NCBI GenBank assembly: GCA_001803045.1 | Contig: MHAR01000023.1 | Coordinates: 1 to 64,000 of the forward strand | Length of the DNA: 64,000 nucleotides | DNA from: Ignavibacteria bacterium RIFOXYB12_FULL_35_14 | GTDB lineage: Bacteria > Bacteroidota > Ignavibacteria > Ignavibacteriales > Ignavibacteriaceae | Direction: 5' to 3' | Shown: one piece after another, positions 1 through 64,000 of the stretch | How the letters are laid out: each line of letters starts with the position of its first letter | Numbering within the stretch: the stretch's first letter is position 1 | Made by a program: the position numbers and the translations under genes | Notes under the pieces: generated by a model | Told to the model about the DNA's origin: nothing | Database searches by the model: none | Seen by the model: only the letters and a program-made list of their open reading frames with translations

Positions 1-299
1 ATTTTTAATTAGATGATTTATTTAAATCCAATATATCTAATTTGCAGAAAGGATGCCGCTGTTATTTTTTAAACATAATATCTTATTTTAATAATTAAGG
101 AAATAGAGATATTCTGTTATTGGAAAGTTTCTTCGGATTACCGGATGATTTTGTATTGAGCAACAAGTCTGAGAAATTAAATTCGATAGATTTTTTCCAA
201 GAGGTAGAGTTTCTCTAATTTTTCTCACAGATCTGATTTATTTTGGACAGCAGTAATTTGGAATGAAGCATATCTGTCTAAAACAAATTTTAATATTTC

Positions 300-414
300 G
301 TCCCGATGGGACTTTTAGATAGATAGAGGGAAACTGTTTTACAAATATATTGTCCCTATTGGGACATAAACCCTTTATTTTGAGTGTTTTTTATCGATAG
401 TCCTGTTATGGACT
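300..414. repeat. Cluster of three short palindromes (REP-like)
   Basis: Three hairpins are seen directly: GTCCC-GAT-GGGAC at 300-312, TGTCCC-TATT-GGGACA at 351-366 and AGTCC-TGTTAT-GGACT at 399-414. All share a GTCC/GGAC core and are separated by AT-rich spacers of about 35 bases. The layout matches the other palindrome clusters in this window near 3.4, 29.2 and 35.0 kb. Inference: an intergenic REP-type or non-autonomous element, degenerate here because no flanking inverted repeats were found. Confidence 0.55.
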
Positions 415-457
415 TAATATTTTTAGAAAGAAATAGCCATCATAATTCCGAGTCCCG

Positions 458-476
458 CCTGCCTGCTGCAGGCAGG
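458..476. repeat. CCTGCCTG palindrome
   Basis: Perfect 8-bp inverted repeat, CCTGCCTG-CTG-CAGGCAGG. It is strikingly GC-rich in a spacer that is otherwise about two-thirds AT, so it is unlikely to be chance. No T-run follows, so it is not an intrinsic terminator. Probably a dispersed palindromic repeat unit. Confidence 0.5.
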
Positions 477-662
477 TATGAGACGAAATATGGGTATTGA
501 ATTCGAGTAATTACAAATTTTATGGAAAGCACTATGGATTCTATATTTATTTCTATCTATAAAATTATTTTGGACACCAATGGAATGAAGAACAATTTTA
601 TTCTAAATGAAGTTTATTCATAATTGTATTAAATTAGTCAGGTCAAATAATATTAGGACATA

Positions 663-1628
663 ATGAAAGTAATAGAACATTTAGCAAAAGCAAAAGATCC
701 GTTGATCAGTTTTGAAATTATTCCGCCCAAAAGAGGCGGCGATATTCATGGAATATTATCTGTGCTTGATGATATAATGAAATACAGACCTCCCTTCATA
801 GACATCACCAGTCATTCTGCAGAAGTTGTTTATGAAGAAACTCCGACTGGGATTAAGAAAAAAGTTAAAAGAAAAAGACCGGGCACATTAGGAATTTGTG
901 CACTCATACAGAATAAGTATGATATTGATGCAGTTCCGCACATCTTAACTAAAGGCTTTACAAGAGAAGAAACAGAAGATTTTTTAATTGAGCTGAATTA
1001 CCTTGGCATAAAAAACGTTTTAGCAGTGAGAGGCGATGATAGTGCTTATGAAAAACCGATACCTGAAGGAAGAAGCGCTAATAAAACTGCTAAAGATCTT
1101 GTCATTCAGATTATGGATATGAATAGAGGTAAATATATCGAGGATAGTTTACTGGATGCTAAACCTTCTAATTTTTGCATTGGGGTTGGCGGTTACCCGG
1201 AGAAGCACTTCGAAGCACCTAATTTAAAATCTGACATAAAATTCTGCAAAGAAAAGCTTGAAGCCGGGGCAGACTATGTAGTTACTCAAATGTTCTTTGA
1301 TAACAGTGTCTATTTTAATTATGTCGAACAATGCAGGAAAGAAGGAATTACAGCACCAATTATTCCGGGGCTAAAAATTATTTCAGCAAAATCCCATCTG
1401 GTAAATATTCCCAAGAATTTTCATGTCTCTCTGCCGGATGAACTTGTTGATGAAGTTAATTCAGCTAAACCCGAGCATGTACTGGATATTGGTGTAGCAT
1501 GGGCTGCAAAGCAAGTTGAAGAGCTGTTGAGTAAAAATGTTCCAAGTGTTCATTTTTACATAATGCAAAATTCAGCTCCGGTCAAAAAACTGATGAATCG
1601 TCTTAAGATTTTTAAAAAAATAGCCTAA
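663..1628 (+). CDS. metF: Methylenetetrahydrofolate reductase
   Basis: FAD-dependent reduction of 5,10-methylene- to 5-methyl-tetrahydrofolate, which feeds methionine synthesis. The 321-residue length fits the bacterial MetF family. The N-terminal strand reads SFEIIPPKRG (16-25), with Glu18 at the position of the catalytic Glu28 of E. coli MetF. AVRGD (121-125) supplies the Asp that contacts the flavin/folate, and ADYVVTQMFFD (203-213) is the expected barrel strand. The ATG at 663 places the first motif at the usual distance. The gene stands alone; the next gene starts 53 bases on and is functionally unrelated. Confidence 0.95.
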   Translation: MKVIEHLAKAKDPLISFEIIPPKRGGDIHGILSVLDDIMKYRPPFIDITSHSAEVVYEETPTGIKKKVKRKRPGTLGICALIQNKYDIDAVPHILTKGFTREETEDFLIELNYLGIKNVLAVRGDDSAYEKPIPEGRSANKTAKDLVIQIMDMNRGKYIEDSLLDAKPSNFCIGVGGYPEKHFEAPNLKSDIKFCKEKLEAGADYVVTQMFFDNSVYFNYVEQCRKEGITAPIIPGLKIISAKSHLVNIPKNFHVSLPDELVDEVNSAKPEHVLDIGVAWAAKQVEELLSKNVPSVHFYIMQNSAPVKKLMNRLKIFKKIA

Positions 1629-1681
1629 GATTTAATATGTTCTTAAAACTATAATTGAATTCGAGTGGTTGAAAACTCAGC

Positions 1682-2674
1682 ATGATAAAAATTCCTAAAA
1701 AGTATTCAAGAAAATTAAAATGGGGAGTAGCCGGCTGTGGAAGATTTGCGGAACAAACCTTCCTCCCAACAATAAAGCTTCTTAGAAAAAGTGTTGTAAC
1801 TTCACTTTACAGCAGCAATCTTAATCGCGCAAAATCTCTCGCCGATAAATTTGGAATTGAGAAACACTTTAATAATTATGATGAATTTCTTAAATCGGAT
1901 ATAAATGCGGTTTATATTTCTAGTGCGAATTCAAACCATTACCAGCAAGTAATAGCAGCAGCCAAAGCCGGCAAGCATATTTTGTGTGAAAAACCTCTGG
2001 CTATGACTTCACTTGAAGCGGAGGAGATGGTTAAAACTTGTGAGCAAAACAATGTTCAGCTTGCAGTTAATTATGTATATCGCTTTCACCCGCTCATTAT
2101 TAAATCAAAGGAGATGATTGCGAACCAAATGCTGGGAAAAATTGTATCGATGAATTTGAATTTTAATATTGATGCGCCTCCAGGCAGCAATTTTAGATTT
2201 ACAAAAAGTCAGAGCGGCGGAGGTGCTTTAAGAGATCTTGGAACTCATATGATAGACTTAATGAGATATTTTGGCGGTGAGATTGTAAGCATAACTGGTG
2301 TGCTGGATAATATCATCTATAAAAGTGAAGTTGAAGATTTTTCATGTGCGATAGTGAAGTTTGAAAATGGTGGTTACGGATTTTTTAATGTTTCTTTTAA
2401 CAATAAAAAATCATTTAACAGAATTGAAATATTAGGACACAAAGGTGCAATTAGTCTTGATAATTTAATTGGCGGAAGATTACTACCAGCCAAATTAACA
2501 ATTCTTTTGGATGGTGAAGCGAAAAAAGCATTCAGAAGGAGAGGTAATAGACAATTTAATCTTCTTAAATCCGTACAAAATTCATTTCTCAACAATCAAC
2601 CTCTGCTTGTTACAGGATACGATGGACTTATTAACATGAAAATAATGGAAGAGTTAGAATCGAAATGTCTTTGA
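1682..2674 (+). CDS. Gfo/Idh/MocA family oxidoreductase
   Basis: NAD(P)-dependent sugar or cyclitol dehydrogenase-type enzyme, 330 residues. The N-terminal Rossmann motif GVAGCGRFA (15-23), the family EKP motif (103-105, with Lys104 as the usual catalytic lysine) and GALRDLGTHMID (181-192, with His189 as the expected catalytic histidine) are all present, so the enzyme looks active. The substrate cannot be read from sequence. The stop codon overlaps the start of the following class II aldolase by 10 bases, so the two are translationally coupled and probably act in one carbohydrate pathway (inference). Confidence 0.88.
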   Translation: MIKIPKKYSRKLKWGVAGCGRFAEQTFLPTIKLLRKSVVTSLYSSNLNRAKSLADKFGIEKHFNNYDEFLKSDINAVYISSANSNHYQQVIAAAKAGKHILCEKPLAMTSLEAEEMVKTCEQNNVQLAVNYVYRFHPLIIKSKEMIANQMLGKIVSMNLNFNIDAPPGSNFRFTKSQSGGGALRDLGTHMIDLMRYFGGEIVSITGVLDNIIYKSEVEDFSCAIVKFENGGYGFFNVSFNNKKSFNRIEILGHKGAISLDNLIGGRLLPAKLTILLDGEAKKAFRRRGNRQFNLLKSVQNSFLNNQPLLVTGYDGLINMKIMEELESKCL

Positions 2675-3321
2675 TTGATGAGCTTGTTCAATTCTGCAGA
2701 AAAGTCTACGAAAATAAATTTGTATCTGCTTATGATGGAAACATTTCTGTAAGAAATTCTGCCAATACATTTTGGATTACGCGATTAGGTGTGTGCAAAG
2801 GCGAAGTTACAGCTGATGATATTTTAGAGATAGATGTAAATGGCAAAGTTCTGAATGGTACCGGTAAAGTTTCCACAGAAAATAAATTGCATCTTTATGC
2901 TTATGAAAAAAGACCAGAGGTAAATGCAGTAATTCATTGTCATCCGATATATGCTTCAGCTTTTGCAGTTTTTGGTGAGGGATTGACAAAGCATATTCTT
3001 CCCGAAGTAATATTAACTTTAGGTAAAGTTCCTCTTTGTGAGTACGCAACCCCTTCAACAGATGAACTGACTAAAACATTGGAGCCGCATATAAATTATA
3101 GCTGGGCATTTTTACTTCGCAATCATGGAGCTGTAACGCTCGGTAGAGATTTAAAAGATGCCTACTATAAATTGGAAAAGCTTGAGCATACGGCAAAAAT
3201 AATTTTTCTTGCAAGGTTACTAGGCGGTGAAAAAGAATTGCATATTGAAAAGGTTCAAGAGTTATTAAAAATTTCAAAAGAAACTTATTCAATCGATCAA
3301 GATCTGAGAAATATTTTTTAA
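2665..3321 (+). CDS. Class II aldolase/adducin family protein (fuculose-phosphate aldolase-like)
   Basis: Zn-dependent aldolase or epimerase of the FucA/AraD family, 218 residues (FucA is about 215). Visible motifs: the phosphate-binding GNIS (25-28), Glu72 at the position of FucA's catalytic Glu73, the metal-binding HCH (His91, His93) and LRNHGAVTLG (151-160) with His154 as third ligand. Known members cleave fuculose-1-P or rhamnulose-1-P, or act on ribulose-5-P or methylthioribulose-1-P; the choice cannot be made here. It overlaps the upstream oxidoreductase by 10 bp. Confidence 0.87.
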   Translation: MSLIDELVQFCRKVYENKFVSAYDGNISVRNSANTFWITRLGVCKGEVTADDILEIDVNGKVLNGTGKVSTENKLHLYAYEKRPEVNAVIHCHPIYASAFAVFGEGLTKHILPEVILTLGKVPLCEYATPSTDELTKTLEPHINYSWAFLLRNHGAVTLGRDLKDAYYKLEKLEHTAKIIFLARLLGGEKELHIEKVQELLKISKETYSIDQDLRNIF

Positions 3322-3574
3322 TAACTGATGTTACGCATACAGGAAAAATATTATACCAAAACTCTAAAACATGATTGATAGATTACTCCTACGGAGCTTT
3401 CCTGAGATTGTATTTATTATGTTCTACAAACAGGTTACCACTGACGGGGCTAATCACGGTAAATATAGCATTCTGTCGAGCACCTTAGGTGCGTCCTGTT
3501 TGTAATTACTTTATACTACAGGCGGATCAAGCTCCATACGAGCGGCCTTTTTCGTTTCTGCGTAATATCTGTTA
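3322..3574. repeat. Palindrome-rich element with terminal inverted repeats (MITE-like)
   Basis: A 253-bp spacer bounded by imperfect 16-bp inverted repeats, TAACTGATGTTACGCA at 3322-3337 and TGCGTAATATCTGTTA at 3559-3574 (14 of 16 pair). Inside are a 10-bp inverted repeat TACAAACAGG/CCTGTTTGTA (3425-3434 and 3495-3504) and the small hairpins CTCC-TAC-GGAG (3386-3396), GCACC-TTA-GGTGC (3480-3492) and GCTC-CATAC-GAGC (3531-3543). There is no coding capacity. Inference: a non-autonomous palindromic mobile element that sits just after the aldolase stop codon and before ddl. Confidence 0.6.
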
Positions 3575-3618
3575 ATAATTATTAATTCAATTAAACTCAT
3601 TCGTGGACAATTTTGAAA

Positions 3619-4620
3619 ATGGACATTCGAACCTTAAAAATAGCGTTAGTATTAGGCGGAACATCTCCTGAAAGAGACGTTTCTAAATCGAGCGGGCAAT
3701 CAATTTATAAAGCGCTTTTATCTTTAGGTTGTAATCCTACATTAATTGATCCGGCTTATGGTATCAATCAGCCAAAAGATAAATACGTTTATTTTGCACA
3801 TGAAGACACTTTAGAAATTTCCAACTCAAATTATGTAAGAGCAGTAAACTCAAAGTTATTTGATAACATTGACCTCGCATTTCTTGCTCTGCACGGGAAA
3901 TGGGGTGAAGATGGAACCATGCAATCGTTGTTGGAATTGCGCGGAATTAAGTATACCGGTTCAAGAGTTTTGGCAAGTGCATTAGCAATGGATAAAATAA
4001 TGTCTAAAATTTTGTTCCAGCACTACAATGTCAATACGCCGAAATGGATTACAATTGAAAACCATCATAACGATTATCCAAAACTAATTGAGAAGATTAA
4101 AAATGAGTTAGGTTTCCCCTGTGTTATAAAACCGAATGATCAAGGTTCAACTGTGGGAGTCACAATTTGCAAAAGCGAGGAGCAGCTTCCTGCGGCATTT
4201 GATCTTTCAAAAAGTTTTTCCAATAGAATTTTAGCTGAAGAGTTTATCGATGGTCATGAAGTTACAGTTGCAATATTGGATAATGAACCGTTACCCGTTC
4301 TAGAAATAAAGCCCAAGCATAATGTTTACGATTATGAATGCAAGTATATAAGCGGTATGAGTGAATATGAAGTGCCCGCAAAAATTCCTAATGATGTAGC
4401 GGCACAAATCCGGGCACAAGCATTAGCGGCTCATATTTCTCTTGGCTGTGAAGTTTACAGCCGAGCCGATTTTCGATTGAGCAATGATCTAAAACCATAT
4501 TGTCTTGAAGTGAATTCCTTGCCTGGAATGACTTCAACAAGTCTGGTTCCGAAGATGGCAAAAGCCATCGGAATTTCCTTCGAGGAATTATTAGAAAAAA
4601 TTATTTTCCTTAGTTTATGA
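3619..4620 (+). CDS. ddl: D-alanine--D-alanine ligase
   Basis: ATP-grasp ligase that makes the D-Ala-D-Ala dipeptide for peptidoglycan. Numbered from the TTG at 3613 (335 aa), GGTSPERDVS carries Glu20, QGST carries Ser179 and DYECKY carries Tyr241. These are equivalents of DdlB Glu15, Ser150 and Tyr216, and Tyr at this place predicts D-Ala rather than D-lactate specificity. LEVNSLPGMT (298-307) forms the metal/ATP site. The in-frame ATG at 3619 is preferred over TTG 3613, although GGA at 3605-3607 is better spaced for the TTG. The stop overlaps the next start as ATGA. Confidence 0.95.
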   Translation: MDIRTLKIALVLGGTSPERDVSKSSGQSIYKALLSLGCNPTLIDPAYGINQPKDKYVYFAHEDTLEISNSNYVRAVNSKLFDNIDLAFLALHGKWGEDGTMQSLLELRGIKYTGSRVLASALAMDKIMSKILFQHYNVNTPKWITIENHHNDYPKLIEKIKNELGFPCVIKPNDQGSTVGVTICKSEEQLPAAFDLSKSFSNRILAEEFIDGHEVTVAILDNEPLPVLEIKPKHNVYDYECKYISGMSEYEVPAKIPNDVAAQIRAQALAAHISLGCEVYSRADFRLSNDLKPYCLEVNSLPGMTSTSLVPKMAKAIGISFEELLEKIIFLSL

Positions 4621-4910
4621 CTTCATCAAGTAAAAATAAGATAGCGCGTTATACATTTTTTCTTCTCGTATTGATTGGATTGGGCTTTCTCATTTTTAAT
4701 GATTCCGGGTACATCAAATACACAAATCTAAAAAGTGAAGTGGGGGAAATCGGAAATGAAGTTAGTAAACAAGAATTAGAGAATAAAAATCTTGAAGCTG
4801 AAATTGATTCGCTTGAGAAAAAAAATCCAACCAAGATTGAACAGGTAGCACGCGAAAAGTACGGCATGATGAAAAAGGGAGAAAAGATTATCAAAGTAGA
4901 AGAGAAGTAA
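4617..4910 (+). CDS. FtsB/DivIC-family septum formation initiator
   Basis: Small bitopic division protein, 97 residues. There is a short basic cytoplasmic start, one transmembrane helix (about 12-28), then a coiled coil rich in Lys, Glu and Leu (about 35-70), followed by the family's C-terminal AREKYGM motif (78-84). FtsB/DivIC pairs with FtsL and FtsQ in the divisome. It overlaps ddl by four bases (ATGA), so wall precursor synthesis and division are coupled. The family assignment is firm; FtsB versus DivIC naming is not. Confidence 0.85.
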   Translation: MTSSSKNKIARYTFFLLVLIGLGFLIFNDSGYIKYTNLKSEVGEIGNEVSKQELENKNLEAEIDSLEKKNPTKIEQVAREKYGMMKKGEKIIKVEEK

Positions 4911-4938
4911 AAAATTTTCTTATGAGTAATAAATTCTC

Positions 4939-6231
4939 ATGTCAAAAATTCAAATACCTCCAATTCCATTAGCAGAAAGAGCGCGCCCGAAAACTGTAAA
5001 CGAATTTCAAGGTCAACACCAACTTTTTGATCCTGGAAAACCAATCAGGTTGATGATTGAGAAGGATTCATTAAGTTCGTTCATACTCTGGGGACCACCG
5101 GGATCCGGTAAGACAACCATTGCCAAAATAATTGCAAATCAAACCAACTCCGACTTTCACCAAATCAATGCAGTTTCATCCGGAGTAAAAGAAGTCCGCG
5201 CAATAATTGAAATTGCAAATCTTAACAGAATTCAAAACAAAAAGACAATTCTTTTTATCGATGAGATCCATCGCTTTAATAAAGGTCAGCAAGATGCTTT
5301 GCTGAACGCAGTGGAATCGGGATTAATTATTTTGATTGGAGCGACGACTGAAAATCCCAGCTTCGAAATAATATCGGCTCTTCGTTCCCGTACAAGAATA
5401 TTTGTACTCGAACCATTAACAAAACAAGACTTGCAAAACATTTTGGATTTTGCACTGCAAAAAGATGAATTCTTATCAACGCTTAAAATAAATGAGATTG
5501 ATGTAGACTTTTTAATTTTTCTTTCGGGTGGTGATGCAAGAGTAATGCTGAATATTCTTGAAGCGGCAATTACTCAGGAGATTGAACATCAGCCGATTAA
5601 CATTAATAAAGCAGTTTTAGAAAATGTTATTCAGAAAAAGAATACTTTGTATGATAAAAGCGGCGAGGAACATTACAATGTCATTTCAGCATTCATTAAA
5701 AGTGTGCGCGGCAGCGACCCTGACGCTGCACTCTATTGGCTTGCAAGAATGCTTGAAGGAGGAGAAGACCCGTTGTTTATTGCAAGAAGATTAGTTGTTC
5801 TTGCATCCGAAGATATTGGAAATGCATCGCCTAATGCTTTGGTACTTGCAGAAGCTGCTTTTTCGGCAATTGATAAAATTGGAATGCCTGAGGCAAGAAT
5901 AATTTTAGCTCAATGCACAACTTACCTGGCAGCGAGTCCCAAAAGTAATTCATCGTACTGGGGAATTGAAAATGCAATTTCAGATGTTCGTGGTAAAGCT
6001 TTGTACCCTGTTCCCCTTCATTTAAGAAATGCACCAACTAAGCTGATGAAAGAAGTTGGATACAGTAAGGGATACAAATATCCGCATGAGTTTGATAATC
6101 ATTTTATTGATGAAGATTATTTTCCAAAAGAATTAAAGCAGTCGCAATATTATTTTCCGACAGAAATTGGACAGGAAAAAAAGTTGAAGGATTGGTTGAA
6201 ATTTTTATGGAAGAATAAAAAGAAATATTAG
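4939..6231 (+). CDS. rarA: Replication-associated recombination protein A (AAA ATPase)
   Basis: RarA/MgsA/WRNIP1 clamp-loader-like ATPase acting at stalled replication forks; 430 residues, typical for the family. Walker A GPPGSGKTT (52-60), Walker B LFIDEIHRF (105-113) and sensor-1 GATTENPS (about 134-141) are intact. The C-terminal MgsA tetramerisation region is recognisable by the GSDPDAALYWLARML segment. The ATG at 4939 lies 28 bases after the FtsB-like gene, so probably in the same transcript. Confidence 0.95.
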   Translation: MSKIQIPPIPLAERARPKTVNEFQGQHQLFDPGKPIRLMIEKDSLSSFILWGPPGSGKTTIAKIIANQTNSDFHQINAVSSGVKEVRAIIEIANLNRIQNKKTILFIDEIHRFNKGQQDALLNAVESGLIILIGATTENPSFEIISALRSRTRIFVLEPLTKQDLQNILDFALQKDEFLSTLKINEIDVDFLIFLSGGDARVMLNILEAAITQEIEHQPININKAVLENVIQKKNTLYDKSGEEHYNVISAFIKSVRGSDPDAALYWLARMLEGGEDPLFIARRLVVLASEDIGNASPNALVLAEAAFSAIDKIGMPEARIILAQCTTYLAASPKSNSSYWGIENAISDVRGKALYPVPLHLRNAPTKLMKEVGYSKGYKYPHEFDNHFIDEDYFPKELKQSQYYFPTEIGQEKKLKDWLKFLWKNKKKY

Positions 6232-6237
6232 CCAGTG

Positions 6238-7209
6238 ATGCAGGAAAATATTTCTTGTGAAATTTGTGGTAATGGAGTTGGTAATGAAGTTCTCAAAGTT
6301 CGGGAAATGTATTTTGGTACGAGAGACGAATTTGATTATCTAGAATGTTCGGTGTGCGGCTGCCTTCAATTAATTAATCCCCCCGGTGATTTATCAAAAT
6401 ATTATCCAAAAAATTATTTTACTTATCAGCAAAAGGTAGAAAGCAAAGTTAAATCGTATCTCAATCGGTTTCGTGATAAAGCTGCAATGGGTGAAAAAAA
6501 TCTGGTTGGAAATCTCTTGCTCAAAATATTTGGAGAACCCGTTTATGTAACAAGAATGAAGACTGCCCAGGTGAGCTTTGAAGATAAGATTTTAGATGTT
6601 GGCTGTGGAAAAGGAATATTATTGTTCAAGATGAAACAGTCTGGATTTAATAATGTAATAGGACTCGACCCTTTTATTGATGAAACCATCACCTATAAGA
6701 ACGGATTAGAAATCCTGAAAAAAAACTTAGACGATATTGAAGGTAAATTTGATTTGATAATGTTCAACCATGCGTTTGAACACATGAAGGGTCCGCTTGA
6801 AATCATGAAAAATGTAAACGGACTTTTAAATGAAGGTAAATATTTATTGATAAGAATTCCGGTTTCCGATTCATATGCATTTAAGCATTACAGAAATCAT
6901 TGGTGTTCACTTGATGCACCGAGACATTTATTTCTTCACACAAAAAAATCAATTAAAATATTAGCTGACAATTCGGGTTTTAAAATTGAAAAAATAAGTT
7001 ATGATTCGAGAAGCTGGCAATTTTGGGGAAGCGAGCAATACTCCCGAAATATTTCTTTGTTAGATGAGAACTCATTTTACATAAACCCTAGAAGATCAAT
7101 CTTTTCTAAAAGCGAAATTGAAAAATTTGAAGAGGAAACAAAAAGGTTGAATAAAATTGGTGAAGGCGATCAAGCCGAGTTTTATCTGAAAAAGTCAAAA
7201 CAATTATAA
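6238..7209 (+). CDS. Class I SAM-dependent methyltransferase with N-terminal zinc-ribbon-like cysteines
   Basis: About 323 residues. Cys pairs near residues 8/11 and 38/41 (CEIC ... CSVC) suggest a small zinc-binding module before the methyltransferase core. The SAM-binding motif ILDVGCGKG (119-127) and the later NHAFEHM region fit the Methyltransf_23-like group, members of which often modify sugars or lipids. The substrate is unknown. The start follows the rarA stop by six bases; the longer track start is GTG 6235, but ATG 6238 is preferred. The 3' end overlaps the convergent dprA by six bases. Confidence 0.8.
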   Translation: MQENISCEICGNGVGNEVLKVREMYFGTRDEFDYLECSVCGCLQLINPPGDLSKYYPKNYFTYQQKVESKVKSYLNRFRDKAAMGEKNLVGNLLLKIFGEPVYVTRMKTAQVSFEDKILDVGCGKGILLFKMKQSGFNNVIGLDPFIDETITYKNGLEILKKNLDDIEGKFDLIMFNHAFEHMKGPLEIMKNVNGLLNEGKYLLIRIPVSDSYAFKHYRNHWCSLDAPRHLFLHTKKSIKILADNSGFKIEKISYDSRSWQFWGSEQYSRNISLLDENSFYINPRRSIFSKSEIEKFEEETKRLNKIGEGDQAEFYLKKSKQL

Positions 7210-8325
7210 ACGCATGAACATTTTGCCAGGAAGCTGTCTAACTACACCTTTAAATTCAAGCGATAAGAGATGCACAAGACAATCTGAGGTTGACATATTA
7301 GTTTTAGAAGCAAGTAAATCAATTTGCAGCGGTTCATTATTTAGGTGGGCTAGAATTTTTTCTTCAAATAAAGTTAATTGAATATCCGGTTTAGGAATAT
7401 TCTTCCCAATTACGGGTTTTAACTTCAGTTCCAGTTCAATTAAAATATCCTCGGCAGATGTTGTTAATTCCGCTTCACCTTTTTGAATTAATAAATTGGT
7501 TCCTTCCGATTGTCTAATACCAAGATTTCCCGGAACAGCAAAAACTTCTCTACCTTGGTCTAAAGCCAAAGCAGCAGTTTGCATTGCACCGCCTGTGATG
7601 CCTGTTTCTATAATCACACAGCCGAGAGATAACCCGGAAATTATTCTGTTACGTTTAGGAAAATTTACTGCATCAGGTTTTGTGTCCAAACTATATTCGG
7701 TTATAACTACTCCGGATTCGGAAATTTCGTCGTATAGTTTTTTATTTTCAGGAGGATAAATCACATTCAATCCTGAACCCAGTACAGCGATAGTTCTGCT
7801 CTTGTTTTTTAATGCGATTCTGTGAGCAATGGAATCTATACCTCGGGCCATTCCACTCACAATTGTAATATTTTGTTCGGCTAACTCGCTGATAATTCTT
7901 TCAGCTTGAATTTTTCCGTAATTGGTTGGTTGCCTTGTTCCAACTACTGCAATTGAGTAATCGTCAGCATCATGAAATTTCCCTTTTGTATACAAAAGTA
8001 TAGGCGGATCATAAATTTTTCTGAGAAGCGAGGGATATTCTTTATCCCACAGGGTAATTAAGGAACCATTTATTTTGAAAAGTCTTTCCAGTTCCTCATT
8101 AACGACATTTTCTATTTCATGTCTATGATTGTTGCATCTCTGAATTCTCTGGGCAAGATTGACACTTAATCCCTCGACTTCCATTAATTCTGGAATGCTG
8201 GCTGTGAGAACTGATTCGGTCGATCGGAATTTTGCCAGTAAGTTTTTAATCCTTCCAATGCCAACGCCATCGACTGACATAAGAAGTCTTAAATCAATTA
8301 TTTGCTGGAAATTTAGATTAGCCAA
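7204..8325 (-). CDS. dprA: DNA processing protein DprA
   Basis: Loads RecA on incoming single-stranded DNA during natural transformation; 373 residues with the usual three parts. There is an N-terminal helix-hairpin-helix/SAM-like part (about 1-75), the Rossmann-like DprA core with VVGTR (127-131), SGMARGID (157-164), GSGLNVIYP (183-191) and NFPKRNRIISGLS (221-233), and a C-terminal winged-helix domain (about 310-373). It suggests competence but does not prove it. It is convergent with the methyltransferase gene, sharing the stop region. Confidence 0.95.
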   Translation of the reverse strand: MANLNFQQIIDLRLLMSVDGVGIGRIKNLLAKFRSTESVLTASIPELMEVEGLSVNLAQRIQRCNNHRHEIENVVNEELERLFKINGSLITLWDKEYPSLLRKIYDPPILLYTKGKFHDADDYSIAVVGTRQPTNYGKIQAERIISELAEQNITIVSGMARGIDSIAHRIALKNKSRTIAVLGSGLNVIYPPENKKLYDEISESGVVITEYSLDTKPDAVNFPKRNRIISGLSLGCVIIETGITGGAMQTAALALDQGREVFAVPGNLGIRQSEGTNLLIQKGEAELTTSAEDILIELELKLKPVIGKNIPKPDIQLTLFEEKILAHLNNEPLQIDLLASKTNMSTSDCLVHLLSLEFKGVVRQLPGKMFMRL

Positions 8326-8496
8326 TTTTCGTAATGATTTGATTTATTTATTTGTGCAAATTTAATCTTCTTAGATTCTATTTGCTACTGATTTTGAAGT
8401 GTGGAGTAGTAAGATGCTGAAGATAATGATCCATAGAAAAAGGTACCCATTAAACAAAGATGTGATTTTCAATTGAGATGAAGAATAACAACAATA

Positions 8497-8775
8497 TTAC
8501 TTTACTTCTTCTTTGCTCTTGTTAGTGGCTTCCCTCTTCTTCGCAAATATCGACATTGGAAAAATTAATATATAGGCGACTATTAAAATAATCGGCGAAA
8601 CTATCAATGACTCTAGACTATCCCATGGACCAAGACTCATCACATAATATCCTACAATAAGAAGAGCAAAACCTAAAAATAGATAAAGATAATTCTTCTT
8701 ATCCCAGTAAATATTAAAAGGAGATACTAGCTTCTTTTTAGTAATTACAGATTTCTTTTTAATTTTTTGTGCCAT
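8497..8775 (-). CDS. Small two-helix membrane protein (DUF3098-like)
   Basis: Ninety-two residues from the ATG at 8775: a lysine-rich head, then two hydrophobic helices (about 32-50 and 56-76) and a charged tail. The pattern KKNYLYLFLGFALLIVGY followed by VSPIILIVAY resembles the DUF3098 small membrane proteins of Bacteroidetes (recognition from memory, function unknown). The ATG at 8775 is preceded by AAGGAA at a proper distance. The longer frame from 8823 would translate the terminator hairpin and is rejected. An intrinsic-terminator-like hairpin ends 11 bases upstream of the start, so expression may be attenuated. Confidence 0.7.
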   Translation of the reverse strand: MAQKIKKKSVITKKKLVSPFNIYWDKKNYLYLFLGFALLIVGYYVMSLGPWDSLESLIVSPIILIVAYILIFPMSIFAKKREATNKSKEEVK

Positions 8776-8880
8776 AAAATTCCTTAATAAAATAAATAAA
8801 GCCCAGCGAATGGGGTTAGTCACTGGGCTCGACTCACTTATATCAAAGGGCAGGGGAGAACCCTTTGAAGAGCCATTCGA
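8776..8880 (-). ncRNA. Structured leader RNA or small RNA, with terminator, upstream of the DUF3098-like gene
   Basis: Read on the minus strand from the promoter at 8881-8909. The expected 5' end (about 8876) lies inside CGAATGG (8879-8873), which is fully complementary to CCATTCG (8813-8807). Between them lies an 8-bp hairpin TCAAAGGG/CCCTTTGA (8868-8861 with 8850-8843), whose 10-base loop contains CTCCCC. CCATTCG is itself inside the 16-base loop of a 7-bp hairpin AGCCCAG/CTGGGCT (8829-8823 with 8806-8800) followed by a U-rich tract. So the 5' end can form a pseudoknot with, or compete with, the terminator. Either an attenuator/riboswitch or a free ~85-nt small RNA with C-rich loops. No known class was recognised. 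Confidence 0.55.
8786..8829 (-). terminator. Intrinsic terminator-like hairpin in the leader
   Basis: Seven-base-pair stem AGCCCAG/CTGGGCT with a 16-base loop, followed on the minus strand by TTATTTATTTTATT. It sits directly before the AAGGAA ribosome-binding site of the DUF3098-like gene rather than after a gene, the arrangement expected of a conditional terminator. Confidence 0.6.
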
Positions 8881-8909
8881 AATATAAAATGATGTCAGCT
8901 ATTTGTCAA
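8881..8909 (-). promoter_or_regulatory. Consensus sigma70-type promoter
   Basis: On the minus strand, TTGACA (8909-8904), a 17-base spacer, and TATATT (8886-8881). This is a perfect -35 and a near-perfect -10. Transcription should start near 8876, exactly at the 5' arm of the structured RNA. It lies in the 3' end region just after the stop-proximal end of the 82-aa gene (stop codon at 8920-8922). Confidence 0.65.
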
Positions 8910-8919
8910 GATTGCAGAG

Positions 8920-9168
8920 CTATTTACTTATTTGATAAACAATTTTTCTAATTGTATCAAACTGTAAATAAGGGTACTCTTCCCTGATAGCATCGATAGC
9001 GTCACCAGCGCTTATTTTACTGGCTCGCAGCTGCTTGAACTTTTTACGGATTTGGTAATCTCTTACTGATTTCTCATCAATGAGTCCATGAGAATTTAAT
9101 AAATCATAGATATCATCGCTGATGAGGTCCGAAAGGGGATTATCTATTTTTGCTTTGATGGTATTCAT
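8920..9168 (-). CDS. 82-aa protein of unknown function, possible helix-turn-helix
   Basis: Not a family recognised with confidence. It is short (82 residues), mostly helical by composition, with no membrane segment or signal. The C-terminal half (about 42-82) runs through a Lys/Arg-rich stretch RKKFKQLRASKISAGDAI into a segment ending FDTIRKIVYQISK, which resembles the recognition-helix end of small HTH proteins such as the Mor family (weak). The ATG at 9168 has a strong AGGAAGG site. It is preceded by a ~210-nt structured leader and its own promoter, suggesting tight or auto-regulated expression. Confidence 0.6.
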   Translation of the reverse strand: MNTIKAKIDNPLSDLISDDIYDLLNSHGLIDEKSVRDYQIRKKFKQLRASKISAGDAIDAIREEYPYLQFDTIRKIVYQISK

Positions 9169-9379
9169 ATAGTCCTTCCTTTTTTTGTTGTTACTATTTC
9201 CTTAGGAAATCCGTACCGATAATGTCTATATACTTCCTTTCAGATAACTTGTTTCAAATAAGCAACAAAAAACCGACCAGAGAAATTCCCTAAATCGGCA
9301 TAAATTTGCTACTCTGGTAAAATTGATTAAAATTTTAGGGCAGTAGCAAACTCTAGATAAAAAAACCTTTCATTATTTA
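9169..9379 (-). promoter_or_regulatory. Long structured 5' leader with interleaved stems (candidate riboswitch/attenuator)
   Basis: Minus-strand leader of the 82-aa gene. Three complementary pairs are interleaved: TTTGCTACT/AGTAGCAAA (9350-9342 with 9313-9305), CCCTAAA/TTTAGGG (9340-9334 with 9294-9288) and ACCAGAG/CTCTGGT (9318-9312 with 9282-9276). The first pair encloses one arm of each of the others, so they form a pseudoknot or alternative folds. A CCGA/TCGG stem and T6 tract (9272-9267) follow. About 90 further bases, with a small ATTTCC/GGAAAT hairpin, lead to the AGGAAGG site and ATG. No known riboswitch class was recognised. Confidence 0.55.
9267..9318 (-). terminator. Terminator-like hairpin inside the 82-aa gene's leader
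   Basis: ACCAGAG (9318-9312) pairs with CTCTGGT (9282-9276); a short CGG and then six T residues (9272-9267) follow on the minus strand. The loop is long (29 bases) and carries TTTAGGG, complementary to an upstream arm. As a lone terminator it would be weak; as one of two competing folds it is plausible. Confidence 0.45.
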
Positions 9380-9385
9380 GGTACT

Positions 9386-9413
9386 AAAATATAATAATAT
9401 TTCTTATTGTCAA
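9386..9413 (-). promoter_or_regulatory. Sigma70-type promoter of the 82-aa gene
   Basis: Minus strand TTGACA (9413-9408), a 16-base spacer, TATTTT (9391-9386). The predicted start near 9379 makes the structured leader part of the transcript. The -35/-10 pair closely resembles the ones at 8881-8909 and 36850-36878, supporting a TTGACA-type housekeeping promoter in this organism. Confidence 0.6.
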
Positions 9414-9694
9414 TAGTACAGCTAACATTTAATTTGGGACATTCTTAATGTGAGGCAAATGGTTATAATCACATTTGTTCTAAATAAAATTCATTTAGTT
9501 GAAAACTGATTAAGTCATTAGTATCGTTCTTAACCATTTTGACGAAACATGCTTTAAAATGTTTTGCGAAATACTCCCAAAACAAATAGCAGTTTTATTA
9601 TTTAGCTAAGTGATTCTCAAATGCTTTTGAATAGGAATAATTTTATATTTAGAAAAAGTTTTGCCAATCATTTCAAAGTTTTGTTGGGTTTTGT
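9414..9694. other. AT-rich spacer between divergent transcripts
   Basis: Separates the minus-strand promoter from the plus-strand YCF48-like gene. No reading frame is supported. The only structure seen is an inverted repeat AATGTGA-N15-TCACATT at 9447-9475. No clear promoter for the plus-strand gene could be picked out. Confidence 0.5.
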
Positions 9695-12268
9695 ATGAAA
9701 AAATTTGTTTTAGCTTTTTGCTTATTTCTTTTGGGTACATCTATTCTTTTTTCTCAAGAAGGTTGGTTTTGGAAAAACGCAACATTATCTGATGTCGATT
9801 TTGTAGACCAAAATTCTGGATGGGTTGTAGGTATGTCTGGTTTAATCATGAATACTACCGATGGAGGCATGAACTGGACTAAGCAGCAGAGTGGAACGAC
9901 TGAATGGTTGCAAAGCGCTTTTTTCATTAATAGCGATAATGGTTTTGTAGTTGGTTCGAATGGTATAATATTGAAAACAACTGATCGGGGGGCAAATTGG
10001 ACACAGCAATATTCTGGCACAGGTGATGCATTACATGATGTTTTTTTTGTTGACGTGGATCATGGTATCGCTGTAGGATCAAACGATGTAATATTGCAAA
10101 CCACAAATGGTGGTGCAGACTGGATTAAACGATCAAGCGGTTTTTCATCCGACTTCCAGGCCATTTTTATGTTAGGCACAAATAATGGATATGCTGTTGG
10201 AAATTGGGGAGCAATTATAAAAACGAATGATGGAGGAATAACATGGACAGTGCAGTTAAGTGGGGCTTATGAATTCTTTTATGATGTTTATTTTATTGAT
10301 GCAAATACTGGGTTTGTTATTGGGAGTGAAGGAATTGTTCGTAAAACCACTAATGGCGGAATAAATTGGACATTGCAATCAACTGGTAACACAAACAGTT
10401 ATACTAGTATAGATTTTGCGGATAGATATAATGGTGTAATCATTGGTAACGGTGGCACAGTACTAAGAACAACAAATGGTGGTTTAAACTGGAATATCCA
10501 GATCATTGATCAAGATTTGTTTTTTAGAAGTGTTTGCTTGAAGAACACTGTTAATGGTGTTATCGTTGGTAGTCCTGGACTTATTTTAACTACAACAGAT
10601 GCCGGTACAACTTGGATAAGGCAAACAAATGGTGTTACAGCTCCAGATTTATTAGGGCCAAAAAACAACTCTACTAATGTCCCAACGAGTATTACATTTC
10701 AATGGTATGATATTACTTTAAATGCAGATTATTATCAGCTTCAGATAGCTAAAGATTATTTATTTAATATTTTAGTCTATGATAAGGACACAATCTTGAA
10801 TGAACAGCAAGAAGTAAGTGGACTACCTGAAAGTTCATTACTTTTCTGGCGAGTAAGATCAAATGTTTTTGGAAGTTTCAGGGACTGGTCAAATATTTGG
10901 TCCTTTAGTACATCAGGGAAGACTCCCCGATTAATTAGACCAGTTAATAATTCCGTCCTAGACCCTTCCAATATTAGTTTACAATGGTCTAGTGCGGCTG
11001 GATCAACACAATTTAGATTACAGCTATCAACTGATTCACTTTTTATATCAAATATTATTGATGAAGATAATATAAATGGGAACTCAAAAATAATTTCAGT
11101 TGATTACGGTACACGATACTTTTGGCGGGTGGGTGCAAAAAATGTTGATGGGCAAATATACTGGTCTAGCTCGTGGAACTTTACTACCTTCGAATACCCT
11201 GAAGTTTCTTTTCCCTTAGAAATCGGTAACAAATGGTACTATCAAGCTGGTTCAAATGGAAATGAGTGCTATGGGATTATTAAGGAAGTTACAGATACCT
11301 TAAGCAATGGCTTTAGAGAAATTACCTGCAAAAATCTATTTCGTACTGGTGCATCAATTACAAAGGAATATTGGGGTTTTATAAATGGCAAGTTTTATTT
11401 GGGTTCGTCTCCCGAAATTCAACCCTCGACAATTTTGTATAATTACTTCCTAACTCATGACTCCTGTAATTATGATAACCAATGTTGGAAATTAATTCAA
11501 TATAATTTATGGGGGTATGCACTTCTTGCCACCAATGATTATATTTGTGATATATGGAATACCCAAAGAATTTAATAGAGTTTGAAAAATTTTATTGAAA
11601 ATAATATCGAAAGAGATTCTGTGCCTATAACTAATGGGTGAAAGGCTCATAAAAATATAACGGTTAAACATGAGCCGATAAAGTACTCTGAAATTAGCGT
11701 AAGCCATACTGATGAAAAAAAGACATAGTGGTAAGAAGTGAATAGCCCTAATAATTTATTTAATATTACCAATTCTGCTCAAACTTATTCTTATTGGTAT
11801 GGGGGAATTGGTTATTATACGCTAAAAGTAATAACATTAAAACATGTAGGAATAATTGGTACTTGGTCAGAATCCAGTACGCACACTGGATATTATTATA
11901 AAGATTCTACATATTTAATTGGAATGTATTGTAATGGAGAATTGCTTGAGGATACGATATTGACTTTTACTGCCATTAAAAGTGATGATATAGTTGATGC
12001 AGTAACTACATTTAGTTTATCCCAAAACTACCCTAACTCTTTCAATCCAAGTACAATGGTTGAATACTCAATTCCCCAAACGGCATTTGTAACTCTCAAA
12101 GTTTATAATATTCTCGGTAGAGAAATTGCAACACTTGTAAATGAAGAAAAAACCATTGGGAACTATGAGGTTGAGTTTGATGGAAAGAATTTGCCAAGCG
12201 GGGTTTATTTCTACAAATTTAAAGTTGGAGATTTTATTGAAATTAGAAAAATGGTTCTGCTACGATGA
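9695..12268 (+). pseudogene. Broken T9SS-secreted YCF48-like beta-propeller protein
   Basis: The 5' part (9695-11575) starts with a signal peptide (about 1-20, ending LFSQEG). It then carries seven repeats of about 42 residues ending in TT(D/N)GGxNW-type motifs (about 45-315), like the YCF48/Hcf136 propeller, followed by two fibronectin-like segments. The 3' part (11738-12268) ends in a type A T9SS sorting domain (SQNYPNSFNPST ... GVYFYKF). Both parts are in the same frame; the 162 bases between them carry in-frame TAA, TAG, TGA, TAG and TAA but otherwise translate to protein-like sequence. The 3' piece has no signal or start of its own. Best read as one gene inactivated by nonsense changes. 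Confidence 0.75.
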
Positions 12269-12302
12269 GTCTTTAATCTGCAATGAAATTTTCAAAATAA
12301 TC

Positions 12303-14003
12303 ATGTTAAATAGTCGAATTGCATTCCTTATAATTGTTTTGACTGCACTGAATCTGTTTACTCAAGCTCAAACTATTAATAACTCTTCAGAAAAATTTGA
12401 GATTGTTTACCTTGCTGATGGTAGATATGCAAGCAATTCTATTTGGTTAAAGAAAATGCGTGATGATTGGAAAGCTACAGGTGTTAATCTTAGGGTTTTC
12501 AGATTTGCTGTTGAAAAATACGATGGCAGCTTAAACTGGAATAATCATCCCTACGAATTAGATGAGGCAATAACAAAGATAGCTGAAGCTGGTCTTAATA
12601 TTTATTTGCGAGTTCACTTTGCAACTTTAGATATTCAATCAGTTAATAAGGTCTATGATGATAATGATTTTCAAATAAGGTCAAACGGGAAAAGATTCCT
12701 AAATCAGTATGAAGTAAATAATCCACTATTGAATATTACCTCCTCCAGATCACGCGGTGATATGTTAAGTTTTATGGATAAAGTTGTTAAACATCTTAAA
12801 ACTTTTCCTAAAAGTGTTCAAAAAAGAATAAAATTAATTGTCCCAACCATAAGTCCCGATGACGAAACTGAACTTCCCTTTAATACATATGATCAATCTA
12901 CAGGATCAATTATAAATAATGTGCTTACCGGCTTTTCGAATCCGGAAATAGCTGCATTTATGAAATTCTTGAAAAAGAAATATGGTTCAATAAAATCTTT
13001 GAATGAAAGATGGGGCAGCGGTGCAAAGTTTACCAAGTTTGATTCGAACCAAATACAAATCCGTAAATACAATTGGGATGGAATAAAAGCAGATTCTAAG
13101 TCGCCGGATTATTACATATTTGAAAATGGCCGTAAAGATTTTCTCGATTTCAGAAATAATGAGTTAAAAAGGTTTATTGATGATTGCAGCGCGATAGTAA
13201 AAAAAGCTGGATTTAATTTTGGTGTACAATTTGGATCTATTTATGACGGATTGATAGAATTCCGCGGCTTTTATGATCCTACTCCTCTCCTCGAAAAAGT
13301 AGATCAGGTAATTACTGATGATATTTTGGAGTATTATCCTAACTTCGCATTTTCTGCCGATTATGCTCGATCGTTATGCAAATATTGGGAGTGGAAGAAA
13401 AAAATTAAAAAACGTAAAATTTTTGCTACGGAATCCAACTGGCCCGGATATGCTGATCATAGTCCGGAGGATTTAATTAAATATTGGTCGCTGCAATTGA
13501 GAACTTTTTATGAGAAAGGAGCCTCTTGTCTTTTTGTATCGCATTGGGGAACTTCGGAGGGACCTAATAACATTTCTGAAAAAGTTTTAACTGATTCCTT
13601 TGTAAATGAATACAAAGCTTGGCAAGATACACTTAATAAATATCGGAATGCTCCAGTAAAAATAATAAAAAATAGTGAGGCATTTCATTTAGCTTGTGAA
13701 CAGGGACTTATCTCAAAAAACGATGTGGATAGTAATAAACCCGGTGAACATGCTTTTGTTCACAATGAAGGTTTTATTGTTGGTGTAGTTAGCGGAAAAA
13801 ATATCCTCGAATTTCCACTGTACAGATTTTCTAAACTCAAAGACCAGAATAAAAAAAATGCGTATTATAATAACTCGGGAGATTTTATAACCAGCTATAT
13901 GATCGAAAAATCACCTGAATATCATAAAAAAAATTACAAAAGCTATCACTTGACAGGTACCAGCAAATTTAGTTCGGAATCAATTCGAGCTAAACTTGAG
14001 TAA
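12303..14003 (+). CDS. Exported glycoside hydrolase, GH42-like (TIM barrel)
   Basis: From the ATG at 12303 the product is 566 residues with a signal peptide (about 1-23, ending FTQAQ). An earlier in-frame start at 12141 lies within the preceding gene fragment and would bury the signal, so it is rejected. The body looks like a beta-galactosidase-type (GH42) barrel: KKKYGSIKSLNERWGS matches the family's 'YG-L-LN-aWG' segment, and the later KIFATESNWPG offers a candidate nucleophile Glu. No T9SS tail is visible. Placed just before the polysaccharide locus, it may trim or degrade that polymer (inference). Confidence 0.7.
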   Translation: MLNSRIAFLIIVLTALNLFTQAQTINNSSEKFEIVYLADGRYASNSIWLKKMRDDWKATGVNLRVFRFAVEKYDGSLNWNNHPYELDEAITKIAEAGLNIYLRVHFATLDIQSVNKVYDDNDFQIRSNGKRFLNQYEVNNPLLNITSSRSRGDMLSFMDKVVKHLKTFPKSVQKRIKLIVPTISPDDETELPFNTYDQSTGSIINNVLTGFSNPEIAAFMKFLKKKYGSIKSLNERWGSGAKFTKFDSNQIQIRKYNWDGIKADSKSPDYYIFENGRKDFLDFRNNELKRFIDDCSAIVKKAGFNFGVQFGSIYDGLIEFRGFYDPTPLLEKVDQVITDDILEYYPNFAFSADYARSLCKYWEWKKKIKKRKIFATESNWPGYADHSPEDLIKYWSLQLRTFYEKGASCLFVSHWGTSEGPNNISEKVLTDSFVNEYKAWQDTLNKYRNAPVKIIKNSEAFHLACEQGLISKNDVDSNKPGEHAFVHNEGFIVGVVSGKNILEFPLYRFSKLKDQNKKNAYYNNSGDFITSYMIEKSPEYHKKNYKSYHLTGTSKFSSESIRAKLE

Positions 14004-14129
14004 AGCCAATTTTTAAAGCTAATTTCTAATCTCAGTATATTTCTAACCTTTTTTATTGGACTGTCAAATCTTAACTAAAAGCGTTAACTTTGCACTAAAA
14101 TTATAAATTAGCCGAAAGATCTTATCTTA

Positions 14130-15350
14130 ATGGAAAACCAAATTAGGCCGAAAGAATCAAAGCTATCAGATTACATTTATATTTTGTATAAATGGAAAAA
14201 ATTCATATTCATTAATCTTGTAATTGTTACTTTATTAACTACATTAGTTGCATTTCTGCTGCCAAATCAATACAAAGCTACAGCAACAATAATGATTCCG
14301 CCCGATAATCAGATGGGGTTAGGTGGTTTAACCAGTTTGCTTGGAGGCAAATCTTCAATTGCATCTGCCGGTTCTAGGTTATTCGGTATGTCTAACACTT
14401 CTGAAGATATTCTTTTGGGTATTTTGAATAGCAGAACAGCCATAACAGATGTAATAAAGAAATTCAATCTTATGGATTATTATGAGATTGACGATAGAAA
14501 TATGGATAAAGCCATTAAAGCTTTCCAAGCCGACATTTTAGCAGATCCGAATGAATTTGGAATGATAGAGTTTAGTATAATTAATAAAGATCCTAAAGTA
14601 AGTGCTGAAATTGCTAATTATTTAGTCACACTAGTAGACAGCATGAATATTGAGTTTAATATCCAGAGAGCGAAGAATAATCGGATATTCATTGAGAAAA
14701 GATATTCCCAAAATGTAGCAGATTTAAAAAAGGCAGAGGATTCACTTTACAAATTCCAGAAAAAATTTGGGATTGTAGCTGTACCCGAACAACTTGAAGT
14801 AACTGTAAAAGCCGCTGCTGAAATTGAATCTGAGCTTATTAAAAAAGAGATGGAATCATTCCTTGTATTGCAGGGCTATGGTGAAAGTTCACCGCAATAT
14901 CAGGGGATTCAAGCCGAGATAAATTTATTAAAGAGTAAAGTTCAAGAATTGAAAAATTCACCAAGTTTAGGTGCATCATCTAACATACTATATGCCTTCA
15001 AAGAAATGCCAAACATAGCCATGCAATATTTAAGAACATACAGGGAAGTCGAAATTCAACAGTCAATTCTTGAAATTATAATGCCGATGTACGAGCAGGC
15101 AAAAGTTGAAGAACAAAAAAGTATTCCAACAATTATGTTGATGGATAAGGCTGTGGCACCAGAGTTAAAATATAGTCCCAGAAGGTCGATTATCATCTTA
15201 GGCTTTCTTTTTCTTTTCTCATTTTTTCTTATACCATTTACATTTTGGGCAGAGAAAACCTTCAACCGCCAAGAATTCCAAAATCCACTCCAGGTAAAGG
15301 AAGCTAATTTCATTAAAAAGATGACTAAAATTTATAGGATGAAATTTTAG
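14130..15350 (+). CDS. Wzz/chain-length determinant family polysaccharide co-polymerase
   Basis: 406-residue inner-membrane protein with a transmembrane helix near 28-48, a long periplasmic part with coiled coil (about 180-270), and a second helix near 352-374 followed by a short tail. The KYSPRRSIIILGF segment just before the second helix is the usual Pro-containing Wzz signature. No tyrosine-kinase domain is fused, so this is PCP1-like. It likely sets polymer chain length with the Wzy-like protein encoded nine bases downstream. Confidence 0.85.
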   Translation: MENQIRPKESKLSDYIYILYKWKKFIFINLVIVTLLTTLVAFLLPNQYKATATIMIPPDNQMGLGGLTSLLGGKSSIASAGSRLFGMSNTSEDILLGILNSRTAITDVIKKFNLMDYYEIDDRNMDKAIKAFQADILADPNEFGMIEFSIINKDPKVSAEIANYLVTLVDSMNIEFNIQRAKNNRIFIEKRYSQNVADLKKAEDSLYKFQKKFGIVAVPEQLEVTVKAAAEIESELIKKEMESFLVLQGYGESSPQYQGIQAEINLLKSKVQELKNSPSLGASSNILYAFKEMPNIAMQYLRTYREVEIQQSILEIIMPMYEQAKVEEQKSIPTIMLMDKAVAPELKYSPRRSIIILGFLFLFSFFLIPFTFWAEKTFNRQEFQNPLQVKEANFIKKMTKIYRMKF

Positions 15351-15358
15351 CTATTAAA

Positions 15359-16687
15359 ATGAGTCTAGTCCTAATTCCATTTATTTCCATTTTGGGAGTA
15401 ATATTATCTAAGTTACTTTTTAGAAAATGGTTTAACCATCTATCCATATACTGTATTATTATGGGTGGATTAATTTTTTTCTACGAATTAAAACTTCTTT
15501 CTTATCCAGAAATAATCCCAGTAGCTTGGTTTATAATTATACTGACATTCTTAGCTTTTTTATTTGGGATTATGACTGTGATAAGTGCTAGAAACTTAAC
15601 CTCTCAAAATCATCCGTTAGAAACGAGAAATTCTTTATCTTTACCAATCTTTGAAGACGGCGGCAAAGCATTAAAGTACTCTATTCTATTTTTCAGTTTG
15701 ATTGGCCTATTTGTTGCAATTCATCGATGGTTAGTTTTAATTGGAAAGTTTGGCAGCATAGAGGATGTATTATTAAATGCTGCTGTAGTTTATAGGCTAA
15801 ATGTTCGAGGTGAGATAAAGGAATTTATTCCTTTTTTACCTTCGTTTATTTATGTGGGAGTATTTTTATCAGGGATTTATACAGCTTACAAAGGGAGGTT
15901 TTCATTTCTTTCTGTCTTTCCCCTTATTACAATTGTATTGAAGGAATTAACTTATTTTGGAAGAGGAGAGATGTTGTTCTCTTCCTTGGAATTTCTTTTT
16001 ACCTTTATCTTGTTTAGGCACCTACTAAGTAAAGACTCCTTTCAAAGATTTAAGTTTTCTAAAAGTAATGCAATAATTGCCACTACTTTTATGCTGATAT
16101 TAATTATTACCGCGGCTTCTTTCATAAGAATTAGTCGAGGTTCTAAAGAGAATTATATTGGAACGAGCAGAACCCTGAAACAAATGGAAGAGAATTTTAT
16201 TTTTTCTCCGTCCGTGTATCTTTATATCAGTAGTGATATTGGTGTTTTGAGTAAGTATCTGGAACTTGAGAAAGAGGAAACCAGTTTTGGAAAGAATACT
16301 TTCCGGCTCGTATATGACTTCTTGTCCAAACTTCATGTAACTGAAAAACCGGATTTTTTCCAGAAGGGATATTTCATTCCAGTATGGACAAATACGGGCA
16401 CTTTTATGCGTGAATTGCATGCTGACTTTGGAATTGCTGGTGTATCAATTGTACCGTATTTATTAGGATTAATAATTACTTGGCTTTGGTTTAAATTCTA
16501 TGAAACAAAGAGTTTGTATGTCCTTTTATTTCTAGTTTATCTTTATTTGATTGTTGGATTTTCCTTCTTGATGATGATAACGAGGTTGAATCAGTGGTTT
16601 TTCAGTCAATTCTTAATAATTCTCTACCTGCCTATCCTAGAAAAATTGGCAATCCATCAAAAATCAATAACTCTTACGAAAAGCTAA
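15359..16687 (+). CDS. O-antigen/oligosaccharide polymerase-like membrane protein (Wzy-like)
   Basis: 442 residues with about eleven hydrophobic helices, short loops and one long hydrophilic loop (about 255-355) of the type that carries the active site in Wzy polymerases. Sequence identity in this family is low, so the call rests on topology and position between wzz-like and wzx-like genes. The start ATG is eight bases after the wzz-like stop. The stop TAA abuts the next gene's start. Confidence 0.7.
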   Translation: MSLVLIPFISILGVILSKLLFRKWFNHLSIYCIIMGGLIFFYELKLLSYPEIIPVAWFIIILTFLAFLFGIMTVISARNLTSQNHPLETRNSLSLPIFEDGGKALKYSILFFSLIGLFVAIHRWLVLIGKFGSIEDVLLNAAVVYRLNVRGEIKEFIPFLPSFIYVGVFLSGIYTAYKGRFSFLSVFPLITIVLKELTYFGRGEMLFSSLEFLFTFILFRHLLSKDSFQRFKFSKSNAIIATTFMLILIITAASFIRISRGSKENYIGTSRTLKQMEENFIFSPSVYLYISSDIGVLSKYLELEKEETSFGKNTFRLVYDFLSKLHVTEKPDFFQKGYFIPVWTNTGTFMRELHADFGIAGVSIVPYLLGLIITWLWFKFYETKSLYVLLFLVYLYLIVGFSFLMMITRLNQWFFSQFLIILYLPILEKLAIHQKSITLTKS

Positions 16688-18199
16688 TTGGAAGAATCTG
16701 AGAGCAAAAAAATAGTTTATAGCGGCAGCCTTATTGCGAAGAATACAGTATTCAATATTTTGGGTTACGGCATTCCATTAATATTTGCTTTAGCCATTAT
16801 TCCCTTACTGATAAAAGGGCTAGGTGAAGAAAAATTTGGCATTCTCAGTTTAACGTGGGTTGTTATAGGTTATTTTAGCTTTTTTGATTTTGGCATCGGT
16901 AAAGCATTAACTAAAATTATATCCGAGAAAATTGGTAAAAATGAGTCCGAAGAAATTCCCAAATATTTTTGGACATCTTTTTTTTTAATGTTGATTGTTA
17001 GTCTTGTTGCTACTTCAATCGTTATGCTATTAGCTAATACAATTGTTTACAAGGTTTTTAATATTTCACAGTCTCTTCAAAACGAAACGCTGATTACTAT
17101 TTACATTCTTGCTTTATCCATCCCCATTGTAACCACAACAACCGGAATAAGGGGTTTATTGGAAGCATATCAGAAATTCGGAATTATAAATATTATAAGA
17201 ACATTTCTAGGAGTATCTTCTTTTTTAGTGCCGCTGCTCTGTTTAGCATTTACAGATAGCTTGTACTGGATGGTGATATTTTTAGTAGTTGTTAGAATTA
17301 TCGTATGGATTCTTTATTTATATCAGGGCTTTAAATTAAATGAAGAATTAAAGAAAAAATTATATTTTGAAAATAATTTGATCAGACCCATTCTGCGATT
17401 AGGCGGATGGATGACTGTCTCGAATATTACTGTACCCCTAATTGTTTACATGGATAGATTTTTAATTGGGGCATTTGTGTCGGCTGCGGTCATAGCATAT
17501 TATACTACTCCTTACGAAGTAATATCAAAATTGTTGATCATTCCAGGCGCAATAACGGGTGTTTTATTCCCCACTTTCTCAGCAAGTTACTTAACAAATC
17601 CTGATTTTGCGAAAAAAGTATCAATATTAGCAGCGAAATATATATTCTTCCTTCTATACCCGATAGTCCTTACGATTATAACTTTTGCTAATGAGGGATT
17701 GAACTTGTGGTTAGGAGAAAATTTTGCAGAAAATAGTTCGCTGATTTTACAGTTAATAGCCGCAGGTGTACTTTTTAATAGTATAGCATATATTCCATTT
17801 ACATTTCTCGAAGGAATAGGTCGACCGGATATAACAGCAAAAATTCAATTATTCGAATTGCCCATTTATTTGATATCAATGTGGTTCGCAATAAAAAAGC
17901 TGGGAATTAATGGTGCTGCCCTGGTTTGGTTTATAAGAATGATTATTGATTCACTGATATTATTTTACTTTTCAGAAAAGAAGTTATTCGTTCGATTTGA
18001 ATTTAGGTTCAAGAATAAGCACTACTTTATTTTCCTGTTAGTATTAATTTCATTCTTTATTGTATTTCTTGAAAGTGCTGTTCTAAAATTTAGTCTTTTA
18101 GCATTGACTTTAACTATGTTTTCATTTCTAATATGGAAATTCTTTTTGGGAGAAGATGAAAAAAATTTTTTAATATCACGAATCAAAATTAATTCATGA
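16688..18199 (+). CDS. Polysaccharide flippase (Wzx-like, MOP superfamily)
   Basis: 503 residues with 12-14 predicted membrane helices, starting with the NTVFNILGYGIPLIF first helix usual in the polysaccharide biosynthesis family. It would flip undecaprenyl-linked repeat units across the inner membrane. The only suitable start is a TTG at 16688, immediately after the TAA of the Wzy-like gene, so initiation is probably by translational coupling. No clear Shine-Dalgarno sequence is seen. Confidence 0.85.
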   Translation: MEESESKKIVYSGSLIAKNTVFNILGYGIPLIFALAIIPLLIKGLGEEKFGILSLTWVVIGYFSFFDFGIGKALTKIISEKIGKNESEEIPKYFWTSFFLMLIVSLVATSIVMLLANTIVYKVFNISQSLQNETLITIYILALSIPIVTTTTGIRGLLEAYQKFGIINIIRTFLGVSSFLVPLLCLAFTDSLYWMVIFLVVVRIIVWILYLYQGFKLNEELKKKLYFENNLIRPILRLGGWMTVSNITVPLIVYMDRFLIGAFVSAAVIAYYTTPYEVISKLLIIPGAITGVLFPTFSASYLTNPDFAKKVSILAAKYIFFLLYPIVLTIITFANEGLNLWLGENFAENSSLILQLIAAGVLFNSIAYIPFTFLEGIGRPDITAKIQLFELPIYLISMWFAIKKLGINGAALVWFIRMIIDSLILFYFSEKKLFVRFEFRFKNKHYFIFLLVLISFFIVFLESAVLKFSLLALTLTMFSFLIWKFFLGEDEKNFLISRIKINS

Positions 18200-18229
18200 A
18201 GATTTTTACAACACGAAATTTAAAAACAG

Positions 18230-19195
18230 ATGTACTCTGCTAATCGCTCCGAAAGAAATATTGATATTTCAATTATAACAATTAATTATAATTTGGCTGA
18301 TGAGATAGAAAACTGCTTAAACAGTCTTCTCAATGTGCTTGGTTCGCAAAATACTATCACTTATGAAGTTATTGTAGTTGATAACAATTCGCCCGATAAA
18401 AAATTATCTCTTGTTGAAGAAAAGTCTCAAAATGAAAGTATTCATTTTTATTACTCAGAAAAAAACTTAGGATTTGGGCAGGGAAATAATTTCGGTTTTT
18501 CCAAATCTTCGGGTAAATATCTTTGTTTTTTGAATCCAGATACAATTGTTAAGGAAGAAATCTTTTCAAGAATAATTGATTTATTTGAACAAGACAAAAT
18601 TCTCGGTATAATCGGACCGAGGCAGCAAGTCAGAGCTCCATTTTTTGATTTCTCTGCGGGTTTTTCTCCAAATATTTTTTTTGAATTATTTAACCTAATA
18701 GGTATAGGAGTTTTCCTCGAAGGATTTTTAATGAACTTTTATTCGAAATTTGCAAAAAAGAATTACTTTGAGGTTAACTGGATTTTAGGGGCAGCGATAT
18801 TTATTAAAGCAGATCTATTTAGCAAGATTGGCGGCTTTGATAAGGATTACTTCATGTTTTATGAGGAGGTTGATCTTTGTAAGAGAGTAATCAATGAGGG
18901 ATTCAAAGTTATTTATAATCCCCAATATAAAATTTATCATATAGGCAGCGTTTCGGCTAAAAAAGATTATCGGTTGTATACTATAAGAACATATTCGAGT
19001 AAGAATATTTTTATTTCAAAGCATTTCAAAACTCTCCATAAGCTTTTAATGAGAATTCTTTTAATCGCTCAAGTATTTTCTCAAATACTTATTTGGACTA
19101 TCTTTTGGCCAATAAAAAAGCAGAAATCAAATCAAAAGTTGAGTGCCTTTATTTATTTACTCAAACATAATTTGAAATATGAACATCGGGATTGA
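18230..19195 (+). CDS. Glycosyltransferase family 2 protein
   Basis: 321 residues, GT-A fold. IITINYN at the start, VVDNNSPD for nucleotide binding, FLNPDT at the DxD-like position and FMFYEEVDLCKRV before the end are the normal GT2 (rhamnosyltransferase-like) motifs. A hydrophobic segment near 280-300 probably anchors it to the membrane. Donor and acceptor are unknown. It overlaps the next glycosyltransferase gene by 17 bases. Confidence 0.88.
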   Translation: MYSANRSERNIDISIITINYNLADEIENCLNSLLNVLGSQNTITYEVIVVDNNSPDKKLSLVEEKSQNESIHFYYSEKNLGFGQGNNFGFSKSSGKYLCFLNPDTIVKEEIFSRIIDLFEQDKILGIIGPRQQVRAPFFDFSAGFSPNIFFELFNLIGIGVFLEGFLMNFYSKFAKKNYFEVNWILGAAIFIKADLFSKIGGFDKDYFMFYEEVDLCKRVINEGFKVIYNPQYKIYHIGSVSAKKDYRLYTIRTYSSKNIFISKHFKTLHKLLMRILLIAQVFSQILIWTIFWPIKKQKSNQKLSAFIYLLKHNLKYEHRD

Positions 19196-20285
19196 TGCAC
19201 GACTTCTTGAGAGAAGAGTTACTGGTATCGGTAGAATCCTAATGCTTTTATTAAAGGAGATCCCTAAGGTTGATAAAAAAAATAAATATTTTTTGTTTTC
19301 CTACGGATCATTGGATGTTGAAAAAAACTTTTATATAAATGTAACAACCGTTAAAAGTCTTCTCCCGCAAAAGTTATTCTCACCTATTTGGAATAATTTT
19401 ATTCTACCGCATTATTTAAAGAAAGAGAAGATTGACCTATTGTTTTCTGTTAATCAAATTCTGCCCTTGTTTAAGGTAAAAGGGTGCAAATATATTTCAA
19501 TAGTTAATGATGTAATTTATAAAGCTGATCCGAATTTCCTTCCCTTCACTTATCGAAAATATTTGCAATTTTTCGCTTATTTTTCTATAAAAATAAGTGA
19601 TTTGATAATTACAATTTCCAAATATTCCAAGAAAGATATTTTAAAGCACTATAAAGTTGACGAAAAAAAAATTAAAGTAATCCTTCAGTCAGCGAATGAA
19701 GAATTCATGCCGATGAACCTTGAAGTGAATGAGAAGAAGGAGATAAAGGCTAAGCTTAAACTAACAAAATATACGATTCTGTATGTTGGGGTTATTGAGA
19801 ACAGGAAAAACATTTTGGGTATTCTCAAAGTGGCAGATGAATTGAAAGAATATAAAGATATTCGATTTTTACTAATCGGAAAAATGGGTTATGGTAGTAA
19901 GAAAATAATGAAAGAAGTGAATGAGAGAAAGAATGTAATATACCGTTCAAATGTAGATGATGGTTTATTGAAGAAAATATATAATATTGCTGACGTATTT
20001 TTGTTCCCCTCATATTATGAAGGATTTGGTTATCCACCATTGGAAGCAATGCAAAGTGGTCTTCCAGTGATTGCTGCTAATAATACATCACTTGCAGAAA
20101 TAGTAGACACAGGTGGACTTTTGCATGATCCCGATGATTATATTTCAATGGCGAAGAACATAATTAAATTACTGAATGATAATTCCTTTTATATGAAAAT
20201 GCGGAACAAAGGTTTAGAGCGAGCAAAGCAATTCACTCTTGAGAAAACAGTCAAAGAAACTGTAGATGTATTTAATTCATTTTAA
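19179..20285 (+). CDS. Glycosyltransferase family 4 (GT-B) protein
   Basis: 368 residues. The N-terminal NIGIDARLLERRVTGIGR and the C-terminal FLFPSYYEGFGYPPLEAM are classic for mannosyl- and related GT4 enzymes; the E-x7-E motif is EGFGYPPLE. Two Rossmann halves meet near residue 175. The start overlaps the upstream GT2. It is part of the surface polysaccharide assembly line; the linkage formed is unknown. Confidence 0.9.
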   Translation: MNIGIDARLLERRVTGIGRILMLLLKEIPKVDKKNKYFLFSYGSLDVEKNFYINVTTVKSLLPQKLFSPIWNNFILPHYLKKEKIDLLFSVNQILPLFKVKGCKYISIVNDVIYKADPNFLPFTYRKYLQFFAYFSIKISDLIITISKYSKKDILKHYKVDEKKIKVILQSANEEFMPMNLEVNEKKEIKAKLKLTKYTILYVGVIENRKNILGILKVADELKEYKDIRFLLIGKMGYGSKKIMKEVNERKNVIYRSNVDDGLLKKIYNIADVFLFPSYYEGFGYPPLEAMQSGLPVIAANNTSLAEIVDTGGLLHDPDDYISMAKNIIKLLNDNSFYMKMRNKGLERAKQFTLEKTVKETVDVFNSF

Positions 20286-20315
20286 CCTAAAAAGATATAG
20301 TGGACAAAGCCAAGC

Positions 20316-21113
20316 ATGAATATTCCCGCAATTGATGTTAGTATTGTTATTATCTCTTGGAGAATGAAGGACCTTCTCAAAGTTTGCCTCGATTCAATCT
20401 ATAAGTTTACCAATAGACTAAATTTTGAAATTATCGTAATTGATAATGATTCTAAAGATGGCACTTCTGAAATGATTGAAAAAGACTATGACAAAATAAT
20501 CCTAATAAAAAATCCTGAGAATAAGGGTGTTGCTCCAGCAAGAAATCAAGGAATTAACTTGGCAAAAGGTTGTTACATTTTAATTCTGGACGCCGATATG
20601 GAATTAAAAGAAAATTCCATTCAACAGATGTACAATTATATGGAGCAAAATCCTGATGTTGCTTTAGTAGGTTGTAAGCTTGTTGATTCTTCAAATAAAC
20701 TGCAATATTCATGTAAAAGGTTTCCTAATTTGTTGGCATTGATTTTTCGTCGAATGGAGCATTATAACTTAGTAAAGAATTCTAAAATTTTGAAGAATCA
20801 CATAATGAAAGAGTGGGATCATAACTCAATTAGTGAAGTAGATTACGTGATAGGTGCTTGCCAATTTTTTAAACGTGAGTTATTAGCAAACGTTGGTCTT
20901 TATGATGATAAAATATTTTATGGTCCTGAAGATATGGATTTTTGCTTAAGAATTTGGAGAGCTGGTTCAAAAGTTGTTTACTATCCTCTCACAAGTATTT
21001 TCCATCATGAGCAGCGCATAACTAAGAAGAAAGTACTATCAAAAATTTCGATAATGCATCTCTTGGGCATTTGTTATATTTATTGGAAGTACAAAGGTAA
21101 GATAAAGAGATAA
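20316..21113 (+). CDS. Glycosyltransferase family 2 protein
   Basis: 265 residues, GT-A fold. VVIISWRM at the N-terminus, IVIDNDSKDGT, ILDADME at the metal-binding position and YGPEDMDFCLRIWRAG near the end are visible. The two preceding transferases and the downstream initiating enzyme place it in the polysaccharide locus. A short basic C-terminal tail after a weak hydrophobic stretch may touch the membrane. Confidence 0.88.
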   Translation: MNIPAIDVSIVIISWRMKDLLKVCLDSIYKFTNRLNFEIIVIDNDSKDGTSEMIEKDYDKIILIKNPENKGVAPARNQGINLAKGCYILILDADMELKENSIQQMYNYMEQNPDVALVGCKLVDSSNKLQYSCKRFPNLLALIFRRMEHYNLVKNSKILKNHIMKEWDHNSISEVDYVIGACQFFKRELLANVGLYDDKIFYGPEDMDFCLRIWRAGSKVVYYPLTSIFHHEQRITKKKVLSKISIMHLLGICYIYWKYKGKIKR

Positions 21114-21137
21114 TTATTTTCTAAAATCATTGTTCAA

Positions 21138-22541
21138 ATGTCAAAATCAATAGAAAAAATATTAATCCTCTCCACCGATTTCCTCACTATCAACCTCGCC
21201 GGCATTATTTACTTTATGCTGCGTGTTAAGACAGGTTGGTTTGATATGCTTATCATGCCAGAAATGTTTATCTCTATTTTGATCATTTATTTTTATTGGG
21301 TTATCATCTTCACTTTTGTTGGAATGTATCGTACCTGGTTTGCGGCTTCTCGTTTTGATGAAATATCAACATTATTCAAAGCTTCTTTCGTCGGAATTTT
21401 CCTTCTCTTCTTTGCAATATTTTTGGATGATTATTTTCACGGAGTGCCGACAGGCACAAGAATTTTAATTTTTATCTATTGGGGAATATTTCTGGTTTTT
21501 GTGGGTACGGGAAGAATTTTCATTCGAAGCTTTCAGCGCAATCTGTTAATTAAAGGATTCGGAAGAAGGAATGCATTGATTGTTGGATTCAATACAAAAG
21601 GTAATGAAGTTCATGATCAGATTCTCGAACACCGTGCATTGGGAATTGATGTAAAAGGTTATGTCTCATTGAACAGTATTTTTCGGGAGAATTCTTACAA
21701 GGGTATTTCGATCTTAGGTTCTGTAAATGAAATACAGAGTCTGATTGATGAAACTGATGCAAAGGAAGTAATACTTGCCCTCGATAGAGATGATCATGAT
21801 ATGCTTGTTGAAGTAATAACTAAGTGTGAACCTAAAAATGTCGGAATGAAAATCGTACCAGATCTTTATGACATATTAAGCGGTCAGGCACGAACATCAC
21901 AAATTTATGGTGTTCCGCTTATTGACATTATGCCGCAGCTGATGCCCGAGTGGGAAAAGCGGCTAAAGAGAATTCTGGATATCATTGTTTCGCTGATAAT
22001 ATTGGTCATAAATTTTCCAATCATTACAATTGCATCATTGGCTATTAAACTTGACTCAAAAGGTCCCGTATTTTTTAGACAGGAAAGATGCGGCTTGAAT
22101 AACAAAACATTTCGTATAATTAAGTTCAGATCAATGCAGCATGATGCTGAAAAAATGACCGGACCTGTGTGGTCACAAAAGGGTGATCCTCGAATTACAA
22201 GAGTGGGCAACATTATCAGAATGTTAAGAATAGATGAAATCCCTCAAATGTATAATGTTCTTAAAGGTGAAATGAGCCTAGTTGGTCCTCGACCAGAACG
22301 ACCTTTTTTTGTAGAGAAACTTTCCGAACAAATTCCTTACTATAAAAGAAGATTAAAAGTAAGACCGGGAATTACGGGCTGGGCCCAAGTTAAGCACAAG
22401 TACGATGAATCAATTGAAGATGTGAGGATCAAATTACGCTATGATCTTTTTTACATTGAAAATATGTCTCTGCGAATGGATTTCAAAATTCTTTTTAGAA
22501 CAGTGTTTGTTGTGCTTTTTGCACGCGGGCACTACGATTAA
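21138..22541 (+). CDS. Undecaprenyl-phosphate sugar phosphotransferase (polyisoprenyl PGT)
   Basis: Initiating enzyme that moves a sugar-1-phosphate from a UDP-sugar to undecaprenyl phosphate. 467 residues: four N-terminal membrane helices (to about 128), a CoA-binding-like Rossmann domain (about 140-260), then the bacterial sugar transferase domain. The latter has KRILDIIVSL (about 277-286), FRQERCG (313-319), KFRSM (329-333), the catalytic Asp366-Glu367 in RIDEIPQ and SLVGPRPE (380-387). All active-site motifs are intact. WcaJ/WbaP-like; the transferred sugar cannot be told. Confidence 0.9.
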   Translation: MSKSIEKILILSTDFLTINLAGIIYFMLRVKTGWFDMLIMPEMFISILIIYFYWVIIFTFVGMYRTWFAASRFDEISTLFKASFVGIFLLFFAIFLDDYFHGVPTGTRILIFIYWGIFLVFVGTGRIFIRSFQRNLLIKGFGRRNALIVGFNTKGNEVHDQILEHRALGIDVKGYVSLNSIFRENSYKGISILGSVNEIQSLIDETDAKEVILALDRDDHDMLVEVITKCEPKNVGMKIVPDLYDILSGQARTSQIYGVPLIDIMPQLMPEWEKRLKRILDIIVSLIILVINFPIITIASLAIKLDSKGPVFFRQERCGLNNKTFRIIKFRSMQHDAEKMTGPVWSQKGDPRITRVGNIIRMLRIDEIPQMYNVLKGEMSLVGPRPERPFFVEKLSEQIPYYKRRLKVRPGITGWAQVKHKYDESIEDVRIKLRYDLFYIENMSLRMDFKILFRTVFVVLFARGHYD

Positions 22542-22614
22542 ATTATTATCTTTGATAATCCAATGCTTAATTTTACCTTATAATTAAAAATATTGTTTAA
22601 AGTAACAGCTGTTC

Positions 22615-23334
22615 ATGAATGAAAGATCGCTAATAATAATTCCAACATACAACGAGCTTGAAAATATTCGGAGGATGATTCCCGATATTTTGGGAAGGTA
22701 CGATGATGTTGACATTTTAATTGTCGATGATGGCTCGCCGGACGGGACCGGGATTTTTGTTGAACAACTTACTCATGAGTCTGAGCGCATAAAGCTAATT
22801 AAGCGCCCCGATAAAATGGGGCTTGGTACTGCTTATATTGAGGGCTTTAAGTATGCGCTTCAAAATGGATATGATTACATATTTGAAATGGATGCCGATT
22901 ATTCTCACGATCCAAAAGAGATTGGGAATTTCTTAAAAGCAATTAAAAATTATGATCTGGTTTTAGGCAGCCGTTACAAAACGGGTGTGAATGTTATTAA
23001 CTGGCCTATGCGAAGATTATTGCTAAGCTATTTTGCAAATAGTTATACACGATTCGTAACTGGACTTCCTGTTAGAGATGCAACCGGCGGCTTCAAATGT
23101 TTCAGAAGAAAAGTATTGGAATCAATCGATCTCGATTCAATAAAATCAAACGGCTACGCATTCCAAATTGAAATGACGTTCAAAGCTTATAAAAAAGGTT
23201 TTAAGATAATCGAGATACCCATTATTTTTATTGACAGATTTCACGGAACTTCAAAGATGTCTAAGAAAATTGTACGTGAGGCAGTGCTAATGGTTTGGAA
23301 GCTCAGAATTCGAAACACATTCGGAATTCTTTAA
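22615..23334 (+). CDS. Dolichol/polyprenol-phosphate mannosyltransferase-like GT2
   Basis: 239 residues, resembling Dpm1/Ppm1. IIIPTYNELENI at the start, IVDDGSPDGTG, EMDADYSHDP (DAD metal site), RDATGGFKCF and RFHGTSKMS are all typical. It lacks a C-terminal membrane domain, as soluble Dpm1 does. It would make a polyprenyl-phosphate sugar, perhaps used by a membrane glycosyltransferase. It lies 13 bases before the fusion gene. Confidence 0.88.
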   Translation: MNERSLIIIPTYNELENIRRMIPDILGRYDDVDILIVDDGSPDGTGIFVEQLTHESERIKLIKRPDKMGLGTAYIEGFKYALQNGYDYIFEMDADYSHDPKEIGNFLKAIKNYDLVLGSRYKTGVNVINWPMRRLLLSYFANSYTRFVTGLPVRDATGGFKCFRRKVLESIDLDSIKSNGYAFQIEMTFKAYKKGFKIIEIPIIFIDRFHGTSKMSKKIVREAVLMVWKLRIRNTFGIL

Positions 23335-23347
23335 TCAGGTTGTTAAA

Positions 23348-25327
23348 GTGGAATTATCTATAATAATTGTTAATTATAATGTTAAAGAATTTCTCCAGAA
23401 TTTAATTCATTCCCTCCAAAAAGCTGTATCGAAAATAAATCACGAAATTATTGTTGTTGATAATGCTTCGGATGACGGCAGTGTTGAATTCATTCGTGAA
23501 AAATTTCCCCACATAAATTTAATTGTCAATAAAACCAATCTTGGATTTTCAAAAGCAAATAATATTGCTCTGAAAGCCTCAAAGGGGAAATTCATCTTAT
23601 TGATAAATCCCGATACAATTGTTAGTGAAAATACAATTACTAAAATGGTTGAATTTTTAAACGTGCATCCCAATGCAGGATTAGCCGGCTGTAAAATATT
23701 AAATCCAGATGGTTCACTTCAGCTTGCATGCAGAAGAAGCTTTCCGGGTCCATGGACATCATTTTGTAAAGTTACAGGTCTTAGCACTTTATTTCCGAAG
23801 AGTAAACTCTTTGCTCGATATAATTTGACTTATCTGGATGAAGATTCCACTCACGAAGTGGATGCGATTTCTGGTTCCTTCATGATGATGAAAAGAGAAG
23901 TTTATGAAAAGGTTGGAGGATTTGATGAACAATTTTTTATGTATGGTGAAGATTTAGATCTTTGCTACCGTGTTCAACAGAGTGGATACAAGGTTTATTA
24001 TTACCCCGGAATACAAATTATTCATTACAAAGGTGAGAGCACAAAAAGAAGCGGTTTGGATGAAACAAAATATTTTTACGATGCGATGAATCTCTTTGTG
24101 AAAAAACATTTCTCTACCTTTTATCTTGTTGAAATTATTCTTCGTTCGGCAATTGGCTTTAGAAAATTCTTTGCATTTCTTGGACAACGAAAGCTTATCT
24201 TCACCGGAATAATTTTGGACATCGTTTTCTTCAATGCGTCTTTAATACTTGCCGAAAAGTTATACTTGAGATCTACCAGTTGGGGCGGTTTTCCTGAGTT
24301 TAGCTATCCTCTTATCCTAATCATTCCGGCAGCTATTCATATTGTTGTTGCAGCTTTAATTGGAGTGTATAGAAAAAATTCCTTTTCGGTTTTGCGAAAC
24401 ACGGGAGCAATTGTAATTAGTTTTTTCATTATTTCCTCATTAACATTTTTCTTCAAGCAGTTTGCATATAGCCGTGCAGTTGTGATAATTACTTATATTT
24501 TTCTCTTAGTTTCATTGGCGGCATGGAGAATTATTCTAAAACTTTTTTTCAAAGTCGGGTTAGAAATTGCTTTATCAAGTAAAAGAACATTAATCGTGGG
24601 TACAAACAAAACAGCAATTAATATTGCCGATAAGCTTCAAAAGAAATTTATTGATGATCATATCATTCAAGGATTAATTGGCTACTCGCAAAAGGATATT
24701 GGTAATGCAGTCGCAGGATATGAAATTGTAGGAAGCTTAGACAACATTAATAAGCTGATAATGGATAAAAAAATTAATGAGGTTATCTTTTCTCCGGATG
24801 AGCTGTCATACAATCAAATGATGTCTATTGTATCTAAAAATAAATCTGCCGGAGTTGATTTCAAGCTCATCGGAAGTAATTTGGATTTTCTTGTCGGCAA
24901 AGCTTCAGTTTCTGTGCTGGATGATATTCCTTTGATAGATATTAACTTGAACATTTCGAGTTTCGTTTCACGATTCATAAAATTGTTAATGGATCTTACA
25001 CTAGGGTTGTTTGCTTTGATATTTATTTATCCTTTGATATATTTGATTTCGAGGGCTGACCGGAAGCAATCTGATTTCAGAAAATTTATTTTAGGCATTC
25101 CCTCAATTTTCAGTGGAAGAGTAAGCCTTGTCGGTCCGAAACATCAAGCCGATGACTCAAAAATATTCTTAGGAAAAAAAGGATTGACAGGCTTGTGGTA
25201 CCTTGAAAATGATTCGGCAAATTCGGGTGAAAAACTTGATTTGATTTATGCAAGAAACCAAAACATTTGGTTAGACCTTGAAATTTTGGGTAAAACCTTT
25301 AATAAGATGTTCATAAACAAGAGATAG
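23348..25327 (+). CDS. GT2 glycosyltransferase fused to a catalytically degenerate sugar phosphotransferase
   Basis: 659 residues from a GTG start. Residues 1-270 are a complete GT2 domain ([23 protein letters not shown] at 85-90, [10 protein letters not shown] at 197-206). Four membrane helices (about 284-400), a CoA-binding-like Rossmann domain (LIVGTN at 415-420) and a short PGT-like tail follow. The tail keeps SLVGP (593-597) and GLTGLW but lacks FRQER and KFRSM. Where the active paralogue upstream has RIDEIPQ, this one reads FILGIPS, so the catalytic Asp-Glu is gone. It probably works as a GT2 with a membrane/regulatory module. accA starts one base after its stop. Confidence 0.85.
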
Positions 25328-25328
25328 A

Positions 25329-26279
25329 ATGGCAAAAACCGTACTTGATTTTGAAAAACCAATAGTTGAACTGGAAGCTAAATTAGAAGAGATGAGAAAA
25401 TTTTCTGATAATCTCGATATAGAAAAAGAGATTGTTAAGATTGAGGAGAAAGTTAAAATATTGAAAGAGAATATCTATAAAGAATTAACCCGCTGGCAGC
25501 GGGTTCAGCTCGCCCGTCATGCCGATAGACCTTATACGCTTGATTATATCAACTTGATGACAACCAACTTTATCGAACTTCATGGCGATAGACATTTCAA
25601 AGATGATAAAGCTATAGTTGGCGGATTTGCAAATTTAGACGAGCACAAAGTTTTAATTATTGGTCATCAAAAAGGCAGGGATACAAAAACTAATCTTTAT
25701 AGAAACTTTGGAATGCCTAATCCTGAAGGTTACAGAAAAGCTCTTCGATTAATGAAGCTTGCCGAAAAATTTAATAAACCGGTAATAACAATGCTCGATA
25801 CACCTGGAGCTTTTCCTGGATTGGAAGCCGAAGAGAGGGGACAAGCAGAAGCCATAGCAAGAAATCTTTTTGAGATGAGCAAATTAAAAGTTCCAATAAT
25901 AGTTGTGATAATTGGTGAAGGCGCTAGCGGAGGAGCATTGGGACTTGGTGTTGGTGATAGAATCTTGATGCTTGAAAACTGTTGGTATTCTGTTATCAGT
26001 CCCGAATCATGTTCCAGCATTTTATGGAGGAGTTGGGAATATAAAGAACAAGCAGCCGAAGCTTTGAAGCTTACTGCTCCTGATTTACTCAAGCAGAAAA
26101 TTATTGATAGAATAATTCCTGAGCCGTTAGGCGGTGCGCACAAAGATCATCAGGAAGCAGCAAAAATGTTAAAGGGAGTTTTAAAGGAAGAATTATCCCA
26201 ATTAATAAAAATTAAACCTGAAAAGCTAGTCGAAAATCGTCTTGAGAAATTTGGAAGCATGGGAGAGTTTATTGAGTGA
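25329..26279 (+). CDS. accA: Acetyl-CoA carboxylase carboxyltransferase subunit alpha
   Basis: 316 residues, the usual AccA length. The N-terminal helical hairpin (about 1-70), [19 protein letters not shown], the oxyanion-hole region [15 protein letters not shown] and the [13 protein letters not shown] motif are all present. It transfers carboxyl from biotin to acetyl-CoA in fatty-acid synthesis, together with AccD, which is not in this window. The start is a single base after the polysaccharide fusion gene, so it may share that transcript although the function differs. Confidence 0.96.
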
Positions 26280-26312
26280 TTAAAAAATCAATAATCTTTC
26301 TAAGGTCTGGGT

Positions 26313-26334
26313 TGTCACGAACCACGTCGTGACA
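26313..26334. repeat. Isolated palindrome after accA
   Basis: TGTCACGA-ACCACG-TCGTGACA, an 8-bp perfect inverted repeat in the 139-base spacer between accA and the thioesterase gene. No T-run follows, so it is not a good terminator. Its size and isolation fit the other palindromic units in this window. Confidence 0.45.
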
Positions 26335-26418
26335 GAGTGTTATTGCCTCACAAAAACTTATCTGTTTATTTCACATCAATTGTTTAGTTTTATGCTCAAA
26401 TTAATTCGCAGTAGCTAA

Positions 26419-26838
26419 ATGTTAGACTTCACAACTGAAATCAGAGTTCGTTACGCAGATACAGATCAAATGCAATTTGTATATAACGGAAAATATTCCG
26501 AATACTTTGAAGTTGGGAGAACTGAGATGATGCGAAGTATCGGTTTGCCTTATCGCACATTAGAAATGCATGGTTTTATGTTACCGGTTTTAGAGGTCAG
26601 CGTTAAGCATAAAAATCCTGCGTACTATGATGATTTATTATTAGTCCGTGCATTTGTTCTGGAACTACCAACGTTAAAAGTTCACATTGACTATACAATT
26701 CATCGGAGCGAAGGAAAAATTCTTGTTGCCGAGGGATTTACTGAGCATGTTTTCATGAAAAAGGACAGCAAGAAAACTGTTCGGCCTCCTGAATTTTTCC
26801 TCAATGCAATCAAACCATTTTATAATGAATCAGAATGA
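26419..26838 (+). CDS. Acyl-CoA thioesterase, 4-hydroxybenzoyl-CoA thioesterase/YbgC family
   Basis: 139 residues, one hot-dog fold. VRYADTDQM (10-18) has the expected catalytic Asp, then YNGKYSEYFEVGRTEMM gives the long helix. YbgC/FadM-type enzymes hydrolyse acyl-CoA or acyl-ACP; the natural substrate here is unknown. Its stop overlaps the nadC start by four bases (ATGA). Confidence 0.87.
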   Translation: MLDFTTEIRVRYADTDQMQFVYNGKYSEYFEVGRTEMMRSIGLPYRTLEMHGFMLPVLEVSVKHKNPAYYDDLLLVRAFVLELPTLKVHIDYTIHRSEGKILVAEGFTEHVFMKKDSKKTVRPPEFFLNAIKPFYNESE

Positions 26839-27683
26839 TTGAACGAAGTATAGATCAAATAATAAAAGATGCTTTGGCTGAAGATATCGGAAGTGGAGAC
26901 ATTACTACTTCAGCTACTATTGATTCTAATCTATTGGCTCACGGAGAATTTTTAGTTAAGCAGGATGGCATAGTTGCCGGTTTTGAAATGCTGAAAAGAA
27001 CTCTTGAAATTTTTGATTCATCTTTAAAACTAACTTTATTTTCAAAGGATGGTGACAGGGTTTCTGCAAAAACTATTGTGGCAATTGTGAAAGGAAAAGC
27101 AGCATCAATATTAACTGTTGAACGGACAGCTCTAAATTTCTTTCAGCGAATGAGCGGTATTGCAACAATGTGCCGGAATTTTCAAGAAAAAATCTTTCAC
27201 ACAAAAGCAAAAATAATTGATACGCGTAAAACTGTTCCCGGTTTAAGAATGTTTGATAAACTCGCTGTTAAGTTGAGCGGATGTTCAAATCACCGTTATG
27301 GTTTGTACGATATGTTTTTGATTAAAGATAATCACATCGAAGCTGCAGGTTCAATAACTAAGGCGATACATCTTTGCAAAAAATATAAAATTGAAAACAA
27401 ACTGGTTTGTAAAATTGAAGTTGAAACAACAAATCTTCATCAAGTTGAAGAAGCAATTAGCTGTGGTGTTGATATAATTATGCTTGATAATTTTGCATTA
27501 TCCGAAATGAAAAAAGCGGTTGAGCTGATCAATGGAAAATGCCTGATTGAGGCATCGGGAAACGTGAATATGGATACAGTGAAACTGATTGCTGAAACCG
27601 GAGTTGATTTTATTTCGGTCGGGGCAATAACGCACAGTGTTAAAGCTTTGGATATTTCATTAGAACTTAAGCTGGTTAAATAA
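26835..27683 (+). CDS. nadC: Nicotinate-nucleotide pyrophosphorylase (carboxylating)
   Basis: Quinolinate phosphoribosyltransferase, forming nicotinate mononucleotide for NAD synthesis; 282 residues. ALAEDIGSGDITT (13-25), ERTALNFFQRMSGIAT, DTRKTVPGLR and LIKDNHI are the family signatures. The segment usually RxGGGxNHR reads KLSGCSNHR, a mild deviation next to the substrate pocket, with the Asn-His-Arg kept. ATGA overlap with the thioesterase gene. Confidence 0.94.
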   Translation: MIERSIDQIIKDALAEDIGSGDITTSATIDSNLLAHGEFLVKQDGIVAGFEMLKRTLEIFDSSLKLTLFSKDGDRVSAKTIVAIVKGKAASILTVERTALNFFQRMSGIATMCRNFQEKIFHTKAKIIDTRKTVPGLRMFDKLAVKLSGCSNHRYGLYDMFLIKDNHIEAAGSITKAIHLCKKYKIENKLVCKIEVETTNLHQVEEAISCGVDIIMLDNFALSEMKKAVELINGKCLIEASGNVNMDTVKLIAETGVDFISVGAITHSVKALDISLELKLVK

Positions 27684-27686
27684 TAA

Positions 27687-29159
27687 ATGTTTGACAAAAT
27701 AAAGCAGCTTACAAAGGATACTGCCATTTATGGTGTCAGCACAATTGTAGGAAGATTTCTTACTTTTCTCCTTGTACCGTTTTACACAAATATTTTTCCG
27801 CCGGATGAATACGGCATAGTTGCCAATCTTTATATTTTCATTGCAATCCTAAACATCATTTACATATTTGGAATGGATGCTGCTTACTTGAAGTTTGCAT
27901 CAAATAAAAGTATTGCAAGCGAAAAAGATAATTTCTCCACTCCGTATTTGGCAGTAATGTTTGTCTCGCTGTTTCTTTCCCTTTTTATAATATTGATCAA
28001 GGGGAGCATCATATCGCTTTTTGAAGTGCCGGCAGGCTATGCATATCTTATATATTATACTTCACTTATACTTTTTATAGATGCACTATGTGTTATTCCA
28101 TTTATTAGATTAAGAATAGAAAGAAAAGCGAAGAAGTTTGCAACTTTTAAGATCATTAATATTCTTACAAACGTTTTCTTCAATATATTGCTTGTGCTCT
28201 ATTTCAAGTGGGGAATAGAAGCTGTATTCATTAGCAATCTCATTGCTTCTCTTTTAACACTTATAATATTTACGCCCGAAATTATAAAGAATCTAAAACC
28301 GGTCATTAATATTTCTTTACTCCTCAGATTAATAAAATTTGGGTTACCGTATCTTCCAGCCGGTTTGGGATCAATGTTAATCCAGGGAATTGACCGCCCA
28401 ATTCTAACAAACCTAACTGACCTGAGCACTGTTGGAATTTATAATGCTAATCATAAGCTCGGCATATTTATGATGCTTTTTGTGAATATGTTTCAATATG
28501 CATGGCAGCCGTTCTTCCTGCAGCAAGCTGAGGAAAAAGATGCAAAAAAAATATTCTCTAAAGTGCTTACTTACTTTACTTTTGCAGCAAGCTTAATTTT
28601 AGTTTTAATATCTCTCTTCATAGATGATATTGTTAAAATTAATTTTTTTGGAATAACTTTAATTGGTCCGGCATATTGGAGTGGATTGTTAATTGTGCCT
28701 GTTGTTCTTCTTGGTTATTTATTTAATGGAATATATGTGGTTTTTACAGCAGGTATTTATATAAAGGAAAAAAGTATTTATGTGCCACTGATTACCGGTT
28801 TAGGTGCCGTAGTTAGTATTGCTTTAAATTTCTTGTTAATCCCGATTCTAGGAATTATGGGATCGGCTTTAGCTGCTTTGGCAAGTTATATGGTTATGGC
28901 ACTGGGATTATATTTAATCACTCAAAAGTTTTATAAGATAGAATATGAGTTAAACAAAATAGTAAGTCTTTTTTTAATTATACTTTTCACAAGCATTCTA
29001 TACTATTGGCTCCAGTCAATTGAGGTGCTCAACGTATTCTACAAATTTATAATTTTGATTTTCTTCGCACTTATTAGTTCTACAATTGTTTTCAATAAGA
29101 ATGAACTGCTGATTCTTAAAAATAGATTTTTAAATAAAATTTTATCTAGAAATATTTGA
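27687..29159 (+). CDS. Second polysaccharide flippase (MOP superfamily)
   Basis: 490 residues with about 14 membrane helices; the N-terminal DTAIYGVSTIVGRFLTFLL and a mid-protein FGLPYLPAGLGS are typical of the RfbX/Wzx-like group. It differs clearly from the Wzx-like protein at 16.7-18.2 kb, so it is not a recent duplicate. It starts three bases after nadC. The substrate is not inferable; it might serve a second glycan or lipid-linked precursor. Confidence 0.83.
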   Translation: MFDKIKQLTKDTAIYGVSTIVGRFLTFLLVPFYTNIFPPDEYGIVANLYIFIAILNIIYIFGMDAAYLKFASNKSIASEKDNFSTPYLAVMFVSLFLSLFIILIKGSIISLFEVPAGYAYLIYYTSLILFIDALCVIPFIRLRIERKAKKFATFKIINILTNVFFNILLVLYFKWGIEAVFISNLIASLLTLIIFTPEIIKNLKPVINISLLLRLIKFGLPYLPAGLGSMLIQGIDRPILTNLTDLSTVGIYNANHKLGIFMMLFVNMFQYAWQPFFLQQAEEKDAKKIFSKVLTYFTFAASLILVLISLFIDDIVKINFFGITLIGPAYWSGLLIVPVVLLGYLFNGIYVVFTAGIYIKEKSIYVPLITGLGAVVSIALNFLLIPILGIMGSALAALASYMVMALGLYLITQKFYKIEYELNKIVSLFLIILFTSILYYWLQSIEVLNVFYKFIILIFFALISSTIVFNKNELLILKNRFLNKILSRNI

Positions 29160-29180
29160 AATTATTAGTTGAGCAATAAT

Positions 29181-29299
29181 GTAGCTAAAGCCTTGCTCAT
29201 TTGGGTTTGTAGTTCCGTCAGATAAATCTGACGAAAAATAAATTACCGTTCACTTTAGTGAACGGTTGAAAGGGTTACCGGTAATTTGGCTTTAACCAC
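29181..29299. repeat. Nested palindromic element
   Basis: Contains CGTCAGAT-AA-ATCTGACG (29216-29233, 8-bp stem) and CCGTTCACT-TT-AGTGAACGG (29246-29265, 9-bp stem). The latter is embraced by AAATTACCG (29240-29248) and CGGTAATTT (29279-29287). Outer arms CTAAAGCC/GGCTTTAA are near-complementary. Perfect two-base-loop hairpins in series match the design of the 35.0-kb element. There is no coding capacity. Confidence 0.55.
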
Positions 29300-29378
29300 A
29301 TTTATTAGCTTAAATTATTTAAGAGATATTTTTAATATTTTATAAAAAACTGTCCACTAAATAATATTTGAAAGTAAT

Positions 29379-29843
29379 ATGCGGATGAGTGAGATCGTAG
29401 AAATTAAAATAAAAAGACTTAGTGCTGAATTTGATGACATACCAATTCCAAGGTATGCTACTTCAGGAAGTGCCGGATTGGACGTTCGAGCGGCGATAGA
29501 AAAAGAAATTATTATTGAGCCAAGTGGCATTGAACTAGTTCCAACAAATCTTTCTGTTGAAATTCCTGTTGGATATGAAATTCAAGTCAGACCTCGCAGC
29601 GGGCTTGCAGCCAATCATGGAATTGGAATTCTAAACTCACCAGGCACGATTGATTCCGATTATCGTGGTGAAATAAAAATTATCATGATAAATCTTGGTA
29701 AGAAAAAATTTACTATCAAACGCGGTGATAGAATTGCTCAGTTAGTTGTATCAAAAGTTTATACGGCGAACTTAATTCAATCCGATGATCTCAATCATAG
29801 TCAGCGTGGTAAGGGCGGATTTGGTCATACAGGAAAAGAATGA
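29379..29843 (+). CDS. dut: Deoxyuridine 5'-triphosphate nucleotidohydrolase
   Basis: Trimeric dUTPase, 154 residues. All five motifs are readable: SAGLDVRAA (1), RPRSGLA (2), GTIDSDYRGEIK (3), RGDRIAQLV (4) and RGKGGFGHTG (5, closing the active site). ATG 29379 is used; an in-frame ATG six bases later is equally possible. It lowers dUTP and supplies dUMP; dnaE lies downstream, but with a 203-base gap. Confidence 0.95.
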   Translation: MRMSEIVEIKIKRLSAEFDDIPIPRYATSGSAGLDVRAAIEKEIIIEPSGIELVPTNLSVEIPVGYEIQVRPRSGLAANHGIGILNSPGTIDSDYRGEIKIIMINLGKKKFTIKRGDRIAQLVVSKVYTANLIQSDDLNHSQRGKGGFGHTGKE

Positions 29844-29870
29844 GATTCATTTTAACATTCAAGCATCACA

Positions 29871-29916
29871 AACCAGTTTCTCCCCATCTCATTCTTCGGT
29901 TTTAAGAAACTGGGTT
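29871..29916. repeat. Inverted repeat downstream of dut
   Basis: CCAGTTTCT (29873-29881) pairs with AGAAACTGG (29905-29913), extendable with one bulge to AACCAGTTTCT/AGAAACTGGGTT. The loop is 23 bases. T-rich sequence only begins some 25 bases later, so a terminator role for dut is possible but weak. Confidence 0.4.
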
Positions 29917-30046
29917 AGTAGAAAATAAAAATTTATTTTTCAAATATTTTTTTTAGAGTTAAAAATATTTAAACTTCCATCGCACGTTCAAAACTTTTCC
30001 TTTTCAAACCATTAGTAAAAACTGAGTTCGAGGGTTAATACATTTC

Positions 30047-33000
30047 ATGTCCGACTTTATTCATTTACATAATCATACTCACTACAGTCTTCAGGATGGT
30101 GCATGCACTGTTGATGGTTTGATCAATGCCGCCAAACGAAACAACATGAAAGCTGTTGCGCTTACAGATCACGGCGTGATGTATGGCATATCGGAATTTT
30201 ATCGCAAAGCTAAAAAGGAAGGAATCAAACCGATTATCGGGATGGAAGCTTACATCGTAAAAGAAGGAAGCAGATTTGATAGAGGGAAAGAAGATGTATT
30301 AAACAAGAAAAGAATTAAAACATATAATCACTTGCTTCTGCTTGCTAAGAATAATGAGGGTTATAAAAATTTATCAAAACTTTCTACTTTAGGTCACACT
30401 GAAGGATTTTACTATCGCCCAAGAATTGATCTTGAACTCTTAAAAAAACATAAAGATGGTTTAATTTGCAGCACAGCTTGTGCAGGTGGAATTATCGCAA
30501 CACATCTTATAAATAATGATTATGAAAAAGCCAAACATACTGCGAAAATTTTCAAAGAAATTTTTGAGGATGATTTTTATTTAGAGATTCAAGATCATGG
30601 AATGGATATTGAAAAGGCAGTGCTTGATGGAATGCCTAAGCTATCCAAAGAATTGAATATTAAATTGGTTGCCACAAACGATTGTCATTACATCGAACCC
30701 GAACATGCAATTCCTCATAATATTCTTCTTCTACTATCTGATAAAAATGGAGCGGATTTTAATCAACTGAGATATGGCACGGATCAGATATATTTTAAAT
30801 CTGCAGATGCGATGATAAAGCTTTTTAAAAAATATAAAGGTGCAGTTGAAAACACTCTTGAGATAGAATCAAAAACAAATGTTGAACTTGATTTTAATGA
30901 TTATCACTTCCCTCAATTTCCTATTCCTAAAGATTCTAAAGTTGAATCTCTCGATGATTATTTTGAGCTTCTTGCCCGCGAAGGTTTAAAGAAAAAATTT
31001 AATAACCCTACCGATGAAATAATCCAGAGATTTGAATTTGAGATAGATACAATTAAAAAAATGGGATTTGCAGGTTATTTTTTAATTGTGCAGGATTTTA
31101 TCAACTCGGCAAAAAAATCCGGCATACCTGTCGGACCCGGAAGGGGAAGTGTTGCTGGAAGCCTTGTAGCTTTCACATTAGGAATTACGGAGATCGATCC
31201 ATTAAAATACAGTCTTCTCTTCGAAAGATTTTTAAATCCCGAAAGAAAATCAATGCCTGATATTGACGTTGATTTTGCAGATGACAAACGAGGCGAAGTT
31301 ATTGATTATGTTCGTCAGAAGTACGGTTCAAACTCTGTAAGTCAGATAATCACTTTTAATCGTCTTTCTTCAAAAGCTGTAATCCGAGATGTAGCGAGAG
31401 TTCTAAAAATTCCAATTCCTACAGTTAATAAAATTACAAAATGGATTCCCTCCAAGTTCGGAAAAGTTTACACCATTGATCAAGCACTAAAAGAAGTTTC
31501 TGAACTGAGATGGGTTCGTGATTCCAAAGAACCGGAAATTCAAAACCTGATTAAGTATGCTAAAGTACTGGAAGGAATGAATAGAAATGCTTCAAAGCAT
31601 GCCGCCGGAATTGTGATCACTCCGGGTGAAGTAAGCAATTATGTTCCGCTGGCAAATGCAGTATCGCAATCGGATATTGTTACTCAATTCAACATGAAGG
31701 ATTTGGAATATTCCGGTTTGCTTAAGATGGATTTCCTGGGATTACGAACCCTAACAATTATAAGAGATACTATTTCGCTTGTTTTCAAAAATCATGGGGT
31801 AAAAATAGACATCGACGAGATTCCGCTCGATGATGAAAAAACATACCAGCTCTTCTGGAAAGGACAAACTACCGGCATATTTCAGTTTGAATCTGCCCCG
31901 ATGCGGGAGTATCTTAAAAAGCTGAAGCCGACAAGCATAAATGATCTTTCAGCAATGAATGCTTTATATCGTCCCGGTCCTATGGATTTTATTGATGATT
32001 TTATTGATAGAAAGCGCGGTGTTAAAAAGGTCGAATATCTTCATCCTATCCTTGAAAATATTTTAGAGGAAACTTACGGAATTATTGTCTATCAAGAACA
32101 AGTAATTCAGATCGCGAATAAAGTCGGTGGATTGAGCTTAGCCGAAGCTGACATATTGCGGCGAGCAATGGGAAAGAAAGACCTGGCTGCAATGAAACAG
32201 CAGAAAGAAAAATTTATAGCCGGCGCAAAAGCCAATGGTATCTCAACTAAAATTGCAGAAGAAATTTTTGAGTCAATAGATAAATTTGCTAACTACGGAT
32301 TTAATAAAAGTCATTCGGTCGCTTACAGTCTTGTAGCATATCAAACTGCATATTTAAAAGCATATTATACACCTGAGTTTCTCGCATCCAACTTGAAAAA
32401 TGAATTTGGCAATACAAGTAAAGTCACATCTTTTATGGAAGATTGCCGAAAACTTAAGATACCAATTCTTCAGCCTGACGTTAATAATCCATCAGTTTAT
32501 TTTGATGTTGAGAAGGGAACTATCAAATTCGGTTTGTCTTCTATTAAAAATGTTGGAGTAAATGCAGTTGAAGATATTATCCGGAACAAAGAAAAGTTGA
32601 ATAGAAACTTCGAAAGCATTTTTGATTTTTGCCAGAATGTTGACACAAGAATTATAAATAAAAGATGCGTTGAAAGCTTAATCCTTGCCGGAGCATTTGA
32701 TTCTATTAATAAAGAAAGAGCAAGGCTTTATGCTATAGTCGAAGATGCACTTTCTTTAGCGAATAAAGTGAAGAACTCGAAACTAACGGTTGGAAATAGT
32801 TTGTTTGGCGGAATGGAAGATGATTTTAAAACTGTTGAGCCTGAATTGCCAGCCTGCAAGCCGTGGACTCAAAAATACCAGCTAGCAAAAGAACGTGAAG
32901 TAATCGGGTTTTATATGTCTGAACATCCGCTTAGGAAATATGAAATTGATTATAAATCATTCACGACCATCCATCTTGGTGAAACTGAACAGCTTGAAAA

Positions 33001-33511
33001 TTTAGATATTGTTCGCGTTGGTGGTGTAATTACAGGATTGAAAACAAAGATGGATAAGTCGGGGAAGAATATGGCTTTCTTTACCTTAGATGATTTTACA
33101 GGCTCGTGCGAAGCTATTATGTTTTCGAAAACTTACGATAAATTTCAAAAACTAATCGGTGAGGAAGAATGCATATTTATTGTTGGCAAACCTGAAAGCA
33201 GCGGAGATTCAATTAAGCTGCAGATCGAAGAAGCTTATTCTCCTAATGATATCAGGGAAAAATTAACGCGCAGCATAAAAGTATATATCGATCCTGAAAA
33301 ACATAATCTCGAAACAATTTCATCTTTGAAAAATATATTTCAGAGTAATTCAGGAAGCATTCCGGTGTACATTCATTTATCAAGCGGCAATAATGGAGAC
33401 AGTCCGCATATTTATTTTTTAAAAAATCTGCGTGTAAAAATTTCTGATGAGCTAATAAATTCAATCACTAAACTCATCGGTGAAGATTCGATATTGTTTG
33501 ATTTCAAGTGA
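30047..33511 (+). CDS. dnaE: DNA polymerase III subunit alpha
   Basis: Replicative C-family polymerase, 1154 residues, DnaE1-like. The N-terminal PHP domain (HLHNHTHYS at 5-13; LTDHGVMYG) retains its metal-binding histidines. The palm has GPGRGSVAGS and PDIDVDF (about 404-410) with the catalytic aspartates. Then come the beta-binding and helix-hairpin-helix parts (about 760-900) and a C-terminal OB fold (about 985-1070). The final region, ending ISDELINSITKLIG, resembles the tau-binding tail. It stands alone. Confidence 0.96.
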   Translation: MSDFIHLHNHTHYSLQDGACTVDGLINAAKRNNMKAVALTDHGVMYGISEFYRKAKKEGIKPIIGMEAYIVKEGSRFDRGKEDVLNKKRIKTYNHLLLLAKNNEGYKNLSKLSTLGHTEGFYYRPRIDLELLKKHKDGLICSTACAGGIIATHLINNDYEKAKHTAKIFKEIFEDDFYLEIQDHGMDIEKAVLDGMPKLSKELNIKLVATNDCHYIEPEHAIPHNILLLLSDKNGADFNQLRYGTDQIYFKSADAMIKLFKKYKGAVENTLEIESKTNVELDFNDYHFPQFPIPKDSKVESLDDYFELLAREGLKKKFNNPTDEIIQRFEFEIDTIKKMGFAGYFLIVQDFINSAKKSGIPVGPGRGSVAGSLVAFTLGITEIDPLKYSLLFERFLNPERKSMPDIDVDFADDKRGEVIDYVRQKYGSNSVSQIITFNRLSSKAVIRDVARVLKIPIPTVNKITKWIPSKFGKVYTIDQALKEVSELRWVRDSKEPEIQNLIKYAKVLEGMNRNASKHAAGIVITPGEVSNYVPLANAVSQSDIVTQFNMKDLEYSGLLKMDFLGLRTLTIIRDTISLVFKNHGVKIDIDEIPLDDEKTYQLFWKGQTTGIFQFESAPMREYLKKLKPTSINDLSAMNALYRPGPMDFIDDFIDRKRGVKKVEYLHPILENILEETYGIIVYQEQVIQIANKVGGLSLAEADILRRAMGKKDLAAMKQQKEKFIAGAKANGISTKIAEEIFESIDKFANYGFNKSHSVAYSLVAYQTAYLKAYYTPEFLASNLKNEFGNTSKVTSFMEDCRKLKIPILQPDVNNPSVYFDVEKGTIKFGLSSIKNVGVNAVEDIIRNKEKLNRNFESIFDFCQNVDTRIINKRCVESLILAGAFDSINKERARLYAIVEDALSLANKVKNSKLTVGNSLFGGMEDDFKTVEPELPACKPWTQKYQLAKEREVIGFYMSEHPLRKYEIDYKSFTTIHLGETEQLENLDIVRVGGVITGLKTKMDKSGKNMAFFTLDDFTGSCEAIMFSKTYDKFQKLIGEEECIFIVGKPESSGDSIKLQIEEAYSPNDIREKLTRSIKVYIDPEKHNLETISSLKNIFQSNSGSIPVYIHLSSGNNGDSPHIYFLKNLRVKISDELINSITKLIGEDSILFDFK

Positions 33512-33570
33512 TTGTAAAAAATAATTTGAACCCAATTCAAACTTTTCTCAGTCTCAACCAAAACCACACA

Positions 33571-33606
33571 TATCTTCATCTTCATCCTTATCTTAATCTT
33601 AATCTT
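33571..33606. repeat. Six tandem hexamers (ATCTTM)
   Basis: Six consecutive 6-base units: ATCTTC, ATCTTC, ATCCTT, ATCTTA, ATCTTA, ATCTTA. They sit in a pyrimidine-rich spacer between dnaE and the FabL-like gene, just upstream of its promoter. It could vary in copy number by slippage and alter promoter geometry, or be neutral. Confidence 0.6.
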
Positions 33607-33630
33607 ACTATCATCCCTCACACAAACCAA

Positions 33631-33666
33631 TTGTATAACTTCACTCAATTTTGTATACTTTCACCC
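33631..33666 (+). promoter_or_regulatory. Promoter overlapped by a 20-bp-spaced direct repeat (candidate operator)
   Basis: TTGTAT (33631-33636), a 17-base spacer and TATACT (33654-33659) form a plausible sigma70 promoter for the enoyl reductase gene. The same stretch consists of two imperfect 16-mers, TTGTATAACTTCACTC at 33631 and TTGTATACTTTCACCC at 33651 (13 of 16 identical). Their starts are 20 bases apart, about two helical turns, as expected for a dimeric regulator. The regulator is unknown. Confidence 0.45.
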
Positions 33667-33690
33667 ACAATAAAAATCATTTGAGATTTT

Positions 33691-34506
33691 ATGAAACAAA
33701 AAGAAAATCAAAATTACTGGGCATTGATCCTTGGAGCTTCATCGGGATTTGGAGAAGCAACAGCATTAAAACTTGCGGCAGATGGATTTAATATAATTGG
33801 AATTCACCTCGATCGTCAGGTAACCATGCATAATGTTGAAAGAATAATCTCCAAAATAAAATCAGCCGGTTCAAAGCAATTATTTATTAATTGCAATGCA
33901 GCTGATGAAAGCAAGAGAAAGGAGGTCCTGAATGAATTAATAACCTTATCACAGGGAAAACCAATAGTTAAAGTTGTAATGCACTCATTGGCGTTTGGGA
34001 CGTTAAAAAGTTTTATCGGTAGAAATGATGAGCAGCCAATCACAAAAGCTCAAATGGAAATGACGTTAGATGTTATGGCGCACTCACTTGTATATTGGGT
34101 GCAGGATCTGGTTGCGAATAATTTGCTTGCAAACAAAGCACGAATATTTGCAATGACGAGTTCAGGAAGTCATTCTACAATTCCATTTTATGGTGCTGTG
34201 TCTGCCGCAAAAGCATCTCTCGAATCTCACATTCGTCAATTATCTGCTGAGTTAGGTTTTATGGAAGCATCAGTCAACGCAATAATGGCAGGTGTTACAG
34301 ATACACCGGCGTTGAGAAAAATTCCCGGTAATACTGAAATGATTGAAGTTGCAAGAAGAAAAAACCCCCGTAATCGTTTAACGTCTCCGGAAGATGTTGC
34401 TAAGGTAATATCTGTATTATGCCAGGATGGTGCTGAGTGGATTTCCGGCGGAGTAATAAATGCAGACGGTGGAGAAGATAATGTGAGTTATGTTGGTCAA
34501 GGTTAA
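33691..34506 (+). CDS. FabL-like enoyl-ACP reductase (SDR superfamily)
   Basis: 271 residues. The nucleotide-binding motif GASSGFG (15-21) is SDR-like. The catalytic Tyr167 and Lys174 are separated by six residues (YGAVSAAK), the spacing of enoyl-ACP reductases FabI/FabL rather than the Y-x3-K of ordinary SDRs. The TDTPALRKIPGN segment resembles B. subtilis FabL. It would complete each fatty-acid elongation cycle. FabL assignment is from remembered family features; a ketoreductase or other SDR is less likely. Confidence 0.75.
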   Translation: MKQKENQNYWALILGASSGFGEATALKLAADGFNIIGIHLDRQVTMHNVERIISKIKSAGSKQLFINCNAADESKRKEVLNELITLSQGKPIVKVVMHSLAFGTLKSFIGRNDEQPITKAQMEMTLDVMAHSLVYWVQDLVANNLLANKARIFAMTSSGSHSTIPFYGAVSAAKASLESHIRQLSAELGFMEASVNAIMAGVTDTPALRKIPGNTEMIEVARRKNPRNRLTSPEDVAKVISVLCQDGAEWISGGVINADGGEDNVSYVGQG

Positions 34507-34542
34507 CCAGCCGAATTATAATCTAATATTAAGGACAAAATA

Positions 34543-34863
34543 ATGAAACCAGTTACTATAACAGATGCTAATTTTGAAAGTGAAATAATTAAATCGAATA
34601 TTCCTGTGCTTATAGATTTCTGGGCAGCATGGTGTGGACCATGCAAAGTCATCGCCCCAATAGTTGAGGATTTAGCTAAAGAGTATGATGGTAAAGTTAA
34701 AGTAGGTAAAGTTGATGTAGATGATAATCAACAAACTGCTATCAAGTATGGAATAAGGAGCATTCCCACTCTATTAATAATAAAAAACGGAAAAGTTAAC
34801 AACACAATTGTTGGTGCTGTTCCCAAAGCACAGATAGTTCAAAAACTAAAGGCTGTATTATAA
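34543..34863 (+). CDS. trxA: Thioredoxin
   Basis: 106 residues, single thioredoxin fold, no signal peptide, so cytoplasmic. The redox motif WCGPC is at 30-34 and the cis-proline is in RSIPTLL (about 72-78). The buried Asp is in IDFWAAW. Good Shine-Dalgarno AAGGAC ahead of the ATG. It follows the enoyl reductase gene by 36 bases, possibly co-transcribed. Confidence 0.96.
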   Translation: MKPVTITDANFESEIIKSNIPVLIDFWAAWCGPCKVIAPIVEDLAKEYDGKVKVGKVDVDDNQQTAIKYGIRSIPTLLIIKNGKVNNTIVGAVPKAQIVQKLKAVL

Positions 34864-34943
34864 TTTTGGTTCATCATAAAGCTGTGTACCTTTTTAATAA
34901 TACCAGGCAGATATTCTTTGCGTAAACGCCACGTTTCAGTGAG

Positions 34944-35122
34944 TGTTGCATAACTAAAACTTATTAATCTATTGCAGTTGACTTCAGTCAACTGCTGGAA
35001 TATATGATATATTTTTCGGCTTCAGCCACATTTGGTTTGATATAATGTGACTAAAGTCGGAGGGATTGGTTTCACTATTTATCGGTCGACTAAAGTCAAC
35101 CGCAATAATTAGTTATGCAACA
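34944..35122. repeat. 179-bp MITE-like element with perfect 14-bp terminal inverted repeats
   Basis: The ends are TGTTGCATAACTAA (34944-34957) and TTAGTTATGCAACA (35109-35122), perfectly complementary. Inside are GCAGTTGACT-TC-AGTCAACTGC (34974-34995, 10-bp stem), GGCT-TC-AGCC (35018-35027), and CGGTCGACT-AA-AGTCAACCG (35083-35102, one mismatch). The gap between trxA and serA (34864-35183) otherwise holds nothing coding. The size, termini and lack of genes fit a non-autonomous transposable element mobilised in trans. Confidence 0.7.
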
Positions 35123-35183
35123 GAACCTAAATCGTGGGGTTAATTCATGTTCCAAATAAATGTCCTAGGGAAAGAATCCATAA

Positions 35184-36773
35184 ATGAATATGAAAAAAAT
35201 TCTTATTTCCGATTCGATTGATAAAAAATGTTCCATCATTTTACAAAGTTATGGGTACGAAGTTACCTACAAACCCGGAATGACTCCAGATCAAATTAAG
35301 AGTGAAATTGGAAATTATAATGGTTTAATCGTACGAAGCGAAACAAAAGTAAATGCTGAAATAATTTCCAGGATGGAGGAAATGGAAATTATTGGCAGAG
35401 CAGGAACCGGAGTTGATAACATCGATGTTAATACTGCAACCCGGCGCGGAATAATTGTGATGAACACTCCTGGCGGTAATACAATCTCGGCTGCAGAACA
35501 TACAATGGCACTAATGCTTTCGATGTGTAGGAATATTCCTCAAGCAAATATTTCGCTTAAAGAAGCAAAATGGGAACGAAAGAAATTTCAAGGAACCGAA
35601 TTATTCGGTAAGACATTAGGTATTATCGGATTAGGAAAAATTGGAAGGGAAGTTGCAGCAAGATCAAAATCATTCGGGATGAAAATTATTGGCTACGATC
35701 CTTTGTTTTCTGATGAAGCGGCATCAAAAATAGGAATAGAACTTTTTGATCTCGATACACTTTTCGCTCAAGCTGATATTATATCTTTGCACGTTCCGCT
35801 ATCAACTGAGACCAAGCATCTTATTTCAACGGAAACACTGAGAAAATGTAAGAATGGTGTTAAAATAATTAACTGTGCCCGCGGTGGAATAGTTAATGAA
35901 AATGATCTCATAGCTGCCTTGGATTCAGGAAAAGTTTCTGCGGCAGCGATTGATGTATTTGAAAAGGAACCGCCGGATTTTTCACAGAGAATTTTTGAAC
36001 ATCCTAAGATGATTTGTACTCCACATCTTGGTGCATCAACTGAAGAAGCACAGGAAAAAGTAGCAATTCAAATTGCTGAACAAATGCACAATTTCTTTGA
36101 ACATAAAAAAATGTATGGTGTGGTAAATGCTTCCGGACTTGAAGCAATATCTAAAAAAGAAATTTTACCATTTGTAGCTTTGGCTGAAAGTATAGGAAAA
36201 ATTTATGCCCAGATGATTCGCAATCCATTGAAGCAAATAAATATTAATTACTGCGGATCGCTGCTTCATTTATCAGCATCTCTACTTTCCGCATCATTGC
36301 TGAAAGGTTTGCTGTCAAAGCTTCTAACTGAAAATATTAATTTTATTAACTCTCCGGTTCTTGCAAAGGAAATGGGAATTAAAATTAACGAAACTAAGTC
36401 TGATGAAAATTTAAACTACACAAATCTTTTATCGGTTGAATTTTTATCAGATAAAGATAAAAGATTTTTTGCCGGAACGGTATTTGGCAGCAATGAAATT
36501 CGAATAGTTAAAATTGATGATTATTTATTGGAAGTTAAACCCGAAGGGAATCTGCTTTTATACTCGAACATTGACAAACCCGGCATGATTGCCGCTGTAG
36601 GAAAGAAACTTTCAGAAGCTAAAATAAACATTGCCGGCTTGTCATTAGGTCGTTTAGAAGCAGGCAAAGAAGCGCTTACAGTAATCAACGTTGACCATAA
36701 AATTGAAGAAAACGCTCTTGATCAAATTTCTAAGATTGAAGGTGTTCATAATGTTTATTCGGTACAAATATGA
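35184..36773 (+). CDS. serA: D-3-phosphoglycerate dehydrogenase
   Basis: First step of serine synthesis. 529 residues, the long (type 1, ASB plus ACT) form. The substrate-binding part is at about 1-100, the NAD-binding Rossmann GLGKIGRE is near 150, CARGGIVNE and then the catalytic His in PHLGASTEEAQ near 282. The C-terminal ACT domain (about 455-529, beginning SNIDKPGMI) may confer serine feedback. ATG 35184 is used; ATG 35190 is an alternative. Confidence 0.95.
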   Translation: MNMKKILISDSIDKKCSIILQSYGYEVTYKPGMTPDQIKSEIGNYNGLIVRSETKVNAEIISRMEEMEIIGRAGTGVDNIDVNTATRRGIIVMNTPGGNTISAAEHTMALMLSMCRNIPQANISLKEAKWERKKFQGTELFGKTLGIIGLGKIGREVAARSKSFGMKIIGYDPLFSDEAASKIGIELFDLDTLFAQADIISLHVPLSTETKHLISTETLRKCKNGVKIINCARGGIVNENDLIAALDSGKVSAAAIDVFEKEPPDFSQRIFEHPKMICTPHLGASTEEAQEKVAIQIAEQMHNFFEHKKMYGVVNASGLEAISKKEILPFVALAESIGKIYAQMIRNPLKQININYCGSLLHLSASLLSASLLKGLLSKLLTENINFINSPVLAKEMGIKINETKSDENLNYTNLLSVEFLSDKDKRFFAGTVFGSNEIRIVKIDDYLLEVKPEGNLLLYSNIDKPGMIAAVGKKLSEAKINIAGLSLGRLEAGKEALTVINVDHKIEENALDQISKIEGVHNVYSVQI

Positions 36774-36849
36774 TTTCAGCGGTAAAATTGCATCTTGACA
36801 TTAAGTAAAAAACTCGTAATTTCGAATCAGTAAAAAAACACAAATATGC

Positions 36850-36878
36850 TTGACAAAAAATATTGGTTGTGCTATTTT
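36850..36878 (+). promoter_or_regulatory. Sigma70-type promoter ahead of the T9SS cargo gene
   Basis: TTGACA (36850-36855), a 17-base spacer, TATTTT (36873-36878), about 90 bases upstream of the ATG at 36969. It matches the minus-strand promoters near 8.9 and 9.4 kb, supporting a shared housekeeping consensus. Confidence 0.6.
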
Positions 36879-36968
36879 ACCAATGCAATTAGAATTATTG
36901 ATTTTTAAGAAGTAATATTCTAGTAAACAACTAACTCATTATCATTTCATTAACTAAAGGAGCGCGCT

Positions 36969-39269
36969 ATGTTCAAGAAACTTTTTACGGTTACTTTTCT
37001 CTTGCTATGCTTTAGTCTTATGGTTTATGCACAGGAAAAAAGTGTATTAAAACCTGTTGGCTCAGCTTATATCAGCAAGCATAACAGTCCCGAAATAATT
37101 GTTGAACAACCTACTAAAGGAGCAACAATTTATCCTTCCAGTCGTATTTCAAATTTTCCTCTTCCTAGTGCTGTTTTAGGTACTATAGATACTCTTAGCT
37201 ATAGAAAATCATTAGGCGGAAACTGGAATACCAACTTCGGAATGTTTGCAGGCGATTATATGGTCCAATGGTACGAAGCACCTGCTGACCTTATCATTAA
37301 ACAAGTTGGTTTTACTACTTCCGATAATGCTACCGCAGGTACCGAAGTAGCTATTAAATTATATAAAGTGGGGAATGGAATAACTCTTAACAATCTGAAA
37401 AATGTTGGTCCCTCTGCAAGACGACATGGAAACTTTAAATCTGCAGACCCAGCCTATGCTTTGGGAGTCGTAGGATTTGAAGATGAATCCGATGGTTCGG
37501 GTTATAATAATCAGGGAAATTTAACTGCTTTTCCATTTGCAGAAGATATATGGAGTGATGCTGGTTTTGGTTTGACTATAGAGCCAGTAGTATCCCCTTT
37601 TACTGCACCTGTTTATCAATTTATTAACATGACTGACTTGGGTTCTGAACCCCAAGTAAACAGAGGTGAAGTATTTGCGATAGTTATCAAGCACAATGGA
37701 TTGAACTTTGATGGCGCTTCTGACAGAATTGGATTCTGGTCAAAAGGCACAACTGTCAATCCTGACTTTTATGGTTGGAAATTTTATGCTACCGGGCGTA
37801 ATGCTTTTGGAGATACAGCATCTGCATATTGGTACAGCCGCGAATATACTTGGGATTTTGTTGCGGTTGTTGATCTAGTTGGTGACAGGCCTCCGGTGAT
37901 TTCTGGAGTTACTGCTTTATCGACCACTTTGTCAACAAATCCTCGGGCTGTCGCAGCAACTATTACTGATGATAACCCTTCCGGCAGTACACCAGGTGGT
38001 GTTTCTGCTGCAGTTCTCCAATGGAGCACTGATGCCGGGGCAACCTGGAATGATGTTGCTATGACTGCTGCTGGCGATATTTATAGTGCTGATATTCCTG
38101 GACAATCCCCCGGTATTAGCGTTACTTACAGAATAACAGCAACAGATGATAATAATGGAACAAGTGTTTCTGCGCCAATTTCATACAGCATCTTCCAAAA
38201 AACTAAGGATGTGCTGTTTTTATATAATAGTACAAACTTTACAGCAAATACAGCAAGGAGATTATATATTGGAGGTTCTACGAATACTCCCTATATCGTC
38301 GATCCAGTTGAAAATGATATTTGGCTTGCCTCTTATGGTACTGCTGAAGCTTTGGATGTTATGTCCTTATATAAATGGGTAATTCAGGTTGATGGTTCAT
38401 ACCCCAGCCAGGATTTCTCTGATGCTGCAAAAGCTTATTTAGATGGTGCCACGGCAGGAAACGAGAGAAATTACTTCTTATCAAGCCAGGATTATGGATG
38501 TCTGTTAAATGGAACATGTGCTGATATTACCTTTGTAGCAGGTGATTTTCAATATGATTACCTGGGTGTTGAAAAATTGGGTCCGCAAGATTTAACATTT
38601 ACTGCTGGTGTTAAGGTTGAAGTAGCTCCTGTTGCTGCCGATCCATTGAGCGGATGGGTTTCCACTTATAATACCGATAGTAGTGTTACTTATTTCTTCG
38701 ATCCAACATATGAGCTTGGTTTTACCGGTTACATTGATGCAATGACACCAACCTCATCAGCAACACCAATTTTTACCAGAACAAATGGTGGTGAAGTTGT
38801 AGGTGTTAGAAACGAAGGCGCAAATTGGAAAACCGGATTCTTGGCATTTGATTATGCGGCAACTAATTTTAGATCGGATACTTCGCTTTCACAATCAGCT
38901 GATCCGAAATATAATTGGGGTATTTGGGTAGCAAATCAAGCCAGGAAATTCTTGGAGTGGGCTGGATTTACAACTGGTATTGAAACCGTTAATCCTAATG
39001 TACCGGATAAATTTAGTTTATCTCAGAATTATCCTAATCCATTTAACCCAACTACAAATATCAGGTTTGATATTCAGAAGACTTCTCAAGTTGAGTTAAA
39101 GATTTACGATGTACTTGGAAAAGAAGTACAAACATTAGTTAATTCACAATTGTCACCTGGAACGTATAATGTAAACTTTGATGCTGCAAAATTTGCAACC
39201 GGAGTTTATTTCTATACAATTAAAGCCGGTGATTTTGTATCAACTAAGAAAATGATGTTAATTAAATAA
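36969..39269 (+). CDS. T9SS-secreted protein of unknown function
   Basis: 766 residues. A signal peptide (about 1-21, ending MVYAQ) and a C-terminal type A sorting domain (last ~85 residues, SLSQNYPNPFNPTT through GVYFYTIKAG) show export through the T9SS and probable surface attachment. In between there is a lectin- or jelly-roll-like region (about 60-300), then an immunoglobulin-like segment (about 305-405), then a unique region (about 410-665). No catalytic motif was recognised. A strong Shine-Dalgarno (AAAGGAG) precedes the ATG; a terminator follows. Confidence 0.82.
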   Translation: MFKKLFTVTFLLLCFSLMVYAQEKSVLKPVGSAYISKHNSPEIIVEQPTKGATIYPSSRISNFPLPSAVLGTIDTLSYRKSLGGNWNTNFGMFAGDYMVQWYEAPADLIIKQVGFTTSDNATAGTEVAIKLYKVGNGITLNNLKNVGPSARRHGNFKSADPAYALGVVGFEDESDGSGYNNQGNLTAFPFAEDIWSDAGFGLTIEPVVSPFTAPVYQFINMTDLGSEPQVNRGEVFAIVIKHNGLNFDGASDRIGFWSKGTTVNPDFYGWKFYATGRNAFGDTASAYWYSREYTWDFVAVVDLVGDRPPVISGVTALSTTLSTNPRAVAATITDDNPSGSTPGGVSAAVLQWSTDAGATWNDVAMTAAGDIYSADIPGQSPGISVTYRITATDDNNGTSVSAPISYSIFQKTKDVLFLYNSTNFTANTARRLYIGGSTNTPYIVDPVENDIWLASYGTAEALDVMSLYKWVIQVDGSYPSQDFSDAAKAYLDGATAGNERNYFLSSQDYGCLLNGTCADITFVAGDFQYDYLGVEKLGPQDLTFTAGVKVEVAPVAADPLSGWVSTYNTDSSVTYFFDPTYELGFTGYIDAMTPTSSATPIFTRTNGGEVVGVRNEGANWKTGFLAFDYAATNFRSDTSLSQSADPKYNWGIWVANQARKFLEWAGFTTGIETVNPNVPDKFSLSQNYPNPFNPTTNIRFDIQKTSQVELKIYDVLGKEVQTLVNSQLSPGTYNVNFDAAKFATGVYFYTIKAGDFVSTKKMMLIK

Positions 39270-39286
39270 GAAACTGAAACTTAATT

Positions 39287-39336
39287 AAGCGGGTGACATT
39301 TTCTTAGTTTTTAAGAGAATTCACCCGTTTCTTTTT
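39287..39336 (+). terminator. Intrinsic terminator after the T9SS cargo gene
   Basis: CGGGTGA (39290-39296) pairs with TCACCCG (39321-39327), followed by TTTCTTTTT. The 24-base loop is long but the T-rich tail is good. It separates this gene from the TonB receptor gene. Confidence 0.65.
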
Positions 39337-39370
39337 ATTATCAATTTGTAAAAAATAATTAGGAGAGGTT

Positions 39371-42256
39371 ATGAAAAAATATTTTCTAATTCCTTTAACT
39401 TTTTTCCTAGTATGCATTATTGGATCATCTGTTCTGGCGCAAACTGGCGTAGGAAAACTCGCTGGTAAAGTAACTGATGCTGATAGCAAGGAAGGATTAA
39501 TAGGCGCTAATATTATAATTTTAGGCACTGATTTAGGCGCAGCTTCAAATATTAATGGTAATTATTTTATCTTAAATATTACCCCTGGAACTTATGATGT
39601 TAAAATAAGCTACGTTGGGTATGCTGACCAAATTCTAAGTAACATCAGAATTGTTCCAGGTATAACTCAAGAACTAGATGCTTCTTTAATTCCCGGTATC
39701 GAATTAAAAGAAATAATAGTTACTGACAGACCTTTTGAAACTAAGTCCACTAATACTGTTAAAGTTTTTAGTGATAAAGAAATAAATAATTTACCTGTAA
39801 AGGGCATTGAGAATTTAGTTTCACTACAATCCGGCGTAGTAATAGCTGAGGGATCTGGTGGTGCTTCGGGAAATGCAACAATAAACGTGCGTGGAGGGCG
39901 TGGTGGTGAAGTTGTATATATCGTAGATGGTGTTGTTCAAAATGATCCTTATTATGGTCAAAACTTTTCCTACGTTAGTAATGCAGCAATTGAGCAGATA
40001 GCATTTCAGGTAGGTGGTTTTGAAGCTAAATATGGCCAAGCCCAATCAGGAATTGTAAACGTTACAACCAAATCTGGCAGTCCTTTTTATACAGCTTTTG
40101 CCGATGTATTAACTTCTTCTTTTACAGATGATTATGGTTATAATCTTTATACTGTTAATCTTGGTGGACCCATAATACCTAATGTTAAGGGTCAAACTTT
40201 CTTTCTCTCTACAGAAAGAGGATGGTTTTTAGACAGTGATCCCTCTGCTGTTGGTGTAGAATTTAAGTCCATAGATTATAAATCAGCTACTATACCTGGT
40301 AACAATGCTGATGTTTGGCGCGTTTCAGGTAGAACGTATCATGAACTAACAAGTGATATTAATTTAAGATTTGGTGTTAATTATAATGCACGGAATTATC
40401 GATCGGTTCTGCTTTTTGGAGATCTAGTAGGAACCGAATCCTTAAAAAATAATTCTGAACATAATCCACGCATTCAGGATAGAAACCTAAGTTTAACTGG
40501 TCGTTATTCTCATAACCTAAATAAAAATTCATTTATTAACTTAAATTTAGGTTATAAGAAGTTTTCAAGAGAGCGCGGTGATGGAATTTTCTTTGATAGA
40601 TTGCAAGAGTATGGAGATACTTTATATAATCCATACCTTACCACGCAGGGAGATCATCTTGATTTAAATATTGATGAAGCTGGAATATTCCAAGCAAAAG
40701 GATATGTGTATAATAACTATCTAAAAGTCAATAATAATACTTTCGTTGGAGATTTAAGTTATACTAATCAGCTTGATAATCATTTGATTGAGTTTGGTGT
40801 GGGTGGCAATTATAATATCTTAAGATTGTACAGCATTGGACCTCTAAGATTAGCCCTAAATAATAGAACCTATATTGATGCTAATGGCGATACCGTAGCG
40901 GCAAAATCATTAGAGGAAAGATTTGAGGAAAGAAGACCACTAAGATATGGTTATGATGTTATGGGAAATGAAATTGGTACTGATGCTCCTTTAGGTGCAC
41001 CAACCCCAATTTTAGCATTTGCTTACTTGCAAGATAGATTTGAATTGGAAGACCTTGTTTTGAATCTTGGTCTCAGAGTAGATTATTTTAATTCAAAAAC
41101 ACGCGTTTTCAAAAACCCTTCATTGCCTTATGGTGGAGGCACCAATCCGCAGAATTTTGATGATGGTGACTATATTGAAAGAAAACCCGAATGGTTTGTA
41201 TCTCCTAGAATTGGACTTGGATTTCCGGTAACTGATAATACAATATTCCATGCGCAATTTGGTAGGTTTATTCAAGAACCGAGACTTGCAGACGTGGTTT
41301 TATTTGAGAGCAGAACATATTTACTAAGACAAACTGATAATTTCGGTTTTAATAATGGTGAAATATCAAGTGAAATAACTACTCAGTATGAAATTGGTTT
41401 CAGACAAGCTTTCGGAAACGATGTTGCCGCACTTAATATTACTGCTTTCTATAAGAATACTGAAGGTCTTACTAATCAGTCTTTGAGTTACTTTTTTAGA
41501 GAAGAAGGTGGGCAGAGATTTAAAATTTTCGGATCAGTAAATTCTGATTTCGGAACAGTCAAAGGTCTTGCAATAAATCTTGATGTTCCAAGATTAAGCT
41601 ACTTCTCATTTTCTTTAAATTATACATTTTCAATTGCTGAGGGAACTGGTTCATCAACAAATTCATCTTATGTTGCGGCATTTCGTAACATAGGTGGAGA
41701 AATTCCAAAAGTAGTCGCCCCCCTCGATTTTGATCAACGACACACTGGAGTATTTAACATTAACTTTTTTGTTCCTGAAAATGATCTTGGATTCCTGGAA
41801 AGGACTTCTGCCAATTTATTAGTTTCGTTTAATAGTGGTAGACCATATACCCCGCTTGAGACACAAAATTTATTAGTAGATTTCACTAATTATGGCGATA
41901 CAAAAGGTTATGTTAATTCAAAATACGGACCCGGAAGTTTCAGAATTGATTTGAAATTAGAGAAATCGTTTAAATTTGAATCATTTGAATTTACGCCGTA
42001 TTTGTGGGTTGAAAATTTACTTGATGCTAAAAATGTTGGTACAGGAATAAATCCGAATTCGCCGGGTGGAGTTTGGAGATCTACCGGTTCACCATCAACC
42101 ACTAATTTTTTAGAAACAGAGCAGGGTAAAACTCAAGCTGCTGCCAAAGGAGAAGATTGGGTAAATGATTATAAGAGTTTGGAAAATAATCCTTATAATT
42201 ACGGTATTCCGAGGTTAATTAAGTTAGGTTTTAAAGTTAATTTTTCAAGCAAATAA
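39371..42256 (+). CDS. TonB-dependent receptor with carboxypeptidase-regulatory-like domain
   Basis: 961 residues, outer-membrane beta-barrel. Signal peptide about 1-24; CarboxypepD_reg-like domain about 28-112 (GKLAGKVTDADS); plug domain about 113-230 with INVRGGRGGEVVYIVDGV; barrel to the end. The C-terminus is not the classic strictly aromatic type (ends NFSSK). No SusD-like partner gene is next to it; instead a secreted protein and a PorV-like gene follow, so it is unlikely to be a standard glycan-import Sus pair. Confidence 0.87.
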   Translation: MKKYFLIPLTFFLVCIIGSSVLAQTGVGKLAGKVTDADSKEGLIGANIIILGTDLGAASNINGNYFILNITPGTYDVKISYVGYADQILSNIRIVPGITQELDASLIPGIELKEIIVTDRPFETKSTNTVKVFSDKEINNLPVKGIENLVSLQSGVVIAEGSGGASGNATINVRGGRGGEVVYIVDGVVQNDPYYGQNFSYVSNAAIEQIAFQVGGFEAKYGQAQSGIVNVTTKSGSPFYTAFADVLTSSFTDDYGYNLYTVNLGGPIIPNVKGQTFFLSTERGWFLDSDPSAVGVEFKSIDYKSATIPGNNADVWRVSGRTYHELTSDINLRFGVNYNARNYRSVLLFGDLVGTESLKNNSEHNPRIQDRNLSLTGRYSHNLNKNSFINLNLGYKKFSRERGDGIFFDRLQEYGDTLYNPYLTTQGDHLDLNIDEAGIFQAKGYVYNNYLKVNNNTFVGDLSYTNQLDNHLIEFGVGGNYNILRLYSIGPLRLALNNRTYIDANGDTVAAKSLEERFEERRPLRYGYDVMGNEIGTDAPLGAPTPILAFAYLQDRFELEDLVLNLGLRVDYFNSKTRVFKNPSLPYGGGTNPQNFDDGDYIERKPEWFVSPRIGLGFPVTDNTIFHAQFGRFIQEPRLADVVLFESRTYLLRQTDNFGFNNGEISSEITTQYEIGFRQAFGNDVAALNITAFYKNTEGLTNQSLSYFFREEGGQRFKIFGSVNSDFGTVKGLAINLDVPRLSYFSFSLNYTFSIAEGTGSSTNSSYVAAFRNIGGEIPKVVAPLDFDQRHTGVFNINFFVPENDLGFLERTSANLLVSFNSGRPYTPLETQNLLVDFTNYGDTKGYVNSKYGPGSFRIDLKLEKSFKFESFEFTPYLWVENLLDAKNVGTGINPNSPGGVWRSTGSPSTTNFLETEQGKTQAAAKGEDWVNDYKSLENNPYNYGIPRLIKLGFKVNFSSK

Positions 42257-42275
42257 TTTACTTGAGGTTTTTACA

Positions 42276-45200
42276 ATGGAAAAAAAATATATGATGAGTA
42301 ATTATTTTTTAATTATTCTATTTACAATTGCCTTTGTTTTTCCGGGTTCCTTCTCAAACGCTGGCGATCTTAAAAATGCAGGTGAGAAGAAGAAATCATT
42401 AAGCAAAACAACGGCAGATGATGCTTTTAGATTCAATGTTAATAGGCTAGATATTCCTATTAATAATAGAGGTGTTATCGCAAACGTTGACCTTGTTGAT
42501 ATTGAAGAGGGACAAATTGATGGAAAAGGATTCCTATTCAGCGGTGGTTTCTTGATGGGTGGTAAAAATGGAAACTTAGTTTGGGCAAACGGAGTTGCAT
42601 CGGCTTCAAGAGTTGAAGATTATCTGCCCGGAACAGCTACTATTCCTGATACAGACCCTCGAATGAAGCTTTATATCCTTAAAGAGTCTGATCCTCCTTT
42701 TGGGGAATCATGGCAAGACTGGAAAAATGCAGTAGACCTTGGGGCGTATTTTTATGATGGTGATAAAGATGGTGCGTATAACCCCGTTGATAAAAACGGC
42801 AATGGTTCCTGGGATGCTGATGAGGATCGTCCCGATTTACTTGGCGATCTAACTGCATGGTGTGTGTACACTGATGCCCTACCTAAAGGCGATCGAAGAT
42901 ACTCGGATGTAAATCCGCTCGGTATAGAAATTCGTCAGACAATTTGGGGTTACTCAACGTCAGGTGATTTAGGTAATATTATATTTATAAGGTATTCAAT
43001 AAACAATGCAGGAACTGTTGCTCAAAGGTTGGACTCCGTTTATTTTGGTGTATGGGCCGATCCGGATTTAGGTAGTGCATCCGGTTATACTGACGATCTC
43101 GTTGGAAGTGAACCTAATGAAAATACCGGTTATGTTTATAACGATGGACCAGATGCCACTTTTGGTGTTGATCCACCAACATTCTTAATAGACTTTTTCC
43201 AGGGTCCATTGCTATACACAAACAATCCTGCCGATTTAGCATTTAATACTAAAGGTCCTATTCTTGGCATTGATACCATCCAAGGGGCAAGAAACTTAGG
43301 AATGTCCTCATTTGTTCATTACATGAATGGTATTTCCGGACAAGAAGATCCTAATAATAAAGAGCAAGCTTATAATTATTTAAGAGGATTTAATCAGAAC
43401 GGTATAGTTGTTAACCCATGTAGCTGGTTGTGGGGTACGGTTTATGGACCACCCGGAACATGTAATACAATAAATGGCCGCTATATGTATTCTGGCGATC
43501 CGGTAACATTACAAGGCTGGGTGAATAATACTCCCACCGATCAAAGACAGATGTCTAATACAGGCCCATTTATTTTGGATGCAAATAAACCGGTTGATAT
43601 AATCGCTGCTTATGTAGTTGGAAGAAGCACTTCTGCTTTGAAGTCAATTACACTAGCAAAGAAAATTGACCGTGCAGCTAAGTTTGTTTTCAATAATAAT
43701 TTTAATTTTCCACCTGCACCTCCTATTGTTGCACCAGTAATCAAAACAGAAGATAATTCAATCGAATTAATTTGGGAGACTGCTCCTCAGGTTAATTATA
43801 AAGCTGTTGGACGAGGATATGATATGGTATTTGATAATTATCAAGTATTCATGCATAATGTTAATTCAGTTTCTGAATTTGAGAGCGGGAGAAGAAACAC
43901 TGTTTTATTTGCTAAATATGATGTGGCTAACGATATAACTAATATGATATTCGAAGATCCTGTAACTTTAACTCGAGAACTTATTTATGAGCAGGGTACA
44001 CAATTGGATTCTTCAGTTTATGGAAATCCTAAAACAGGACGTATTAGTCTTAAGATTACTACAGATCCGTTTACAAATGGACCATTGGTGAAAGGTAAGC
44101 CTTATTTCTTTTCAATAGTTAATACTGCATACAATATGGAAGAGGTTGTAAAACTTGATGCGACCGGTAACTATATGATTCCCTTGACTGCTGCAGTTGG
44201 TTCAATTGCAAATGTTCCCACAATTTTAAGTGATGGAATTAGTCCAGTTGGAATTGTTCCTGGTAAAGATATACTTACACCTTTCCGCAGCGGCGTTAAA
44301 GCTGAGCATCCTCAGGGTGTTTCAGAAAGCATTGTAACTTATGAGGTTAAGGATAGAAATTCCGTTAGTGCAGATCCAATTGAAATTGGATTCAGAAAAG
44401 ATGCTTCAAGCATTCCATATAATTTGTTTTATTATTTAAAGAATACAAATACTGGATCAATTCTTTTTGATTCATTATTAACATTTGGTTCAGGAAGTGT
44501 GAATAATTTGATTAATGGATTGGTAGTGAACGTAGAATGGACTAAACCTAGAATAAAATCTTATGAATATTCTGGAACCGGAGAATCATGGTTCACACTT
44601 GATACGGTTAAAAACGTTCTGGGTCCTTTCTATATCGGGCAAGATGTAACTGATTCATTGGGTGTTCCGGGTGCTATATCCGGCCGGAAATCAAAAATCA
44701 CTACTGCCGATCAACTTAAAAAGGTTGAAATCAGGTTTGGTGAAAACAGTAATGCTTACAGGTATGTAAGAAAACCAATAAGATTCGTTTTTGCCGGTGA
44801 CTCAGGTATAGTTTCAGTTCCTTTTCAAGCTTGGTATGTCGACAAGGAAAAAAATATTGAGCAGAGATTAGCAGTTGGTTTCACCGAAACTGCAGCAATA
44901 TCTGATTCATTTGGTACACCGGATGGTTTGTATAATCCCGGTAAAGATATCACCAAAACAAAAGAATATATAATTGTATTTAATACCCCTTACGATCCAG
45001 ATTGTAATAACGTGATTTACAAAGGAAATACAACTCGTTGGGCCGATTTAGGTAATGGTTATGTGATTCCCACGACAATACCGAATGTAACGGATTCAAT
45101 GAAAACTATAGCCAGTAGCGCCTTTTTCGATGCCTTGTATGTTGTTGGTCTACAAAGAAGATCTGATGCTGCAGCATTTAATCCAACAGGCAAATATATT

Positions 45201-45617
45201 ATTGATATAAGTAAACCACTAACGACATTAGATAAGTATGTTATCTCAAATGTACAAACTAATCTTAATATAGATGAAAAGAGAGCGCTGTTTGAGAAGG
45301 TGAATGTCTTTCCAAACCCGCTTTTTGCTTACAATCCAGGAGTTGGTTACACTGGTGGTTCACCTGATGCACCATATATTACTTTTTCCAATCTTCCTGA
45401 TGCCGTTAGCATCAAAATTTATACGGTAAGTGGTAATTTGGTAAGAACTCTTGAAAAGAATGATAATTCTCCATTTATGACATGGAATTTGCAAAACGAA
45501 GACAGGTTAAGAGTGGCTTCAGGAATGTATTTAGCGATTGTAAGTAATCCGGAATTAGGTGATAAAGTTCTTAAATTTGCAATTATTCTGCCTCAAAAGC
45601 AGATTCAAAAATATTGA
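42276..45617 (+). CDS. Large secreted protein, likely T9SS-associated
   Basis: 1113 residues with a signal peptide (about 1-29). The C-terminal ~100 residues (VNVFPNPLFAYNP ... KIYTVSGNLVRTLE ... SGMYLAIVSN) are a divergent T9SS sorting-domain variant. The middle has an acidic DKDGAYNPVDKNGNG stretch (about 167-181), suggestive of calcium binding, and beta-rich segments. No enzyme motif was recognised. It lies 19 bases after the TonB receptor gene and 67 bases before the PorV-like gene, suggesting an operon. Confidence 0.72.
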   Translation: MEKKYMMSNYFLIILFTIAFVFPGSFSNAGDLKNAGEKKKSLSKTTADDAFRFNVNRLDIPINNRGVIANVDLVDIEEGQIDGKGFLFSGGFLMGGKNGNLVWANGVASASRVEDYLPGTATIPDTDPRMKLYILKESDPPFGESWQDWKNAVDLGAYFYDGDKDGAYNPVDKNGNGSWDADEDRPDLLGDLTAWCVYTDALPKGDRRYSDVNPLGIEIRQTIWGYSTSGDLGNIIFIRYSINNAGTVAQRLDSVYFGVWADPDLGSASGYTDDLVGSEPNENTGYVYNDGPDATFGVDPPTFLIDFFQGPLLYTNNPADLAFNTKGPILGIDTIQGARNLGMSSFVHYMNGISGQEDPNNKEQAYNYLRGFNQNGIVVNPCSWLWGTVYGPPGTCNTINGRYMYSGDPVTLQGWVNNTPTDQRQMSNTGPFILDANKPVDIIAAYVVGRSTSALKSITLAKKIDRAAKFVFNNNFNFPPAPPIVAPVIKTEDNSIELIWETAPQVNYKAVGRGYDMVFDNYQVFMHNVNSVSEFESGRRNTVLFAKYDVANDITNMIFEDPVTLTRELIYEQGTQLDSSVYGNPKTGRISLKITTDPFTNGPLVKGKPYFFSIVNTAYNMEEVVKLDATGNYMIPLTAAVGSIANVPTILSDGISPVGIVPGKDILTPFRSGVKAEHPQGVSESIVTYEVKDRNSVSADPIEIGFRKDASSIPYNLFYYLKNTNTGSILFDSLLTFGSGSVNNLINGLVVNVEWTKPRIKSYEYSGTGESWFTLDTVKNVLGPFYIGQDVTDSLGVPGAISGRKSKITTADQLKKVEIRFGENSNAYRYVRKPIRFVFAGDSGIVSVPFQAWYVDKEKNIEQRLAVGFTETAAISDSFGTPDGLYNPGKDITKTKEYIIVFNTPYDPDCNNVIYKGNTTRWADLGNGYVIPTTIPNVTDSMKTIASSAFFDALYVVGLQRRSDAAAFNPTGKYIIDISKPLTTLDKYVISNVQTNLNIDEKRALFEKVNVFPNPLFAYNPGVGYTGGSPDAPYITFSNLPDAVSIKIYTVSGNLVRTLEKNDNSPFMTWNLQNEDRLRVASGMYLAIVSNPELGDKVLKFAIILPQKQIQKY

Positions 45618-45684
45618 GAAAAACGTTTAACATATGAGATTTATCTAGTGTTATTGTTTAACAATTTTTATATGGAGAATAAAT

Positions 45685-46710
45685 ATGAAAAAAAGCTTTT
45701 TATTAATAATAATACTCTTGGTTTCCATCACAATAAATATTTTGGGTGGTGATACAAACCGGAAGGGGACGTCTGGAGCACAAGAACTGCTTATACCTGT
45801 GGGTGCCCGTTCAATTGCATCGGGTGGTTCTTTTCTATCAAGCGTGACCGGGTTAGAAGCTATTTATTATAATCCGGCGGGGCTGGATTTAATGAATGGT
45901 TCCGAAGTCATGTTTAGTTATATGAATTATTTAGCGGATATATCATTATCATACTTTGCTGTGGGTACACAGCTAGGTGAATTTGGATCGCTTGCTTTTT
46001 CATATAAAACTTTGGGTTTTGGTGAAATCCCGGTTACTACATTTGATAATCCGGAAGGAACAGGTGAAACGTATTCACCAGAATACAATGTTATCACTTT
46101 AACTTTTGGTAAAAAACTTACCGATAGAGTTTCTGCTGGAGTAAATTTTAAGTACGTTCATGAAGGTATCATGAACGCCTCGGCTAATGGAATGGCCATC
46201 GATTTTGGTGTTCAATATAAATTTAACCAAAATTTCTCTATAGGTACTGCAGTTAAAAATGTCGGGACAAACATGTCCTTCACTGGTGAAGACCTTAAAG
46301 TTAAGAGTGAAGTACCTGGAAGCGGCCTTGGATCAGGCAGCGGAGTATACCAAGCAGATACTGAACCATTTCAAATTCCCAGTTATTTTGAATTAAGCGT
46401 TGCTTACAGGCTCGATGTTAATGAAGAAAATTTTCTATCATTGGCAACCGCTTTTAAAAATAATAATAGCTTTGAAGATGAAATGGGGTTCGGTTTAGAA
46501 TATAATTATACTAATATGTTTTTCCTTAGAGGCGGTTATAACCTGCTATTACAGAATACTAATGAATCAATTTATGACTTTACATTAGGAGCCGGTATAA
46601 ACTATCAAACCAAGGATGGAGTTACTTTCGCTTTCGACTATGCATTCAGAAATGTGAAGGAATTCCCAACCGCAAATCATGTCTTTACGGTTAAACTTGG
46701 TCTTGAATAA
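45685..46710 (+). CDS. PorV/PorQ-family outer-membrane protein
   Basis: 341 residues, FadL-like barrel. Signal peptide about 1-21, then the family start SGAQELLIPVGARSIASGGS, with EAIYYNPAGLD after it. In T9SS, PorV shuttles cargo from the translocon to the attachment complex, and PorV-like paralogues often sit beside their cargo. Its position right after the 1113-residue secreted protein suggests a dedicated partner (inference). Confidence 0.83.
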   Translation: MKKSFLLIIILLVSITINILGGDTNRKGTSGAQELLIPVGARSIASGGSFLSSVTGLEAIYYNPAGLDLMNGSEVMFSYMNYLADISLSYFAVGTQLGEFGSLAFSYKTLGFGEIPVTTFDNPEGTGETYSPEYNVITLTFGKKLTDRVSAGVNFKYVHEGIMNASANGMAIDFGVQYKFNQNFSIGTAVKNVGTNMSFTGEDLKVKSEVPGSGLGSGSGVYQADTEPFQIPSYFELSVAYRLDVNEENFLSLATAFKNNNSFEDEMGFGLEYNYTNMFFLRGGYNLLLQNTNESIYDFTLGAGINYQTKDGVTFAFDYAFRNVKEFPTANHVFTVKLGLE

Positions 46711-46729
46711 ATAATCTTACCTTTAATTG

Positions 46730-46760
46730 GGCGTCTATTGTTAAACAATAGACGCCTTTT
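46730..46760 (+). terminator. Strong intrinsic terminator after the PorV-like gene
   Basis: Perfect 13-bp stem GGCGTCTATTGTT (46730-46742) / AACAATAGACGCC (46744-46756) followed by TTTT and a T-rich stretch. It ends the TonB receptor/PorV-like transcript just before the GWxTD gene at 46780. The single-base nominal loop means a few central pairs must open. Confidence 0.85.
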
Positions 46761-46779
46761 TATTTATTGAAATATTAAA

Positions 46780-48141
46780 ATGAAAAATCTTTCTTTCTTA
46801 CTTTTATTTATAGCAATTCAAATAAATGCTCAAAACCTATTTGATTTCGACTACGCACAATTTGGTTATGATTCCACTTCAAATTATCTCGAATTCTATT
46901 ACTCATTTAATCAGAAGTCAATGAAAGTTTCGCCTTTAGATTCCATTAATGTGGTTAAAGGTATTCTGCAAATTTCTATCGAAGATACGAGTTCGGGACA
47001 AAAAATTGTTGACAAGGAGTGGAGAGTTTCACATCAGGTCTCTGATTCTGGAGAAGCGGGAAGTAAGTATCTCATCGGAGTTGTCGGTTTTATTGTACCT
47101 CATGGAAGTTACAAATGCATGATAGGAGGAAGAGATGTTAAGGATGAAAAGAATCAGAAAATTTATACCGAATATTTAACTTCCGGGCGATTTATTACTG
47201 AGCAAATTTCCATAAGTGATATACAGCTTGCTTCAAGAATTATTCAAGATAGTCCTAACACGGAATCGATATTCTATAAAAATAGTATGGAAATTTATCC
47301 AATTCCAAGCTCTGTATTTGGTGAAAATCAGCCGGTTGTTTTTTACTATTCAGAATTATATAACCTGCTAAGAATAAGCGGATCCGAACACCTTAAGCTT
47401 ATTTCTTCTGTCTATAATAGTAAAAGGAAAATTGTATTCTCTAAATCAAAACCCATTAGCAGATCTTACGATTCCAGAGTAGAAGTCGGTTCAATTGTTG
47501 TTAATAAATACCCCACCGATACATATACTTTTGTTATTGCTTTAATTGACAGCACCGCTAATTATGGTGTATCATCTTCCAAGAAATTCTACGTCTTCAA
47601 TCCATCGATTGCGATAACGGATACTATGACCGGACAGGTATCTGGTGTTTTTGCAAGCGAGTTTGGAGTTATGGCAGATGAAGAATTAGATGACCTGTTT
47701 AACAAATCCAAATATATTTCGTCCTCAGCGGAAGTTGACAAGTACGATAAAATCAGTACAACAGAGGGTAAGAGGGAATTCCTCTACAATTTTTGGAAGG
47801 ATAGGGATAATGATCCCTCCACTCCGGAAAATGAATTTTATAAACTCTATTTAACTAAGGTCACTTTAAGTAATCAAAGATATGGCTCATTATCTCGAAT
47901 TGGATGGAAATCCGATAGGGGACGAGTGTTCATCATACATGGTGAACCAAGCGAAATAGAACGCTACCCAAATCAGGTTGATACTAAACCATATGAGATT
48001 TGGTATTACAATGAATTAGAGGGCGGTGTGATCTTTGTTTTTGGAGATTTAACGGGATTTTCTGATTACACACTGCTTCATTCAACACTCCGGGGAGAGC
48101 TTCGTGATGATAATTGGATAAGGAGGATTACAACATTTTAA
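46780..48141 (+). CDS. GWxTD-domain-containing exported protein
   Basis: 453 residues, signal peptide about 1-17 (ending INAQN). The N-terminal part is beta-rich. The C-terminal GWxTD domain (about 320-450) shows KREFLYNFWKDRD, the signature as GWKSDRGRVFIIHGEP (Ser in place of Thr), then PYEIWYY. The domain is widespread in Bacteroidota, Ignavibacteriota and relatives; its function is unknown. It is separated from the preceding gene by a terminator. Confidence 0.82.
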   Translation: MKNLSFLLLFIAIQINAQNLFDFDYAQFGYDSTSNYLEFYYSFNQKSMKVSPLDSINVVKGILQISIEDTSSGQKIVDKEWRVSHQVSDSGEAGSKYLIGVVGFIVPHGSYKCMIGGRDVKDEKNQKIYTEYLTSGRFITEQISISDIQLASRIIQDSPNTESIFYKNSMEIYPIPSSVFGENQPVVFYYSELYNLLRISGSEHLKLISSVYNSKRKIVFSKSKPISRSYDSRVEVGSIVVNKYPTDTYTFVIALIDSTANYGVSSSKKFYVFNPSIAITDTMTGQVSGVFASEFGVMADEELDDLFNKSKYISSSAEVDKYDKISTTEGKREFLYNFWKDRDNDPSTPENEFYKLYLTKVTLSNQRYGSLSRIGWKSDRGRVFIIHGEPSEIERYPNQVDTKPYEIWYYNELEGGVIFVFGDLTGFSDYTLLHSTLRGELRDDNWIRRITTF

Positions 48142-48162
48142 ATTTCTTCCTATGATCTCTAC

Positions 48163-48205
48163 TCTTTGGATTATTAGAATTCCATCCAAATAATTAGTTT
48201 TGAGC
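48163..48205 (+). terminator. Possible weak terminator after the GWxTD gene
   Basis: TTTGGAT (48165-48171) pairs with ATCCAAA (48184-48190), loop 12 bases, followed by TAATTAGTTTT. AT-rich stem and interrupted T-run make it weak. Confidence 0.35.
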
Positions 48206-48252
48206 CGGAAATAATTTTTTATATCGACTTATAAACTTTTCCATTCTTTTTA

Positions 48253-49122
48253 ATGAAAAATTTTTTAGAGTATTTTCTTTTTTTAATTCTTGCCGGTATT
48301 GTAAGACTATTAGGACTAAATGTATCCAGGCGATTATCAATTGTGATTGCATTCATGTTTTATTACATAATACCAATTCGTAAGCAAGTCACATTAAAAA
48401 ATCTTCGCAAAGCTTTTCCGGAATTCTCAGTAAGTGATATAAAAAAGATTGCCTTTGGCAGCTATAAAAGTTTTTCCATCACGCTTGTTGAAATGTTGTT
48501 CATTCCATTCATGACAAGAGAGCAAATTGAAAATGCAATTTATTGTGAAGATGCGGAGTTAGTCAAAAAATACTACAAACGTTACAGGGGTCTGATTGTA
48601 TTATCTGGGCATTTTGGTAATTGGGAATACATTGCACTGTCGGTAAGTGCGAAGATTAATGTTCCATTCCATGTTGTGGTTAAATCACAGAGGAATCCTT
48701 ATGTAGATGCTTATCTAAACAAAGGGCGAACACGATGGATTAATAAAATTGTTCCGCTGGGTGCATCAATAAGAAAAATTTATGCTGAGCTTAAAGCTAA
48801 AAATATTGTTGCAATGGTTGCAGATCAACGAGGACCGCAAGAAGGAATGCGGGTGAATTTTTTCGGTCAGCAATCCTCAATTTATCCGGGTCCTGCAATG
48901 CTTGCAATTAAAACCGGAGCACCTATTTTATACGGTTTAACGATTAGACAACCGGATTATTCTTACACAGCACAAATATCCGAAATCAGCATGGAAAATC
49001 TTCCTGCTGATGAAGAAAAGCAAATCCAGGAAGTTAGTCAAAGGCACATGGCATTATTAGAATCTGTAATACGCAAGCATCCCGAGCAGTGGCTTTGGAT
49101 GCACAATATTTGGAAGTATTGA
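48253..49122 (+). CDS. LpxL/HtrB-family lysophospholipid (lipid A) acyltransferase
   Basis: 289 residues. An N-terminal membrane segment (about 6-22) and the catalytic H-x4-E motif as HFGNWE (His120-Glu125) are visible, with DQRGPQEGMRVNFFG further on. The family adds secondary acyl chains to lipid A; related proteins acylate other lipids. A following heptosyltransferase-like gene supports an LPS context, though no lpx genes lie in this window. Confidence 0.85.
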   Translation: MKNFLEYFLFLILAGIVRLLGLNVSRRLSIVIAFMFYYIIPIRKQVTLKNLRKAFPEFSVSDIKKIAFGSYKSFSITLVEMLFIPFMTREQIENAIYCEDAELVKKYYKRYRGLIVLSGHFGNWEYIALSVSAKINVPFHVVVKSQRNPYVDAYLNKGRTRWINKIVPLGASIRKIYAELKAKNIVAMVADQRGPQEGMRVNFFGQQSSIYPGPAMLAIKTGAPILYGLTIRQPDYSYTAQISEISMENLPADEEKQIQEVSQRHMALLESVIRKHPEQWLWMHNIWKY

Positions 49123-49127
49123 GCAGC

Positions 49128-50147
49128 ATGGAAAGGATACTTGTCATACAAACAGCTTTTATTGGCGATGTAATTTTAACGCTGCCAATGATTGAAAAAC
49201 TGAAAGAAAAATTTTCCTCAACTGAAATTGATGTTTTGTGCGTTCCCTCAACGCAGGAAATATTTACCGCTTCACCTTTTTTAAGTGATGTTATAGTTAT
49301 TGATAAAAAGAAAGTTCACAGATCGATACTTAGTATTTACAAATTTACCAATGAATTAAAAAAGCGGAACTACACGAAAATATTTTCTCCGCACAGATCT
49401 TTTAGAACATCATTCATTGTGATGCAATCCGGTGTTCGGGACACTTATGGTTTTTCTAATTCATCAGTTTTCCATGTTTATAAAAATATAGTTGATTACA
49501 ATTATGATATTCATGAAGTTCAGCGAAATTTAGATTTAATCGGTTTTGAATATTCTTCAGAAAGCTGGCGAATTATTCCACGGGTAAAAGTAAATGAATT
49601 CTCGAGGCAAAAAGTCGCAGGGTTTTTATCATCAAATAATATAAAAGGCAAGCTGATAGCTGTCGCTCCAGGCAGTATTTGGGAAACAAAAAAATATCCT
49701 GAACAATACTATAAAGAAATAATCAGGTACTTTGTGGATCATTCTTATAAGATATTAGTTATTGGTAGTGAATCGGATAAGGAACTGTGCGAACGACTTT
49801 CGGTTGGATATAATGGTGAGGTTTGCTCAACTGCTGGTCTTTTTTCAATCATAGAATCAATTGAACTTCTTAAAAATGCTAAGCTTTTATTAACCAACGA
49901 TAGTGCACCAACTCACTTCGGCATGTGTGCAGATATTCCGGTTCTGACTCTATTTTGTTCTACCATTCCGGAATTCGGTTTTTATCCTTATAATAAAAAA
50001 AGTTCGTACATTAGTTTTAACGATTTAAGCTGCAAACCTTGCGGCATTCACGGTTTTGAAAAATGTCCTGTTTCTAACTTTAATTGTGGTTATAAATTAG
50101 ATCCCAAAATTATTATATCTAAAATGGAAGAGCTGCTCAGTGATTGA
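49128..50147 (+). CDS. GT9 (ADP-heptose:LPS heptosyltransferase-like) glycosyltransferase
   Basis: 339 residues from the ATG at 49128, which directly starts ERILVIQTAFIGDVILTLP, the usual beginning of WaaF-type enzymes. A longer frame from 49089 overlaps the acyltransferase gene and adds 13 unrelated residues. The C-terminal half has LLTNDSAPTHFGMC, the family's nucleotide-sugar site. Four cysteines near the end (about 301-319) are unusual and might bind metal. It follows the acyltransferase by five bases. Confidence 0.85.
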   Translation: MERILVIQTAFIGDVILTLPMIEKLKEKFSSTEIDVLCVPSTQEIFTASPFLSDVIVIDKKKVHRSILSIYKFTNELKKRNYTKIFSPHRSFRTSFIVMQSGVRDTYGFSNSSVFHVYKNIVDYNYDIHEVQRNLDLIGFEYSSESWRIIPRVKVNEFSRQKVAGFLSSNNIKGKLIAVAPGSIWETKKYPEQYYKEIIRYFVDHSYKILVIGSESDKELCERLSVGYNGEVCSTAGLFSIIESIELLKNAKLLLTNDSAPTHFGMCADIPVLTLFCSTIPEFGFYPYNKKSSYISFNDLSCKPCGIHGFEKCPVSNFNCGYKLDPKIIISKMEELLSD

Positions 50148-50775
50148 AACAAAAGACATTGATTTCATCTGTGTCGAAGATGAATTTGAAAATTCAATTA
50201 TTAAAGCAAAAAAAATTTATCTCGAAGGTGGAGTATTTGTATATCCGACCGATACAATTTATGGTTTAGGCGCTAATCCCTTTAATGAAGAAGCACTTGA
50301 GAAAGTAAATTCGATAAAAGGCAGGCAGGAAGGAAAGAACTATATTTTATTGATTGATAGTATTGATACACTTTCCAAATATGTTGAACTTAATTCCGAA
50401 AAGCATTTGGATTTTCTTCAATCAATTTGGCCGAATCCGGTTTCTGTTGTACTCAACTTGAACAAGAGAACGAGCAGTGTATTACAAATTGATACTGCGG
50501 CTTTTCGAATTCCAAATCATCGTTTTTGTCAAAAACTTGCTGCTGAGTTGCATATGCCTATCATTTCAACAAGTGTTAATAAAACAGGTTTACCTCCGGT
50601 CAATCATCCGGAAATAATCAAGCAAGAATTTTCCTCAGAAGTTTCGGGAATATTTTATTCCAATAAAAGGTATTTTGATAAAGTTTCGACCTTGATAGAT
50701 TTGACAGGAAATGATTTGGTTTTACTTCGTGAAGGTAAAGTTAAGTTTGATGAATTGACTGAAAAGTATAAATAG
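50140..50775 (+). CDS. Threonylcarbamoyl-AMP synthase (Sua5/YciO/YrdC family)
   Basis: 211 residues; makes threonylcarbamoyl-AMP for the t6A37 tRNA modification. VYPTDTIYGLGANPFN near the N-terminus and the KGRQEGKNYILLID stretch are the family signature; ISTSVNKTGLPP closes the site. It is the short YrdC-type without the Sua5 C-terminal domain. It starts at a GTG overlapping the heptosyltransferase gene by eight bases. Confidence 0.87.
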   Translation: MIETKDIDFICVEDEFENSIIKAKKIYLEGGVFVYPTDTIYGLGANPFNEEALEKVNSIKGRQEGKNYILLIDSIDTLSKYVELNSEKHLDFLQSIWPNPVSVVLNLNKRTSSVLQIDTAAFRIPNHRFCQKLAAELHMPIISTSVNKTGLPPVNHPEIIKQEFSSEVSGIFYSNKRYFDKVSTLIDLTGNDLVLLREGKVKFDELTEKYK

Positions 50776-50810
50776 CGTTTTTGCTTGTAAATGTTTTTTC
50801 AAAGTGTAAA

Positions 50811-51638
50811 ATGAAACTCAAAGACTTAAAAAATATTAAGAACCTTCTCATAATTACATTTTCTGATAAACCTTCATTTGAGGGTTCAAAGTTTAATATA
50901 TCGTTTAAAAAATTATTGGCTATTTTTTTTATTTACTCTAGTGTGCTGTTTGTTGGCGGTTTTTTGATAATCAATTTGACCCCATTAAGTAAAATATTTT
51001 ACTCCGAAGATTATTATTATCAAATAGAAGAACAAGAAAAATACCTCGAACTGAATAAGAAATTACTTTTCCTTTCAAAAGAAATTGAAGATTTAAAGAC
51101 AACAAACGAGAGATTGAGATATGCGATAATGCTGGGTGATTCTAATCTCGTAAATCCTACAAATGATTCGGTGAAGAACTACAATCAAAAATTAAAAAAA
51201 AAGGTTGAAGGAAATGTTCTATTCATTTTCCGGTACATCTGGGATAATATTTTCACATCAAACAAAAACGATAATTTTTTCGCACGCCCAATTAACGGAT
51301 TCATCAGTCGTGAATTCAATCCTGAAGAAGGACATTATGGCATAGACATAGTTGCAAAAACCGGAACGCCGATATATTCAACGGCAAGCGGTTATGTTAT
51401 CTTCTCGGATTATACGGTAGATGATGGTTATATGATTATAATTATTCATCCAAATGATTATATTTCGGTGTACAAACATTGTTCATCGTTATTAAAACAT
51501 AAAAGAGAAAAAATTATTCAGAGTGAAATGATAGCACTAAGCGGAAATACGGGACATAAATCACACGGCCCGCATCTTCATTTTGAAATTTGGAAAAATG
51601 GTCAGCCATTAAATCCTCAAAAGCTATTTATTAACTAA
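50811..51638 (+). CDS. M23-family metallopeptidase, membrane-anchored
   Basis: 275 residues from the ATG at 50811 (a TTG 30 bases earlier is less likely). One transmembrane helix (about 34-56), a coiled-coil-like stretch (about 68-105), then the LytM/M23 endopeptidase domain. The latter has zinc-binding H-x3-D (His175, Asp179) and H-x-H (His255, His257), all intact, so it should be active on peptidoglycan cross-links. Directly followed by a bactofilin gene, a pairing known from cell-shape systems. Confidence 0.88.
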   Translation: MKLKDLKNIKNLLIITFSDKPSFEGSKFNISFKKLLAIFFIYSSVLFVGGFLIINLTPLSKIFYSEDYYYQIEEQEKYLELNKKLLFLSKEIEDLKTTNERLRYAIMLGDSNLVNPTNDSVKNYNQKLKKKVEGNVLFIFRYIWDNIFTSNKNDNFFARPINGFISREFNPEEGHYGIDIVAKTGTPIYSTASGYVIFSDYTVDDGYMIIIIHPNDYISVYKHCSSLLKHKREKIIQSEMIALSGNTGHKSHGPHLHFEIWKNGQPLNPQKLFIN

Positions 51639-51655
51639 TAAGGAGAACTAAATTG

Positions 51656-52048
51656 ATGAAGTACAAAAACGAAATCATTGGCAAAGATGAAGTTACAATT
51701 ATTGGGGCAGGAGTTGTACTCGAGGGAAAATTATCGAGTAACGGCAACATAAGAGTTGATGGCGCAATTAATGGAGATATTACTGCTAATGGAAGTGTTA
51801 CAGTTGGTGAAACAGGTGAAATAACCGGCGAAATAAAAGCTGAAGTAATCAGTATTGGCGGCAAAGTTACCGGCAGCATTAATTCCAAGGAAAAAGTTGT
51901 GCTTGAATCAAAAGCTGTCTTGAAGGGTGATATCGTTACAAAGATTTTAGTTGTCGAAGCGGGAGCTATTTTTGACGGCAGCAGCAAAATGTCCGATAAA
52001 GGATTAAGCTCGAGCGGTGCAGGTACATCTTCTATCGGCGATGATTGA
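51656..52048 (+). CDS. Bactofilin (polymer-forming cytoskeletal protein)
   Basis: 130 residues from ATG 51656; a TTG at 51653 is an alternative. AGGAG lies ten bases upstream of the ATG. The core is the right-handed beta-helix with its short Gly/Val/Ile repeats (EGKLSSNGNIRVDGAINGD onward to about 105), flanked by short polar tails. Bactofilins form filaments without nucleotide and often localise an M23 peptidase to shape the wall; that gene is 17 bases upstream. Its 3' end overlaps the atpZ-like gene. Confidence 0.92.
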   Translation: MKYKNEIIGKDEVTIIGAGVVLEGKLSSNGNIRVDGAINGDITANGSVTVGETGEITGEIKAEVISIGGKVTGSINSKEKVVLESKAVLKGDIVTKILVVEAGAIFDGSSKMSDKGLSSSGAGTSSIGDD

Positions 52049-52277
52049 GGATAAAAAAGATAAGAATTCTTCAAATTCAAATCTTTATAAAGATTACGCT
52101 CCATACCTTGGTTTAGGTATTCAGCTTGCAGCCACAATTGTAATTATGGTGTTTGTTGGTATTTGGCTGGATGGAAAATTTAACACTTCACCTTATTTGA
52201 CTTTAGTTTTTTCCTTTTTAGGAATTTTTACGGGTATGTATCATTTCATTAAGTCTGTAACGAGACTTGATAAATGA
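52041..52277 (+). CDS. AtpZ-like small membrane protein
   Basis: 78 residues from the ATG at 52041, which overlaps the bactofilin stop by eight bases (a frame from 52017 adds eight unrelated residues). Two membrane helices with GIWLDGKFNTSPYLTLVFSF between and within them is the AtpZ/AtpI signature. AtpZ-like proteins are linked to Mg2+ transport and ATP synthase assembly. It heads the atp operon. Confidence 0.8.
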   Translation: MIEDKKDKNSSNSNLYKDYAPYLGLGIQLAATIVIMVFVGIWLDGKFNTSPYLTLVFSFLGIFTGMYHFIKSVTRLDK

Positions 52278-52645
52278 CATCCCCTAAAAAACTTATTTTA
52301 TTCTCATCTGCTTTCTTAGCTATCACTTTTCTAATAAGCGCACTTCTTTTTTACTTAGATGTCTTGTCTAAAGATGACTTCAAAGCTTTTCTTTTGGCGG
52401 GAATAATAACGGCATTTAATACAGGATTGGGAATAATTTCAATTAAAAGCGTTATTAATAAACCGGAAAGTGTGTTTATTCAAAGACTGTTTGGCGGAAT
52501 GGTGATTCGTTTTTTTACAACGCTGATTATGGTTGTTTTAGCACTGCTTTTTTTGGAATTAAATCGGATAAGCTTTATATTTTCAATCCTATTTTTTTAC
52601 ATTTTTTACTTAGTAGTTGAGATCATTTACCTAAACTTTCGTTAA
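52274..52645 (+). CDS. AtpI-like membrane protein in the ATP synthase operon
   Basis: 123 residues, four hydrophobic helices, with few charged residues. Sequence alone does not name it firmly; position (four-base ATGA overlap after atpZ, 16 bases before atpB) and topology fit an AtpI-like rotor-assembly factor. A less likely alternative is an unrelated small membrane protein. Confidence 0.6.
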   Translation: MTSPKKLILFSSAFLAITFLISALLFYLDVLSKDDFKAFLLAGIITAFNTGLGIISIKSVINKPESVFIQRLFGGMVIRFFTTLIMVVLALLFLELNRISFIFSILFFYIFYLVVEIIYLNFR

Positions 52646-52661
52646 AATTAAGCAAATTTCA

Positions 52662-53504
52662 ATGTTTTTTAGCTCTGATACTAGCCATACCGTTGTTCAA
52701 GGTACAGTTAAGCAAGCTGACAGCGGTGGTGATTGGATTTTGCATCATGTTATGGATGGAAACTACCTCGATTTTGAACCTTTTGGGAAAATATATCTTC
52801 CTCACCTCCAACTTTTAGGGCTTGATATTTCAATTACCAGGCATGTGGTGTTTCTATGGATTGTTGCAGCGTTGTTAATATTGACTTTTCTGATAGCTTC
52901 AAAAAGTTATAAAAAGTCACTCGTACCACACGGTTTCACCAACTTTATTGAAACAATTATTGTGTTTGTCCGTGATGAAATTGTGAAACCGACAATTGGT
53001 CACGGTTACGAAAAGTTTTTACCGTATTTGCTCACTGCATTCTTCTTTATTCTTTATAGCAATTTTCTTGGATTGATCCCTTATACAGCAACTGTAACAA
53101 GTAACATTGCTGTTACAGCAACATTGGCAGGTTTTACGTTTATTACAACACAGATTGGTGGAATGATAAGTCATGGACCTCTTGGATATTTCAAGGGACT
53201 TATTCCTCCTGGAATGCCTGTTGCGCTTTTACCCCTAATTGTATTAGTAGAAATTTTTGGTCTTTTCACAAAACCATTTGCATTGTGTATTCGTCTTTTT
53301 GCAAACATGACCGCTGGCCATGTTGTTATTCTTTCGCTTATCGGATTAATTTTTATTATGAAGACAATTTACTTTGCACCTGTTTCAATTGCTTTTGCTT
53401 TATTCATTTACTTTTTAGAATTATTAGTTGCATTAATTCAAGCATATATTTTTACAATGCTATCCTCATTATTCATAGGGATGGCAGTTCATCAAGATCA
53501 TTAA
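52662..53504 (+). CDS. atpB: ATP synthase F0 subunit a
   Basis: 280 residues, six or so membrane helices. The essential Arg of the half-channel is in KPFALCIRLFANMTAGH (helix 4), with ALIQAYIFTMLSSLFI in the last helix. A long N-terminal stretch (about 1-55, with HHVMDG) precedes helix 1. It provides the proton path onto the c-ring. The ATG lies 16 bases after the AtpI-like gene. Confidence 0.95.
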   Translation: MFFSSDTSHTVVQGTVKQADSGGDWILHHVMDGNYLDFEPFGKIYLPHLQLLGLDISITRHVVFLWIVAALLILTFLIASKSYKKSLVPHGFTNFIETIIVFVRDEIVKPTIGHGYEKFLPYLLTAFFFILYSNFLGLIPYTATVTSNIAVTATLAGFTFITTQIGGMISHGPLGYFKGLIPPGMPVALLPLIVLVEIFGLFTKPFALCIRLFANMTAGHVVILSLIGLIFIMKTIYFAPVSIAFALFIYFLELLVALIQAYIFTMLSSLFIGMAVHQDH

Positions 53505-53532
53505 TCATTCATATAAAAAAAGGAGTAATAAA

Positions 53533-53754
53533 ATGGAATTAGGATATTTAGGTGCTGGCATTGGCGCAAGCATAGCTGTACTTGGAGCCGGATTAGGAAT
53601 CGGTAAGCTTGCAAGCGCTGCATTAGAAGCAATGGGAAGACAACCTGAAGCTGCAGGTCCTATCCGAACAGCAATGATTATTGCCGCCGCTTTGATCGAA
53701 GGTGTTGCATTCTTTGCTCTTGTGGTTTGTATTCTTCTTGCTGTTAAAGCATAA
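53533..53754 (+). CDS. atpE: ATP synthase F0 subunit c
   Basis: 73 residues, two helices with the polar loop GRQPEA. The ion-binding carboxylate is the Glu in ALIEGVAFF. The Gln plus Glu-Ser/Thr pattern of Na+ c-rings is absent (GIGKLA and IEGV), so protons are the likely coupling ion (inference from established c-subunit motifs). A strong AAGGAG precedes the ATG. Confidence 0.95.
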   Translation: MELGYLGAGIGASIAVLGAGLGIGKLASAALEAMGRQPEAAGPIRTAMIIAAALIEGVAFFALVVCILLAVKA

Positions 53755-53784
53755 ACATCTTTTAATAATTAAAGGTAACCTATC

Positions 53785-54330
53785 ATGCTTGCAACGAGTA
53801 CTTTTGCTCTGTTGGCTTTAAGTTCTGAAGGCGGAGGCGGAAGCTTAGTTGATATCAATCCGGGATTAATTGTTTGGACTGCCGTCACATTTATACTTCT
53901 TCTTCTCATCCTTAAAAAGGTTGCTTGGAAACCGATTCTGACTGCTTTAGATCAAAGAGAAGCCGCTATTAAGGAATCTCTTGAAAAGGCGGAGAAAGCT
54001 AAGGATGAAGCGCAAAGAATTCTTTATGAGAATCAGGCAAATCTTTCCAAAGCCGAAGAAGAATCCAAAAAAATAATTGAGCAGGGAAGAATCTACGCTG
54101 AAAAATTGAAAGACCAGGTGATTAAGGAAAGTAAAGATCAAGCTCAAAAAATACTTAATGAGGCTACTGCAGAAATTGAGAGAAAGAAGGAAGAAACTTT
54201 TAGTGAGCTTAAATCACAAATTGCCGATTTGGTAATTCAAACTACTGAAAAAGTTTTGGGTGAAACTGTTGACAGGAACGTTCACAAAAAAATTGCGGAT
54301 AAATACATTAACGAGATCGCTAAGAACTAA
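53785..54330 (+). CDS. atpF: ATP synthase F0 subunit b
   Basis: 181 residues. One N-terminal membrane helix (about 26-44, with [18 protein letters not shown]), then a long charged coiled coil forming the peripheral stalk. The Gly/Ser-rich start [13 protein letters not shown] is a common prelude in this lineage. It ends two bases before atpH. Confidence 0.94.
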
Positions 54331-54332
54331 AT

Positions 54333-54887
54333 ATGGCTGAACAGAAAGTTTCTGCACGTTATGCTTCATCGCTTTTAGATTCTGTAATTCAGAAGAATCT
54401 GCTCGAAGCAGTCTCGAATGATATTGAGCTTGTTTCTTCTGTGTTAAAGCAAAATCCGAATCTAAACAGAATGCTTGAGAACCCTGTGGTAAAACCGGAT
54501 ATTAAATCTTCTGTTCTTGAAGAAATATTTAAGAGCAAAATTAATTCTGAAACAATGGAATTTATGCTCTTCGTTATTAAAAAAAAACGTGAAGAAATAT
54601 TACCCAGCATTCTCGAAAAGTTTAAAGAGCTTAGAGATATAAAGTTGGGATTTGTCAATGTTAATGTTTCGGTTGCATCTGAGTTCAGCGATTCACAAAA
54701 AAAAGAGCTGCAAAATAAATTGCAGAATAAACTGAAGAAAAAAGTTAGAATGAATTATAAGGTTGATGAAAAAATTCTTGGCGGTTTTATCGTTCAAGCG
54801 GGCGATACCGTATACAATGCATCAATCAAACATCAATTGGATTTGCTGAAGAAACATTTTGTTGAAGGTAGTCCAATTACAAATTAG
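54333..54887 (+). CDS. atpH: ATP synthase F1 subunit delta
   Basis: 184 residues; helical N-terminal domain ([10 protein letters not shown] at about 8-17) and the C-terminal [20 protein letters not shown] signature. It joins the peripheral stalk to the alpha subunits. Confidence 0.93.
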
Positions 54888-54907
54888 AAATCAGTAAGGA
54901 AAAAATT

Positions 54908-56458
54908 ATGGCTGAAGTTAGACCAGACGAAATATCAGCAATATTAAGAAGACAATTAACAGGATTTGAAAGCGAAGCCGATATTTATGATGTCGGCACT
55001 GTTCTCCAAGTTGGTGACGGAATAGCAAGGATTTATGGACTTTCAAAAGTTATGGCAAGTGAACTTGTAGAATTTCCTAATGACGTCTTCGGAATGGTAT
55101 TGAATCTTGAAGAAGACAGCGTTGGCTGCGTTCTTTTTGGTGATTCATCCTTAGTTAAAGAAGGCGACGTAGTTAAAAGAACAAAGCGAGTTACTTCTTT
55201 ACCTGTTGGCGATGAAATGCTTGGTCGGGTGATAACTCCGCTTGGTGTTCCACTCGATGGCAAAGGTTCGATCAATACAAAAAAGTTTTTACCGATTGAA
55301 CGCAAAGCTCTTGGAGTAATTCAAAGGCAGCCCGTTAAAGAGCCAATCCAAACAGGAATTACTGCTGTTGATGCCATGATTCCCATTGGCCGGGGTCAAA
55401 GAGAACTTATTATCGGTGATCGTCAAACAGGAAAAACTGCTGTGGCCATAGATGCAATAATCAATCAAAAATATACTCATTCGCCGGAGGCAAAAAATTT
55501 AGGCATTAAGCCTGTTTATTGTGTGTATGTTGCAATAGGTCAAAAAAGTTCGACAGTCGCTCAAGTTGTTGCAAAGCTTGAAGAACATGGTGCAATGGAT
55601 TACACAACCGTTATTTCAGCATCAGCTTCCGAACCGGCACCATTACAATTTATAGCTCCTTATTCCGGTGCTACACTTGGCGAATATTTCAGAGATAATG
55701 GCAAACATGCATTGGTTATTTACGATGATTTATCAAAACAAGCTGCTTCTTACAGAGAGCTTTCACTACTATTAAGAAGACCACCAGGGCGTGAAGCATA
55801 TCCTGGCGATGTTTTTTATTTGCATTCACGATTACTTGAACGAGCATCTAAATTAAGCGAAGAGCTTGGCGGAGGAAGCCTGACAGCTTTACCAATCATT
55901 GAAACACAACAAGGTGACGTTTCCGCATACATCCCTACAAATGTAATTTCTATTACTGATGGTCAGATTTATCTTGAATCAAATTTGTTCAATGCCGGCG
56001 TGCGACCTGCAATTAACGTTGGAATTTCAGTATCAAGAGTTGGTGGAAATGCACAAATAAAAGCAATGAAAAAAGTTGCCGGATCTCTTAGAACAGATCT
56101 TGCTCAATATAGAGAGCTGGAAGCATTTGCTAAGTTTGGATCCGATCTGGATAAATCTACATTAAGAACGCTGGCTAAAGGTTCCAGACTTGTTGAATTA
56201 CTAAAGCAGGGTCAGTACGCACCTGTTAATATTGAAAGACAAGTTGTGAGCATTTATCTTGGTACAAACGGATATTTGGATAGCATAGCTGTTTCCGATG
56301 TTAAGAGATTTGAGAAAGAAGTATTGGAATATTTTGAAGTAAAACACATTGATATCTTTGAGACTATCAAAAAAGAAAAAGATCTAAGTTCTCAGACAAT
56401 TGATAAGATAAAGAAAGCTGCTGAGGAATTTCTGCCGGCATTTAAGAAAAACGTTTAG
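54908..56458 (+). CDS. atpA: ATP synthase F1 subunit alpha
   Basis: 516 residues. N-terminal beta-barrel, Walker [10 protein letters not shown] (about 170-178), [14 protein letters not shown], the arginine-finger region with [14 protein letters not shown], and a helical C-terminal domain. Non-catalytic nucleotide-binding subunit. The catalytic beta subunit gene (atpD) is not next to it. Confidence 0.96.
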
Positions 56459-56472
56459 CAAAGACTTTTATA

Positions 56473-57348
56473 ATGGCAACACTTCGCGATATAAAGAGCA
56501 GAATTAAAGGTGTAAAAAGCACTCAGCAGATTACTAAAGCAATGAAGATGGTTGCGGCTGCAAAATTGCGCCGCGCTCAAGAAAATGTAGTTAATGCTCG
56601 TCCTTATGCTCGCAAAATTTGGCAATTGTTATCCCGTCTTGCAAATGAAAATGATCTTAATACAAATCCGTTTTTCGTTCAAAGAGAAGTCAAGAATGTG
56701 GCATACGTCATTGTAACGGCTGATAGAGGGCTGTGCGGCGCTTTTAATTCCAACATAATCAAAGAAGCTGTTAGAAATATTAATGAGGATTTAAATAATG
56801 ACTCGCTCAATGTTCATTTATTCTGCGTTGGGAAAAAAGGATTTGATTTCTTCTCTAAGAGAAATTTTAATCTCTATGGCAAGAACCTGGGATTGTTTTC
56901 TTCGCTAAAATATTCCGAAGCATTGGACATTTCTCAAAAAATCATTTCAGCATATTTAGACGGAACTTTTGACAAGGTAATAATCATTTATAATGAATTT
57001 AAATCTATCATTCAGCAGAAGATTGTTGTAGAACAGTTTTTACCTATCACTTTAATTACAGAACGTAGTGAAAAGAAAAATGAGCCCAATTATATTTATG
57101 AGCCGAATCAAAAATCCATATTCGATTACATGCTTCCAAAACATCTAAGAGCGCAAATTTGGCGAATTCTTTTAGAATCGAATGCATCTGAGCTTGGCGC
57201 GAGAATGACTGCAATGGATAATGCATCTACTAATGCTAAAGAATTGATTAGAACTTTACAGTTAAAGTATAATAAGGAAAGACAAGCTGCTATTACTAAA
57301 GAATTATTGGAAATTGTTGCCGGTGCTAATGCTCTGAAAGCTAGCTAA
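56473..57348 (+). CDS. atpG: ATP synthase F1 subunit gamma
   Basis: 291 residues; the central rotor shaft. N-terminal RIKGVKSTQQITKAMKMVAA and the C-terminal ARMTAMDNASTNAKEL signatures are both intact. The operon ends here without atpD and atpC; ffh follows 50 bases later. Confidence 0.95.
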   Translation: MATLRDIKSRIKGVKSTQQITKAMKMVAAAKLRRAQENVVNARPYARKIWQLLSRLANENDLNTNPFFVQREVKNVAYVIVTADRGLCGAFNSNIIKEAVRNINEDLNNDSLNVHLFCVGKKGFDFFSKRNFNLYGKNLGLFSSLKYSEALDISQKIISAYLDGTFDKVIIIYNEFKSIIQQKIVVEQFLPITLITERSEKKNEPNYIYEPNQKSIFDYMLPKHLRAQIWRILLESNASELGARMTAMDNASTNAKELIRTLQLKYNKERQAAITKELLEIVAGANALKAS

Positions 57349-57398
57349 CCATTCATAATTTAATCATAATCAACCTTATACAGAAATTAATTTAAATA

Positions 57399-58724
57399 AT
57401 GTTCGAAGATTTAGCTTTAAAATTAGAATCAGCCCTTAAAAAGGTGAGAGGTCAGGGAAAACTGACGGAGAATAATATCTCCGATACTCTTCGGGAGATT
57501 AGAAGAATTCTTCTTGATGCTGACGTTAACTTTAAAGTTGCGAAAGATTTTATTGAAGATGTAAAAACCAAAGCCTTAGGTAAAGAAGTTTTATCTTCAA
57601 TTACACCGGGGCAATTGATCACTAAAATTATTTATGATGAATTGGTTCATGTTCTCGGTGGTAATCAAAGTGAAATTAAAATAAATGGATCGGGAATAAC
57701 AACCATATTAATCTCGGGGCTTCAAGGATCGGGCAAAACGACATTTAGTGCAAAGCTTGCCAAGAAATTAAAAGATAATCAGCGCAGATCACTTTTGGTT
57801 GCTGCGGATATTCAACGCCCTGCTGCTGTTAAACAACTTCAAATGCTGGGAGAGCAAATAAATATTCCGGTATTTTCTTTGGAAGAAAAAGATGCTTTAA
57901 AAGTTGTAAAGAATTCTATCGAGCATGCAAATGAAAATAACTTTAATACTGTCATCATCGATACAGCCGGAAGGCTTCATGTCGATGAAGATATGATGGC
58001 TGAGATTGAGCACATTAAAAATTATGTATTGCCTACTGAAACTTTATTTGTTGTTGATGCTATGACAGGGCAGGATGCAGTAAATTCTGCAAGAATATTT
58101 AATGAGAGATTAAATTTTGATGGTATAGTTCTTACTAAACTTGATGGCGACGCAAGGGGCGGAGCAGCTCTTTCGATAAGATCAATTGTAGGGAAACCCA
58201 TTAAATTTATAAGTAATGGCGAAAAATTGAACCAGCTTGAAACTTTTTATCCTGAGCGTTTAGCATCACGAATATTGGGTAAAGGCGACGTAATTTCACT
58301 GGTAGAGAAGGTTCAGGAGAACTTTGAGGAAATTGAGGCGGATAGGCTTGAAGAGAAAATAAGAAAAAACGAATTTGATTTTGAGGATTTTCTTAAGCAA
58401 ATTAAAGCCATAAAGAAAATGGGTTCATTGTCATCGTTGGTTGGAATGCTTCCTGGCTTAGGTTCACAAGTAAAAAATATGAAAGTAGATGACAATGCTC
58501 TTGTTAAAACCGAGGCAATTATTAATTCGATGACATATCAAGAAAGAAAAAAACCGAAAATCTTGAATGGAAACCGGCGAATGAGAATTGCAAGAGGAAG
58601 TGGTACTTCTATTCAAGAGGTGAATAGATTATTAAAGCAATTTAGCGAAATGCAAAAAATGATGAGCCAGTTCAGTAAAAAAGGATTTGGCGGCCCAATG
58701 TTAAAAAATTATAAATTCAATTGA
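57399..58724 (+). CDS. ffh: Signal recognition particle protein Ffh
   Basis: 441 residues. N domain (1-90), G domain with GLQGSGKTT (about 107-115), VAADIQRPAA, DTAGRLHVD and TKLDGDARGGAAL, then the M domain (about 300-441) with the RNA-binding NRRMRIARGSGTS signature. The Met-rich tail MMSQFSKKGFG is moderately developed. It targets membrane and exported proteins with 4.5S RNA and FtsY. ffh-rpsP-rimM-trmD-rplS linkage is classical. Confidence 0.96.
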   Translation: MFEDLALKLESALKKVRGQGKLTENNISDTLREIRRILLDADVNFKVAKDFIEDVKTKALGKEVLSSITPGQLITKIIYDELVHVLGGNQSEIKINGSGITTILISGLQGSGKTTFSAKLAKKLKDNQRRSLLVAADIQRPAAVKQLQMLGEQINIPVFSLEEKDALKVVKNSIEHANENNFNTVIIDTAGRLHVDEDMMAEIEHIKNYVLPTETLFVVDAMTGQDAVNSARIFNERLNFDGIVLTKLDGDARGGAALSIRSIVGKPIKFISNGEKLNQLETFYPERLASRILGKGDVISLVEKVQENFEEIEADRLEEKIRKNEFDFEDFLKQIKAIKKMGSLSSLVGMLPGLGSQVKNMKVDDNALVKTEAIINSMTYQERKKPKILNGNRRMRIARGSGTSIQEVNRLLKQFSEMQKMMSQFSKKGFGGPMLKNYKFN

Positions 58725-58757
58725 TTAAAATGATTAACCAAACGGAGGTTATTTAAG

Positions 58758-59210
58758 TTGGCAGTTAAACTAAGATTAAGAAGAATGGGTAAAAAGAAAC
58801 AGCCGGTTTACAAACTTGTTGCGGCAGATTCTCGTTCGCCCAGAGACGGAAAATTCATTGAAGCTATCGGGCTTTATAACCCGTTAACTCATCCATCAAC
58901 ATTAGAAATAAATGATGATAGAGCGTTATACTGGTTAAATAACGGTGCTCAACCCACCGACACTGTAAAAAATTTGTTAAGCCAAAAGGGAATTCTTCTC
59001 GAAAAACATCTAAAGAGAAAAGATGCTTCTGAAGAAAAAATCAGAGAAGAGAAAGAGAATTTCCAAAAACTTCGCGAAGCAAAATCGAAAACAGTTAAAG
59101 CAAAGAAAAAACGTAAAGGCGATAAAGCTTCTGAAGAAAAGAAACAGGAAATAGTTTCTGAAGGTACAGCAGAAGTTAAGGGTGCTGCTTCTGAAGAAAA
59201 ACCTGCTTAA
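58758..59210 (+). CDS. rpsP: 30S ribosomal protein S16
   Basis: 150 residues; the conserved core (about 1-82: [35 protein letters not shown]) plus a Lys/Glu-rich low-complexity tail of about 65 residues that most S16 proteins lack or have shorter. The start must be the TTG at 58758: the conserved AVKLRLRR begins at codon 2 and GGAGG lies nine bases upstream, with no ATG nearby. Confidence 0.94.
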
Positions 59211-59294
59211 AAAAACATATTAGAAATATTCGGCAGATTTTTTTCTGTACATTATTTCTTATGCGCCCATACTCTATTAAGGAGGCGTCTTCCT

Positions 59295-59528
59295 ATGAAA
59301 GAGTTCATTGAGTACATCGCAAAGCAGCTTGTTGATAATCCTGATAGTGTGGTGATTGATGAAAAAGTTGATGAAGACAAAAGGCTTTTACTTTCCCTTA
59401 GAGTCAGCCAAAGTGATATCGGGAAAGTTATTGGCAAGCAAGGCAGGACAGCCGCAGCAATGAGAGTATTACTCACGGCTGTTGCTGCTAAACACGGAAA
59501 AAGAGCCGTGCTGGAAATTTTAGATTAA
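59295..59528 (+). CDS. khpA: KH-domain RNA-binding protein KhpA
   Basis: 77 residues, a single KH domain with the GKVIGKQGRTAAAMR motif (42-56) for RNA contact. KhpA partners with KhpB/Jag in RNA regulation and cell elongation in other bacteria. It has a good GGAGG site before the ATG. Its place between rpsP and rimM is the usual one. Confidence 0.92.
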   Translation: MKEFIEYIAKQLVDNPDSVVIDEKVDEDKRLLLSLRVSQSDIGKVIGKQGRTAAAMRVLLTAVAAKHGKRAVLEILD

Positions 59529-59550
59529 GCTAAAACGAATTTGGTTTTTA

Positions 59551-60069
59551 GTGACTGAATATTTTCTTGTTGGCAAAATTGTTTCTGCTGAAGGCGATAA
59601 AGGTTTCCTAAAAATAGATTCTTTTTCGGAATCACTGGAAAGATATAGTAAACTAAAAAAAGTTTATCTTGATTTCTGGGGCGAGAAAAAAGTATTCTCG
59701 CTGCAATCTGTGAAGAAAAAAAAAGAAAATATTTTATTAAAGTTTGAAAATTTTAACGATAAAGAATCTGTTGGAGTGTTGATAGGTAAAGAAATATTTG
59801 TTGATGATAAAGATCTTCTCAAGCTGCCCAAGGAGCATTATTTTATTCATGATATAATTGGCAGTAAGGTTTATCGTAACAATGTTGAATATGGAGAAGT
59901 AACAGATGTTTACTCTATGCCGGGAAATGATATTTATGTAATAAGAAAAACAAGCGGTGAAGAAATTTTAATTCCTGCTGTTCACGAGTTCATTGAGAGT
60001 ATTGACACACTTACCAAAGTATTGATATTAAAATCAGGCGAAGGTATTTATGAAGATGATGAGGATTGA
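59551..60069 (+). CDS. rimM: Ribosome maturation factor RimM
   Basis: 172 residues, starting at GTG 59551. The N-terminal RimM barrel (about 1-85) and the C-terminal PRC-barrel (about 95-165: DIIGSKVY, GEVTDVYSMPGNDIYVI, ILIPAVHEFIESID) are complete. It helps 30S maturation with S19. It overlaps trmD by 20 bases. Confidence 0.92.
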   Translation: MTEYFLVGKIVSAEGDKGFLKIDSFSESLERYSKLKKVYLDFWGEKKVFSLQSVKKKKENILLKFENFNDKESVGVLIGKEIFVDDKDLLKLPKEHYFIHDIIGSKVYRNNVEYGEVTDVYSMPGNDIYVIRKTSGEEILIPAVHEFIESIDTLTKVLILKSGEGIYEDDED

Positions 60070-60733
60070 TATTTTAACTGCTGTGCCGGAAGTCTTAAAC
60101 GGTCCTCTGCAATCAAGCATTATTAAACGAGCGCAGGATAAAGGAAAAGTTGAAATCTTCATCCATAATGTTCGGGATTACGCTTACAATAAGCATAAAC
60201 AAATTGATGACAAACCGTTTGGCGGCGGGGCAGGAATGGTTTTAAAACCGGAGCCGTTCTTTGAATGCATTGAGAAGCTACAAAGTGAGAGAAAATACGA
60301 GCAAGTAATTTTCACCACACCGAAAGGAAAAATTTTTAATCAGCAAATTGCAAATAAGCTTTCGCTGCAAAATAATTTAATGTTCATTGCCGGACATTAC
60401 AAAGACATTGACGACAGAGTGAGAGAAAAATTCGCAACAGATGAAATTTCACTCGGCAACTTTGTTTTAACCGGCGGAGAACTTCCTTCGCTTGTCATTA
60501 TTGATGCAATTGTTCGTGTGATACCCGGAGTTCTTAATGACAGTGAATCGGCATTAAATGATTCATTTCAGGATGGAGAAAAGATAGAAGCACCTTCTTT
60601 TACACGTCCTGCTGAATATAAAGGAATGAAAGTACCGGAAGTTCTTTTATCAGGAAATGATAAACAAATTAAAGATTGGAAAGAAGAACAATCGAAGCTT
60701 TTAACAGAAAGATGGAAAAAATATAATAATTAA
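60050..60733 (+). CDS. trmD: tRNA (guanine-37-N1)-methyltransferase
   Basis: 227 residues, SPOUT trefoil-knot enzyme that prevents +1 frameshifting. [41 protein letters not shown] and the knot core [20 protein letters not shown] are all intact. The start may be 60050, 60056 or 60059 (three in-frame ATGs); homologues begin near MRIDILTA, favouring 60059. Confidence 0.95.
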
Positions 60734-60744
60734 AGGATAGAAAA

Positions 60745-61089
60745 ATGATAGATGCAAGCAAAATATTACCCGAACAATTAAAAACCGATTACCCGAAATT
60801 TAATCCGGGTGACCGTATAAAAGTTCATGTAAAAGTTATTGAAGGTGATAAGGAAAGAATCCAGCCCTTCGAAGGTGATGTGATAAGTATTCGCGGAGCC
60901 GGGTTGAACAAAACTTTTACGGTTAGAAAACTTTCCAGTGGAGTTGGTGTTGAGAGAATATTCCCGTTCAATTCTCCCAAGATTGCCAAGATTGAAATTA
61001 TTCGTGAAGGTAATGTTAGAAGAGCGAAGCTTTATTACTTAAGAAATTTATCTGGTAAAGCTGCAAGAATTAAAGGCAAAACAACTTAA
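60745..61089 (+). CDS. rplS: 50S ribosomal protein L19
   Basis: 114 residues. [20 protein letters not shown] (22-41), then the loop with FEGDVI and a [19 protein letters not shown] tail are the L19 signatures. Shine-Dalgarno AAAGGA before the ATG. Last gene of the ffh-rplS cluster; a terminator follows. Confidence 0.96.
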
Positions 61090-61106
61090 TACGAAAATAT
61101 TTATGC

Positions 61107-61131
61107 AAGCCGCTACGCAAGCGGCTTTTTT
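61107..61131 (+). terminator. Intrinsic terminator of the ribosomal operon
   Basis: AAGCCGCT (61107-61114), loop ACGCA, AGCGGCTT (61120-61127), then a run of T to 61131. Strong and compact. The next gene starts eight bases later, so it needs its own promoter or read-through. Confidence 0.9.
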
Positions 61132-61139
61132 ATTGTGCA

Positions 61140-61898
61140 ATGGATATACTTTTACCAGATAATATTTTTGCGCGAATCCTGGCTTCAGTTTTTACTGATA
61201 AAGATATAGTTAAACTTCACTACTTCCCCTCTAGCCTGTTATCAAAAAAAATTAGTGAAACTAAAAATGCAATTGCACTTATTCCCACTTTAGATTTACT
61301 CAGCCACAAAGATTTTTTTATTTCAGGCCTACTAGGAATTTCTTTCGATGAACTAGTTAGCAATTCATATATCTATTTTAATCAGGAAGAGGAAAATCTA
61401 AAAGAAATTGTGCTGGCAGGAGATGTTTCGACGAACGAAGCAATTCTTACAAAAATCCTTTTTAGCGAAACTTATGGAATTGATGTTCAATTAAGTATTG
61501 AAAAACTAAATGGTGGATCGTCTAATAAGAATCGAATTCTTGTGGGCGATAGAAATTTTTCAGAGGGAAACATCAGTTCAACCATAGGCTTTACGGAGGA
61601 GATAATTGAATTGATTTCAGCTCCGTACATTAATTTTGTTTTTGCAAGCAAATCTGAAGAAGCATTAAAAAAATTTCAGTCGAAATATCACGGTATAATT
61701 TCTGTGCTTAATCCAACCGAAGTATTTGAAAATATGAATGAGAATTTCCTAATGGCATCTAAGGATTATCTGGCAGAGAATCTTCAGCATGTTGTGTTTA
61801 ATTTTGATGAGCAGGATTTGGAAGGCATTAAACGGCTTCTGGAATTACCGTATTACCACGGCATTATTAAGGATATGATTGATGTGAAGTTTGTGTGA
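61140..61898 (+). CDS. Divergent MqnA-like (periplasmic-binding-fold) protein
   Basis: 252 residues, no signal peptide. NAIALIPTLDLLSH (43-56), then VLAGDVSTNEAILTKILFSETYG and RILVGDRN resemble the 'ALIP', 'SSRTSVALLKILL' and 'GD-AL' elements of chorismate dehydratase MqnA. The SSRTS motif itself is replaced by DVSTN and the protein is shorter. A futalosine-pathway role is therefore doubtful; a PBP2-fold ligand-binding protein is the safer reading. Its last ~60 bases are repeated in diverged form at 62802-62864. Confidence 0.6.
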   Translation: MDILLPDNIFARILASVFTDKDIVKLHYFPSSLLSKKISETKNAIALIPTLDLLSHKDFFISGLLGISFDELVSNSYIYFNQEEENLKEIVLAGDVSTNEAILTKILFSETYGIDVQLSIEKLNGGSSNKNRILVGDRNFSEGNISSTIGFTEEIIELISAPYINFVFASKSEEALKKFQSKYHGIISVLNPTEVFENMNENFLMASKDYLAENLQHVVFNFDEQDLEGIKRLLELPYYHGIIKDMIDVKFV

Positions 61899-62068
61899 AA
61901 TTCTTAACTGCTATAACCTGAAAAGATATACCATATTTCGTAAAAGTAGAGAATTCCATAAATCTGGCATATCTAAATGCGTTCGAACTTAGTGATAGGA
62001 ATAACGGCCAATCACATATTAGTTTGTAGCTGCCTCATTATGAATGATATGGATTTTGTGAGAAGTCG

Positions 62069-62404
62069 TCAACTTTTACTAAGGATATTAGATATTTGAT
62101 TTTTTATTAATGGCAATTTATGTTTTATCACATCCCACAATATTTCATAATCAATTTTGAAATAATGATGGATCAGCTTATCTCTCATTCCAGCAATTTT
62201 CCTCCAATCAATTTCTGGATGTTTTTCTTTAAAATCTTTTGACAAGTTCTTTACAGCTTCACCAATAATTTCTATGCTTCTTGAAAATGCACGAGTATAA
62301 AGTTCGCTTTCAATAAAAGACTCGTAGCTGAGATTGTTGGATTTATTGATCATAAAATCTATCTCATCAAGTATGTGTTGAAGATATACTTTATCTTGCT
62401 TCAT
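62069..62404 (-). CDS. hepT: HepT-type HEPN toxin (DUF86)
   Basis: 111 residues, all-helical HEPN fold. The RNase motif R-x4-H-x-Y is intact as RDKLIHHY (Arg74, His79, Tyr81). In characterised HepT/MntA pairs the Tyr is AMPylated by MntA to silence the toxin. It follows mntA with a 14-base overlap on the same strand, the standard arrangement. Confidence 0.9.
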   Translation of the reverse strand: MKQDKVYLQHILDEIDFMINKSNNLSYESFIESELYTRAFSRSIEIIGEAVKNLSKDFKEKHPEIDWRKIAGMRDKLIHHYFKIDYEILWDVIKHKLPLIKNQISNILSKS

Positions 62405-62693
62405 ACCACTTTACTTCATTTCTGATATAGGGAAGAATGTATGGACTAATTCCTTCCTCAGTAAGTAGATCAACATTTCGTCCAAAAATTTTTTCAAGCT
62501 CAAATGCGAGTTCAATAAAATTATCGAATGTCTTTTCCTCAAAATCAACAAGCAGGTCTATATCACTGTTATTATTCGGTACATTTCTAGAATGAGAACC
62601 GAATAGTCCTATCCTGTTTACTTTATATTTGCGCAAAATAGCTTTATGATTTTTTAATGTTTCTAGTATTTCGGAAGCCGAATATTTTTTCAT
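62391..62693 (-). CDS. mntA: MntA-type minimal nucleotidyltransferase antitoxin
   Basis: 100 residues. The nucleotidyltransferase signature GS-x10-D-x-D is complete (Gly32-Ser33, Asp44, Asp46), with Asp75 in NVDLL as third metal ligand. It should adenylylate the partner HepT (type VII toxin-antitoxin, established for close families). A good AAAAGG site precedes the ATG. It is first in the two-gene operon. Confidence 0.9.
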   Translation of the reverse strand: MKKYSASEILETLKNHKAILRKYKVNRIGLFGSHSRNVPNNNSDIDLLVDFEEKTFDNFIELAFELEKIFGRNVDLLTEEGISPYILPYIRNEVKWYEAR

Positions 62694-62752
62694 AACCTTT
62701 TCTTTTATCTAATTAAAAATAACAAACTAAATGTTCATAATAAATAAGTAAG

Positions 62753-62864
62753 CTCAGGGCACTTTGTTTTGATAAGCATTATACTTGATAATATCAAACA
62801 GCTTTTGCAATTACCGTACTATCACGGCATTATAAAAGATATAATTGATGTGAAGTTTGTGTGA
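62753..62864 (+). pseudogene. Remnant of a second copy of the MqnA-like gene's 3' end
   Basis: 62802-62864 translates to a tail LLQLPYYHGIIKDIIDVKFV then TGA, against LLELPYYHGIIKDMIDVKFV in the gene ending at 61898. Most differences are synonymous. Weaker matching reaches back to about 62753 with a one-base shift (extra A near 62791). No start or upstream part exists. It lies just beyond the hepT-mntA pair. Confidence 0.8.
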
Positions 62865-62896
62865 GATTGTAATAAAATCTTAAATGGTCGGAACAA

Positions 62897-64000
62897 TTAT
62901 AATTCGTTTATTTTTTTTGCCTCTTGTAGATCGATCTTAGCTTTGTGACCATGTTTTTCTAAAAGGAAAAGCAAATTTGATCCATTCAACAGTGTTAAAG
63001 GTTTTCCTTTTGCAAACTCATATGCATCAGAACCATAATCTGAAGTTGTTACTAAAATCCCTTTTGTAGCCCCTTCATTTAACACTGTTCCATATAAATC
63101 GCGTACAGCAGAGACACCCACCGTATTGGTATATCTTTTAGCTTGAATTACAATTTTACCTCCACGAATTGGATCGGGATCAAAGGCGACAGCATCTACT
63201 CCACCATCTCTACTGGCTCTTGTTACTTTTACTTCTCCACCATTTGTAGAAAACTCTTTTTCAAAAATTTCCCTTACTAAATGTTCAAATTCCTCCCAGT
63301 CCATTGATGCAAGATTTAACTTTTCATCCATTCTATTTAGAACATCTTTTTTTGAAATAAACCTTTTATCATTCTTATCAAATTGGATAAGAGGAAGAAT
63401 TGGAGTCTGGGTAATAAAACTTGAGGCACTTACTCCCTTTAAACTTTTAAAGCATGCTCTATAGTCTACTTGTCTTAGATTAATCTGGTTGAAATTATTT
63501 TTAGAAGTAATTACAGATAGAATACACGGAGTTATATTTTGCCCAGTAGCTATATCTATTGTATTTACATACCCATTAAAAGCTACCGCCTCAATTGCAT
63601 AAATGTCATCATGAAAAAATATTTCGTAAATAGTTCGTAGAGTTATCTGATAAATAATCTTATCATAATATTCTTGATATTCAACTTTGCTCATTTCTTT
63701 TTCTTCAAAAAAATCTTTAGTTGTAATGTATTTGACTTCTTTAACAGATGTAATATCTTCTTTGCATGGTAAATAATATTCGACCAGTAAGATCCTATTA
63801 ACCGGATTGAAGTAGACTTCTATTATTTTCTCGAAGAAATCCTCATCATCATGAAATGCACTGAGTAGTACTCTATAGAAATACTCTATGCTATTTTTGT
63901 CTTTCCCAAGATACTTTTGTTTTAAATCGATAAATTGTTGACGTTTATAATTAAGGGAAGATTCAAATTGTTCTTTATCTTTAAACCATATTTCAAAATT
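62897..64000 (-). CDS. Mrr-like restriction endonuclease, 5' end outside the window
   Basis: The reading frame is open from the window edge (64000) through at least 367 codons, so the ATG at 63694 is probably internal and the gene is partial. The last ~140 residues are an Mrr-cat PD-(D/E)XK domain: DWEEFEHLVREIF, then RDGGVDAVAFDPDP, the catalytic VIQAKRY and GILVTTSDYG. The ~225 residues before it are not recognised. Likely a type IV-like or defence-associated nuclease acting on modified or foreign DNA (family inference). Confidence 0.8.
   Translation of the reverse strand, partial: NFEIWFKDKEQFESSLNYKRQQFIDLKQKYLGKDKNSIEYFYRVLLSAFHDDEDFFEKIIEVYFNPVNRILLVEYYLPCKEDITSVKEVKYITTKDFFEEKEMSKVEYQEYYDKIIYQITLRTIYEIFFHDDIYAIEAVAFNGYVNTIDIATGQNITPCILSVITSKNNFNQINLRQVDYRACFKSLKGVSASSFITQTPILPLIQFDKNDKRFISKKDVLNRMDEKLNLASMDWEEFEHLVREIFEKEFSTNGGEVKVTRASRDGGVDAVAFDPDPIRGGKIVIQAKRYTNTVGVSAVRDLYGTVLNEGATKGILVTTSDYGSDAYEFAKGKPLTLLNGSNLLFLLEKHGHKAKIDLQEAKKINEL

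Follow-up and report, generated by a model that had tools for sequence, protein, structure and literature searches.

Organization of the locus

The window, that is, the whole 64,000-nucleotide stretch analyzed here, belongs to a 4.1-Mb assembly (G000) of Ignavibacteria bacterium RIFOXYB12_FULL_35_14, a member of the Ignavibacteriaceae. On its minus strand, a structured leader is followed by a gene encoding an 82-amino-acid (aa) protein (positions 8920 to 9168, with the ribosome site AGGAAGG at 9180 to 9174), a second structured RNA, a 92-aa TM gene, and dprA. Most orthologous loci in Ignavibacteriaceae and Melioribacteraceae show the same succession of 82-aa gene, TM gene, and dprA. The nearest named relative, L062, is an Ignavibacteriaceae MAG whose 82-aa protein is 98% identical to that of the window.

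The 82-aa protein was matched in 129 of 146 relatives and in 141 of 294 members of the class, with 79 to 98% identity in most close orthologues. In the AlphaFold2 model, which is of good confidence (mean pLDDT, 87.5), the protein has four helices, the last two of which appear to resemble a helix-turn-helix (HTH). No solved homologue was found by profile or by fold search, and no significant match to defense or phage families was obtained. The only family resemblance is that of the C-terminal half to DUF433 (COG2442), which at 14.9 bits is weak and lies below the Pfam gathering threshold of 23.6 bits; when members were tested individually, 28 of 55 matched weakly (best E value, 0.0016). This family includes a DNA-binding, autoregulatory antitoxin, VapB10, which controls its own operon (PMC3834315). 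Beyond the subthreshold similarity, the two systems differ: the 82-aa locus has no toxin-like partner, its neighbors being the TM gene and dprA, and VapB10 acts on promoter DNA.

The initial annotation had described a TTGACA-N16-TATTTT promoter and a leader of ~210 nt with three interleaved pairings and a terminal T6 tract. The σ70-type promoter driving the leader is indeed present (9386 to 9413; TTGACA at 9413 to 9408 and TATTTT at 9391 to 9386) and recurs upstream of orthologues. The T6 tract, which is the predicted transcript end (9272 to 9267), likewise stands; it directly follows a terminator hairpin, CCGATTTAGGGAATTTCTCTGGTCGG (9298 to 9273; −11.4 to −11.9 kcal/mol), and is conserved in the alignment described below. 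The structured, terminated part, however, spans only ~110 nt (~9380 to 9267), and the remaining ~100 nt up to the ATG form a separate conserved block (AAAGGA, TATA, and GGTACGG; 9240 to 9190).

Upstream of the terminator, stem P1 is formed by two conserved arms, TTTGCTAC (9350 to 9343) and GTAGCAAA (9312 to 9305). Adjoining P1 is a bulge, ACCAGA (9318 to 9313), whose complement, TCTGGT (9281 to 9276), is part of the 3′ arm of the terminator; we refer to this pairing as S2. The full complementary pair in the window is ACCAGAG (9318 to 9312) with CTCTGGT (9282 to 9276). The window also has the third pairing, CCCTAAA (9340 to 9334) with TTTAGGG (9294 to 9288), but only P1 and the ACCAGA pairing recur in relatives. 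The CCCTAAA pairing was rejected, as the nearest relative (L033/L062) has ACTAAA and other relatives also differ. A ribosome-mediated attenuator acting through the suggested leader peptide, MKGFFI, was dismissed as well, since its ATG is replaced by AAG in the nearest relative (TAAATAATGAAAGG versus TAAATAAAGAAAGG).

Folded alone, the window leader is unremarkable (z = −1.68, with 11 of 200 shuffles folding as well). Because this single-sequence fold is unconvincing, relatives were needed, and the comparative data lift the leader above chance. Calculated for the window, the S2 duplex (−9.6 kcal/mol) is comparable in stability to the terminator (−11.4 kcal/mol).

Conservation and gene specificity of the leader

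Leader DNA is recognizable within the family Ignavibacteriaceae. From an alignment of 44 distinct leaders (A2), we built a covariance model, R1, which gave 47 matches in 46 of the 146 relatives. All 47 matches precede the 82-aa gene on the same strand at a distance of 87 to 152 nt (median, 97 nt), so that the conservation upstream of homologues expected of a regulatory leader was found and the RNA is gene specific. The one genome with two R1 matches also has two copies of the 82-aa gene. In a class-wide draw, R1 was found in 14 of 294 genomes, namely, 13 from the same family and G108, from another family of the same order; the sole class-wide match away from the 82-aa gene was borderline (G027; E value, 0.055). 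A dispersed riboswitch or mobile repeat was rejected, given the single copy in the window's genome and the absence of matches at other genes in relatives. Many orthologues of the 82-aa gene have no leader. On a dprA tree, of which we used the topology alone, the automatic leader labels being wrong for some rows (e.g., L064, L101, L080, and L073), leader-bearing species are scattered across much of the family and mixed with leaderless ones.

The Rfam search proposed in the initial annotation yielded no family for the leader at the gathering threshold and none of relevance down to an E value of 5, and no covariance model of a known riboswitch class matched it at either level. These results bear on the reading of the leader as a metabolite- or ion-sensing riboswitch, in which P1 and a pseudoknot formed through S2 would make up a ligand pocket and the gene would answer the ligand. 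The crcB and pfl riboswitches contain pseudoknots. In the crcB (fluoride) and pfl (ZTP) motifs, the riboswitch RNA overlaps a terminator (PMC2864571), and our leader resembles them in layout, in that its 5′ region sets a compact fold, which should raise expression, against an overlapping intrinsic terminator; the conserved nucleotides around the junction also fit a pocket. Unlike crcB and pfl, the leader has no Rfam match and is associated with one gene in one family. Moreover, its apical stem and loop are variable, S2 is lost in several genera, and the target is neither a metabolic nor a transport gene. We therefore regard a riboswitch as quite improbable.

Covariation of the pairing that opposes the terminator

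In A2, P1 is paired in 95.5% of cells and the outer terminator helix in 94.3%. P1 itself shows little compensation (2 cells in one lineage, GTTAC/GTAAC), with several wobbles. For S2 and P1 together, 91.7% of cells are paired, and 15 cells, 13 of them in S2, changed on both sides, compared to 3.8 in shuffles. The covariation score was reached by 0 of 500 shuffles, which ignore relatedness, and sliding the partners abolished the signal. The changes in S2 fall in at least three clades. At the most compensated position, a change from G to A in column 120 accompanies one from C to U in column 71; since column 120 pairs with the terminator U as either G or A, the terminator does not force the compensated change. 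Thus, the covariation to be expected upstream of homologues exists and concerns an antiterminator-type pairing. We conclude that the leader is genuine and subject to selection.

Even where a leader is present, the proposed S2 switch can be missing: approximately 9 of the 44 leaders (genera g20, g12, g7, and g24) have no S2 pairing, although both P1 and the terminator are retained. Between its two arms, P1 encloses a sequence that on average is somewhat more stable when folded than its shuffles (mean z, −1.12). It forms an apical stem of variable sequence, and CCAGA for the most part stays free of this pairing; in the window itself, the loop is weak (z = −0.41).

With a simple threshold, a terminator was called in 43 of the 44 leaders but, among 24 leaderless upstream regions of orthologues, in 1, as many as expected from shuffles (1.0). 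Attenuation would therefore belong to the leader-bearing lineages and not to the gene at large. Two elements of an attenuator are present, namely, an intrinsic terminator between promoter and gene and a covarying alternative pairing, S2, on the terminator strand. As ACCAGA adjoins P1 and pairs with the 3′ arm of the terminator, the pseudoknot and the terminator are mutually exclusive. These data support the earlier proposal that a small gene, perhaps coding for an HTH protein, is preceded by a regulatory leader with mutually exclusive folds that ends at a terminator.

The same features can be set against an sRNA reading, in which the leader would be a free-standing, trans-acting RNA of ~110 nt and the 82-aa gene would be transcribed from its own proximal promoter. 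The leader is a complete promoter-to-terminator unit, the separate conserved block between terminator and gene is promoter-like in some relatives, and a second sRNA-like RNA lies just downstream. Nonetheless, no leader independent of the flanking gene was found among the 47 matches, the leader lies within a narrow range of distances from the start codon, and a terminated sRNA has no need of S2, which opposes the terminator and covaries. A trans-acting sRNA is thus an unlikely, though not a negligible, explanation.

Promoter motifs and the gene-proximal block

Of 41 leaders, 23 have a TTGA[CT]-N17–19-TAnnTT promoter ahead of P1, compared to a mean of 0.64 after shuffling. In addition, 19 of the 73 upstream regions contain strict ECF σ-like motifs (mean after shuffling, 0.18). 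These motifs cover the arm and loop of P1 in some lineages (GCTACTTTTTTAATTTTTGTTCGTCTAA), lie over the gene-proximal TTGATAC block in others (GATACTTATGTTAAAGTTATGCGTCTAA), and farther upstream in several regions without a leader; the upstream region of the window has no strict match. In some relatives, the block equivalent to 9190 to 9240 of the window contains an ECF σ-like promoter, TTGATAC-N16-CGTCTAA. This block (AAGGAG-n-TATA-n-TTGATAC; minus strand) persists in orthologues without a leader, and a loosely similar one, AGGAG-n-GTATCGATAGCTGTTGTTAGTGCTTC, precedes homologues in another family of the class; this observation covers the window, L178, L179, L185, and L189. The block is a candidate for either a promoter or an RNA element. 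In G016 (L214, approximately position 1500), the ECF-type motif ACTTTTTTAATATTTTTGCGTCTAA, near-identical to that in some leaders, is located directly before clpB, hinting at a shared stress regulon. Judging from these motifs, the 82-aa gene may be under stress σ control in parts of the family, and the P1 5′ arm may have arisen from, or double as, a promoter element.

Such motifs raise the question of whether conservation acts mainly on DNA, with the P1 arm and the TTGATAC block serving as elements of ECF-type stress σ promoters and the RNA pairing being secondary. The excess of motifs over these two elements and the clpB motif speak for this reading, but the P1 3′ arm stays complementary, including the compensated change, and promoters leave the covariation of S2 and the terminator unexplained; the window itself, moreover, is without a strict motif. 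We judge it very unlikely. A composite scheme, in which the bulge-to-terminator pseudoknot would be controlled by the encoded HTH-like protein while, in some lineages, the same DNA also supplied the −35 region to an ECF-type stress σ promoter, so that the σ factor in use would decide whether the attenuator is made, also seems rather improbable.

Where paralogues of the 82-aa gene lie outside the dprA locus, a different hairpin, such as ACCGCATA-TTTATGCGGTTG, recurs upstream (L130, L133 to L135, and L139 to L141); it is perhaps another leader type.

A second structured RNA downstream

Downstream of the 82-aa gene and ahead of the TM gene lies an RNA of ~95 nt with its strong promoter, TTGACA-N17-TATATT (8796 to 8909, minus strand). 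Both of its hairpins carry C-rich loops (UUCUCCCCUG; in the window, ACCCC). In the alignment of this RNA, 97.4% of cells are paired, with 56 cells changed on both sides versus 18.6 in shuffles, and a covariation score of 0.46 versus 0.24 in shuffles, none of 500 of which reached it; this signal is stronger than that of the leader. Rfam contains no match for the C-rich-loop RNA, which occurs in 31 of 119 class genomes and, in several further families, stands ahead of a small TM gene resembling this one. The window's genome carries a second copy (L229; G000:C54:6241-6341, plus strand) with no small TM gene after it, which favors a trans-acting role. This RNA may act as an sRNA or, alternatively, may attenuate the TM gene.

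Pairing of the C-rich-loop RNA with the ribosome site of the 82-aa gene was rejected for want of clear overall support (mean z, −0.39 and −0.76). The terminator loop of the neighboring RNA, CCCCCC, is complementary to the GGGGG ribosome site at several Melioribacteraceae-type loci (L124, L125, L131, and L136), which is suggestive of such pairing in some Melioribacteraceae with GGGGG sites only.

Discussion

On balance, our data make it reasonably likely that, in Ignavibacteriaceae, the leader acts in cis as a transcription attenuator dedicated to the 82-aa HTH-like gene, with the gene's own product as the likeliest trigger. A housekeeping promoter would start a short transcript in which P1, capped by the variable apical stem, forms and leaves ACCAGA exposed beside it. 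Once transcribed, TCTGGT could pair with ACCAGA to give an H-type pseudoknot adjoining P1; alternatively, a few nucleotides later, it could complete the terminator CCGATT..GGTCGG. The pseudoknot would allow read-through into the gene, whereas the terminator would stop the transcript after ~110 nt, and the balance would be set by a factor that stabilizes or blocks the pseudoknot. Because the 82-aa gene is the only partner of the RNA, feedback by its predicted HTH-like product is the most economical trigger, and we infer that this protein is the likeliest factor. A comparable suggestion exists for the rmf motif of Pseudomonas, for which the authors considered binding by the gene's own product or a separate ncRNA (PMC2864571). 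Like the leader, the rmf motif is a conserved RNA before one small gene; unlike it, it differs in sequence, taxon, and gene, with homology compared through Rfam only.

Our literature search, which covered open-licence papers, found none on such RNA switches in the Ignavibacteriaceae lineage. The attenuator would be an addition to the conserved cis-regulatory RNA families, one that is missing from Rfam. Since a single strand serves both pseudoknot and terminator, and a G-U to A-U change disrupts the pseudoknot but not the terminator, the locus permits a clean compensatory-mutation test. For the family, the leader marks an unnamed, very conserved HTH-like protein as a regulated regulator worth testing.
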